This document shows positions 1-42,914 of a DNA stretch of 42,914 nucleotides, one piece after another. Origin of the DNA: Bdellovibrionales bacterium (GTDB lineage: Bacteria > Bdellovibrionota > Bdellovibrionia > Bdellovibrionales > JAGQZY01); NCBI GenBank assembly GCA_020435205.1, contig JAGQZY010000014.1, forward strand, positions 1-42,914, read 5' to 3'. Below the pieces are notes generated by a model, which did not search any database, was not told where the DNA came from, and saw nothing but the letters and a program-made list of their open reading frames with translations. Made by a program: the position numbers and the translations under genes. Position 1 is the first letter of the stretch. Each line of letters begins with the position of its first letter.

Positions 1-22
1 CCCAAAAAGGGGCCTTTGACCA

Positions 23-694
23 CTAGATTTGCCCAGATGTGAAGTTTTCCATAGTGTAGAGACCAGGTTTTTGTGTGATCAGCCACTCAGCCACATCCAG
101 TGCGCCTTGAGCAAAAAGACTGCGCCCAAAAGCTTCGTGCTTTATTTCTAGGGCCTCGTTCGGTGATTGTGCAATGAACTTGTGGATGCCAAAAACCTCA
201 CCTTCGCGAATGGATAGAGTGGGTTTTAGCTGATCGGTCGACTGTTGGGCGGCCTTTTCAAGAAGAATAGCGGTCCCACTGGGTTTGTCTTTTTTATGGA
301 TATGGTGGGTTTCTTCAATTTGAAAACTATAGCGATCACCAAAGCGAGCCAATGTTTTCACAAGCTGTGCCATCAAATGGATGCCCACACTCATATTCGC
401 CGACCAAAAAATGGGGTGTTGCTTTTTAAGGGACTCAAAAGACTTTCTCTGTGGTTCATCCCAACCTGTGGTTCCAGAAACCAGTGCACAAGCTTGGCTT
501 TCAACCAATGAAATGAGCTGGGGGAGGGCCTCCGGAAGGGAAAAATCAATGACCACATCAGGCTTTTCACTCAATTCAAAGCCATGGCTTTCTTGGCCAT
601 AACCACCCACCCATTGATATTTCGAGTTGGAGTCGATTATTTTTTTTAGCTCTTGGCCCATGCGCCCACTGGCACCGAATACAAAAACTTTCAT
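23..694 (-). CDS. dapB: 4-hydroxy-tetrahydrodipicolinate reductase
   Basis: Reduces the DapA product with NAD(P)H in the diaminopimelate/lysine pathway (cytosol). The N-terminus has the dinucleotide-binding GASGRMG motif. Near residues 130-145 is the family signature ETHHIHKKDKPSGTA, with the catalytic His pair and the Lys and Ser-Gly-Thr substrate residues. The C-terminal block HEAFGRSLFAQGAL is also typical. At 223 residues it is shorter than the E. coli enzyme (273), by loss of loops rather than of motifs. I chose the ATG at 694, which overlaps the dapA stop as TGATG. A GTG one codon earlier (697) is possible. It is the last gene of the lptM-like/dapF/dapA/dapB run and is probably translationally coupled to dapA. 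Confidence 0.96.
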   Translation of the reverse strand: MKVFVFGASGRMGQELKKIIDSNSKYQWVGGYGQESHGFELSEKPDVVIDFSLPEALPQLISLVESQACALVSGTTGWDEPQRKSFESLKKQHPIFWSANMSVGIHLMAQLVKTLARFGDRYSFQIEETHHIHKKDKPSGTAILLEKAAQQSTDQLKPTLSIREGEVFGIHKFIAQSPNEALEIKHEAFGRSLFAQGALDVAEWLITQKPGLYTMENFTSGQI

Positions 695-1569
695 CACAAA
701 ATATCCTGAAAGTTTTCAAAAGACTTCATCAGCTGACTGGTCATGGTGTCATTCAGTTCAACAAGTGGCAATCGCATCTCTTTGCTGGCGATGACACCTT
801 TTTGATTTAAGGCCGCTTTCACCGGGATGGGGTTGCTGGTCATATACAAATTGGAAATCCATAATTGTTGGCGGCGATATTCTTCGCGAACACTTTCATC
901 TTTATTGATGGCACGATGAATCCATTTAACCATAGCGGCCGGGGCAACATGGGAGCAAACACTAATGACTCCATGGCCCCCAAGAAGACAAAAACTTACG
1001 CAGCTTTCATCGTCGCCACTGAGTAAAGCAAAGTCATCACCCACCGCCGATTTATATTTTGAAAAATTATTGAGGTCGCCATCGGCTTCTTTGATGCCTC
1101 GGATGTTGGGGTGCTTGGCAAGCTCAATGATGGTATCAGCCGCAAGTGACGTCACAGTTCTACCGGGCACATTATACATAACTATGGGTTTGTTGCTGGC
1201 ATCAGCTACGGCGGTGAAGTGAGCGAGCAAACCTTCTTGCGGAGGCTTGTTATAATATGGCACGACAACAAGCAGCCCATCGATTTTAAATTCGCAAGCC
1301 GCTTGGCTGAGTTCAATGGTTTTTTTTGTGCAATTAGAGCCGGAGCCAAAAAGAATGGGAACTTTGCCCTTGACCCTTTCAGTAGTGAACTGCAAGAGCT
1401 CCAGTTTTTCTTGATTGGTGAGGGTTGGGCTTTCCGCCGTGGTTCCGCAAACGACAAAACCTTGAATCCCGTTGCTGAGCTGTTGATCGATAAGTTTATC
1501 TAAAGAAGGGAAGTCAATTTCTCCATTTAAAAATGGAGTGACAAGAGCGGTATAAACACCTTTAAACAT
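694..1569 (-). CDS. dapA: 4-hydroxy-tetrahydrodipicolinate synthase
   Basis: Condenses pyruvate with aspartate semialdehyde, the first committed step of diaminopimelate and lysine synthesis. At 291 residues it has the usual family length. Visible hallmarks are CGTTAESPTL near the N-terminus (the Thr-Thr of the active site), the Tyr of MYNVPGR near residue 131, and the Schiff-base lysine in IKEADGD near residue 161. An AAGGAG ribosome-binding site lies 6 bases before the ATG. It starts 11 bases after dapF and overlaps dapB, which supports one operon. I saw no lysine riboswitch in the short intergenic gaps. Confidence 0.97.
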   Translation of the reverse strand: MFKGVYTALVTPFLNGEIDFPSLDKLIDQQLSNGIQGFVVCGTTAESPTLTNQEKLELLQFTTERVKGKVPILFGSGSNCTKKTIELSQAACEFKIDGLLVVVPYYNKPPQEGLLAHFTAVADASNKPIVMYNVPGRTVTSLAADTIIELAKHPNIRGIKEADGDLNNFSKYKSAVGDDFALLSGDDESCVSFCLLGGHGVISVCSHVAPAAMVKWIHRAINKDESVREEYRRQQLWISNLYMTSNPIPVKAALNQKGVIASKEMRLPLVELNDTMTSQLMKSFENFQDIL

Positions 1570-1580
1570 AAAAACTCCTT

Positions 1581-2378
1581 CTAGTATTGAAAAGTCCCGC
1601 GGAAGCTACAAATCGCAGGTCCCTGGTGGATGACTTTATCTTCAAATAATTCAACTCCTAATAAACCACCCGGCGCCTGTAAGCGATGTCGATGGCCACC
1701 TTTGATCTTTTGTAGAACAAGAGCGCTAGCGATCACGCCAGTTCCGCAGGCTAAGGTGAAGTTACGCACGCCTCGCTCAAAACTTTTTGTGTTAGCAATG
1801 TCTTGTGCAGTTTCAGTGAGTAAAGTTACATTGGTTTGCTCTTCACCAAAAATTTCATGGGCCTGTATCAACAGGCAGTCTCTACCGCTTAAATTGGAAG
1901 CCTCGCCATCGACAATAACGAAATGGGGAACGCCACTATTTACAAAATATCCGGTGACACGTTTGCCATTTTCAATGGTTAAAGTCTTTTGCTCTGGATC
2001 GGGTTTCGCCCATCCCCAGCTCACAGAAAAACCAAGTTCGCTGACCTGCCCTTCTAACCAACCGAGAGCCGTCTGAAACCGACATGTGTCGGATTGGGGG
2101 CTGCGGATTTGACTATATAAAGTAGCACATCTGGCAGCGTTGCCACACATATTGGCCTTTGATCCGTCGCTATTATAAAAATCCCAACGGAATTCTGGAC
2201 GTTGACCTTCATTCTGCCAGTCCTCGATAATGACCAATCCATCGGCGCCGACGCCAAAGTTTTTTTGACAGAGTGTTTGCGCCCATTGGCTGCGGCTTTT
2301 GTTTTTCGGAAGATCATCTCCTGACAGAAAAATAAAATCGTTGCCGGCTCCCACTAACTTCAAAAATGGAAAACTCAT
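1581..2378 (-). CDS. dapF: Diaminopimelate epimerase
   Basis: Interconverts LL- and meso-diaminopimelate for peptidoglycan and lysine. At 265 residues it has normal length. It carries the N-terminal GAGNDF motif and the two catalytic cysteines, one in MCGNAARC near residue 76 and one in ACGTGV near residue 212. The start overlaps the end of the upstream lptM-like gene by 4 bases (ATGA), so the two are probably translationally coupled. It is followed by dapA after 11 bases. Confidence 0.97.
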   Translation of the reverse strand: MSFPFLKLVGAGNDFIFLSGDDLPKNKSRSQWAQTLCQKNFGVGADGLVIIEDWQNEGQRPEFRWDFYNSDGSKANMCGNAARCATLYSQIRSPQSDTCRFQTALGWLEGQVSELGFSVSWGWAKPDPEQKTLTIENGKRVTGYFVNSGVPHFVIVDGEASNLSGRDCLLIQAHEIFGEEQTNVTLLTETAQDIANTKSFERGVRNFTLACGTGVIASALVLQKIKGGHRHRLQAPGGLLGVELFEDKVIHQGPAICSFRGTFQY

Positions 2379-2575
2379 TTTTGGGGTTCGCCTTTCTTTT
2401 TCTTTTTACGATTTTCTCTGGTTTCGGCCTCTTGAAGCTCCATGTCCACCCCTTTATATTGAGGGCGTCCTGTTCCCAACTCGCGAGGTGTTTCCGGCGG
2501 CAAAGGGTTTCCTTTCACGCCACAACCCACGGAAATAAGGCAAAGAGTAAAGGTTTTAACGACAATCCACTTCAT
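2375..2575 (-). CDS. lptM: Small LptM (YifL)-like lipoprotein
   Basis: 66-residue predicted lipoprotein. It has a short basic N-terminus, a hydrophobic stretch, and a Cys at residue 18 in ISVGCGVKGNPLPPE. The CG-x-KG-x-PLxxP block after the lipidated Cys is the core of the LptM/YifL family, whose E. coli member assists disulfide maturation of the LptD transporter at the outer membrane. The tail is charged and Lys-rich. In E. coli the gene also lies immediately upstream of dapF, so position supports the call. It overlaps dapF by 4 bases. The symbol is an inference from the motif and synteny; no LPS-assembly gene lies nearby. Confidence 0.72.
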   Translation of the reverse strand: MKWIVVKTFTLCLISVGCGVKGNPLPPETPRELGTGRPQYKGVDMELQEAETRENRKKKKKGEPQK

Positions 2576-2636
2576 GGCTGACCATCCTAGTCACTTCTCA
2601 GGGACTTGTACAGAACAGTCTGAATCGAGTTCAATT

Positions 2637-4970
2637 TTAAGGTTGGCGATCCTCGAATGAGTTGACCAGAACCTGCCGAGGTTTGCTGCCGTTGGCAGGG
2701 CCAATCACACCCTCCCTCTCCATGGTCTCGATAAGGCGAGCGGCTCGAGGGTATCCGATGCGGAATTTTCTTTGGATCAAGGAGGCGCTCACTTCCTTCA
2801 TGGATGCTGCCCAAGCGAGAATTTCGTCGTAGCGTTCGTCATATTCTTCAACACCACCCTCTCCACCAAGTTCATCGGCAAAACTGACCCCGCTGCCTTT
2901 TGTCATATTCATGGCGCTTTGGTCATATTCAGGTTCACCTTGCTCAGCCCAGTAGTCCATGATGGAAGCAATTTCGCTTTCCGTCACCCAAGGACCGTGA
3001 TGACGGGTGGGCTTAGCATAGCCAGGGGCTAGGAAGAGCATATCCCCGCGAGCCAGAAGTCTTTCAGCGCCAGACTCATCGAGAATGATTCGCGAATCCA
3101 TTTTACTGGCCACCTTAAAACTGATTCTCCCGGGAATATTAGTTTTGATAAGGCCAGTGACAACGTCTTTACGAGGTGACTGCATGGCTAAAATCAAATG
3201 AATGCCTGAAGCCCGCGCCATCTGCGCTAAGCGAACGACAAGTTGTTCCACGTTGGCTTTATCCACAGCCATAAGGTCACCAAATTCCTCCACGACAATG
3301 ACGATGTAGGGCTGTGGTGTGTAATAGTAAGTTTCATTGTGTCGCTTTTGATCGTCGAGTTCTTGATTGTAGGCTTCATGCTGAGCGATTTTATCTTTGT
3401 CAAAATCGGCAACTTTTTCATTGAAGGCCTCTAAACCACGGGCGCCAAATTTCGACATAGATCGATAGCGCTTTTCCATTTCTTTCACAGCCCATTTCAG
3501 TGCACTCACTGCTTTTTTGGGTTCGCAGATAGTTGGCATCAGCAAATGGGGGATATCATTGAAGGTGGAAAGATCGACTTGTTTGGGATCAATCAAAATA
3601 AGCCGTAAGGTTTTTGGCGAGTGGCGAAATAAAAGTCCGGTGAGGGCGCAGACAACAAATACAGACTTTCCAGAGCCAGTCGTACCGGCCACTAAAAGGT
3701 GGGGCATACGGCGCAGATCCACTACCTTGGGGGATCCGTTGGCTTCGCGTCCCAGTGCCATGGGTAATTTTACGTCGTCATTCCAAAACTGCTCGTGGGC
3801 GATGATGTCCTTTAAATAAACTGTCTCTCGGTTGGCATTTGAGGTTTCAATTCCCACCACATCACGTCCAGGAATAGGAGCAATAATACGTACCGACTCA
3901 CTACTGAGAGCCAGTGATAAGTCATCGGCAAGTTCAGTAATTTTACTAATTTTTACGTCAGCCTTGGGTTTGAATTCAAACATAGTTACTGCAGGCCCGG
4001 GCTTGGCACCCATCACCTCGCCCGTAACAGAAAACTGAGAAAGTTTATCCACCAAGATTTTTGACTTGTTGTTGACTTCCGATTGATCCACTCGGTAACG
4101 AGAGGCTGGTGGATCCTCGAGCATTCCTATTTCGGGGAGCTTCCAGTTGGCAATTTTCCGTTGCACTTTCTTTTTGAGCTGAACCCGACGGCGCCGGCGA
4201 GGGGCTTCCTCCTCAATATCTTCTGAGGTCGGCTCCTCCCAGAGGTCTTCATCGTCTGCCATAGACACCACAGGCTCCCTGTGGGTAAAGGGTTCAGGGT
4301 CATCATTAAAAATTGTAGGAATATGCGCTCTTTTTGGCAGTTTCGGAAGGGAGCGTTTGGCCATGGACCGAAGTGGGTGCCAGCCTCGCACCAGTCGTAA
4401 AGCCCCCTCCCATAAGGTTTTGCCGAGAAAAGAAAGAACCGTAGATATTTTCTTCCCGAGGCCAGGCAGGGTCCAATCGGTGATGGTTAATAATCCAATG
4501 GCGAGAAAGGTGGTCAAAAACAGTGTGGCTCCATAAAAATTTAAGGCCTTTTTCAGGGTTACAGAAAGGAAGGACCCAATGGTGCCGCCGACACCGACGT
4601 GACCGGAATAGTATTTCAGGTGACTAAAGTAGAGTTCAGCAAGAGCGCTAGAAGCCACTAAAAGTAAAACTAGCCAAATTTGTTTTTTTGTTTTGGTGCT
4701 TTGATGGCTTCGCAAAACTTGATAGCTTAAAAAAAATAAAAAGACGACAAAGACCCAAGAACTCATACCAAAAAACTGGTAAAGAAAATCGGCGCTAAAG
4801 CTTCCTAAATATCCACACCAGTTTAGTGGTTTGCTGTTCAGCCCCAGGGAGTTCCAAGAAGGATCGGCAGCGCGATAGCTATAAAGAGAGAGGCCAAGAA
4901 ACAAACTGAGAGAAAGCCATAGAACGGAAACCACATCATTTCGGAGATCTTTCAAACGGTGCAAAATCAT
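2637..4970 (-). CDS. ftsK: DNA translocase FtsK/SpoIIIE
   Basis: Hexameric ATP-driven DNA pump that clears chromosome termini at the septum and activates dimer resolution. 777 residues. Four membrane segments lie in about the first 175 residues, followed by a charged linker containing an acidic patch and an Arg run. The alpha/beta motor has Walker A GTTGSGKS near residue 427 and a Walker B-type strand ending VVEEFGD near residue 555. The C-terminal gamma winged-helix domain (about 705-770) has the RKFRIGYPRAARLI signature and binds KOPS-like sequences. The linker is short compared with the very long E. coli protein, as in many other bacteria. 61 bases separate it from the lptM-like/dap operon. 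Confidence 0.97.
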   Translation of the reverse strand: MILHRLKDLRNDVVSVLWLSLSLFLGLSLYSYRAADPSWNSLGLNSKPLNWCGYLGSFSADFLYQFFGMSSWVFVVFLFFLSYQVLRSHQSTKTKKQIWLVLLLVASSALAELYFSHLKYYSGHVGVGGTIGSFLSVTLKKALNFYGATLFLTTFLAIGLLTITDWTLPGLGKKISTVLSFLGKTLWEGALRLVRGWHPLRSMAKRSLPKLPKRAHIPTIFNDDPEPFTHREPVVSMADDEDLWEEPTSEDIEEEAPRRRRRVQLKKKVQRKIANWKLPEIGMLEDPPASRYRVDQSEVNNKSKILVDKLSQFSVTGEVMGAKPGPAVTMFEFKPKADVKISKITELADDLSLALSSESVRIIAPIPGRDVVGIETSNANRETVYLKDIIAHEQFWNDDVKLPMALGREANGSPKVVDLRRMPHLLVAGTTGSGKSVFVVCALTGLLFRHSPKTLRLILIDPKQVDLSTFNDIPHLLMPTICEPKKAVSALKWAVKEMEKRYRSMSKFGARGLEAFNEKVADFDKDKIAQHEAYNQELDDQKRHNETYYYTPQPYIVIVVEEFGDLMAVDKANVEQLVVRLAQMARASGIHLILAMQSPRKDVVTGLIKTNIPGRISFKVASKMDSRIILDESGAERLLARGDMLFLAPGYAKPTRHHGPWVTESEIASIMDYWAEQGEPEYDQSAMNMTKGSGVSFADELGGEGGVEEYDERYDEILAWAASMKEVSASLIQRKFRIGYPRAARLIETMEREGVIGPANGSKPRQVLVNSFEDRQP

Positions 4971-5223
4971 ACTTTATTTTAAAGTTTTTTCTTGGGAAAT
5001 GCAGGTTTAAACGTTCTCGCTCGACTTTAGCATTAGGACCTTGTCAATATTTTTGTATAAGCAGCAAATCAAATAATTGGGGATTTCACTGTGGAAAAAC
5101 CCTCAGAGGGGCAGAAAATACATTGCAAGCAAAAAAAAATTCATGTTGCGGAGAACATCGGGTTGCATTTCATTTGGGCTCGGAATATTCAAGTCTTCCG
5201 TTTGACAATAATCGGGGAGGGTC

Positions 5224-5523
5224 ATGGAAACCTACGAAACTCAGAGGGACCACTTGTACGTTACCAATCTCAACTCAACTAGCCTCGAGCACCTTGTGAA
5301 AAGCAAGTTATCGCTCCTCTTTGAGCAGCAGAAACAAGCTGACGTTGAACTTAATGGTTTGCATAAAATCATCATCGAGCAGGTCGAGAAGCCACTCATA
5401 GAGCTCTCTCTTCGCCAATACAACGGAAACCAAGTAAAAGCTGCCAAGCTCCTTGGAATCAACAGAAATACCTTGAAAAAGAAAATAGACGCTTACAAAA
5501 TCGAAGTTAAAAAGCACCACTAG
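5224..5523 (+). CDS. fis: Fis-family DNA-binding protein
   Basis: 99-residue protein with the same size and layout as E. coli Fis (98 residues): a variable N-terminal half and a C-terminal helix-turn-helix. The block GNQVKAAKLLGINRNTLKKK near residues 69-88 matches the Fis/HTH_8 recognition region (family pattern GNQ-x-x-A-A-x-x-x-G-I-N-R-x-T-L-x-K-K). A VEKPLI segment precedes it, as in Fis. A GGGAGG ribosome-binding site lies about 3 bases before the ATG. Fis proteins are dimeric nucleoid-associated regulators. A free-standing Fis-length protein is distinct from the HTH_8 tails of NtrC-type regulators. It lies upstream of dnaB. The specific targets are unknown. Confidence 0.85.
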   Translation: METYETQRDHLYVTNLNSTSLEHLVKSKLSLLFEQQKQADVELNGLHKIIIEQVEKPLIELSLRQYNGNQVKAAKLLGINRNTLKKKIDAYKIEVKKHH

Positions 5524-5609
5524 CAACAAAGCATCAGCGAGCTCATCCAGATCATCTTCTAGCAACGGCTCGCGCTATTCCTTGCGAGGGGTTGTTGTTG
5601 CGGCGCGCC

Positions 5610-5630
5610 CTTTTGGGTGTGCCCCAAAAG
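5610..5630 (+). terminator. Hairpin between fis and dnaB
   Basis: Perfect 8-bp stem CTTTTGGG/CCCAAAAG around a 5-base loop. It begins 87 bases after the fis stop and lies 75 bases before dnaB. There is no clear T-run after it on either strand, so it may be a weak terminator, an mRNA-stabilising structure or an attenuator. A TATAAT hexamer follows at 5664-5669, but without a convincing -35 at the usual spacing. Confidence 0.3.
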
Positions 5631-5704
5631 CCTCTTTGCCCAGGAAAATCTTGAAATTGAGGGTATAATGGCAGCAAAGGACGAGCTGCCCAAGGGGAAT
5701 CTCT

Positions 5705-7117
5705 ATGGAAATGCGGACACCACCACACAATTTGGATGCAGAGCGATCAATCCTTGGCGGTTTGATGGTCGAGCCGGAGGCTTTTGATTCCGTCTTCGAA
5801 ATCCTTCATCCCAACGATTTCTATAAGGTGGTTCACCAGAAAATTTACCAAGTGATTTTAGATCTTCATAATCGCAAAGAGTCCGTAGACATCATTACCG
5901 TCAACAACGCTCTCACCCAAAAGAAAGAGCTTGAGCAAATTGGTGGTCCGGCCGTGCTTGCCGAGATTATGAATCAATACCCAACGGCGATTAATATTCA
6001 ACAGTACGCAAAGATCGTCAAAGAGAAGGCTCTTTTGCGAAAGCTGATTAGAATCAATACAGAGATTCTTGATTGTGCCTATGACCAGTCCTACGAAAAT
6101 ATCGACGCCTTTATTGATGAAGTCGAAGGTAAAGTTTTTGGAATTTCCCAACAAAGAGAAACAGGCACAGGACTGGTGGGGGCCGCTGAACTGATTAAAC
6201 TCAGCATTGATAAACTGACCGAACTTTCTACTCGCAAAGAAGACATCATTGGTATTGCATCGGGTTTTCAGCCCCTCGATAAAATGACAGCGGGCTTTCA
6301 AGCCGGAGACCTTATTATTTTGGCGGCTCGTCCCTCTATGGGTAAAACGGCATTCAGCTTGAACTTAGCTCTGAACTCCGCACTGCGATCCAATAAAAAA
6401 GTGGCTTATTTCTCGGTGGAAATGGGTAAAGAGCAATTGATGATGAGGATGCTCGCTACAGAAGCTCGCATCAATATGTCAGATCTTCGTGTGGGTCGTA
6501 TTAAAGATAATGATTGGCCCCGCCTGATTGAAAAGGCGTCTAAGCTTGGAGATAGCAATATTTTTATCGACGATACCAGTGGTATTTCGCCCTATGAAAT
6601 TCGATCAAAAGCGCGGCGCTTAAAGCACCAACATGGTTTGGACCTTATCATTGTCGATTACCTTCAGATCATGAAGTTGAGAACGAAAATTGAAAGCCGA
6701 GAGCGCGAGGTTGCTGAAATTTCTCGAAGCTTAAAGGCTGTTGCTAAAGAATTGGAAGTTCCCGTAATTGCTCTGGCGCAGCTCAACCGTGGTGTAGAAG
6801 GTCGAACTGGAGACATGAGAAAGCCCGTTCTTTCTGACCTTCGTGAATCAGGCTCCATTGAGCAAGATGCGGATTTGATTATGATGCTTTATCGCGAAGA
6901 GTACTATGACCCTGACAATCCTGAAATCAAGGGACAAGCCGATCTCCTTGTGCGCAAACACAGGAACGGTCCTGTCGGAGAGGTCAAGCTCCGATGGGAG
7001 GCCAAATACGGACAGTTTACCGACTGGCATGAGGCTACACCGACCCAACCCATGGCGCCACCGCCGACGCCCATTCATAGTGGTGGTAAACCTAAGAACT
7101 TTGCTCCTACGAGTTAA
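5705..7117 (+). CDS. dnaB: Replicative DNA helicase DnaB
   Basis: Hexameric 5'-3' helicase at the replication fork. 470 residues, normal for the family. The N-terminal all-helical DnaB domain (about residues 5-105) starts with the typical PPHNLDAERSILGG. The RecA-like C-terminal motor has Walker A ARPSMGKTA near residue 210, Walker B LIIVDYLQIM near 318, and LSDLRESGSIEQDAD (motif H4 region) near 380. The tail is Pro-rich. I saw no intein insertion. The sequence AAGGGG serves as ribosome-binding site 9 bases before the ATG. Confidence 0.98.
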   Translation: MEMRTPPHNLDAERSILGGLMVEPEAFDSVFEILHPNDFYKVVHQKIYQVILDLHNRKESVDIITVNNALTQKKELEQIGGPAVLAEIMNQYPTAINIQQYAKIVKEKALLRKLIRINTEILDCAYDQSYENIDAFIDEVEGKVFGISQQRETGTGLVGAAELIKLSIDKLTELSTRKEDIIGIASGFQPLDKMTAGFQAGDLIILAARPSMGKTAFSLNLALNSALRSNKKVAYFSVEMGKEQLMMRMLATEARINMSDLRVGRIKDNDWPRLIEKASKLGDSNIFIDDTSGISPYEIRSKARRLKHQHGLDLIIVDYLQIMKLRTKIESREREVAEISRSLKAVAKELEVPVIALAQLNRGVEGRTGDMRKPVLSDLRESGSIEQDADLIMMLYREEYYDPDNPEIKGQADLLVRKHRNGPVGEVKLRWEAKYGQFTDWHEATPTQPMAPPPTPIHSGGKPKNFAPTS

Positions 7118-7122
7118 TTTTT

Positions 7123-8118
7123 GTGGAGAATCAACGCTTTTTATCCATCGCACTGATTTACCACAATGAGGAAGATCACCTTCCTGATTATTTGGAAAAC
7201 ATTTTGACGTTGCAAAAGTCCATGGGCTCCACCCCCATTTTGTTGATCGACAACGCCTCAACGGATTCTTCTTATGCAAAAGTAGAAGCCTGGATAAAGA
7301 AACATCCAACAATATCGGTTCAACATTGCAAAAGAAAATGGAACCATATGGGCTGTGCTCGGGCTCAGGCGATAAATTTGTGCCCAACCCCATGGTTAGC
7401 TTTTATCGATGCGGACTGCAGACCACACTTGGGTTGGGGACAGGCCGCTCTGGTGGCCGTAGAAAATGCGACAGACGATATTGCTGCCATTGGGGGGCGA
7501 TCTCACTTCGTTGGTTATGGGCCCTTACAAAGAGTCGCTCGCCTCTTGAGCTGGTGCTTGCCCTGGGCTTATTCTAAAAACCAAGTTCAACGAGTGACAC
7601 ATTTGCCGACCAACAATCTTCTGATGCGAGTGCATGCGGTTCAATCAGTGGGTAACTTTTCAAGAGATTTTCAAAAAGTAGGGGAAGATTTAGAACTTTC
7701 CTGCCGTCTGAACAAAAAGTTTAAAATCATAATGGATCCTTGTCTTGAGGTCGATCATCTTGTGAAAAGCTCGTTAGGCCATTGGTTAAAAAAACTATTT
7801 AACTATGGTTTGGCACAACCTCGGGCATTTTTGAATCACCCAACTCAAATAGATAAAAAGAAACTGCTCCCACTTATTTTTTTAATCGGACTTCTCATTG
7901 TATTGTGGTACCTGCCTGTCATAGGATTTTCCACTTTAGGCTTGTTGTTAGTGGTTCCAGTGGTTCGACCCTTACTTTTGAGTGTCATCGCTTATGCGTT
8001 GGGTGAATGGGTTGGCTTAGTCACCTTTCCAATCTTTGTCATATCTCGCAAAAACCGGCGGGTAGCAGCTTTTGCAACCGCTCGCTTGGGTAAAGTGGAC
8101 TCATCAAGAAAATGGTAA
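7123..8118 (+). CDS. Family 2 glycosyltransferase, membrane-anchored
   Basis: 331 residues from a GTG only 5 bases after the dnaB stop. The GT-A fold is visible: the N-terminal strand LSIALIYHNEEDHL, the nucleotide-sugar strand ILLIDNASTD, the metal-binding DXD-type motif FIDADC near residue 93, and an acceptor-side GEDLELSCR near residue 187. Two or three hydrophobic segments lie in residues 250-310, which suggests membrane association and a lipid-linked acceptor. The sugar and acceptor cannot be read from the sequence. The last 127 bases overlap the 3' end of the convergent gene that ends at 7992. First gene of the glycosyltransferase/radical SAM island. Confidence 0.85.
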   Translation: MENQRFLSIALIYHNEEDHLPDYLENILTLQKSMGSTPILLIDNASTDSSYAKVEAWIKKHPTISVQHCKRKWNHMGCARAQAINLCPTPWLAFIDADCRPHLGWGQAALVAVENATDDIAAIGGRSHFVGYGPLQRVARLLSWCLPWAYSKNQVQRVTHLPTNNLLMRVHAVQSVGNFSRDFQKVGEDLELSCRLNKKFKIIMDPCLEVDHLVKSSLGHWLKKLFNYGLAQPRAFLNHPTQIDKKKLLPLIFLIGLLIVLWYLPVIGFSTLGLLLVVPVVRPLLLSVIAYALGEWVGLVTFPIFVISRKNRRVAAFATARLGKVDSSRKW

Positions 8119-9341
8119 AAATATAAAGCCTCGTCTTTCTCATCTCCTTTTTTGAAGGTAAGGAGGTCCCAGAAAGGAATTTGTTTGGGACTAAGCAACT
8201 TTGCCTTAGATTTTGAGGCTCCCCAAGGTATGTGATGGGTTGTTAAAGAGTGCTGAACAGCCGGCCAATAGGATTTCCCTAAGTATTGGCAGTTGAGGCC
8301 ATGTCGATAAAATAATTTTTTATGCAAAAAGAAGCAATGGCCAAAAAACTTTGAGTCCCCTTCAATGGGCTTTGCCCCATCGACAGCGACATTCATAGCG
8401 GGTTTGTTGCCCAGTTCAATGAGTGTATTTTGCAAAAAAGCTTTGTCCACAAGAACATGGGAGTCAACAAAAACAAGGGTGTCGGAGCGTGCCTGCTCTG
8501 CAAGAAGAGAATGCTGAGCACCAAGGCTTAGCTTTTCTTCGTCTTGGTGTATGTACCACTGAATCTGAGAGTGCCCCGATTCAAGTGCAAACAGGCTATG
8601 GAGGTCAGCATTGAGTTTTTCTTGATGGTCGCCAGTTAATAGTAAAATCTCGTAGTTACCATAACCCAATGTTTGCCTCATCCACCGAGACAAACAGAGA
8701 CTCGAAAATTCTATATCTTCCGAAAAAGTAAATATCACTGAAACGAGGGGTGGGGTTTGATCTTGGGATGAAACCATAGGAAGAATTTCTGCTTCATGAT
8801 GTTCAAAGTCAATGCAGCTCTCTTTGGAGGATTCAAGGTTGAGAAAGGGGAATCCCCTTTTAACAAGATCCAAAAAATAGATTATTTCCTGTAGACTCCA
8901 TGATCGGCTCTCTATGTCTGGAGAGATGCGAAAAACCAACTTATCCAAAATTTCTTTAGGCCAAGAGATTAAGTTTTCTATGACGTCCAGTCCGAGTCGC
9001 CGATCCATTTGCCACTCGACTTTGATAACTCTTGGGCTGAGTAAGAGTCGAAGTAAGCGATCATTGGTAATAATCTTTGGGCTTTTAACAACAGCAATTA
9101 ATAAAAAGTCTCCCTCAAAATTGGCGGGACCATAATCTTCAAAGGCATCGATTTTAAATTCGAAGCTCAGAGGAAAAGGGTTCTGGGATGTTATATTAGG
9201 AAACTCTGGTTCCAGTCGATATTGAAAAGGAACTTGGATGTGGCTACATCCATATTTTATTGCCTCTGAAGTTATTTTTGGCCACAGCTGTTGTGGGAAT
9301 CGCGGAAGGTTTGCGAGTCGTAAGGAAAAATAGTCCTTCAT
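7992..9341 (-). CDS. Two-domain protein with C-terminal glycosyltransferase-2-like domain
   Basis: 449 residues. The ATG at 9341 is preceded by AGGGGG, a better start than the upstream in-frame codon at 9389, which would lie inside the radical SAM gene. Residues from about 195 onward resemble GT2: LVSVIFTFSED, NYEILLLTGD, and VFVDSHVLVD near residue 285 (a DSH in place of DXD). The N-terminal ~190 residues alternate beta strands and helices but carry no family motif I recognise. They could be a degenerate barrel related to its radical SAM neighbour, which is speculation. It starts 8 bases after the radical SAM stop, so the two are probably cotranscribed. Its 3' end runs 127 bases into the opposite-strand glycosyltransferase gene. 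Confidence 0.7.
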   Translation of the reverse strand: MKDYFSLRLANLPRFPQQLWPKITSEAIKYGCSHIQVPFQYRLEPEFPNITSQNPFPLSFEFKIDAFEDYGPANFEGDFLLIAVVKSPKIITNDRLLRLLLSPRVIKVEWQMDRRLGLDVIENLISWPKEILDKLVFRISPDIESRSWSLQEIIYFLDLVKRGFPFLNLESSKESCIDFEHHEAEILPMVSSQDQTPPLVSVIFTFSEDIEFSSLCLSRWMRQTLGYGNYEILLLTGDHQEKLNADLHSLFALESGHSQIQWYIHQDEEKLSLGAQHSLLAEQARSDTLVFVDSHVLVDKAFLQNTLIELGNKPAMNVAVDGAKPIEGDSKFFGHCFFLHKKLFYRHGLNCQYLGKSYWPAVQHSLTTHHIPWGASKSKAKLLSPKQIPFWDLLTFKKGDEKDEALYFYHFLDESTLPKRAVAKAATRRFLRDMTKIGKVTKPTHSPNA

Positions 9342-9349
9342 GTTTCCCC

Positions 9350-10705
9350 CTAAAAGGATGGTCGTTTTATGACCGAAGACTGTTGCCAAAAGTTTCGGTA
9401 CTCGGGAAAGGTACTCAAGAAATCACAACCTTTGCGCCGATCATATTCAGTGAGCATTTTAGTAAAATCCCGCCGCAACAGCAATATTTTCAGTTTAGAT
9501 AGGTCAGAAGGAGCGACGAAAGGGAGAATTCGTTGCAATTTCTGGACCTCGGCTTCCGTAAAACCTGGATTCTTGAGGGACGCGATGTGGGCTTTCATAA
9601 AATCAATAGCCTCTATCAGCCAAATTTTGAAATCGTCACTGAGAATCTGAACTGACAGATATTGTGGCTGTCTTAGGTAGGGAAGATCAACATTGATTTG
9701 ATGTTGTGGATAGGCTTTTTTGAGTTCGATGATCCACTGAAGAAGGGGTTTTAATCCTGGAAGAGAAAGAGCATTAACGGTGACCATAAAACATAGAGTG
9801 AATCCGCCGTCGGCCATTGTTAAAGTTTTATGGATGTTTTTTTGAAAGTCGCTAAAATTTAAACCATAGCGAATGTACTCTGCTTGTTTCCCGACGGAAT
9901 CGATACTTGTGAAAATAGAAACCTTCTTGACGGAAGCTTGAAGGTCTCGAATTTGCGATAAAAACTTTTCGAATTTTACCGGCGTAAATCCCATGTTTGT
10001 ATTGATACCAAAATCAATATGGGGTTGTGGCTCGCGAATTAAATGTTCCATAAGATGAAAGGTGTGGGGCGACAGAAAAGGTTCTCCGCCAGTGATTCGC
10101 AAGACCTTTAAATGTTGCCGAAGTTTTGGCCACCAGAGCCAAAAAGCATCGATCATTTTTTGCTGCTCCGCCGGAGGGAGGGGCTTTTTATGACGGCTTT
10201 GCCAGGTTTGAAAGAGAGAACTTAATGTTGGATAGGGCCCATACTGGTCTATCTCCTTCTGCCACCGGCTTGAATAGGTTGGGCTACAATACATGCAACG
10301 AAATTGACAGGCATTCTCGAAGGCGAGCTCTAAGTAGGAGGGGAAAATATTTTCACCCAGTTTAGATTTCAGCACCTCCGGAAGGGAGGATGCGGCAAAA
10401 TCCTCCTGACTTTTGTGGACGCGATCGCTGAATTGCCCAGCTCGCTCGACTTTCCAACAGTATTCGCAGCCTTTGGGGCGTTGTCCCGAAAGCATCTGTT
10501 GCCGCTGCTTAATTTTTTGAGGTGTGTTGTGTAAGCCATATCCCCCATTGGGGTCTGATATGGCATGGCTGGGGACATGATGGCAGCTCTGGGTATTTCC
10601 ATTAAAGAGATGAATAGTGGCTGTTTTCCACTTAGCAAGGCAGAAACTAGGTGAGGTTTGATCCAGCTGGTCTTTTGTTTTTCTCAAATCCTCAAGATTG
10701 GCCAA
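9350..10705 (-). CDS. Twitch-type radical SAM protein
   Basis: 451 residues from a TTG at 10705, which has a strong GGAGGT site at 10710-10715. An ATG at 10744 is an alternative but has no ribosome-binding site. The radical SAM cluster motif CQFRCMYC (C-x3-C-x2-C) lies near residue 135, followed by a GGEPFLS motif typical of the fold. Other conserved Cys are present: SCHH and GCEYCW N-terminal of the core, and RRKGCDFL near the C-terminus. They could ligate an auxiliary cluster as in twitch/SPASM proteins. Substrate unknown. The setting, among glycosyltransferases and upstream of the two-domain protein, suggests modification of a surface polymer or peptide. No precursor peptide was recognised. 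Confidence 0.82.
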   Translation of the reverse strand: MANLEDLRKTKDQLDQTSPSFCLAKWKTATIHLFNGNTQSCHHVPSHAISDPNGGYGLHNTPQKIKQRQQMLSGQRPKGCEYCWKVERAGQFSDRVHKSQEDFAASSLPEVLKSKLGENIFPSYLELAFENACQFRCMYCSPTYSSRWQKEIDQYGPYPTLSSLFQTWQSRHKKPLPPAEQQKMIDAFWLWWPKLRQHLKVLRITGGEPFLSPHTFHLMEHLIREPQPHIDFGINTNMGFTPVKFEKFLSQIRDLQASVKKVSIFTSIDSVGKQAEYIRYGLNFSDFQKNIHKTLTMADGGFTLCFMVTVNALSLPGLKPLLQWIIELKKAYPQHQINVDLPYLRQPQYLSVQILSDDFKIWLIEAIDFMKAHIASLKNPGFTEAEVQKLQRILPFVAPSDLSKLKILLLRRDFTKMLTEYDRRKGCDFLSTFPEYRNFWQQSSVIKRPSF

Positions 10706-10747
10706 TTTGACCTCCACCCCCACGCTAGCGGATTTGTGCTGCATAGA

Positions 10748-10773
10748 CAATAAACAACCAAGGTTGCTTATTG
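10748..10773. promoter_or_regulatory. 26-bp inverted repeat in divergent promoter region
   Basis: Two 12-base arms, CAATAAACAACC (10748-10759) and GGTTGCTTATTG (10762-10773), separated by AA, with a single mismatch. It lies between the divergently transcribed radical SAM gene and the glycosyltransferase starting at 10815, and overlaps the -35-like TTGCTT for the latter. This layout fits an operator controlling both directions. The binding protein is unknown. Confidence 0.55.
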
Positions 10774-10792
10774 CATGGGGCTCGCCTAAACT
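10764..10792 (+). promoter_or_regulatory. Possible sigma70-type promoter for the plus-strand glycosyltransferases
   Basis: TTGCTT (10764-10769), a 17-base spacer, then TAAACT (10787-10792), 23 bases before the ATG at 10815. The match to consensus is modest (3/6 and 4/6). The call rests mostly on spacing and position between divergent genes. Confidence 0.3.
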
Positions 10793-10814
10793 ATCGCAAC
10801 GACTTGGAGAAAGA

Positions 10815-11555
10815 ATGGCAGCCCATCTAGAAAGCCTATCAGTGGTTATCCCCTGCTTTAACGAAGAAGATTCCATCCCTATAGTGATTCCACGCATGAT
10901 TGAGGTTTTGGATAATTTGAAGTCGTTGGGGCGTATTGGGCAGTATGAATTGGTGGTGGTGAATGACCGCTCCACAGATCGGTCCGCGGAACGGCTCTGG
11001 TCTTATCCGCAGGTGCGAATTTTGAACTCGACAGCGAAAGTTCGTGGCTATGGGTCAGCCTTAAAAGAAGGTTTTACCCAGAGCAAAAGTCAGTGGCTTT
11101 GTTTTTTAGATATGGACAATACCTATCGACCGGAAGATTTGCCAAAGTTATTAGATGCTTTAGACGAGAGTCAGTGTGATTTTGCTATGGGTGTTCGCGG
11201 GTTTTCTGAAAAAGGAATGTCTCTCACTCGCGGCATTGGAAACTGGTTATATATGAAAATAGCTCAAGTTTTTTACGGCTCTCCACTCAAAGATGTCTGC
11301 AGTGGCTATAGAGTCTTTCATAGGCGTCACTTGCCTGATGTGGTGTCGTTGCCTGAAAATGGCTTAGATTTTTCGATCCACTTTACTTTAGAAATGATTT
11401 TGAACAATACTCCTATTGCTCAAGTTCCCATTCAGTATGACCCGCGTTTGGGGGCCTCAAAGCTCAGCGTTATTTCTGACGGGTTATCTTTTTTAAAAGT
11501 GCTTATGTCACTAAAATTGAGGCGCATTCGTGGTATTAAGCATAGTCAAGTGTAG
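10815..11555 (+). CDS. Family 2 glycosyltransferase (dolichyl/undecaprenyl-phosphate type)
   Basis: 246 residues from the ATG at 10815, which has GGAGAAAGA just upstream. The longer open frame from 10698 would cross the divergent promoter. The sequence follows the DPM1/GtrB-like subgroup: LSVVIPCFNEEDSI, LVVVNDRSTD, the GYGSALKEG helix, and the metal motif LDMDNTYRPEDL near residue 100. Further on are GIGNWLYMKIAQ and DVCSGYRVF. The usual C-terminal membrane pair is absent, so it may act on a lipid carrier as a soluble or peripheral enzyme. It overlaps the next gene by 26 bases, implying coupling. Confidence 0.85.
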   Translation: MAAHLESLSVVIPCFNEEDSIPIVIPRMIEVLDNLKSLGRIGQYELVVVNDRSTDRSAERLWSYPQVRILNSTAKVRGYGSALKEGFTQSKSQWLCFLDMDNTYRPEDLPKLLDALDESQCDFAMGVRGFSEKGMSLTRGIGNWLYMKIAQVFYGSPLKDVCSGYRVFHRRHLPDVVSLPENGLDFSIHFTLEMILNNTPIAQVPIQYDPRLGASKLSVISDGLSFLKVLMSLKLRRIRGIKHSQV

Positions 11556-12375
11556 CCATCATAAGCCAGGTGTTAAACCTTACCTTGTCCAACCAATAGC
11601 ACAACATAATCAAGTTGAAATCATTGGGCCCATCGTGGGCGAAAGCGCAGCGGCCATGCGCAACTTTGGTGCACGAATAGCCAAAGGAAAATGGATTTAT
11701 TTTGCCGATGCCGATTGTGAGGTCTCCATTGAGAAAATAGAGGCTGTTATTGCAACAATGGAGAAACACTCCTTGCTTGTGGCTGGCGGTATTTATAAAC
11801 AAAGGGCTGAAACCACCGTGCAAAAATCATATCACTGGATTCAAAGGCAATGGGTTCTCAAGGGTCTCCATTCCAGCTCTTTTCATGGTTATCGTTTAGG
11901 GTCAAATTTATTAGGGGGAAGTCTTTTGGTTTCCAAAGAGGCTTTTGATGCTGTCGGTGGCTTTAATGAAAACCTTGGGTGGGGCGGTGAAGAAACAGAG
12001 TTTGTCCGGCGCCTAGAGCGAGCCGGTATTTCCTGTACGGTGAGTTACCGGCTATGGGTTCATCATCAAAACGATCTTAACCTCAAGGGCTTTTTACGAA
12101 GGGCCTGGATTCAGAACTTTAACAAGGGGTATTATAATTTAACCCCTTTTCAGCCGTTAGCATCTCGAAGTCGCCTGCAGAAGGGCCTGCTGGGCTATCA
12201 TCCAAAAATTCAAGTAGCAGTGCTGTTATTTGCCTCTGTGGCTACCCTTGCATTTTACACTGGAACTTGTTTTTCTTTTAGAAGTAAGCTTTTAAAGGAT
12301 GAACTTGGAAAGAAACAAAACCATGAATTCGAATTCGCTCTACAGGCTGTTGGTCCTCAACCCAACTCAAAATAG
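11530..12375 (+). CDS. Glycosyltransferase, family 2-like
   Basis: 281 residues. The GT-A core is visible as AMRNFGARIAKGKWIYF followed by the DXD motif ADADC near residue 60. A galactosyltransferase-like block follows, GGFNENLGWGGEETEF, whose acidic GGEE/E would be the catalytic-base region. Near residue 240 there is one hydrophobic segment. The nucleotide-binding N-terminal part is unusually compressed: only about 55 residues precede the DXD motif, against roughly 90 in its neighbours. The gene may be N-terminally shortened, or the start may be misjudged. The GTG at 11530 overlaps the preceding gene, and no good ribosome-binding site was seen. Confidence 0.75.
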   Translation: MVLSIVKCSHHKPGVKPYLVQPIAQHNQVEIIGPIVGESAAAMRNFGARIAKGKWIYFADADCEVSIEKIEAVIATMEKHSLLVAGGIYKQRAETTVQKSYHWIQRQWVLKGLHSSSFHGYRLGSNLLGGSLLVSKEAFDAVGGFNENLGWGGEETEFVRRLERAGISCTVSYRLWVHHQNDLNLKGFLRRAWIQNFNKGYYNLTPFQPLASRSRLQKGLLGYHPKIQVAVLLFASVATLAFYTGTCFSFRSKLLKDELGKKQNHEFEFALQAVGPQPNSK

Positions 12376-13741
12376 TCACAGTATCCTTCATAGCCTTCGC
12401 TTATTGCCGTCCCCCTCAGGTCTTGACGCTATTGCTGACCAGATTGCGGAAGCGGAAATAGAAGGGCATAAGCTTTGTTTTACGATTGGGTTGTTTGCCC
12501 ACCCAGAGGTTAATAAAATTTTGGATTTAATGAACCCAGATTATTGCCGAGTGATGGTGCAGCTGGGTGATGAGATTTTAATATATAAAGAATACCTTAA
12601 GACCCTCTCTAGTATGGGCATCCCTGTAGATATCGCTATGGATCGTTGTCCATCGAGCCAAAGTTTAGTGACCTTTTTTGACTTGAATGTGGTTCGATTT
12701 CAATTTGTGTACATTCAAAACAATTTTTTTCCCTATCTCACCGAATTGGGAGCTCTGCTTGATGCAGAACTTCCCCATGTTCTTTGGATACCAGATAAAG
12801 AAATTTATCCATCTCTAGAAAATGAGTTAAGACAAGTTGATGATCTTCCCGAAGACCTGAGTCTGCGCACTTATCAACCTATCCTGGAAGAAAAGGAACC
12901 TCTAGATTTCTCTCAGTGGACTGAGCCTGTAAAAAAAGAAATTGCTCGTCTGCAACATCAAAGTAAGGGCTTACTTGCTAAGGTGGAGGGGTCTCAATTT
13001 TCTGTCTATGTAACAAAAATGAGAAATCAGCTGCCACGGTTGATTTCAAAGATTAAGGTTTGGGCTGCAAAGGTTAGTTTGTTTCTGCAGTTGGCAATTA
13101 AGAAGGCCCAGGTTCAGAATCTAAAAAAAATCAAAAGATTTGATGTTCAAGCTTTGAGGACGATCCAGCAGTGGTTGCCAAAAAGGAGGGAGCTTACCTC
13201 CAAGGAACCTAGTCCATCTCTTTGGTCACAATTAGCAATAACTCCTAAAGGGAGCAAGGAACCCACGGCTTTTGAAGCTTTTCAACAAGGCTTTTCAACA
13301 AGCCTTGAGCTATTGACGGCTTTTGGTAAACCCCTTCCTTTGACCAAAGAAAATATTGATGTCGTCCTAGAAAAGAGACAAAGGGAACAGCTATGGTTGG
13401 CTTGTTGTGTTGGGCCGAATGGCACCAACCGCCCGTGGGCCCTGTATGGAGCTCGTTTGGGGATGCAAATGCTCGCCATTGAAAAAAGACCCTGGGATAG
13501 CTTAGAAAACAGTGAGTGGCAGCAAGAGTTTTGGCAAAAGGCTATAGCCCCCCGTTTTTTTATGGACACCTCTCGGCCCTTCCGTCTGAGCGGCTCATCT
13601 CCCGAGCTTTATCGCGAAATCAGGGATATTGGTGAAACTTTAAATAGTCGCTTTGGGGTGAAAATGGATGTGCTCACGCCTGATGAAAGCGCTAGTTACC
13701 AAAATGAGAACGAAGCAGGAATTCACCAAGACTTCATCTAA
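12323..13741 (+). CDS. Unrecognised protein of the glycosyltransferase/radical SAM island
   Basis: 472 residues from the ATG at 12323 (GGAAAG upstream), or 480 from 12299. I recognise no family. The first ~190 residues alternate strands and helices, with HKLCFTIGLFAHPEV, CRVMVQLGDEI and VVRFQFVYIQ, and would fit an alpha/beta barrel-like domain. It has no Fe-S cysteine motif, no signal peptide and no membrane segment. A helical, Lys-rich middle (about 215-300) is followed by a C-terminal part with Trp- and Arg-rich segments. It overlaps the preceding glycosyltransferase by about 50 bases and so is probably part of that operon and pathway. A function cannot be assigned. Confidence 0.7.
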   Translation: MNSNSLYRLLVLNPTQNSHSILHSLRLLPSPSGLDAIADQIAEAEIEGHKLCFTIGLFAHPEVNKILDLMNPDYCRVMVQLGDEILIYKEYLKTLSSMGIPVDIAMDRCPSSQSLVTFFDLNVVRFQFVYIQNNFFPYLTELGALLDAELPHVLWIPDKEIYPSLENELRQVDDLPEDLSLRTYQPILEEKEPLDFSQWTEPVKKEIARLQHQSKGLLAKVEGSQFSVYVTKMRNQLPRLISKIKVWAAKVSLFLQLAIKKAQVQNLKKIKRFDVQALRTIQQWLPKRRELTSKEPSPSLWSQLAITPKGSKEPTAFEAFQQGFSTSLELLTAFGKPLPLTKENIDVVLEKRQREQLWLACCVGPNGTNRPWALYGARLGMQMLAIEKRPWDSLENSEWQQEFWQKAIAPRFFMDTSRPFRLSGSSPELYREIRDIGETLNSRFGVKMDVLTPDESASYQNENEAGIHQDFI

Positions 13742-13824
13742 CCCCACAAAAGGTCGAGATTTCAAAAAAACCAATGGGAAAAACTCCAGCCAACTGCTTG
13801 AATAGGGCTTAGGGGTGGGGTTTC

Positions 13825-14037
13825 ATGGATGAAACAAAAATTAAAGAAATTATAGAAGCGACAGGTCTTCCAAGCCAGTTAATACAAAATTTGATTTCAG
13901 AAAGGGCACTCTTGCGGGGTATCAGCCCTCGAGAGCTCACTCTCGAGGACTTCAAAGAGGTGTTGGTTCAGCTATTACAAGATGTCTTTACCGACATCAA
14001 AGACGGGCGAGACCAAAGAATTAAGATTTCTGACTAA
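13825..14037 (+). CDS. Small conserved-looking hypothetical protein
   Basis: 70-residue, acidic, probably all-helical protein with no signal peptide or membrane segment. A GGTGGGG element lies about 5 bases before its ATG, and the codon use is coherent, so I judge it real. The end overlaps the 3' end of the convergent rplI by 17 bases. No family recognised. Confidence 0.6.
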   Translation: MDETKIKEIIEATGLPSQLIQNLISERALLRGISPRELTLEDFKEVLVQLLQDVFTDIKDGRDQRIKISD

Positions 14038-14476
14038 GGCGCTCAACAGTAATAATGATTTCCTGCTCAAGGCCGTTGCCCATGTTAATGACGGCCTTGT
14101 GTTGTCCTAAAACTTTTATAGCTTCTGGGAGTTGGATATCTCTTTTGTCGACGCTATAGCCTTGTTTTTCAAGTTCATCAGAGATGTCTTTGTTGGTTAC
14201 AGATCCAAAAAGTTTGTCTTCCTCACCGGCATTTAATGAAAACACAAGTTGAAGGCCAGCAATTTTATCAAGGAGACCGCGTCTCTCTTCGACAGCTTTC
14301 TTTTGTCGAGACTCTGCAACACGTTGCCAGTGTTCAAATTCTTTAACCCGTTTTTCTGTGGCTTCTGCGGCTAACTTTCTTGGGAATAAAAAATTTCTAG
14401 CAAAGCCTGTGGAAACATTAACTAGCTCTCCAACTTTGCCAAGATCTTTTACGTCACTTTTTAAAATCACTTTCAT
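14021..14476 (-). CDS. rplI: 50S ribosomal protein L9
   Basis: Large-subunit protein that binds 23S rRNA domain V and helps maintain reading frame. 151 residues. The N-terminal signature VGELVNVSTGFARNFLFPRK is diagnostic, followed by the long connecting helix and C-terminal domain (GEEDKLFGSVTNKDI). The start is the ATG at 14476 with GAGGAG 6 bases upstream; an in-frame TTG two codons earlier is unlikely. Last gene of the rpsF/DUF2232/rplI cluster. Confidence 0.97.
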   Translation of the reverse strand: MKVILKSDVKDLGKVGELVNVSTGFARNFLFPRKLAAEATEKRVKEFEHWQRVAESRQKKAVEERRGLLDKIAGLQLVFSLNAGEEDKLFGSVTNKDISDELEKQGYSVDKRDIQLPEAIKVLGQHKAVINMGNGLEQEIIITVERLSQKS

Positions 14477-14497
14477 GACCAACTCCTCTTGTAAGGT

Positions 14498-15418
14498 CTA
14501 AATATGTGTACTCGTTAACTTGTTTTTTAGTTGCTCACGAAAGTCGAACCAGTAGTCCAAAATCCCTAAGCCACTAACAAAAATAAATAATTGAAAAAAG
14601 ACTAAAAAATAGGCCAACATTCTCCAGAATCCATAAATTTTTAGAGAGTCCAAAAAACAGGTGAAAACAGCGAGGCCTTGAAAAAAGTAGGCTGCTAAAG
14701 TCACGGAGAGCACGTTGCCACCAATAATTGAAAGTTCTGGGAGCTGGGGAAGCGCAAATGTGGCTCCAAGAGATCCAATAAATATCCAAATCATCCAATC
14801 GGGTAGCACGAAGGCCTTAAAGCGATTGAGCGGCTGTGGCCTCTTTCTTTCTCCGCTGATCGTCAAGGAAACAAAAATAACCAGCATCATAGAAATGATC
14901 ATCCCAGAAGGGAGATAAAATATAAGGCTCTCTAAGGTTAGGCTGTTCTTGAATTGGGGCATTTCCGTTAGTTGGGAAACAAAAGGAGACAATTGCCCCT
15001 CAAGCATCTGCGAAACGCTTGAACTTTGAGTCTCTGCCCAAAGTTTTAAAGCCATATACCCAGCACCTAAGGTTGTGAAGATGGCCATCAATGAGCTCGT
15101 AAATAGGCCAGCCCCTTTTTCTTCAAACTCGCGAAAGGAACCAATTAAAAGGCTCAGGCCAAAGTAGACAACTGCCCAAGACCACTGTTGAAAAGAGGCT
15201 AAGGCTGCTGTGATAGCAAGACCGACACCAATGAAGATATTTCGGCCAAAAACTAAACGTTGGTAGCGCAAGGGGAGGGCCGCCAAGAAAATAAATGTCG
15301 ACGAGAGCAGAACGGCAAAGGCTGTGCTCACAGCAAGACGCTGCCAAGTGGAGCCCTTGGTCAACGTAGGTGATTGGAATGAGTTTTTCGTCGACAGTCT
15401 TTGCAAAGGGCCTCTCAA
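14498..15418 (-). CDS. DUF2232-type polytopic membrane protein
   Basis: 306 residues with about seven or eight hydrophobic segments and a short cytosolic N-terminus. A DUF2232 (YybS-like) membrane protein is often found between the S6/S18 and L9 genes in bacteria; that position together with topology supports the call. Molecular function is not established. It begins (TTG) 3 bases after the rpsF stop and ends 21 bases before rplI, so all three are probably one transcript. The TTG start is uncertain. Confidence 0.7.
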   Translation of the reverse strand: MRGPLQRLSTKNSFQSPTLTKGSTWQRLAVSTAFAVLLSSTFIFLAALPLRYQRLVFGRNIFIGVGLAITAALASFQQWSWAVVYFGLSLLIGSFREFEEKGAGLFTSSLMAIFTTLGAGYMALKLWAETQSSSVSQMLEGQLSPFVSQLTEMPQFKNSLTLESLIFYLPSGMIISMMLVIFVSLTISGERKRPQPLNRFKAFVLPDWMIWIFIGSLGATFALPQLPELSIIGGNVLSVTLAAYFFQGLAVFTCFLDSLKIYGFWRMLAYFLVFFQLFIFVSGLGILDYWFDFREQLKNKLTSTHI

Positions 15419-15421
15419 AAA

Positions 15422-15856
15422 TTACATGCCAGCTTTGCGAGCGGCTTTACGAGCTTTAATTTTTGCTTCTTTCTCTTTTTCTTTGCGAAGAGTTTCAGCC
15501 AATTGCTCTTTGAACTTTTCCATATGCTTGGAAAGAGGAGTTTTGTCTGACAAGCGAGTGTGCACCGCACGAATCACTTTGTCGTTAATTTTCATGGTTC
15601 TCTCAAGTTCAGCAATGCATTCGGGAGAGGCAGTAAAAGTTGTGTGAAAATAGATTGCGCGATTTTTATTAGCAATCGGATTGCCAAGCTTTCTCTTTCC
15701 CCAAGTATCGATGTGGTTCACTTCACCTTTGAAAGACTCAATGATAGACTTATTTTTTTTAAAAAGGTCTTTTTGATCTTGTTCGCTGGCGTCTGAGTCC
15801 ATCATGATGACAGCCTCATAGGGGCGGATCACTTGGATTTTTGATAATTCAAGCAT
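15422..15856 (-). CDS. rpsF: 30S ribosomal protein S6
   Basis: Small-subunit protein that normally pairs with S18 on the 30S platform. 144 residues: RPYEAVIMMD at the start, then the S6 core with HIDTWGKRKLGNPIANKNRAI near residue 50, and a Lys/Arg/Ala-rich tail of about 40 residues that is longer than in E. coli before its processing. GGAAG precedes the ATG. Its usual partner gene rpsR does not follow; the next gene, 3 bases on, is the DUF2232 protein. Confidence 0.96.
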   Translation of the reverse strand: MLELSKIQVIRPYEAVIMMDSDASEQDQKDLFKKNKSIIESFKGEVNHIDTWGKRKLGNPIANKNRAIYFHTTFTASPECIAELERTMKINDKVIRAVHTRLSDKTPLSKHMEKFKEQLAETLRKEKEKEAKIKARKAARKAGM

Positions 15857-15948
15857 GCAACTTCCTTTCGGTTTTTAGCCCAGTTCCCGTGGGCCTGAGC
15901 AAGGATTGTTTATATTCAGTTGTTGGGGCTGTGTACCATATGGACTAA

Positions 15949-15965
15949 AGGGGCGGCAAGCCCCT
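15949..15965. other. Small GC hairpin upstream of the FHA gene
   Basis: AGGGGC/GCCCCT stem with a GGCAA loop, in the 150-base divergent gap between rpsF and the FHA gene. No T-run follows it. A TATAAA on the minus strand near 15910 might serve rpsF, but no clear -35 accompanies it. Confidence 0.25.
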
Positions 15966-16006
15966 AAAGGCTTGATTTGGGGAGTTTTTTCCAAAAACAT
16001 AGAGAG

Positions 16007-16696
16007 ATGCGGCTATTTCTTGAAATCATTGATGGCCCTCAGAAGGGGGAAAAGATTCAGGTCAAGAAGACCTCTACCCTCGGCCGGGCTGGAGCTGTTG
16101 TAGTGATAGAGGACCCTAAGCTATCGCAAACACACGCAGTTTTGGAATATAACAGCAAGCGCCAGTGGTTTCTTCAGGATAAAAACTCTCGCAACGGGGT
16201 CTGGGTCAATGGAATTCGCGAAAATCGAATTCAAATCACCAATGGCATGGTCTTCCAGGTAGGGTCCACCTTTATCAAATGCAGCCTGGTGAAGCGCAGC
16301 TCACAAAAGGTTGGAGAATCCTTTCTAGATTGGCTGGGAGGCCTTGCTGGTAGAGTGAAGAACGAGAAAAGTGATCTGTCTGAAATCAAACCCGAAGTCC
16401 GACTGCGCGTCATTCAGGGCCCGCAAACCGGTCAAAGCTGGGACCTATTTTATGGGCCCCGCATTTTGGGGAAAGACAATCCTGATCTGTGCCTCTACGA
16501 CGACCGAGCCCCCGAACAAGCCTTTGAGATTCGGGTGAAAAGGCGCTATCCCTATTTCCATACCGATCACCCGGATAAGGTAATAATCAATGAAGAATCA
16601 ATCACATCAAAGCAATTGCAACCCGGGGATGTCATTGCCTTGGGAGAGAGTCAAATAATTGTCGAGTTCGATGATGGATCTGGATTCAGTTCCTAA
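16007..16696 (+). CDS. FHA-domain protein, probably with two FHA folds
   Basis: 229 residues, soluble. The first FHA domain (about residues 12-90) has the phosphothreonine-binding pattern: STLGRAG, then LSQTHAVLEY, then NSRNGVWVNG. A second, weaker FHA-like fold covers about residues 125-229 (GPRILGKDNPDL and a C-terminal LQPGDVIALGESQIIVEF); its Ser/His/Asn binding residues are not evident. The protein is probably a phosphopeptide reader in a Ser/Thr kinase pathway, though no kinase lies nearby. I preferred the ATG at 16007 over an upstream TTG. The end overlaps the hydrolase start by about 26 bases, implying cotranslation. Confidence 0.85.
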   Translation: MRLFLEIIDGPQKGEKIQVKKTSTLGRAGAVVVIEDPKLSQTHAVLEYNSKRQWFLQDKNSRNGVWVNGIRENRIQITNGMVFQVGSTFIKCSLVKRSSQKVGESFLDWLGGLAGRVKNEKSDLSEIKPEVRLRVIQGPQTGQSWDLFYGPRILGKDNPDLCLYDDRAPEQAFEIRVKRRYPYFHTDHPDKVIINEESITSKQLQPGDVIALGESQIIVEFDDGSGFSS

Positions 16697-17567
16697 AAAA
16701 ACAGGGCGTTTTTCGTCTTTTGATGGCACCCAAGTCTACTATGAAGTTCGCGGAGAGGGCCGTCCGATCATTTTTTGCTATGGCATTGCCTGTCTTTTCA
16801 ACCATTGGACTCATCAGATTGATTTTTTCTCGCGCTTCCAGCAAACGATTCTTTTTGATTATCGTGGGCATCATCAAACGCCGATCCCAGAGGAAAAGGA
16901 TAATCTAACGATTCAGGCCCTTGCTGATGATTTAATTGCGCTCTGTGAACATTTAAATATTGAGAAGGCCGACTTCGTTGGTCACAGCTTTGGGGTTCAG
17001 GTTTTGCTCTTAGCTTACAAAAGGCGACCTGATCTTTTTGGCCACCTTGTCTTTGTCAACGGTCTTTACCGCAATCCCTTTGAGGCTTTTTTGTCTGCAC
17101 CCGACGCGGTTGAGGTTATTAACCAAGCCAAAAAAATGTACAATCAGGCGCCACAAATTTTTCACTTTTTGTGGGAAAGGGGCGTAACCAATCCCTTACT
17201 CATCCCAGTGAGTTCTTTTTTAGGTGGATTTAATCTTTCTAAGACCGCGATGAAAGACATAGAAATTTATGCTAGAGGTGTTTCGGCTATAGATATCCGA
17301 GTCTTTCTTACTTTTTTTGAACAGATGATTGAATTTAATCAAGAAGAGCTTCTTACCAAAATCAAGGTTCCGACCCTTATCATCTGCGGATCTAAGGACG
17401 CGCTGACGCCGCTTGATGAACAGAACAAAATGAAAGAATTAATACCTAATAGCGAGCTGCAGGTGGTTCCCTATGGGTCCCACTGTACGCAGCTCGACTT
17501 TCCAGAAATGGTCAACTTGAAAATTCAGCAGTTTATCAACTTAAAGCCTAGAGCTTTGCACACTTAA
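16671..17567 (+). CDS. Alpha/beta-hydrolase
   Basis: 298 residues, typical of single-domain alpha/beta-hydrolase enzymes. Visible elements are the oxyanion region IIFCYGIACLFNHW, the DYRGHHQT turn, the nucleophile elbow VGHSFGVQ (Ser), the acid in CGSKDALTP, and the catalytic His in GSHCTQLDFPE. The substrate is not predictable; esterase, lactonase or haloperoxidase-like enzymes share this pattern. Two adjacent ATGs (16671 and 16674) are possible starts. The 3' end overlaps the convergent lipoprotein gene by 20 bases. Confidence 0.88.
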   Translation: MMDLDSVPKKTGRFSSFDGTQVYYEVRGEGRPIIFCYGIACLFNHWTHQIDFFSRFQQTILFDYRGHHQTPIPEEKDNLTIQALADDLIALCEHLNIEKADFVGHSFGVQVLLLAYKRRPDLFGHLVFVNGLYRNPFEAFLSAPDAVEVINQAKKMYNQAPQIFHFLWERGVTNPLLIPVSSFLGGFNLSKTAMKDIEIYARGVSAIDIRVFLTFFEQMIEFNQEELLTKIKVPTLIICGSKDALTPLDEQNKMKELIPNSELQVVPYGSHCTQLDFPEMVNLKIQQFINLKPRALHT

Positions 17568-18120
17568 CTTTGTAAGAACCTTTCTTGGTTCCGCTCTTGT
17601 TGTAATTGTAAACTTCAACACTGAGGGTTTTGCTTTTCACGTTATAGTCGAAGGCCAGCTTATCTCCCAAGGTTTCCTTGTTACAGAGAGTGATCACTCG
17701 ACGATTTTGAAAATCAGGGATAAGGACAATGATTCGTTTAGCTTGGCTAGAGTTACCCCAATGGGTCATGATGAGCTTAGTTCCACCAACAGTAAAGGGT
17801 TGTGGTGCACCCTGTCTGCCGGAAAACATATCATCCAAGCTTGGCGCCTCCGAAGTTTCTCCATCAGGAGTGGTCATTGCCATGGGTTCACCATCGGGAC
17901 TGTCAGCTTTAAAAGCAATATCTCCGCGACACTCTTGACCAGCCTGTACAGCCTCTCTCTGGAAATAAAGGACATCTTCTTTAGAGTTATAACAAGTGCT
18001 CCAATCGTTATCAGAAGCTGGAGAACGTTTGCCATCAGCTGTTGCCGCCACCGAAAGGGTGGTGCAGTTGGCTAAGAGTAAAAAAGAAGAACTGACAATT
18101 AGAGTGGTTAGGCTTTTCAT
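17548..18120 (-). CDS. Putative secreted lipoprotein
   Basis: 190 residues starting at MKSLTTLIVSSS, with a lipobox-like LLLANC (Cys near residue 19). The mature part has an acidic, Asp/Glu/Pro-rich middle and four further Cys. I recognise no domain. The start overlaps the stop of the SLT-like gene by one base (TAATG), so the pair are almost certainly coupled and may act in the same envelope process. Confidence 0.72.
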   Translation of the reverse strand: MKSLTTLIVSSSFLLLANCTTLSVAATADGKRSPASDNDWSTCYNSKEDVLYFQREAVQAGQECRGDIAFKADSPDGEPMAMTTPDGETSEAPSLDDMFSGRQGAPQPFTVGGTKLIMTHWGNSSQAKRIIVLIPDFQNRRVITLCNKETLGDKLAFDYNVKSKTLSVEVYNYNKSGTKKGSYKVKCAKL

Positions 18121-19364
18121 TAATGGCTCGCTTTGTTTAAACATGATTTTAACTTTCCTTCGGAGTATCCGCTCTTTTTCCCAACATTACGGGTGTAAAT
18201 ACCCTTCATGCAACTATAGCAACTGGTCACCCGTGCAGCATAGGTATATTTGGTTTTCGACCCATTGTACATGACCGCAAGCTTTTTATAAAGGGCTTCG
18301 CTTTCTCCTTTGCTCGCGGAATTTACGGCATTCATATAAGTGGCTTTCCTATAAAGTACAGCATGATGAAGGTCGGCTTGGGCTAAAGTCGAACGAACCA
18401 TTTTTGCCTTTTCTTGGGAGGCACTCAAGCCAACAAACCCAGGGGTGACAGACTTCACGTGTTTTCGTACGTAGGTGTGGGTACTCCAGATCACTTGGTA
18501 CATTCCCGCTTCACCGGCCATACCTTTTGCATTGGGGTGAAAATGGGATTCACGGTACGAAATACAGGCACTGAATCTAGGATCAGGGGTAAACTGAGGG
18601 CGCAACTTATTAATTTGAAGAACATCTCTCATAACGAGCTCAGCCCGAGAAGCTAAACTCTTGTTTCTTAGACAACTGGTATTGGCATAGTTTCGCGTGA
18701 AGGTTGTGTTACTGCAGTTATAAACATTCTGGGTTCCGCTGGGGCCAGCTCCATTGTCTTTGTCATCTTTATCAACGCCCCCATTATCTGTGGTTTCGCC
18801 ACCGCCACCGGTAAACTTGCCAGCATTTGGAGAGTCGGGAAACTCGGTGTTGAAATTAGCCACTTCACTGACTTGAGCGCGACGAGTGCGATACTGGGCC
18901 TTATCAACATTGCGAAGGATATAGTCGAGCGCCACAAAGCCGATGGACTCGCGACCTTGAGTATCAATGGCTGAATTGGGTGATTTGATGATCTTAACTG
19001 GGTAACAAACTTCTCCGCCACAACCAGAAGTGGGCTTAAGAGCTGCATACTTTGGATCATTATTAGCTTTGTTCGTCCAATTCCGAATAGTGGCAGCAAA
19101 ATCAATTTGTCCATTGGTATCCAGCACCGAGACTCCATCAGGAAATTGGATCACTGATCCTTTGGGTAGAACACCCACAACGTCTCTGCTGTCTCGGTGA
19201 CGAAATCTCATATTAACGTTGCCAAGTTCTAAAAAGCTTTTGGTCGTTTGACGAGTATTCTCGGTAATGTCAGCATGGGCTGGGGTAAGGAAAGAAAAAC
19301 TAACAAATAATAGAAGAGCCATCCTGCTCTTAAAATTTTCACGAATGTGAATCCACTTCAACAT
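18120..19364 (-). CDS. Secreted SLT-like lytic transglycosylase with SH3-like N-terminus
   Basis: 414 residues. The ATG at 19364 has GAGGA upstream and is followed by a basic stretch and a signal peptide ending near PAHA-D. Residues ~40-175 resemble a bacterial SH3 domain (NVNMRFRHRD, LPKGSVIQF, GFVALDYI), with a Cys pair. An acidic/Gly linker follows. The C-terminal ~150 residues resemble the SLT lysozyme-like fold: CISYRESHFHPNAKG with a candidate catalytic Glu near residue 268, then GEAGMYQV. These would cleave or bind peptidoglycan. Sequence divergence from standard SLT is notable, and activity is inferred. It is the upstream partner of a lipoprotein in a two-gene unit with its own promoter-like sequence. 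Confidence 0.72.
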   Translation of the reverse strand: MLKWIHIRENFKSRMALLLFVSFSFLTPAHADITENTRQTTKSFLELGNVNMRFRHRDSRDVVGVLPKGSVIQFPDGVSVLDTNGQIDFAATIRNWTNKANNDPKYAALKPTSGCGGEVCYPVKIIKSPNSAIDTQGRESIGFVALDYILRNVDKAQYRTRRAQVSEVANFNTEFPDSPNAGKFTGGGGETTDNGGVDKDDKDNGAGPSGTQNVYNCSNTTFTRNYANTSCLRNKSLASRAELVMRDVLQINKLRPQFTPDPRFSACISYRESHFHPNAKGMAGEAGMYQVIWSTHTYVRKHVKSVTPGFVGLSASQEKAKMVRSTLAQADLHHAVLYRKATYMNAVNSASKGESEALYKKLAVMYNGSKTKYTYAARVTSCYSCMKGIYTRNVGKKSGYSEGKLKSCLNKASH

Positions 19365-19484
19365 ACTATCATCCTCAGGTTTCGGCCAACTTTGGGTTGG
19401 TAATGTTCTAAAGTTCAAGACTCATACCAGAATCAGGGCGGTCTTATCGAAATGTCTCGTTTTGAGATCGGGAATTCCCTTGAA

Positions 19485-19514
19485 ATTATATGTGTCTACG
19501 AAGACTGTTTGACA
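19485..19514 (-). promoter_or_regulatory. Promoter of the SLT-like/lipoprotein operon
   Basis: Perfect TATAAT on the minus strand at 19485-19490, with TGTCAA at 19509-19514 (18-base spacer) as a weak -35. This predicts a leader of about 115 bases before the ATG at 19364. The upstream 17-bp dyad ends 2 bases from the -35. Confidence 0.45.
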
Positions 19515-19516
19515 GG

Positions 19517-19533
19517 TGTCTCAAGATTAGACA
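19517..19533. promoter_or_regulatory. TGTC-N9-GACA dyad, copy A
   Basis: TGTCTCAAGATTAGACA, an inverted repeat that can be extended to GGTGTCT/AGACACC (19515-19535). It is adjacent to the promoter of the SLT-like operon. It is 15/17 identical to copy B (21233-21249) and 14/17 to copy C (22202-22218). It is probably a regulator binding site. As a hairpin it could alternatively end the transcript of the gene that stops at 19550, but there is no T-run. Confidence 0.5.
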
Positions 19534-19549
19534 CCCGGAAACATTAAGG

Positions 19550-20020
19550 TTATTTGCGCTTTCTCCACTCACAGCGGTAGCTATCACCAGCGTTTTTCAC
19601 ATATTCGGTCTTTTCGTAAAAGGCCTTATATTCTTCAAGGTTGGGGTCATAGCTCAGAGTCATGGACTCAAAAAGGTCGCTAACCACCTTGTTGCCACAA
19701 GTGATTTTGAGGGTGGCTTTCAATATGGAAGCTCTTTTTGAATCAACATTTTCAAGGGATTCGCTATATTTTTCCTTACAGGATCGACCCTTAAGGTCTT
19801 TACTATCTTCAACACCGCTACTGTCTTGGATGAAAAAGCCATGATCGCCAATTTGGACGCGAGTTTTATTATCGTAGTACTGGAAGGGGCCGGAGCCGCA
19901 TTGTTCTTCAAGCCCATCAATCAGTTGGTAATTTCCCTCTTTGAAGTACTTGATGGGACCACTGGCACAGCCTAGAGAAGGCACGCTAAAAATAAATAGA
20001 AGGATTAAATAGTTTTTCAT
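19550..20020 (-). CDS. Putative lipoprotein, unknown function
   Basis: 156 residues beginning MKNYLILLFIFSVPSLGCAS, a lipoprotein signal with Cys near residue 18. The mature part is charged and has four other Cys, spaced so that two disulfides are possible. No domain recognised. AAGGTG precedes the ATG, and the gene begins 9 bases after the stop of the Cys-repeat protein, so the two form one unit. Confidence 0.7.
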   Translation of the reverse strand: MKNYLILLFIFSVPSLGCASGPIKYFKEGNYQLIDGLEEQCGSGPFQYYDNKTRVQIGDHGFFIQDSSGVEDSKDLKGRSCKEKYSESLENVDSKRASILKATLKITCGNKVVSDLFESMTLSYDPNLEEYKAFYEKTEYVKNAGDSYRCEWRKRK

Positions 20021-20029
20021 TTTCACACC

Positions 20030-21094
20030 TTAGCCATTACAGCTTGTTGTATAACGGTTGTCAATTTTACAGTAATTTGTTGATCGGTTTCCACAATCCT
20101 TAGCAGGCCATAGGTACTTTCCGACCTTGCAGTATCGGTCTTGGGTCGATGCATTTTGCCTGTCACCGGCGCCTTGGTTGCTAGCGACATCGCCACAGTT
20201 TTTAGTATAGCGCCCGCGCACTTTACAATAATTTGTGGGTCGGCTTCCACAGTGACTGGAGTGCCAGAGGACATTGCCAACTTTACAGAAACGAGGACCG
20301 GAAGCTGGGTTCGCTGGAGAGCTATTATCCTTGTTGTCGTCTTTGGCCACGGCTCCACATTGACTGGTATAGATACCATTCACTTTACAGTAATTAGTGG
20401 GGCGGTTCCCACAGTTTCTAGCCGCCCAAAGCACTCGACCCACCTTACAGTAGCGATCACTGGAATCCGGTGCGCCGCCAGGGGAGTCATTGCCACCAGC
20501 TCCTGCATCGGCGACACTGCCGCCCCTGCGAGCCAAACCTTTGCAATTTGGAGTTTTGCCACACTTGATTGTTCCAAAATAACGAGCATTGGTTTTTTCC
20601 AAGATGTCGCGGCAGCAAAGAACTTGCCTAGAAAAGGAGGTGGTAATATCTCCGGCTAAACAGTTTTTGCCGCGCCCGTTTCTTTGTCGGATCCGTTTAC
20701 TTTTTTCAATGGCGCAAATACCAAACCCAACGTGAGGGTTTTTTGCTTTTTTGGGATCATGGTAAAGGCTGGGCGAACAACTACTTCCTGATTCAGCAAC
20801 GAAGAGTTTTGAATAGCAATCAGCGGCACGGCTTCCAAGGAGCTGGGTGATGATTCTATTTTTTTCAGAAGATTTGCATTTGTTATGCCTCATTGGTCCA
20901 ACTCCAAAAGGGCAGGCTCGAGATGTGCGGCGCTGAGTCTTTCGCCTTTGACCATTGCGAGTGGTTTCGCTAGCGACAGATCGTGAAGGAGCCGATAAAA
21001 CATCTGATGCAGAAAAATTGATATTGGACATTGCAAAGGAGTCCATTGAGAAAAGACATATTATGAGGGCAACTTGAAAACGTACAATATTCAT
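20030..21094 (-). CDS. Secreted protein with three four-Cys repeats and a possible lysozyme-like domain
   Basis: 354 residues with a signal peptide ending near DSFA-M. A Lys/Arg-rich segment follows. A Cys-rich domain (about residues 75-190) contains AESGSSCSPSLY and VGFGICAIEKS, an order reminiscent of the SLT lysozyme fold (catalytic Glu, then a Gly-rich turn). This is a weak inference. A Gly/Asp linker leads to three tandem repeats at about 215-247, 269-301 and 321-354. Their shared pattern is YCKVG, LW, CG-x-R-x-TNYCK, then RYT or IYT, and CG or CNG, with four Cys in each. The repeats may be disulfide-stabilised binding modules. First gene of a two-gene unit; a terminator and a dyad lie upstream. 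Confidence 0.75.
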   Translation of the reverse strand: MNIVRFQVALIICLFSMDSFAMSNINFSASDVLSAPSRSVASETTRNGQRRKTQRRTSRACPFGVGPMRHNKCKSSEKNRIITQLLGSRAADCYSKLFVAESGSSCSPSLYHDPKKAKNPHVGFGICAIEKSKRIRQRNGRGKNCLAGDITTSFSRQVLCCRDILEKTNARYFGTIKCGKTPNCKGLARRGGSVADAGAGGNDSPGGAPDSSDRYCKVGRVLWAARNCGNRPTNYCKVNGIYTSQCGAVAKDDNKDNSSPANPASGPRFCKVGNVLWHSSHCGSRPTNYCKVRGRYTKNCGDVASNQGAGDRQNASTQDRYCKVGKYLWPAKDCGNRSTNYCKIDNRYTTSCNG

Positions 21095-21232
21095 AATTGA
21101 AAACCATCCATGCTTAAAATTTCAAAAGGCGTCATGCCTTGCTGTTGGTAAAAGCAAAATGAATGCCGATGTGCAAGGTCTCTATTGGATTTGAGGGGCA
21201 AAAAATCGGATTCGCTCTATTTTGTCAACGGC

Positions 21233-21249
21233 TGTCTCAAAATTAAACA
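21233..21249. promoter_or_regulatory. TGTC-N9-AACA dyad, copy B
   Basis: TGTCTCAAAATTAAACA, 15/17 identical to copy A. It sits 4 bases upstream of a perfect TTGACA on the minus strand (21223-21228), ahead of the Cys-repeat gene. No good -10 follows at 17-18 bases, only a T-rich tract, so the promoter itself is uncertain. Confidence 0.45.
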
Positions 21250-21285
21250 ATGGCGAAAAGATGGGGTAGAGTTCCTTAAAGAACA

Positions 21286-21310
21286 AAGGCCTCAAATCTT
21301 TTGAGGCCTT
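21286..21310 (-). terminator. Rho-independent terminator after the six-repeat lipoprotein
   Basis: Perfect 11-bp stem AAGGCCTCAAA/TTTGAGGCCTT with a 3-base loop, 13 bases downstream of the lipoprotein stop. On the minus strand it is followed by a T-rich tract (TTGTTCTTT). It separates this gene from the next transcription unit. Confidence 0.75.
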
Positions 21311-21323
21311 AAAAGAGTTTTAT

Positions 21324-22064
21324 TTAGAGGCAGAAAACAAAGGCGCCGGTGGATTTTAGCAAAATCTCACCACGGCAGTCATTTCCATTACACGTCACTG
21401 CGCGAAGCTGTCCTTGGTAATTTACATATTGATAGGCTCCTACGCAGGATTCGCTAGGATAGCTAGTTGGAGTGCCACCTGAGCTTGAGTTACAAAGACT
21501 AGCTTGAACGGCATTTTGATTTCGGTCGTAACAAGTGTTGCCACTGACGTAGTAGTTTAAAGTAAAGATACAAGAACTGAGATCAGATGGCTGAAAAGTG
21601 GATCTGTTCCAACAGGTTTTGTTCTGAATTGCAAAAGTAAGATTTGTACAATTACTACTGTCAACCGCCGCATGGCTGAAGTTTCTACAGGTGCCATCAG
21701 AGATATAGAACTGAGCAGCCGTGCTTGAAGCTGTACAACTGGTGCTGGGTTGGGCTTGGCCCGATTGGTTTAAGCAAGTGCTGCCATTGAGGAAGAAGGT
21801 GTTGTTCGTGCAATTGGAAAATCCACTTTGTATGGTTCCGTCGTTAGCATAGCAGACACCATTACTGATATAGTAAGACAAGCTATTGCAGTTGCTAATA
21901 TCGACATTGTTGTTGTTGTTGTCATAGCAAAGGTTGTTGGACTTATAATAGGTCGTCGTGGGCGTGGCCGGTGCGGTGTTATTGTCACTTTTTCCACATG
22001 AGCTCAAGATAAATGCGCCCAATAAAAACAAGGGGACAAGGCTAAGGTTTCTAAAATTTTTCAT
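21324..22064 (-). CDS. Lipoprotein with six two-Cys repeats
   Basis: 246 residues from the ATG at 22064, preceded by a strong AGGAGG. The lipobox GAFILSSC places the lipidated Cys at residue 23. From about residue 39 to 195 there are six imperfect repeats of about 25 residues, each starting with an aromatic pair and Ser/Asn, then a Cys about 8 residues in and a second about 13-17 later (for example YYISNGVCYANDG and YYVSGNTCYDRNQ). They are rich in Asn, Ser and Thr. The C-terminal 50 residues hold three more Cys. A surface or periplasmic adhesive or binding role is plausible but unproven. A poly-Asn run is encoded by a GTT-like simple repeat near 21905-21920. Confidence 0.78.
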   Translation of the reverse strand: MKNFRNLSLVPLFLLGAFILSSCGKSDNNTAPATPTTTYYKSNNLCYDNNNNNVDISNCNSLSYYISNGVCYANDGTIQSGFSNCTNNTFFLNGSTCLNQSGQAQPSTSCTASSTAAQFYISDGTCRNFSHAAVDSSNCTNLTFAIQNKTCWNRSTFQPSDLSSCIFTLNYYVSGNTCYDRNQNAVQASLCNSSSGGTPTSYPSESCVGAYQYVNYQGQLRAVTCNGNDCRGEILLKSTGAFVFCL

Positions 22065-22165
22065 AAGGTCCTCCTGGTACCAATAAAAAGGGAACAGCAA
22101 GAGTCCTGCCAAGTCGGGGGGGTAAAAATAGAGTTTTATTATATAGTTATTTCGATGAGCTCAGA

Positions 22166-22195
22166 TTTAAAGAACTCAATCCTGTAAGTTGTCAC
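22166..22195 (-). promoter_or_regulatory. Possible promoter of the six-repeat lipoprotein
   Basis: GTGACA on the minus strand (22190-22195), an 18-base spacer, then TTTAAA (22166-22171). Another candidate -10, a perfect TATAAT at 22138-22143, lies closer to the gene but lacks a good -35. Either would give a leader of roughly 70-95 bases. Confidence 0.3.
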
Positions 22196-22201
22196 CGGGC
22201 T

Positions 22202-22218
22202 TGTCTGAAGAGTTGACA
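22202..22218. promoter_or_regulatory. TGTC-N9-GACA dyad, copy C
   Basis: TGTCTGAAGAGTTGACA, 14/17 identical to copy A with both half-sites intact. It lies 6 bases upstream of the GTGACA hexamer for the six-repeat lipoprotein, and 20 bases after the biotin-carrier gene ends. Confidence 0.4.
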
Positions 22219-22238
22219 GTGGAAAGGCTCTCAGAGAG

Positions 22239-22760
22239 CTATTCAAACTCAACAAGAATGGCACCACTTTCGACGTTATCGCCGGTGTTAACGCGGATTT
22301 TTTTGATTTTAGCGTCTTGCGGTGCCTTCATGTCATTTTCCATTTTCATGGCTTCCATAATCAAAATGGAATCTCCCTCTTTGACTTCTTGGCCTTCTGT
22401 CACCATGACATTGACGATCTTACCAGGCATGCCAGCTGTTAACCCAGTTTCTTTACCAAGAGATTTGCCCGATTTCAGGCTTTCATGGAGAAGCATTTCG
22501 TCGTTAAAGATTTTAACGGTTCGGTAAGACCCTCGAGTGTAAACTTGATAGTTGATGCCATCGGGAACCGCATCAATAAGGTAAGAATTGTCCTGAAAAA
22601 GAAAGCTAATCACATTGTCGGCCTCTTGAAAATCTTTATGAGGAATAGAGAATTTTTCGGGGTCACCATTTTCTGGAGTCAAGGTAACCTCCCAGGTGTG
22701 CGCCGTTTTCGTGACGATGACCTGGTATTTTTTCTTTTTTAGCTCGGCTTCAAATAACAT
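22239..22760 (-). CDS. Biotin carboxyl carrier subunit of acyl-CoA carboxylase
   Basis: 173 residues. The C-terminal ~75 residues are a biotinyl domain with the biotinylation motif EAMKME. The biotin-accepting Lys is residue 139, 34 residues from the C-terminus, as usual. The N-terminal ~95 residues resemble the region between carboxylase and carrier domains of PccA-type alpha subunits, not the Pro/Ala-rich linker of AccB. It starts 3 bases after the biotin carboxylase stop. Together they look like an alpha subunit split into two polypeptides. Confidence 0.9.
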   Translation of the reverse strand: MLFEAELKKKKYQVIVTKTAHTWEVTLTPENGDPEKFSIPHKDFQEADNVISFLFQDNSYLIDAVPDGINYQVYTRGSYRTVKIFNDEMLLHESLKSGKSLGKETGLTAGMPGKIVNVMVTEGQEVKEGDSILIMEAMKMENDMKAPQDAKIKKIRVNTGDNVESGAILVEFE

Positions 22761-22763
22761 GAT

Positions 22764-24260
22764 TTACCTCATTCCTATTCGGCGGCCCCAAAGCTTCCAG
22801 GGGTTCATTTCGTCAAACTTCCTCTCTGCGGGTTGCTTTTCTCGATCTTTGTAGGCGGTGAGGGCTGCAGAAATCAAAAAAACGCGATCATCAACAAAAC
22901 GGAAAAGGTCAGGTGTTTCAATTTTGAGATCTTTGTCACAAAACTGTGTGGTGTATTCTCCTGAGAGAAATTTCTTGTGATTAAGAATCGATTTGTGAAG
23001 AACAATGTTGGATTTTACACCCGTTAATGTGAACTCAGTCAGGGCTCTGTGCATTCTTTGTACGGCTTCCTCACGGGTTTTTCCCCATGTAATAAGTTTG
23101 GCAATCATGGGATCGTAGTAAATGGGTACTTCATAGCCAGAGAACACATAGGTGTCTACGCGCACTCTTGGTCCAGCGGGTGGACGAAAGCGGCGGATTT
23201 TACCCGGTGAGGGAATAAAAGTTTCAGGATCTTCAGCGCAAATACGGCACTCGATGGCGTGGCCAAGGATTTTGATATCATCTTGCTCCCAGCTTAAGGT
23301 TTCACCAGCAGCGACACGGATCTGTTCACGAACAAGATCAACACCTGTGACCGCCTCTGTTACGGGATGTTCCACCTGTAGGCGAGTGTTCATCTCCATG
23401 AAGAAGAATTCTTTTGTATTATTATCGAAGATAAATTCAAAAGTCCCGGCGCCAATATAGTTAATCGATTGAGCTGCTTTCACGGCCACTCGACCCATCT
23501 CTTGTCGAACTTCGTCGGGAACGGAGGGGCTTGGACACTCTTCAATGATCTTTTGGTGGCGACGTTGAATGGAACATTCGCGTTCAAATAGATGAACCAC
23601 ATTGCCATGGGTATCAGCAAAAATTTGAATTTCAATGTGCTTTGGACTGGTGATGAATCGCTCCATGTAGACGATATCATTTTTAAAGTAGTTCATCCCT
23701 TCGGATCGTGCCGCACGATAAGCACTTTCCAGATCTTTGGGATCATGAACTACGCGCATGCCTTTACCACCGCCGCCAGCAGTGGCCTTAATCATCACTG
23801 GGTAACCAATCTTTTCAGCAACTTTATGGGCCTCTTCAACAGTGTTGACAGGGCCGCCACTGCCAGGAACTGTGGGAACTTTAGCCTTGTTCATCAACGC
23901 AATCGCTGAAAGTTTGTCGCCCATGCTAATAATATTCTCTGGTGATGGGCCAATAAAAACAAAGCCGGCGTCTTTAACAGCTCTAGCAAAGTCGGCATTT
24001 TCGCTCATAAAGCCGTAGCCGGGGTGGATTGCATCCACTCCAGCGTGTTTAGCGACACTCAGGATTTTTTTGTCATCGAGATAGGATTGGTTACTGGGTG
24101 GCGGCCCAATCTCAAAGGCCTCGTCCGCTAACAACACATGTTGGCTGTATCGGTCAGCCTCACTATAAACAGCGACAGATCGAATGCCCATGTCTCTACA
24201 GGCACGAATCACTCGAACGGCAATTTCTCCACGATTGGCAATGAGGACTTTTTTAAACAT
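22764..24260 (-). CDS. accC: Biotin carboxylase subunit of acyl-CoA carboxylase
   Basis: Carboxylates biotin using ATP and bicarbonate. 498 residues. The N-terminus KVLIANRGEIAVRVIRACR and IHPGYGFMSENADF are diagnostic. The ATP-grasp has the loop TAGGGGKGMRV, the KHIEIQIFAD segment, and EMNTRLQVEHPVTE, where the Glu and Arg are catalytic. It is about 50 residues longer than E. coli AccC; the extra C-terminus resembles the start of the inter-domain region of propionyl-CoA or methylcrotonyl-CoA carboxylase alpha chains. Placed with a PccB-like beta subunit, it more probably serves an acyl-CoA carboxylase than only fatty-acid synthesis. The symbol is by family. Confidence 0.93.
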   Translation of the reverse strand: MFKKVLIANRGEIAVRVIRACRDMGIRSVAVYSEADRYSQHVLLADEAFEIGPPPSNQSYLDDKKILSVAKHAGVDAIHPGYGFMSENADFARAVKDAGFVFIGPSPENIISMGDKLSAIALMNKAKVPTVPGSGGPVNTVEEAHKVAEKIGYPVMIKATAGGGGKGMRVVHDPKDLESAYRAARSEGMNYFKNDIVYMERFITSPKHIEIQIFADTHGNVVHLFERECSIQRRHQKIIEECPSPSVPDEVRQEMGRVAVKAAQSINYIGAGTFEFIFDNNTKEFFFMEMNTRLQVEHPVTEAVTGVDLVREQIRVAAGETLSWEQDDIKILGHAIECRICAEDPETFIPSPGKIRRFRPPAGPRVRVDTYVFSGYEVPIYYDPMIAKLITWGKTREEAVQRMHRALTEFTLTGVKSNIVLHKSILNHKKFLSGEYTTQFCDKDLKIETPDLFRFVDDRVFLISAALTAYKDREKQPAERKFDEMNPWKLWGRRIGMR

Positions 24261-24272
24261 AGCTTCCTTCCC

Positions 24273-25826
24273 TTAAAGTGGAATGTTTCCGTGTTTTTTG
24301 CTGGGATTTGTATCGCGCTTATTTTCTAACATCTCTAGAGATTCACATATGCGGCGCCTGGTTAGGGATGGTTCAATCACTTCATCAATGTAGCCAAGTT
24401 CAGCAGCAATATAGGGGTTGTTGAATTTGTCTTCGTACTCTTTCGTGAGTTTTGAGCGTTCAGCATCCGTATCACTGGCTTTATTTAAAGCTTCACGGAA
24501 AATAATATTCACAGCACCTTCGGCGCCCATCACCGCAATTTCAGCAGAGGGGTAAGCCAAGTTAACATCGCCGCGTAAGTGTTTAGAGGACATCACGCAA
24601 TAGGCACCCCCGTAATCTTTGCGGGTGATCACAGTCACTTTTGGAACCGTGGCTTCCGCGTAAGCGTAAAGAAGCTTAGCCCCATGGGTGATGATACCAT
24701 TCCATTCTTGGTCTGTGCCAGGCAAGAAGCCGGGAACATCAACAAAAGTGACGATGGGAATATTGAAGGCGTCGCAAAAGCGAATAAAGCGAGCGGCTTT
24801 TTTACTGGCATCAATGTTCAAACACCCAGCCAGAACTTGAGGTTGGTTAGCCACAATTCCTACGGGACGGCCATTGAAGCGCGCAAACCCAACCACGACA
24901 TTGGGAGCATAATTTTGGTGAATTTCTAAAAAGTAGCTTTCATCCACAACTTTCTTAACAAGTTCCTTCATGTCGTAAGGTTTTTTGGCATTATCAGGAA
25001 GAAACGTATTAAGCTCCTCAACGAGACGAAGGGGATCATCCTTGGTCTGTACCTTGGGGGGATCATCCATGTTGTTGCCAGGAAGAAAGTTTAAAAGTTC
25101 ACGAATCATCAAAAGACAGTGTTTATCATCTTCAGCAGCAAAGTGAGCCACACCCGATTTAGTGGCATGGGTTCCAGCCCCACCGAGTTCTTCTTTAGTC
25201 ACTTCTTCATGGGTTACAGTTTTAATCACGTCTGGGCCAGTGACGAACATGTAACTGGTGTCTTTCACCATAAAAACAAAATCAGTAATGGATGGCGAGT
25301 AAACAGCCCCACCAGCGCTTGGTCCCATAATCGCAGAAATCTGTGGAACCACACCTGAAGCCATCACGTTATTAAGGAAAATATCAGCGTATCCGCCGAG
25401 TGCTTCCACGCCCTCTTGAATGCGGGCGCCACCGGAGTCGTTGATGCCAATGATTGGCGCCCCATTTTTCATGGCGAGCTCTTGAATTTTTAAGATTTTA
25501 TTAGCTTGGGTGCGCGACATACTCCCGCCAAAGACAGTAAAGTCCTGGCTATAGACATAGACGAATTTGCCGTTAATACGCCCCCACCCAGTAATGACGC
25601 CATCACCATCAATGGTTTTATCGGCCATTCCAAAATTTTGGCAGCGATGGGTTACAAAGCGATCCAATTCAACAAAAGAACCAGGATCTAACAAAGTCTG
25701 CAAACGTTCGCGAGCCGTCAGTCGACTGCCCTGCTTGTGCTTTTTGACGCGTTCTTCGCCACCACCTTGGAAGGCCTTTTGATTTCTTTGCTCTAACAAA
25801 TTCATTTTTTCTTGATTTAAATCCAT
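24273..25826 (-). CDS. pccB: Acyl-CoA (propionyl-CoA-type) carboxylase beta subunit
   Basis: Transfers the carboxyl group from biotin to an acyl-CoA. 517 residues, full length for the PccB/MccB type. N-terminal [17 protein letters not shown] is typical. Other visible motifs are [33 protein letters not shown], the acyl-CoA pocket segments [23 protein letters not shown] and [18 protein letters not shown], and the oxyanion-type Gly-Ala-Glu-Gly-Ala near the end. Substrate choice (propionyl, acetyl or branched-chain) cannot be fixed by eye. It lies 12 bases after asnS and 12 before accC, so it is mid-operon. Confidence 0.92.
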
Positions 25827-25838
25827 AGTCTCACCTTT

Positions 25839-27128
25839 TTAGGGATGGAGTCGTCCATACAAACGAGGAAAGGGGATTGTTTCCCGCACATGGGGAAGCC
25901 CACATATCCAAGCCACTGTTCTTTCTATACCAAGTCCAAATCCAGCATGGGGAAAGCTTCCGTACTTTCGCAAATCGCGATACCAGGAAAAATCCTCCAT
26001 GTTGAGATCATGCTCTTTAATTTTCTTTTCTAAAATTTCTAAATTGTCTTCGCGCTGGCCGCCGCCAATGATCTCGCCGTAGCCTTCCGTCGCCAAGAGA
26101 TCACAACTCAAACTGTAAGTTTTATCTTCGGGTTCCTCTTTCATATAAAAAGCTTTAATCGCTGTTGGAAAGTGGTGCACGAAAACAGGTCTATCGAACT
26201 GACTACTAATGATCGTTTCATCAGTGCCCCCAAAATCATCGCCAACCACAAATTCTTTATTTTCTTTGAGGATAATTTCTGTGGCTTCTTTGTAATGAAG
26301 GCGGGGAAAGGGGGCTTTGATGCATTCAAGTTTTGAAGTGTCGCGCTCAAGGGCTTTAAGCTCTTGTTGCCTGTTCGTGAGCACTCTTTGCACAATGTAC
26401 TCAACAAACTGCTCAGCAAGCTCCATGTTGTCATAAAGATCATTAAAGGCGACCTCGGGCTCGACCATCCAAAACTCAATGAGGTGACGCCGAGTTTTGG
26501 ATTTTTCAGCGCGAAAGGTGGGACCAAAACAATAGACTTTGCCAAAAGCGGCCGCTGTGGCCTCCATATAAAGTTGGCCACTTTGAGAAAGGAAGGCCTT
26601 ATCATCAAAATACTGTGTGGAAAAAAGTGTAGATGTGCCTTCGCAAGCATTGGGCGTAAAAATGGGAGCATCGGTGCAAGTGAAGCCCCGCCCGTCAAAA
26701 AAGGAGCGGATAGCCGCAATGATCTCAGAGCGAACTCGAATGGCAGCATGTTGTTTTTTTGAGCGCAACCAGAGGTGACGATGGTTCATTAAAAAATCAA
26801 CCCCGTGCTCCTTAGGAGTGATGGGATAATCAATGGAGTCCGACAAAATTTCAAAAGATCTGGCGGATAATTCATAGCCACCAGGACTTCTTGGCTCTTC
26901 TTTCACGACACCAGTCACTTTGACACAGGCCTCTTGGTTGAGGCTGGTAAAGTTCTCAAAGGCTTGCTCGTCGCAATCTCCTTGAAAAAAGATACACTGG
27001 CAAATGCCAGTTCCATCCCTAAGGAGGAGGAACTTAATTTTTTTAGATCCCCGAGTGTTGTAAACCCAACCCTTGAGCTCAACGGTTTCACCTACGAATT
27101 TGTGGAGGTCTTCAATAAAATAGCGCAC
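25839..27128 (-). CDS. asnS: Asparaginyl-tRNA synthetase
   Basis: Class IIb synthetase that charges tRNA-Asn. 429 residues from a GTG at 27128, which has AAGGAG 6 bases upstream; a longer TTG start (27161) is less likely. The N-terminal OB-fold anticodon-binding domain ([16 protein letters not shown]) is followed by a class II core with [23 protein letters not shown] (motif 2) and [15 protein letters not shown] (motif 3). The closing RETIPFPR marks AsnS rather than AspS. Direct charging implies no need for the Asp-tRNA-Asn amidotransferase route. It leads a probable operon with the carboxylase genes. Confidence 0.96.
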
Positions 27129-27249
27129 CCATCGCTCCTTGCTTTTTGCAATGGGGCACAATAACGATGGTTATATATAGAAAGCAAGCTTCACAAAGCC
27201 CAAATTAAGCGGCGTATAATGTCTGCAATGCTAAGCAGATAGCGGTCTT

Positions 27250-28491
27250 TTAGGGGGTGCTTGAGAGTTGGCTGAGCGCCCCCTCGACATTCAGCATTCC
27301 CCGGGTTTTCACCGGATAAGGGCCAGCTTGAATACCCTGTAAGAGGGCTTGTTTGATCTCGACAAATGACGCGCCGGGCTTATGGGCCCATAGAAGGGCG
27401 GCCGCAGCCGTTACAAAGGGGGCCGCCATGCTTGTACCATCTAAACTCTGGAACCCATCGCGGGATCCATCTTTCACATCGTAGTCAGGAGGAAAGGTAC
27501 TAATGATATTAGCGCCAGGAGCCACCAAGTCTACTAAGCTTCCGTAGTTTGAGAAGTCAGCGGTTTTAAAATCATAGGTTGCTGCTCCTACGGAAACCAT
27601 ATTGCTGATCACAAAGCCAGCGGGGTACTCGGGGTAAACACTCAAATCGTTACCTTCATTTCCGGCAGCGGCTACAAACAAAATATTTTTTTGTGCAAGG
27701 GCCTCAATTTCGTTTTTCAAAGCCGAGGAGCAGCTGCTTCCACCCCAACTGGCATTGATGACTTTGGCTCCACGTTGTCCCGCATAGCGAAGAGCGCGAA
27801 TGGCACTATCCACGGAGCCGGCACCAGAAGCCGTAATGAAGTTCAAGGGAAGTATTTTTGCTTTGGGTGCGACACCCTTAACCACGCCAAGTTCGTGTCT
27901 TGCGGCGATGATTCCTGCCACATGGGTTCCGTGGCCAGAGTTGTCATACATTTCACCACTGTCGTCAGCAAAATTGTAGCCATTGATGTCGTCAATCAAA
28001 CCATTGTTATCATCGTCGATGCCATTGGCGATTTCATTTTCGTTAACGGCAATCGCTCCTTGGAACTGGGGATGGGTAATATCCAGTCCGGAGTCCACAA
28101 CAGCAACAATAATGGCTTCATCATCACTGGTTTTGCCCCAACCACTAGCGGCTTGAATGGCATCAACACCCCAGTTGATTTGCCCACCGTAACCAAGTGG
28201 TGCGACTTCAACACCATGGCTCACCAAAATTTTGTAATGAGGTTCAGCGAACTCAATGGCCTCTTTGTTTTGCTCGAGAAACTCCTCAATGAAGCTTTCA
28301 TCATCGGAAAAATTTTCTATGGTGACGTCACCATTTTTCCATTGAACCAAATATTCGCCGGGGCGGGCTTGGTCATCACATTGGGGTTGCGAAGATCTTT
28401 TGAATTGGTCGCTACCAACACGTTTATTGCCTTGGCAATTTGCAGTAATAATAAGAACAAAAACCAACCCCAAAAGTTTTCTAACATCCAT
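27250..28491 (-). CDS. Lipoprotein subtilisin-like serine protease
   Basis: 413 residues from the ATG at 28491 (GGAG upstream). The lipoprotein signal ends IITANC, so the enzyme is probably anchored in the envelope. A short propeptide-like segment (residues ~45-95, GEYLVQWKNG and AIEFAEPHY) precedes an S8 catalytic domain with the full triad: Asp in VVDSGLDITHP, His in SGHGTHVAGIIA and Ser in GTSMAAPFV, plus the oxyanion Asn in AAGNEGND. A calcium-type loop, NGIDDDNNGLIDD, lies between Asp and His. It may degrade prey or envelope proteins, which is inference from lifestyle. An 88-base gap separates it from asnS. Confidence 0.93.
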   Translation of the reverse strand: MDVRKLLGLVFVLIITANCQGNKRVGSDQFKRSSQPQCDDQARPGEYLVQWKNGDVTIENFSDDESFIEEFLEQNKEAIEFAEPHYKILVSHGVEVAPLGYGGQINWGVDAIQAASGWGKTSDDEAIIVAVVDSGLDITHPQFQGAIAVNENEIANGIDDDNNGLIDDINGYNFADDSGEMYDNSGHGTHVAGIIAARHELGVVKGVAPKAKILPLNFITASGAGSVDSAIRALRYAGQRGAKVINASWGGSSCSSALKNEIEALAQKNILFVAAAGNEGNDLSVYPEYPAGFVISNMVSVGAATYDFKTADFSNYGSLVDLVAPGANIISTFPPDYDVKDGSRDGFQSLDGTSMAAPFVTAAAALLWAHKPGASFVEIKQALLQGIQAGPYPVKTRGMLNVEGALSQLSSTP

Positions 28492-28621
28492 GTTAGCTCC
28501 CAACCAACGCATCCATGCGCCGTCTTATTATTGTAATAGGAATGGAAAAATGAGGAGAGTCCAGCTATTGCCAGCAGCAAGGGATGGCCTTGAAAAGAGG
28601 GCCAGTGGGTGATTTCAGGGC

Positions 28622-29455
28622 TTAGGGCTTGTCTGCTAGTTCCGTGGAAAGAAAGCGATCAAAAAAATCACAAAACTGTTTTTCAACAGAGTTGGCGATC
28701 TCGGTAACCTCATCATGAGTGAGTTTGGTTGTGTGAATTCCGGCTGCGGGATTTGTTACACAGCTCATGGCACAAACGCGAAGCCCCAAATGATTAGCAG
28801 CAATAGCTTCGGGAACAGTGCTCATTCCAACAGCTTTACCACCAATGGTCTGTAAAAAGCGAACTTCGGCAGGGGTTTCATAAGTCGGGCCACTGACTCC
28901 GCAATACACTCCTTGCCAATGAGGAATATCTAAGTCTTTTAAAGTTTTAATCATCCCGGCAGTGAGCTTGCGGTCATAGGCTTCCGTCATGTCTGGAAAG
29001 CGTGGCCCTAAGTTTTTAATGTTGGGGCCCATGAGGGGATTGTTCCCCATAAGGTTGATGTGATCTTCGATCACCATGAAATCCCCGGGAGTCATTTTAG
29101 GGTCCAAGCCACCGGCGGAGTTGGTAAGAATGGCAATTTCAATTCCAAGCATAGCTAGGGTGCGAATGGGGTAAACCACAGCATCCATTTTGTGGCCCTC
29201 ATAATAGTGAACTCGGCCTTGCAAGATGGCTAAAGGAATCCCATGCCATTCTCCTAAGATGAGTCGACCTTTATGTCCTTCTACAGATGGAGTGGGAAAG
29301 TTCGGCAAATCTTCATAAGGAATCTCCTTTTCAATTTGCACATACTTCACCAAAGCCCCAAGGCCAGAGCCCAATATGATGCCCACCCTTGGCTTGAGCT
29401 GGGACAGAGATCGAATATAGTGGGTCGTCTCTTGTAGACGTTCTATGACATCCAA
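28622..29455 (-). CDS. Purine nucleoside phosphorylase
   Basis: Splits purine nucleosides with phosphate, giving base and (deoxy)ribose-1-phosphate. 277 residues, of the trimeric type I family: phosphate-site GIILGSGLG, HYYEGH, ILTNSAGGLDP, the CGVSGPTYETPAE block, VGMSTVPEAIAANH, and VTNPAAGI with the base-binding Asn. AAAGGAG precedes the ATG. It lies 81 bases after the pyrimidine nucleoside phosphorylase, forming a nucleoside-salvage pair. Confidence 0.95.
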   Translation of the reverse strand: MDVIERLQETTHYIRSLSQLKPRVGIILGSGLGALVKYVQIEKEIPYEDLPNFPTPSVEGHKGRLILGEWHGIPLAILQGRVHYYEGHKMDAVVYPIRTLAMLGIEIAILTNSAGGLDPKMTPGDFMVIEDHINLMGNNPLMGPNIKNLGPRFPDMTEAYDRKLTAGMIKTLKDLDIPHWQGVYCGVSGPTYETPAEVRFLQTIGGKAVGMSTVPEAIAANHLGLRVCAMSCVTNPAAGIHTTKLTHDEVTEIANSVEKQFCDFFDRFLSTELADKP

Positions 29456-29536
29456 ACGGGCTCCTTTATACTTAATTATTTCCCAAGCCCAAGGACCTGT
29501 CCAGCCCTAGTTTGGGGCCAAAACCATGACAGAATC

Positions 29537-30841
29537 TTAAATCTCTTCGATGATCAGAGGTTCGTGGACGGGGATGTGATCAGAAATTTGGTAACAGGAG
29601 TCTAATAGAGAAGAGGCTCCATCCGCAGAGGAAGAAGACTTTCCATAAATAGAAAACAGAGGTTCGCCAGAGGTCACTTTGTCTCCAATTTTTTTGTGTA
29701 AACGCAAGCCCGCCGTCGGCTCGATGATGTCAGAAATCACTCGCCTTCCAGCGCCAAGGGCTATAGCAGCCAGTCCGACATTTTCAGTTTGAATTTGGTG
29801 CAGATAGCCCGTGCGAGAGGCGGTAATTGTTGTCAGTAGAGATGAATGGGGGAGTTTATCTAAATCTCCACCCTGGGCCTCACAAACTTGGTAAAACTTT
29901 TCATAAGCCTTTCCCGAAGTAAGGGCGCTAATAACTTCTTGCTCTGCATGTTCAAAACTCAAACCCTTTGCCATAGAAACCATTTGTGCAGCAATTTTAA
30001 CACTCAGTTCTTGAGTGTCGGAAAAATCTTTCAAGCAAAAGTCTTCATCAAGGTCTTTTTGTTGTAAGATGGATAGGCACTCTTTAACCTCAAGAGCATT
30101 TCCGATATAAGTGCCGAGAGGTTGATTCATGTTGGTGATAAAGGCTTTAACATTGAGACCTTTGCCACTGCCAATAGAAATTAAACCCTTGGCTAGGGCT
30201 CGAGCGTTCTCCAGTGTTTTCATGAAAGCACCACTTCCCATTTTAACATCAAGAACCAAATTTTTTGCGCCTTCGGCAATTTTTTTACTCAAAATGCTCG
30301 CACAAATCAGCGGAAGAGACTCAACAGTTCCCGTGACATCCCTGAGAGCATATATTTTTTTATCGGCAGGACAAATATCTTTGGTTTGACCGATAAAACA
30401 TAGGCCAATGTCTTCCACTTGTTTTTTGAATGCATCCAGCGACATTTGAGTTTGAAATCCAGGAATGCTTTCCAATTTATCTAAAGTTCCACCCGTGTGG
30501 CCCAGCCCGCGGCCTGACATCATGGGGATAGCGACTCCACAAGCGGCCGCGAGGGGCGCAAGGATGAGGCTGGCTTTATCACCCACACCACCTGTGCTGT
30601 GTTTATCGACGGTCACAAGATTGTTTGAAAAAGAAACCGAGGCACCGGAATCAAGCATCACTTGCGTGAGATGAACGGCCTCTTTATCCGTCATTCCATT
30701 GAGAAAAATGGCCATTAAGAGCGCTGACATCTGGTAGTCAGGAATGGACCCTTCAGTGTAACCATCAACAAAAGATCGAATTTGGTCTAGACTAAGTTCT
30801 TGTCGATCTCTCTTCCATTTAATGGTTTCTGCGGCTCGCAT
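29537..30841 (-). CDS. Thymidine/pyrimidine-nucleoside phosphorylase
   Basis: Phosphorolysis of thymidine or of pyrimidine nucleosides. 434 residues from the ATG at 30841; 17 extra in-frame upstream residues look untranslated. The family signature is present: KHSTGGVGDKASLILAP, then SGRGLGHTGGTLDKLESIPGF, the Lys-rich LDVKMGSGAFM, and a C-terminal domain with GLRLHKKIGDKV. Whether it is DeoA or the broader Pdp type cannot be decided, so no symbol is given. It is divergent from a small membrane protein across a 93-base gap. Confidence 0.94.
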   Translation of the reverse strand: MRAAETIKWKRDRQELSLDQIRSFVDGYTEGSIPDYQMSALLMAIFLNGMTDKEAVHLTQVMLDSGASVSFSNNLVTVDKHSTGGVGDKASLILAPLAAACGVAIPMMSGRGLGHTGGTLDKLESIPGFQTQMSLDAFKKQVEDIGLCFIGQTKDICPADKKIYALRDVTGTVESLPLICASILSKKIAEGAKNLVLDVKMGSGAFMKTLENARALAKGLISIGSGKGLNVKAFITNMNQPLGTYIGNALEVKECLSILQQKDLDEDFCLKDFSDTQELSVKIAAQMVSMAKGLSFEHAEQEVISALTSGKAYEKFYQVCEAQGGDLDKLPHSSLLTTITASRTGYLHQIQTENVGLAAIALGAGRRVISDIIEPTAGLRLHKKIGDKVTSGEPLFSIYGKSSSSADGASSLLDSCYQISDHIPVHEPLIIEEI

Positions 30842-30934
30842 ATCCGGAATTCCTTTCGTCAAATCGAATACAGACCCAAGGCCCGACCTCAAGGTTTACT
30901 TGTCAAAAAGCTGGAAAACAACAATAATGTTTTT

Positions 30935-31339
30935 ATGTTAAGAGTTTGCATCCTTTGCCTGTTTTTATTTTCATCATCGTTGGCGATGGCTCAACAAAAT
31001 CCACCGCCAGCGGCGGGATCAACAAATGTCGTGGATGAATACGGCCCCAAACGGCAAATTGCTACCATTGTATATATGGGCCTGGGTGGCGCAGTGCTGG
31101 GCCTTTCGACGTTGAGCTTTTACGGAAGGCCTCAGGATAAGCTCACTAATATTTGGATCGGTTTTGGTGCGGGCGTTATTGTCGGCACCATTTGGATGAC
31201 TTACCAGGCTGCGACCAATCCCCAAGAATTTTATCGCGCTGATTTCACTGAGGATCGACCTTTGGTAGCCGACCTCTACGCTCAACAGATTCAAAGCCAA
31301 AGTGCGCCGGTTGGGCTCACCATGACCTGGAAGTTTTAA
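30935..31339 (+). CDS. Small exported or membrane protein
   Basis: 134 residues from the ATG at 30935. A signal peptide ends near LAMA-QQ. Two hydrophobic segments follow (about residues 47-66 and 79-98), separated by a short loop, and a polar tail ends with TMTWKF, compatible with an outer-membrane-type C-terminal aromatic, though that is weak. No family recognised. Its last 4 bases overlap the convergent pilT. Confidence 0.65.
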   Translation: MLRVCILCLFLFSSSLAMAQQNPPPAAGSTNVVDEYGPKRQIATIVYMGLGGAVLGLSTLSFYGRPQDKLTNIWIGFGAGVIVGTIWMTYQAATNPQEFYRADFTEDRPLVADLYAQQIQSQSAPVGLTMTWKF

Positions 31340-32457
31340 GACGTTTTTTTGAATGGCATTTGAAACTGTTTGCCCGTGGCCGGTGATACTGAACTGTCTG
31401 TGGGTGATCCGGCAGGTGTTTGGAATTTCTTTTTTTCCATATAGGGTTCTGCAGCTTCTTTGGTAATTAATCCGTCAACAAGTAACTGATTAACCGTGCT
31501 TTCCATAGTTTGCATACCTGCGCGCGATGAGGTTTGCATTGTAGATTTGATTTGGAAAGTCTTTCCTTCACGAATTAAATTTTGAATGGCATTGTTTGCC
31601 ATCATAATTTCAAGGGCGGCGACGCGACCACTGCCATCTGCTTTTTTAAAGAGGGCTTGTGAAACCACGGCTTTTAAGCTTTCAGATAGCATCACGCGAA
31701 CCTGGGACTGTTGTTCTTCAGGAAAAGAGTCAATAATACGATCCACAGTTTTTGCTGCACTCATGGTGTGTAAGGTTCCAAAAACCAAGTGACCCGTTTC
31801 TGCAGCTGTCATCGCCAGAGAAATGGTTTCTAAGTCGCGCATCTCACCAACGAGAATAACATCTGGATCTTCGCGAAGAGCGGCTTTCAAAGCTTTCGCA
31901 AAAGATTTTGTGTGATTGCTGACTTCTCTTTGGTTGATGATTGATCTTTGGTTTTCGTGGACGAACTCGATGGGATCTTCAACAGTTAAAATGTGGTAGT
32001 TGTATTCCTTATTAATAAAATCAACCATGGCCGCTAGAGTGGTCGACTTACCACTGCCCGTTGGACCGGTCACACACACCAAGCCTTTTTTCTCTTTGCA
32101 AATCGCGCGAACGGCCGGAGGCAAGTTGAGTTCTTGTAGGGTTTGAATTTTGCTAGGAATATAGCGAAAGACGGCTGCAATCCCTTTGCGTTGATTAAAG
32201 ATATTACAGCGAAAACGACCCACGTTTTCCAAAGAGTAGGAAAAATCGCACTCCCAATTATCTTCAAAATTTTTCCTTTGGTCAGGGGTCATGATTTCAT
32301 ATATAAGAGCGTGACATTCCTCATGGGTGAGGGGTCTATAGTTAAGTGGTTCAATATCACCGTGCACACGAAGGGCCGGTGGACTTCCCGACGTAAGGTG
32401 AAGGTCCGAGGCGTTGTTATTGACCATAATCTTAAATAGATCGTCGAGCTTTGCCAT
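31336..32457 (-). CDS. pilT: Type IV pilus retraction ATPase PilT
   Basis: Hexameric ATPase that retracts type IV pili, driving twitching motility and, in predatory bacteria, prey contact. 373 residues. N-terminal SDLHLTSGSPPALRVHG; Walker A GPTGSGKST near residue 130; Asp box ILTVEDPIEF; Walker B PDVILVGEMRDLET; His box GHLVFGTLHT. The C-terminal ~40 residues are a Pro/Ser-rich extension, beyond the part conserved in PilT, where the AIRNLIRE motif appears as AIQNLIRE. PilT and PilU are close relatives; AIQNLIRE favours PilT. Confidence 0.95.
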   Translation of the reverse strand: MAKLDDLFKIMVNNNASDLHLTSGSPPALRVHGDIEPLNYRPLTHEECHALIYEIMTPDQRKNFEDNWECDFSYSLENVGRFRCNIFNQRKGIAAVFRYIPSKIQTLQELNLPPAVRAICKEKKGLVCVTGPTGSGKSTTLAAMVDFINKEYNYHILTVEDPIEFVHENQRSIINQREVSNHTKSFAKALKAALREDPDVILVGEMRDLETISLAMTAAETGHLVFGTLHTMSAAKTVDRIIDSFPEEQQSQVRVMLSESLKAVVSQALFKKADGSGRVAALEIMMANNAIQNLIREGKTFQIKSTMQTSSRAGMQTMESTVNQLLVDGLITKEAAEPYMEKKKFQTPAGSPTDSSVSPATGKQFQMPFKKTS

Positions 32458-32535
32458 AATCCCTCTCTACAAATTGGGTTTCAATACACTTTCGGCAAAT
32501 TTCGCGATAATATTTAGGTGTTTGGATGAATTTTT

Positions 32536-34053
32536 ATGGTAACGAATCAGATACTCATCAATGTGAATTCCTTTGAAACGCGCGTGGCTTGCCTTGAGAA
32601 AGGAAACCTCGTTGATTTTAAAATAGAGCGCAAACACTCCCCGACCTTGGTCGGCACCATTCACAAAGGAAAAGTGATTCGAGTGTTGCCAGGCATGCAG
32701 GCGGCTTTTGTCGACATAGGTCTTGAACGTGCCGCTTTCTTATATGTTGGTGATGTTCGTGAAGAAGGGGACTCGATCAATAAACGTGTCGAAGCTGCTG
32801 AGCGCAGTGAGGACGAACAACTCCCAGACATCGTCGCCCCGGAAGATAAACCCAAAATCCAAGAGCTTCTTCGCGAGGGTCAATCCATTCTCGTGCAAGT
32901 GGCAAAAGACCCCGTGGGCACCAAAGGAGCTCGCATCACCACCCATGTTTCGCTGGCCGGGCGTAAAATCGTTTATCTGCCAACACTCACTCACATTGGA
33001 ATTTCAAGAAAAATTGAAGATGAAAACGAGCGTGAACGCTTACGCTTACTTCTGGAAAGCAAACCCACACCCGGTGGAGCCATTGTTCGTACCGCCGGCG
33101 AAGGAATGAATGACGAGGAGTTGGCAGAAGACCTTGGTTATCTTGCGCAAATTTGGAATGAAATTCAAAAAACATATGCCGAGGAAAAGGGTATTGGCCT
33201 TATTTATTCCGAAGTGGACTTTGAGCTGCGCATTCTCAGGGATTTTTTAAGTCCCAACGTGCAACAGGTAATTATTGATCAAAAAGATTCTTTTATTCAG
33301 GCTCAAGAATTTGTGAACCAATATATGCCTCAATTTCGTGATGTATTAGAGTTGTACGAAGAGGAGGAGCCCCTTTTCGATAAATTTGGAGTGTCTTTAG
33401 ATGTCGCCAAAGCGATCGATCGCAAAGTTTGGTTGCGATCTGGAGGCTATCTTGTCATTGATGAAACAGAAGCTCTGGTGGTGATTGATGTCAACACCGG
33501 CCGTTTCATTGGCAAGAAGGATCTTGAGGAAACCATTTTCAAAACGAACATGGAAGCGGTTAAAGAGATCGCCCATCAGATTCGCGTGCGCGACTGTGGT
33601 GGAATCATTATTGTCGACTTCATTGATATGATGGTCATCGAGCATCGGGAAAAAATCTTAGAAGCCCTCACTGAGGAAGTGAAATCTGATAGTGTTCGGG
33701 TGTCAGTGATTTCGATGACTGGCCTAGGTTTGGTTGAACTCACTCGCAAGCGTATGCGGCCGAGTCTTTTGCGCTCCCTGACCGAGCCTTGTTTTTATTG
33801 CGAAGGCCTGGGTCGCCTTAAAAAGCGAGAAACGCTCATTGCAGACATTTTTAGGGATCTTCGCCGCCACATTCTTCGCCAAAAAAAGGGCCACACTTGG
33901 GTGGTTAGCTGCCACACAGACCTGGTGAATTGGGTTTACAGCGAGGAGTCTGAGCTGATCAGCCAGCTAGAGGGAGATCTGGGCGTCTCCATCATTTTCA
34001 AGGCGGACCCCAGTTTGCACTGGGAAGAATTCAAGTTTGACGTTGCGTCCTGA
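32536..34053 (+). CDS. rng: Ribonuclease E/G (RNase G-type)
   Basis: 5'-monophosphate-sensing endoribonuclease for rRNA and mRNA processing. 505 residues, so RNase G-like without a long C-terminal scaffold. N-terminal ILINVNSFETRVA and the S1 domain (VGTIHKGKVIRVLPGMQAAFVDIG) are typical; an insert of about 30 acidic residues splits the S1 domain near residue 80. Catalytic Asp residues are in VIDVNTGRFIG (near 320) and IIIVDFIDM (near 361). The Zn-link is CFYCEGLGR near 417. Divergent from pilT across 78 bases. Confidence 0.95.
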   Translation: MVTNQILINVNSFETRVACLEKGNLVDFKIERKHSPTLVGTIHKGKVIRVLPGMQAAFVDIGLERAAFLYVGDVREEGDSINKRVEAAERSEDEQLPDIVAPEDKPKIQELLREGQSILVQVAKDPVGTKGARITTHVSLAGRKIVYLPTLTHIGISRKIEDENERERLRLLLESKPTPGGAIVRTAGEGMNDEELAEDLGYLAQIWNEIQKTYAEEKGIGLIYSEVDFELRILRDFLSPNVQQVIIDQKDSFIQAQEFVNQYMPQFRDVLELYEEEEPLFDKFGVSLDVAKAIDRKVWLRSGGYLVIDETEALVVIDVNTGRFIGKKDLEETIFKTNMEAVKEIAHQIRVRDCGGIIIVDFIDMMVIEHREKILEALTEEVKSDSVRVSVISMTGLGLVELTRKRMRPSLLRSLTEPCFYCEGLGRLKKRETLIADIFRDLRRHILRQKKGHTWVVSCHTDLVNWVYSEESELISQLEGDLGVSIIFKADPSLHWEEFKFDVAS

Positions 34054-34220
34054 GGCCTTTCGTCGCTCACAGCGGACTAAGTCTCTAATTATACAAAGAA
34101 ATCCACAGGGCCCGCCCAAGCCCCTTTCCACCTAAAAATTATGGAATAAAGAGCTGAAATTATTGACATAACTTGCGCGGCGTGGCACCTTCGGCAGTCT
34201 TTTAGAGAATTGGAGGATTC

Positions 34221-34745
34221 ATGTACGCCATTGTCCGCACAGGTGGAAAGCAATATAAAGTGAAAGCTGGCGACCTCATTAAAGTTGAGAAGTTAGAAAA
34301 ATCTTTGGGTGATGAATTTGAATTGGACGAAATCCTTTTCGTTTCTGGCAAAACCAACCATGTTGGTGAGCCGACGGTTTCTAACGCTAAAGTGACAGCT
34401 GTGGTGACCCAACAACACAAACATAAGAAAATTATAGTTTTCAAAAAGAAAAGACGCCAAGGTTATCGAAAGTTGAATGGTCATCGACAAAACTTTACCG
34501 AACTTTTTATTAAGGCGATTACCGCTCCTGACGGTGAGTCTGTGTCTACGGACAAATCAGCTCCCATCAAGGATCCCACTCAGCCTAAAAAAGAAAAGGT
34601 AAAAGCGGAAGCTAAGGCTCCTGCTAAAAAGACGGCTAGTAAAAAAACGGCGACGAAAAAGCCAGCGGCCAAAAAGAAAACCACTAAGAAAAAGACCACA
34701 ACAAAGAAAAAAGCCACTAAAAAGAAAACGACGAAAAAGGCTTAA
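34221..34745 (+). CDS. rplU: 50S ribosomal protein L21 with long basic tail
   Basis: Residues 1-100 are a normal L21: MYAIVRTGGKQYKV start and KIIVFKKKRRQGYRKLNGHRQ. A further ~75 residues form a low-complexity tail dominated by Lys, Ala and Thr (units such as AKKTA, KKTTTKK), unlike E. coli L21, which ends near residue 103. The tail resembles histone H1-like sequences and might bind rRNA or DNA. GGAGG lies 4 bases before the ATG. rpmA follows after 16 bases. Confidence 0.96.
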   Translation: MYAIVRTGGKQYKVKAGDLIKVEKLEKSLGDEFELDEILFVSGKTNHVGEPTVSNAKVTAVVTQQHKHKKIIVFKKKRRQGYRKLNGHRQNFTELFIKAITAPDGESVSTDKSAPIKDPTQPKKEKVKAEAKAPAKKTASKKTATKKPAAKKKTTKKKTTTKKKATKKKTTKKA

Positions 34746-34761
34746 GGTTCAGGAGTAAAGC

Positions 34762-35031
34762 ATGGCATCGAAAAAAGCTGCAGGTAGTACGAAGAACGGA
34801 AGAGACAGTAAGAGCAAAAGACTGGGCGTAAAGCGCTTTGGTGGACAGACCGTAAAAGCGGGAACCATCATTGTGCGTCAGCGCGGAACTGAGTTTTATA
34901 CGGGTGAAAACGTTGGTATGGGACGCGATCATACCATTTTTGCAAAGATCGACGGCAAAGTGAAATTTGAAAGAGTGAATAAGCAAAAACTGAAAATCAG
35001 CGTTTATCCTAGCGACGCCAAAACCGCTTAA
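34762..35031 (+). CDS. rpmA: 50S ribosomal protein L27
   Basis: 89 residues. N-terminal [20 protein letters not shown] and the core [18 protein letters not shown] are diagnostic. The N-terminal tail reaches the peptidyl-transferase centre. No cleavable N-terminal extension of the Firmicutes type is present. A GGAG-type site precedes the ATG. It is cotranscribed with rplU and probably obgE. Confidence 0.97.
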
Positions 35032-35041
35032 TCTTATGAGG

Positions 35042-35071
35042 AAGGGCCACGTTATCTTCTTAGTGGCCCTT
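35042..35071 (+). terminator. Hairpin between rpmA and obgE
   Basis: Perfect 9-bp stem AAGGGCCAC/GTGGCCCTT around a 12-base loop. It ends 5 bases before the obgE ATG and occupies the place of its ribosome-binding site. There is no T-run, so it may be a partial terminator or a translational control element rather than a true terminator. Confidence 0.35.
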
Positions 35072-35076
35072 ATCCA

Positions 35077-36105
35077 ATGAAGTTCATCGATAAAATTAGT
35101 ATTCATTTAAGCTCTGGCAAGGGTGGGCCCGGTTGCGCCAGCTTTGCCAGCGACCCATTAAAACCGCGTGGAGGTCCCGACGGCGGAGATGGTGGTCGTG
35201 GTGGTGATGTGGTTATTCGCGTCAACCCACACCTAAACACCCTTTTTCATCTGCGCGGGCAAAGAACCCTAAAAGCCAAAAATGGATTACCTGGTGGTGG
35301 GGGAAACTGTACGGGAGCCAGCGGCGAAGATCTTATTGTTGAAGTTCCGGCTGGTACCACCATTCGCGATGAAAACGGCCACCTGAAAGCCGATCTCACA
35401 GATGGGGAGATTATTCTTCTCACCGGTGGTCGGGGTGGCAAAGGCAACTCTCATTTTAAAACCAGCATTCGTCAGGCCCCAACCCATGCCCAAACGGGCG
35501 AAGTTGGTGAAGAACTTGATGCTCATTTTGAATTAAAATTGATTGCTGATGTGGGTGTGATTGGATTTCCCAACGCGGGTAAATCCACGTTGATTTCGGT
35601 GTTAACGGCGGCCAAACCTAAGATTGCAGATTACCCTTTTACAACCTTGCAACCTCAACTTGGGGTTGTCTCATTGGGGGATGGTTCAAGCTTTGTTATT
35701 GCCGACATTCCTGGACTCATTGAAGGCGCTTCGGAAGGGGTGGGGCTTGGTCACCAGTTTTTGCAACATATTGAAAGAACAAAAATTTTCATCCATTTGC
35801 TCGATGGCAGCGACTTTTCTGGCCGGGATGTTTGGGACGATTTTGAAAAAATTAATCATGAACTCTTGGCTTATGATGATAAAATGAAAGGCAAGATGGA
35901 TTATGTCCCCTTGGCGGGTCGCCCTCAGGTGGTGGTTCTTAACAAGGTGGATTCAATCAGCGAGGAGCGCTTACTGGATATAGAAGACACATTTCGAAAA
36001 AACCAAGTCGAAATCACTCCTATCTCTGCGGCCACTCGCCACAACCTACCGGCTCTCATTCAAATTTTAAGTCAGTCTGTTTTTGGAAAGGATAACCATG
36101 AATAA
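35077..36105 (+). CDS. obgE: GTPase ObgE/CgtA
   Basis: Ribosome-associated GTPase for 50S assembly and stress signalling. 342 residues. The Gly-rich Obg fold (GGPDGGDGGRGGDV) covers about residues 1-158. The G domain has G1 GFPNAGKST near residue 164, G3 DIPGLIEGASEGVGLG, G4 NKVD, and an SAATR near the end. It lacks the OCT domain found in some Gram-positives. No clear ribosome-binding site precedes the ATG because a hairpin lies there. Overlaps the next gene by 8 bases. Confidence 0.97.
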   Translation: MKFIDKISIHLSSGKGGPGCASFASDPLKPRGGPDGGDGGRGGDVVIRVNPHLNTLFHLRGQRTLKAKNGLPGGGGNCTGASGEDLIVEVPAGTTIRDENGHLKADLTDGEIILLTGGRGGKGNSHFKTSIRQAPTHAQTGEVGEELDAHFELKLIADVGVIGFPNAGKSTLISVLTAAKPKIADYPFTTLQPQLGVVSLGDGSSFVIADIPGLIEGASEGVGLGHQFLQHIERTKIFIHLLDGSDFSGRDVWDDFEKINHELLAYDDKMKGKMDYVPLAGRPQVVVLNKVDSISEERLLDIEDTFRKNQVEITPISAATRHNLPALIQILSQSVFGKDNHE

Positions 36106-37096
36106 AGTGGCTCTTTTTGGTGGTACTTTTGACCCTGTCCACCGCGGACACACGGCCTGCGTGCAACACTTACTCGAAAAGATGGATTTTTCAGAAGTGG
36201 TTCTTATCCCCGCCGGGAAAAATCCACTGAAATCCGAACAACCAGCAGCCCCCGCAGAAGATCGTTTGAAGATGATCCACTTGGCGGTTTCCGATTTTGA
36301 TGGCCTCATCCAAATTGACGATGAAGAAATTAAAAGAGATGGTCCTTCTTATACTTACGAAACTTTAAAACGTTATTTGGAAAAGCATGATCCTGCTGAG
36401 CTCTATTTGGTTATGGGAATGGACGTTTTTGAGGAACTGGACCAGTGGAAAAATTATGAAAAGATTTTAGAAATGACAAATATTTTAGTGGTGAGCCGTC
36501 CTCCTTTCCGCAGGCCCTTTGGTATCGAGGAGCTTCCGGTGGGGATTCAACCCTTGATTCACACCTATGAAAAAGGTTTTGCCCTTTTAAAATCAGATCG
36601 CACTATTGAGTTTGTTCGCATCGACACGGACGATGTGTCCTCAACTCAAGTTCGTAAAAAATTGAAAACCGGTAAAAATATTGATGCCATGATCAACATG
36701 GAAGTGGAAAAGTACATCATCGAACATGAGGTTTATCCACGCATTTCACCTGGACAGGTTGATTTTGTTGAGCTCACCCATTTCGTGGCTGATATTTTAA
36801 AAGAGCGTGCGATGAATTGTGCGGCCTATGATTTGAGTGGGCTTGATAAATTGTATGATTATACCATTGTGGCATCGGCTACCAGCACCAAACAGGCGCA
36901 AAGCTTGGCTTCAAGAATTAAAGACGCGGTGAAAGAAGAGTACGGGATAGCCCCGTTTGCAGAAGAGGGACGTGAGGAAGGTAAGTGGGTGATCCTCGAC
37001 TATGGCGCCCTTATCGTTCACATCTTTTATGACTTTGTTCGCCAGGAGTACCATCTGGAGCAACTTTGGTCCGACGGTAAGCGACTCAAAATTTAA
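36098..37096 (+). CDS. nadD: NadD-RsfS fusion: nicotinate-nucleotide adenylyltransferase plus ribosome silencing factor
   Basis: 332 residues from the ATG at 36098 with GGA upstream. Residues 1 to ~210 are NadD: GGTFDPVHRGH nucleotide-binding motif, SYTYETLKRY, LVMGMDVFEELDQW, and DVSSTQVRKKL (the family ISSTxIR motif). It makes NaAD from NaMN and ATP. Residues ~220-332 are RsfS (RsfA/YbeB): AYDLSGLDKLYDYTIVASATSTKQAQSL, EGKWVILDYGALIVHIF and YHLEQLWSDG. RsfS binds L14 and blocks subunit joining in starvation. The two genes are commonly neighbours in bacteria; here there is no stop between them. It overlaps obgE by 8 bases and is followed 1 base later by rlmH. Confidence 0.92.
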   Translation: MNKVALFGGTFDPVHRGHTACVQHLLEKMDFSEVVLIPAGKNPLKSEQPAAPAEDRLKMIHLAVSDFDGLIQIDDEEIKRDGPSYTYETLKRYLEKHDPAELYLVMGMDVFEELDQWKNYEKILEMTNILVVSRPPFRRPFGIEELPVGIQPLIHTYEKGFALLKSDRTIEFVRIDTDDVSSTQVRKKLKTGKNIDAMINMEVEKYIIEHEVYPRISPGQVDFVELTHFVADILKERAMNCAAYDLSGLDKLYDYTIVASATSTKQAQSLASRIKDAVKEEYGIAPFAEEGREEGKWVILDYGALIVHIFYDFVRQEYHLEQLWSDGKRLKI

Positions 37097-37097
37097 A

Positions 37098-37523
37098 ATG
37101 AATTGGGAGCTGCGCACACTTTCCATTGCAAAAAGCAGTTTTGCCAGAGAAGGTATTGAAACCTATCACAAGAAAATCAATGGTTTTTTAAGCTTTGATA
37201 TCAAATGGTTTAAGCCAGAAAGAGATCTTTTTAAAGATGTTGATCCCTCTTCTATTGTTGTTCTTTGTGATGAACGGGGGAGAGCTCCTTGCTCGCGTGA
37301 CTTTGCTAGTCAATTACAAAAGTGGCAGGACCAGGGGAAGCGCCAGTTTGTGTTTATTATTGGTGGTCCCTTTGGTATTGATGCCGAACAGAGGAAAAAG
37401 GCAGACTATGTACTTTCATTATCCCACCTGGTTATGAACCAAGAAGTGGCCCTCATGGTTTTGTGTGAACAGCTTTTTCGCGCACTGACCATCATGAATA
37501 ATCACCCCTACCATAACGACTGA
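37098..37523 (+). CDS. rlmH: 23S rRNA (pseudouridine1915-N3)-methyltransferase
   Basis: SPOUT methyltransferase acting on helix 69 of 70S ribosomes. 141 residues, starting 1 base after the NadD-RsfS stop. Matching motifs: VVLCDERGRAPCSRDFA (family LDERG), the SAM-binding FIIGGPFGID, and the C-terminal EQLFRALTIMNNHPYHND. It follows RsfS as in many genomes, linking it to late ribosome maturation. Confidence 0.94.
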   Translation: MNWELRTLSIAKSSFAREGIETYHKKINGFLSFDIKWFKPERDLFKDVDPSSIVVLCDERGRAPCSRDFASQLQKWQDQGKRQFVFIIGGPFGIDAEQRKKADYVLSLSHLVMNQEVALMVLCEQLFRALTIMNNHPYHND

Positions 37524-37611
37524 TTCCGTCTGGATCAATTCGAGTCAAAATCCCCAAATTATTTATCTTTTCCACAATATTTCCGATGAGTTCAAAGGAT
37601 TGGGAGGTCAG

Positions 37612-40587
37612 ATGAGAAGCGCTATAAAGGTGGTCGTATTTGGCATTTTTATACTGTTAGCGAGTTGCCAAAAAAATCAAGACATCCAAGGCGCTTCTCT
37701 CCAATTGGATCTGCCGCAAACCAGACAAAAACTGGGGAGCCTATCAACCAACACTCTGTCGCGAGTGTCGGTTTATCTTTCTGGTCCCAGTATAACGATA
37801 CCCATATTTAAAGTATTTGAAAAATGCTTGGATTGCAGCACCCCTTTGTCTGGTCCTTTTGAAATTGATTTGCCACCAAGTCGTGATGTTCTTATCCAAG
37901 TTGTCGCAGTCTATGAGGATCCGTCGGTAGGATCCATGGACATCACCTATGGGGACGATAAGGTCTCGCTTGAAGAGGCTCAGGAAAACGTGACCATCAC
38001 AGTGAGTAGCATTGCGACAGATGTGAAAATGGGAAAAATTACGGGTCGATATTTAGATTCTGCAACTCAAGGTCCCTCGGGTATTGTTGAAGGTTATTAT
38101 ACCCCACCGGGCAAACCTGCGGTGAAAGTTGTGGAATCAGAAATTATCAATGGTTGGTTTCAGTTTATCGCTATTGAAACTCTCTCGATCAATTATAAAC
38201 TTGCTAGCTCAGGCCAAACACTTTTTACTGACTCTTCTTTTGCATCCTTAGACGGTTTACTGGGCGATAAAGTGATGCGAATCGAAGTTCCCACTCACTA
38301 CAGCGTTTGGTCGACTCATAATGGCTCTAGTTGGGTGACCGACCAGGCTCGCCTGTATGAAGGTTTTAATAGTCTCTTTTTGGGATTCTTTGGCCCCGGA
38401 GCCACAAATGCACATAAGGCCTGTCGTTATAGCTACGACTGGGGTTCGCTACCTTACAGAAATATAGACGTTGATGGTAGCTCGTCGACAACATCAGGTG
38501 ATCGATTATTTCGTCTATGCAAGGACGCAAACTGCGCACAAACTTTGTCTTTTTTTGGTGCGACCACGGATCCCACCCAGTTAAGTCTGAGGGGGGGTGG
38601 GGTTGATGCCAGTGCTCAATGCACAAATAGCTCGTTGGATTTTGATAGCCAACTGCATTTTAAAAACGATTATTTTGGTGAGGCTGATAACTCCTTTGCG
38701 CAATTTTATGGACCCTTTAAAATCATTCCTTATGGTAGCAACAATCTGTCGAGCTATGTGAAGTTCACCTACAGTGTGGTTCTGCAAGAGTTGGATTTGC
38801 AGTGGGACTACCTCCCCAACATCATTGGAAATGGGGTTGACGGTGTTGAAGTTTTTTATAAAAAAGGGGCTACAACTCAAGATGAGGAATTAATAAGAAT
38901 TGCTGATGGCTACAACTGTGAGGCTGCCAGAGCACGGGGTTATACCTCCGCAGGCTTCACTTCTGGAAACTCCCAAAGCCTCAATGGAATTCATCACTCG
39001 GAATTTCCGAGCCTTTCCATACTCGTATGCCCTTACCGAACAAAAGATGGTACAAGGGCTTATTTTCGATCAGCGATCTCTCCTGATGTGAAAAGCTTTG
39101 ATGCTGGCGTGAGCCCTTTGCAGGTGGTTTCCAGTAATTTCAATGTGGATGCCGTGACATCATTTGATTTAAACTACGCCACCAAAGATGGAGTGCCCCC
39201 GCTGTCGTTTACCTATAAGTCGGGCGCCGGCTCAGTAACCTCTGCTGGGATTTATACTCCTGGCGCTGGATCGAGTGTCGTCAATATTAGTGATGCTGAC
39301 GGCACTAACTTTGATGTCACCTTGACTTCCGTTACCGCCACCAAAGATCTTGATTTTACTTCAAGTCTCCCAACGGCATTTTCGCTGTCGCGGACTTCGA
39401 TGGCGACTTTTTATAATTCTGATGGTGAAGTTGAGACTGTAGCAGCACACTTTCCACGTTTTGAGTACGATCCGAGCAATTGTACCAGCGCTGCGGCACC
39501 TAGAAACTGTGCAGCGAGGGGCTTGTTGTTAGAGAGTGCCTCCACTAATCGGTTCTCGTATAGCGAAGACTTTTCTCAGGTCTATTGGAATGCCGGTTCC
39601 TATGACCCCAGTGTTTCAACAGATGGAACGGTGGCGCCTGATGGTAGCACGCTGGCAACCAAAGCCGAAGACACGAACAAGGATACGAACAATTGGAATG
39701 CCGACAAATTTTATGTTAACACACTGCCTAATTGTGCAGAAAACAGAAAATATATTTTTTCCTTATTTGTAAAACAAGGGACGGCTGCCAATATGAACAT
39801 TTCTGTGCAAGAGGCAGCCCAAGCTAATGCAGACTTGTATTTCAATTTTGCATCGAAAACAGCAACATCCTATGATCCTCATGGGGTGACCGAACTTCCT
39901 AATGGTTGGTTTCGAATTTGGGTTTCTTACAAATGCAGAGCCACAGCGAGCGTTGTTGCATGGATTGGTCCGGCGAGTGGTCAGAATTCCTTTGAGCCAT
40001 CGGCATTCGGCTATTCCTACATTTGGGGTGCGCAAATGGAGATTGACGAAGGAGATTATCCGACTTCTTATATCGCCACGACGGGGTCAGCAACTATGCG
40101 TACGGCCGATATCCTCAGTGGTCCTGCGAGCTCGGCTTACTTTTCAAATCTTAGTAAGGGAACATTTTTATTAAGCTATCACTCGGATGGAAACTCTAAA
40201 GCGGCTCCTGGGACGCTATTGATGATTGATCAATTGGGAACTGGGACGGGGGATCGCATGACCGTGAGTGGGGAACCAGGTGGGGGCATCCGCTTTCATG
40301 TCACTCAAAGTGGATCCCCTTCGACCAACTATGTAATGGCGGATTCCCAAGACTCTACCGATACTGACACCCTAGCCTTTTCTTATCAGTCCGGGGAGTT
40401 TAACTCGGCCCTTAATGGTGTTGATAAATATTCTGTGAATAGCTACTCCGCTCCCTCTAGTCCTTCGGTTTTGCGATTTGGTTCTAACGTGAATTCCATA
40501 GATGACAATTTAGATGGTCACTTGTTGCAGCTCAAATACTGGCCGGAGCCTTTGGGTTTACCCGCTTTACAGGGCCTCACAGATTAG
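37612..40587 (+). CDS. Large lipoprotein with Ig-like and phage-spike-like modules
   Basis: 991 residues. GGGAGG precedes the ATG, and FILLASC gives a lipidated Cys at residue 19. The first ~500 residues are a Ser/Asp-rich, beta-type region without a recognised family. Around 513-590 is a bacterial Ig-like segment (GAGSVTSAGIYTPG). From about 626 to 833 is a module like that of phage head-spike or tail-fibre proteins: RGLLLESASTNRFSYSEDFS, VAPDGSTLATK, WGAQMEIDEGDYPTSYIATTGS and MRTADIL. The last ~145 residues look like a LamG/concanavalin-type fold. It is probably a surface-exposed binding protein. Ligand unknown. No phage genes lie nearby. Confidence 0.78.
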   Translation: MRSAIKVVVFGIFILLASCQKNQDIQGASLQLDLPQTRQKLGSLSTNTLSRVSVYLSGPSITIPIFKVFEKCLDCSTPLSGPFEIDLPPSRDVLIQVVAVYEDPSVGSMDITYGDDKVSLEEAQENVTITVSSIATDVKMGKITGRYLDSATQGPSGIVEGYYTPPGKPAVKVVESEIINGWFQFIAIETLSINYKLASSGQTLFTDSSFASLDGLLGDKVMRIEVPTHYSVWSTHNGSSWVTDQARLYEGFNSLFLGFFGPGATNAHKACRYSYDWGSLPYRNIDVDGSSSTTSGDRLFRLCKDANCAQTLSFFGATTDPTQLSLRGGGVDASAQCTNSSLDFDSQLHFKNDYFGEADNSFAQFYGPFKIIPYGSNNLSSYVKFTYSVVLQELDLQWDYLPNIIGNGVDGVEVFYKKGATTQDEELIRIADGYNCEAARARGYTSAGFTSGNSQSLNGIHHSEFPSLSILVCPYRTKDGTRAYFRSAISPDVKSFDAGVSPLQVVSSNFNVDAVTSFDLNYATKDGVPPLSFTYKSGAGSVTSAGIYTPGAGSSVVNISDADGTNFDVTLTSVTATKDLDFTSSLPTAFSLSRTSMATFYNSDGEVETVAAHFPRFEYDPSNCTSAAAPRNCAARGLLLESASTNRFSYSEDFSQVYWNAGSYDPSVSTDGTVAPDGSTLATKAEDTNKDTNNWNADKFYVNTLPNCAENRKYIFSLFVKQGTAANMNISVQEAAQANADLYFNFASKTATSYDPHGVTELPNGWFRIWVSYKCRATASVVAWIGPASGQNSFEPSAFGYSYIWGAQMEIDEGDYPTSYIATTGSATMRTADILSGPASSAYFSNLSKGTFLLSYHSDGNSKAAPGTLLMIDQLGTGTGDRMTVSGEPGGGIRFHVTQSGSPSTNYVMADSQDSTDTDTLAFSYQSGEFNSALNGVDKYSVNSYSAPSSPSVLRFGSNVNSIDDNLDGHLLQLKYWPEPLGLPALQGLTD

Positions 40588-40610
40588 TAGTATTTGGTTT
40601 ATTGAGAGAT

Positions 40611-41036
40611 TTATTGCTCGATGAGGCTCTGTAGAATTTTTTGATCTTCTGGTGACAGATCTTTTTGGCAATCACCTTTAGCAAGAAAGTTATGACCGGC
40701 ACCCACCCCCGCTAACCAAGTCTTTCCCATTTGAAAATGAAAAGAGTGTTTGTGAGCACGAGGCGTGTGCCAGGACACGCTCCAGCCATCAAGGTTTCCC
40801 CTTAACAGGGAGACCAGTTTCTGCTTTTCTTCAGGGGTCAAAGATTTCAGGGGGTTCTGATTGAGTTCACTGACAAAAACCGAAACTTCCGGGAGGGAAA
40901 AGTTCTGAATTTCGTCGGACGACAAACCTATGCAGGGCTTGTTTTTTAAAGAGTACCACAAGAGTCCAGTAAAGATGAGTAGGCCAAAAAAAACTGCGGA
41001 GGTGATTCCTAAAAAAACTTTTTTTCCAGTCGTCAT
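40611..41036 (-). CDS. Small single-pass membrane protein
   Basis: 141 residues with one strong N-terminal membrane segment (about residues 6-27), then a soluble domain with two Cys and a SLTPEEKQKLVSLLRGNL helix. No family recognised. The domain is probably periplasmic. Convergent with the large lipoprotein; 23 bases separate their stops and contain no hairpin. Confidence 0.6.
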   Translation of the reverse strand: MTTGKKVFLGITSAVFFGLLIFTGLLWYSLKNKPCIGLSSDEIQNFSLPEVSVFVSELNQNPLKSLTPEEKQKLVSLLRGNLDGWSVSWHTPRAHKHSFHFQMGKTWLAGVGAGHNFLAKGDCQKDLSPEDQKILQSLIEQ

Positions 41037-41200
41037 GTACAAAGGCTATTGGCCCCTGGATTTTTTGTCATGTAAAAAAGAGTTTCATAGTGGCGCTCAT
41101 ATAAAAAACTCCGTAAAACGGTGCTCGCATCGGCACCCTTCACGCCCAGATGAATTCATTTAGTAAATTTGAAAGCACAAACGATGCATTAAGGTTCTTT

Positions 41201-41797
41201 ATGGTGGAGTGGATGCTTTCCCACATGCGTTCTTGTGCTTGTTGTGGCCGTTGGTTTGAGCCAGTGGACTGGTTGTGTACGGGCTGTGAAAGCCGACTTT
41301 TTCGGCGCATTGAAAAGGTTCAGGTGAAAGTTATCCATCCTGCTTATTCTTTGTTTTATCTATGGGATTGGCGTCCCGAGGATCGAAACATGAAAACCAT
41401 TGTTGAAAGTTTAAAAGGGGGGAGACCCAGGGTGGCGTTTGCAAAGATCGCCACCCTTTTTTACTTTCTTCATCCACAAAGTCCCCAAAGATGGGATGCC
41501 ATTTATTATCCAAGCAAAGGGACTAAAGACCATGCATACGAATGGGCGCAAATATTGGGTCAGCTCATAGGCTGCCCAAGCTACCCATTGCGAACCATGA
41601 GTCGGCGCAAGCAAGCCAAGCTTCCTAAATCAGAAAGGCAGAAAATCCAATTTTTGCCTCAAGCTCCCAAGGGCCAAAGGCTCCTTTTTGTGGATGATAT
41701 CGTCACCAGTGGGGCCACGGCCCGTGGGGCTTTCGAGGCCCTTGGTCAGCCGAAAAACTTTGCCGTTTGGGCCCCCTTTTATCGAAGATTGTTGTGA
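41201..41797 (+). CDS. ComF-family phosphoribosyltransferase-like protein
   Basis: 198 residues from the ATG at 41201 (AAGG at good spacing); an ATG at 41150 would add 17 residues but has no ribosome-binding site. An N-terminal zinc-ribbon-like pair, SCACCGRWF and LCTGCESRLF, is followed by a phosphoribosyltransferase fold with the PRPP loop LLFVDDIVTSGATARGAFEAL. This is the ComF/GntX layout. In competent bacteria ComF acts in DNA uptake; elsewhere the role is unknown. Its 3' region overlaps an upstream frame of the LolA-like gene but not its likely start. Confidence 0.88.
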   Translation: MVEWMLSHMRSCACCGRWFEPVDWLCTGCESRLFRRIEKVQVKVIHPAYSLFYLWDWRPEDRNMKTIVESLKGGRPRVAFAKIATLFYFLHPQSPQRWDAIYYPSKGTKDHAYEWAQILGQLIGCPSYPLRTMSRRKQAKLPKSERQKIQFLPQAPKGQRLLFVDDIVTSGATARGAFEALGQPKNFAVWAPFYRRLL

Positions 41798-41826
41798 TCA
41801 GGAGTCCTTTTTGCTATGGTGCAACA

Positions 41827-42516
41827 ATGTTGGTTTTACGCTTAATTTTGCCATTTTTTCTGAGCATTTCTGTACTTGCTGCTAGTGATACTGGCTCGAA
41901 AACTATCGTCCATTCGGTCTCAGTGAAGCAAATGAAGTTCTTACGATTTGTGGACCAGAAATACCAAAAAAAGTATGGCATTCATATTGAGCTTAAAAAA
42001 GTGATCACTCTTGGCATGCTGGGATCGACCAAAGAGTCTTCGGGGCAAGCATGGCTGGCTAAGGGTAAAATGCGCCTTGAGATGCAAAAACCATCAGCTT
42101 CAAAAATGGTGGCTGACGGTCAGTATCTTTGGATTGAAAGCCCCCCGCCAGAAGACTTCGAAGGAGGAAAGACCCAAGTGCTTAGGGCCTCACTCAGCTC
42201 CGATCGCGCTAAATCCCAAGGGCTCATTCAACTATTGACGGGCGGTGGGGTTCTCAAGTTTTTTAAAGTGTCGGGGATTCAAGAGGATAAAGAACAGATC
42301 ACTTATTTTTTGCAACCCGATAAACAGGCTGTTGAATTCAAGCGTGCCCAACTAAAGGTATCCAAAAAATCCGCTGACATTGTTGAGATTCGTTACTGGG
42401 ATCAAATGGACAACGAAACAGCTTATATTTTTGAAAAAACAAATTTTGAACAAAAACTCGATGGGAAACTCTTTTCCTACAAACCGCCAAAAGATGCGGA
42501 AGTGATCACCTACTAA
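41827..42516 (+). CDS. LolA-like outer-membrane lipoprotein carrier
   Basis: 229 residues from the ATG at 41827. A signal peptide ends near VLAA-S. The mature part follows the LolA/LolB beta-sheet fold: [34 protein letters not shown]-like turns, [24 protein letters not shown] and [12 protein letters not shown] at the end. This order matches LolA, which ferries lipoproteins across the periplasm, consistent with the many lipoproteins in the window. The stop overlaps the rimO start by one base (TAATG). Confidence 0.83.
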
Positions 42517-42818
42517 TGAAAAAAGTTGAAGCAGAAACCACCAAAAAGAATGTTCACATGATTAGTCTTGGTTGCCCTAAAAATTTGGTGGACAGTGAGA
42601 TCATGTTGGGCCGATTGATGAAGCAAGGATACCAAATCACCGATAACCCTGAAGAGGCGGACACGATTGTCGTCAACACTTGTAGTTTTATTGATGATGC
42701 AAAGAAAGAATCGGTGGAAAAAATCCTAGAGGCCGCGGATTTAAAAGAAAGTGGAAAGTTAAAAAAACTTGTCGTCTCAGGCTGTTTAGTTCAGACGTGT
42801 GCTAGTTTAAAATTATAA
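42516..42818 (+). pseudogene. rimO: RimO N-terminal fragment, broken by a suspected sequence artefact
   Basis: RimO methylthiolates ribosomal protein S12. Residues 1-93 (42516-42794) match the N-terminal UPF0004 domain: [36 protein letters not shown] and VVSGCLVQ, containing the three Cys of that domain. Normal proteins continue with Arg-Tyr and the radical SAM domain to about 440 residues. Here the frame switches to a 7-residue tail and stops. The break coincides with an adapter-like string and an abrupt composition change, so the gene is probably intact in the organism rather than a true pseudogene. Confidence 0.85.
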
Positions 42819-42914
42819 GATAATCTTTAAAATAATGATTAATAGTAAAAAAATTTAATAATATAACAATAATAAAATACTTTTCACTATAGATTCTCTT
42901 TTTTACGACAATAC
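42788..42914. other. Adapter-like junction and AT-rich foreign tail
   Basis: AGTTCAGACGTGTGCT at 42788-42803 is identical to 16 bases of the Illumina TruSeq read-2 adapter (reverse-complement form). The following 111 bases are roughly 15% G+C by hand count, with no gene, very unlike the rest of the window. Confidence 0.8.

Follow-up and report, generated by a model that had tools for sequence, protein, structure and literature searches.

The window analysed here (the whole of contig C55, 42,914 nucleotides, from G000, a 2.83 Mb draft genome of the order Bdellovibrionales) carries, between positions 17548 and 22112, a minus-strand cluster of genes for predicted exported proteins (Table 1). Genes were called, signal peptides assigned and sigma-54 promoters scored throughout by simple scripted rules, the signal-peptide script being a crude one. 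The three principal genes, A, B and C, had been given in a preliminary description as those of an SLT-like enzyme, a four-Cys-repeat protein and a six-repeat lipoprotein; the last two assignments stand, whilst gene A matches the Pfam SLT family only weakly (E=5.7e-4; 19.9 bits, below the cut-off of 21.3). The lipoprotein gene directly 3' of gene A and the small secreted protein gene directly 3' of gene B are each probably in an operon with their upstream neighbour. Orthologues of the A, B and C genes were absent at the syntenic place in a relative of the same genus (G001), where the cluster is missing beside the biotin carboxylase genes (L211), so that it looks lineage-specific.

Table 1. Features of the gene cluster and its upstream regions, and one candidate regulator gene elsewhere in the same genome (positions refer to the window unless a contig is given).
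Feature	Position	Strand	Description
Lipoprotein gene directly 3' of gene A	17548..18144	-	ORF with lipobox LLANC by crude rule
Gene A, secreted protein	18120..19364	-	ORF with signal peptide by crude rule; weak SLT transglycosylase-like domain
Predicted sigma-54 -24/-12 promoter, gene A	19414..19429	-	TGGTATGAGTCTTGAA; score 13.3
Possible weaker second site, gene A	19453..19469		TGTCTCGTTTTGAGATC; matrix score 11.0, third highest in the window
Site A	19517..19533		TGTCTCAAGATTAGACA; YGTYTCA-N3-TGARACR family, 1 mismatch; matrix score 18.6
Small secreted protein gene directly 3' of gene B	19550..20020	-	ORF with signal peptide by crude rule
Gene B, secreted protein	20030..21094	-	ORF with signal peptide by crude rule; four Cys-containing repeats
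Predicted sigma-54 -24/-12 promoter, gene B	21153..21168	-	CGGCATTCATTTTGCT; score 15.3
Site B	21233..21249		TGTCTCAAAATTAAACA; YGTYTCA-N3-TGARACR family, 1 mismatch; matrix score 18.9
Gene C, six-repeat lipoprotein	21324..22064	-	ORF with lipobox LSSC by crude rule
Predicted sigma-54 -24/-12 promoter, gene C	22096..22111	-	TGGCAGGACTCTTGCT; score 14.5
Reported copy C	22202..22218		TGTCTGAAGAGTTGACA; not a member of the family; matrix score 2.0
L149, sigma-54 activator	G000:C82:13452-15047	-	190-residue N-terminal part without a Pfam match

Ahead of each of the three genes lies one of three 17-mers that the preliminary description had taken as copies of a TGTC-N9-RACA dyad. All three were confirmed at their coordinates, TGTCTCAAAATTAAACA sharing 15 and TGTCTGAAGAGTTGACA 14 of 17 bases with TGTCTCAAGATTAGACA, and B and C sharing 12 of 17 with each other. 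As a motif, TGTC-N9-RACA did not hold up, since it was enriched neither in the window (4 matches with up to three mismatches vs. 5.5 expected; for TGTC-N9-GACA with up to one mismatch, 17 vs. 14) nor across the genome, where it showed no surplus above a reversed control, and it was dropped. The genome scan that had been proposed as a check did, by contrast, succeed with a stricter palindrome, YGTYTCA-N3-TGARACR, which emerged among the one-mismatch matches of the original pattern and is enriched ahead of secreted genes. It occurs 12 times exactly in the genome vs. 0 for the same pattern read backwards, and 49 vs. 8 times with up to one mismatch. Its spacing corresponds to N9 between TGTC/GACA-type ends, with a 3-bp spacer of any base and with positions 1 and 4 degenerate.

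When the window was scored with a matrix built from sites elsewhere, B (18.9) and A (18.6) ranked highest, each with a chance expectation of 0.017, whilst the score of C (2.0) is at the chance level, with approximately 65 such positions expected, which rules C out as a member of the family. The idea of three copies of one site therefore survives for A and B and fails for C. An identical copy of the A sequence is found elsewhere in the genome (G000:C66:18667-18683), and a weaker match between A and its gene may assist A.

The palindrome is a property of the order as a whole. Of 79 genomes searched (that of the window and 78 Bdellovibrionales relatives), 78 contained exact matches, mostly at 5–20 copies per genome compared to 0–2 for the reversed control, whilst in 138 genomes of the phylum from outside the order the motif was near the control level. 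The one complete relative within the order in which no exact site was found (G046) nevertheless encodes PilR-like, L145-type and L149-type proteins, which are considered below as regulators. The genus Bdellovibrio falls within this order.

Approximately 40 of the 49 sites in the window's own genome lie ahead of genes with a signal peptide or lipobox, at distances of tens to ~230 bp and sometimes between two divergent genes of this kind; the distance from site to start codon varies widely. In the other Bdellovibrionales genomes 33 of 43 exact sites were likewise ahead of secreted or lipoprotein genes. Within the examined stretches of the own genome, genes with a site comprised 48 secreted and 10 other genes, and those without a site 47 and 99 (p=4e-11), a ratio that is a contrast within these stretches, mostly chosen for their sites, and not a genome-wide rate. 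A and B are thus two instances of an order-wide operator ahead of exported-protein genes. Two targets in the own genome resemble prepilins. Many target lipoproteins (L064, L116, L117, L125, L038 and others) have the lipobox FQNCG or something close to it, which suggests that they are related as a family, and in two families of the order a site is found ahead of a spoVG-like gene (L113, G000:C87:1734-1750; L083, in G049), which suggests a regulator amongst the targets. A separate sequence, GAAATCACTA, recurs in L003, L038, L124 and L006, with 6 occurrences in 328 kb vs. ~1 expected, some of them a short way 5' of genes.

The regions between the dyads and their genes point to a particular promoter class. 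Eight sigma-54 matches scoring at least 13.3 were found in the 85.8 kb of both strands of the window, and three of these are ahead of the A, B and C genes, 32–59 bp from their start codons, that of gene B having the highest sigma-54 score on either strand. These three were also the only ones of the window's 11 secreted genes to reach a score of at least 13. The elements lie 64–90 bp downstream of the reported dyads A, B and C; that of B has the complete GG-N10-GC, and at A the -12 element reads GA. All three genes hence appear to share a promoter class, though copy C is not a member of the operator family, and gene C probably shares sigma-54 control but not the palindrome. The same association was observed beyond the window: 19 of 48 site-bearing secreted genes had a sigma-54 score of at least 13 compared to 3 of 47 site-free secreted genes (p=1.6e-4), and 18 sigma-54 promoters were observed at site-bearing genes vs. 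0.23 in shuffled sequence. A sigma-54 promoter is not found at every site, with approximately 60% of site-bearing secreted genes having no clear one. Several of them carry a FliA-like -10 element instead. The regulator may work with promoters of more than one class. Once FliA scoring was extended past the -10 box, it distinguished real from shuffled sequence poorly.

Sigma-54 promoters require an enhancer-bound activator. The dyad-to-promoter distances at A (87 bp) and B (64 bp) fall within the tens to ~150 bp expected of an enhancer, and a dyad 64–87 bp 5' of a sigma-54 promoter matches the way in which NtrC-family enhancers are laid out. The genome itself encodes 12 strong matches to the sigma-54-activator domain (PF00158), and the presence of such NtrC-family activators implies that rpoN is probably also present. 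We therefore consider it probable that A and B are operators of a Bdellovibrionales-wide regulator of secreted and lipoprotein genes, often serving as a sigma-54 enhancer read by an NtrC-family activator. A dimer would bind the inverted repeat as double-stranded DNA, and at many targets, A and B included, the dyad would serve a sigma-54 promoter as its upstream enhancer. Seated there, 64–87 bp 5' of the -24/-12 promoter, an NtrC-family AAA+ activator would then drive open-complex formation. The computation shows the motif, its enrichment throughout the order, its placement ahead of genes for exported proteins and its link with sigma-54 promoters; an NtrC-family reader, an activating role and joint expression of the target genes are inferred.

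Several alternatives were weighed against this reading, beginning with the model of the preliminary description, in which three equivalent operators sit beside the -35 boxes of sigma-70-type promoters. The -35-like hexamers are indeed present on the minus strand, past the dyads of A (TGTCAA, 2 bases), B (TTGACA, 4 bases) and C (GTGACA, 6 bases). At A the hexamer is part of a TGTCAA-N18-TATAAT arrangement, and 5 of 54 oriented sites have a TTGACA-like hexamer 4–5 bp past the site. Against this, C falls outside the family, most sites by far have no adjoining -35, and downstream of each of the three dyads there is a better promoter class, which favours an enhancer over an operator adjoining a -35 hexamer. 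The hexamers are probably not promoter elements, and we regard the model as a whole as improbable. Its broader proposal, a single factor acting on a secreted gene set, is well supported outside the window too, by the contrast between site-bearing and site-free genes and by the recurrence of the site across the order, whilst it loses copy C and, probably, the -35 placement.

A more serious competitor is an ordinary dimeric activator or repressor working at several sigma classes (sigma-54, FliA and perhaps sigma-70), with the sigma-54 association arising because exported-protein genes often use that factor. The sites ahead of FliA-like promoters, the wide range of site-to-start distances and the fact that no enhancer-binding-protein HTH examined follows the taxonomic range of the motif would all suit such a regulator. 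The scarcity of sigma-54 promoters amongst site-free secreted genes, on the other hand, ties the promoter class to the site and not to secretion, and a sigma-54 promoter needs an enhancer-bound activator, for which the dyad is the enriched upstream element. This explanation is accordingly rather unlikely, whilst still the strongest of the alternatives.

Two further readings concern what kind of element the palindrome is, and to each we attach only a negligible likelihood. The chromosome-organising site parS (TGTTTCACGTGAAACA; TGTTTCA-CG-TGAAACA, with a 2-bp spacer) has a half-site, TGTTTCA, nearly identical to that of the operator. A parS-like role in place of a transcriptional one was rejected because the spacer here consists of three free bases instead of CG and because the genomic context differs, the sites being spread over whole chromosomes and ahead of secreted genes with sigma-54 promoters; positions 1 and 4 of the operator are moreover degenerate. 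The inverted repeat could also pair as an RNA hairpin in a transcript leader, with seven-base arms and a 3-base loop. The variable half-site positions, though, change independently of each other (positions 1/17 symmetric in 28 of 55 sites vs. 30.4 expected; positions 4/14 in 34 of 55 vs. 31.1), which is the behaviour of a protein dimer on DNA and speaks against the hairpin, and the sites are upstream of the predicted promoters.

If the reader is an NtrC-family activator, as we favour, three proteins of the own genome are candidates: the PilR-like L147, L151 with its GlrR-like HTH, and L149, which has the motif 5' of its own gene. The PilR-like protein is 73–88% identical in 70 of 78 relatives, the other eight being lower or inseparable from paralogues, and no site was found upstream of its gene in 30 genomes. 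The HTH of L151 was the closest to that of E. coli GlrR amongst the own HTHs compared (score 105 vs. at most 67), and Pfam recognises no receiver domain in this protein. The L151 gene (on G000:C136) adjoins a protein-kinase gene. A fourth NtrC-family protein that was weighed, L145, has a nearby secreted gene that bears an exact site in three genomes (G000, G010 and G071); it was rejected as the reader since its own gene is without a site (0 of 33) and its HTH is close to conserved in motif-free members of the phylum outside the order.

The L149-type protein is single-copy in 76 of 79 genomes of the order and present in most other phylum genomes sampled. Within the order the dyad lies ~60–190 bp upstream of its gene, in 17 of 70 orthologues with up to one mismatch and in 31 of 70 with up to two; in the second batch of 40, exact sites numbered 5, one-mismatch sites 4 and two-mismatch sites 8, compared to 0, 0.1 and 0.46 expected from shuffled sequence. 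The gene often has a FliA-type promoter, and no sigma-54 match was found downstream of the site in any of 19 cases. Its HTH is near-invariant, also in relatives without the motif, which counts against the L149-type protein as the reader; taken together with the FliA-type promoter and the lack of a sigma-54 match, this suggests that it may instead be a target. A supposed second dyad near -50 of the L149-type gene was discarded, as it overlaps the FliA-type promoter. A bolder version of the hypothesis, which we put forward tentatively and think somewhat less likely to be right than wrong, is that a master regulator specific to the order governs the exported proteome, with a single operator serving sigma-54 and FliA promoters alike. 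This regulator would also control an enhancer-binding protein found throughout the phylum and so tie the attack-phase FliA programme to a second, sigma-54 programme for secreted proteins.

Amongst known systems the closest parallels are GlrR and PilR. The enterobacterial enhancer sites of GlrR (QseF), TGTC-N10-GACA, lie upstream of glmY and glmZ (PMC4987338), and the likeness extends to an inverted TGTC/GACA repeat, an NtrC-family regulator and a position upstream of sigma-54 promoters (PMC4987338). GlrR-type sites were visible upstream of glmY in E. coli, one of them beginning TGTCTC. The GlrR regulon nevertheless differs in its spacing, N10 as opposed to the N9 of the palindrome described here, in having a few small RNAs as targets compared to dozens of genes, and in that L151 is without a Pfam-recognised receiver domain. 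PilR sites in Pseudomonas and Geobacter have TGT-N11-AGA and GTCT elements as hallmarks, and 54 PilR loci with sigma-54 promoters are known from Geobacter, many of them for pili, flagella and cell wall (PMC6058289). These elements resemble the order-wide operator, which differs in its strict palindromy over 17 bp and in lying before genes for secreted proteins and lipoproteins; viewed as a PilR regulon, the data comprise sites at the two prepilin-like genes and at none of the 30 PilR-like genes.

Sigma-54 has been proposed as a controller of the bacterial exterior, covering precursor synthesis and transport, in a study whose main text makes no mention of Bdellovibrio (Francke 2011; PMC3162934). 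Our results share its envelope and lipoprotein theme under sigma-54 and differ in that one defined operator is found ahead of the exported-protein genes themselves. In B. bacteriovorus an attack-phase regulon of FliA (sigma-28) has been defined, with the consensus TTAAG-N16-CCGATA; for the third of attack-phase promoters outside that regulon no strong motif was reported there, and rpoN is unmentioned (Karunker 2013; PMC3627812). It resembles the present system in its global control of surface and secreted genes, and some of our sites are ahead of FliA-like promoters. An open-access literature search, in which hits for the half-site string together with Bdellovibrio were judged by title, found no description of the operator or regulon, and the 17-base operator with its regulon is apparently an undescribed master switch for surface and exported proteins.

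Bdellovibrio-type predators depend on secreted and surface proteins, the control of which beyond FliA is little known. An order-wide operator singles out dozens of exported proteins in each genome as probably controlled together, supplies candidate regulators, and offers a direct route to asking whether a second secretome programme is under sigma-54. Those attack-phase promoters that have no known motif could also find part of their explanation here.
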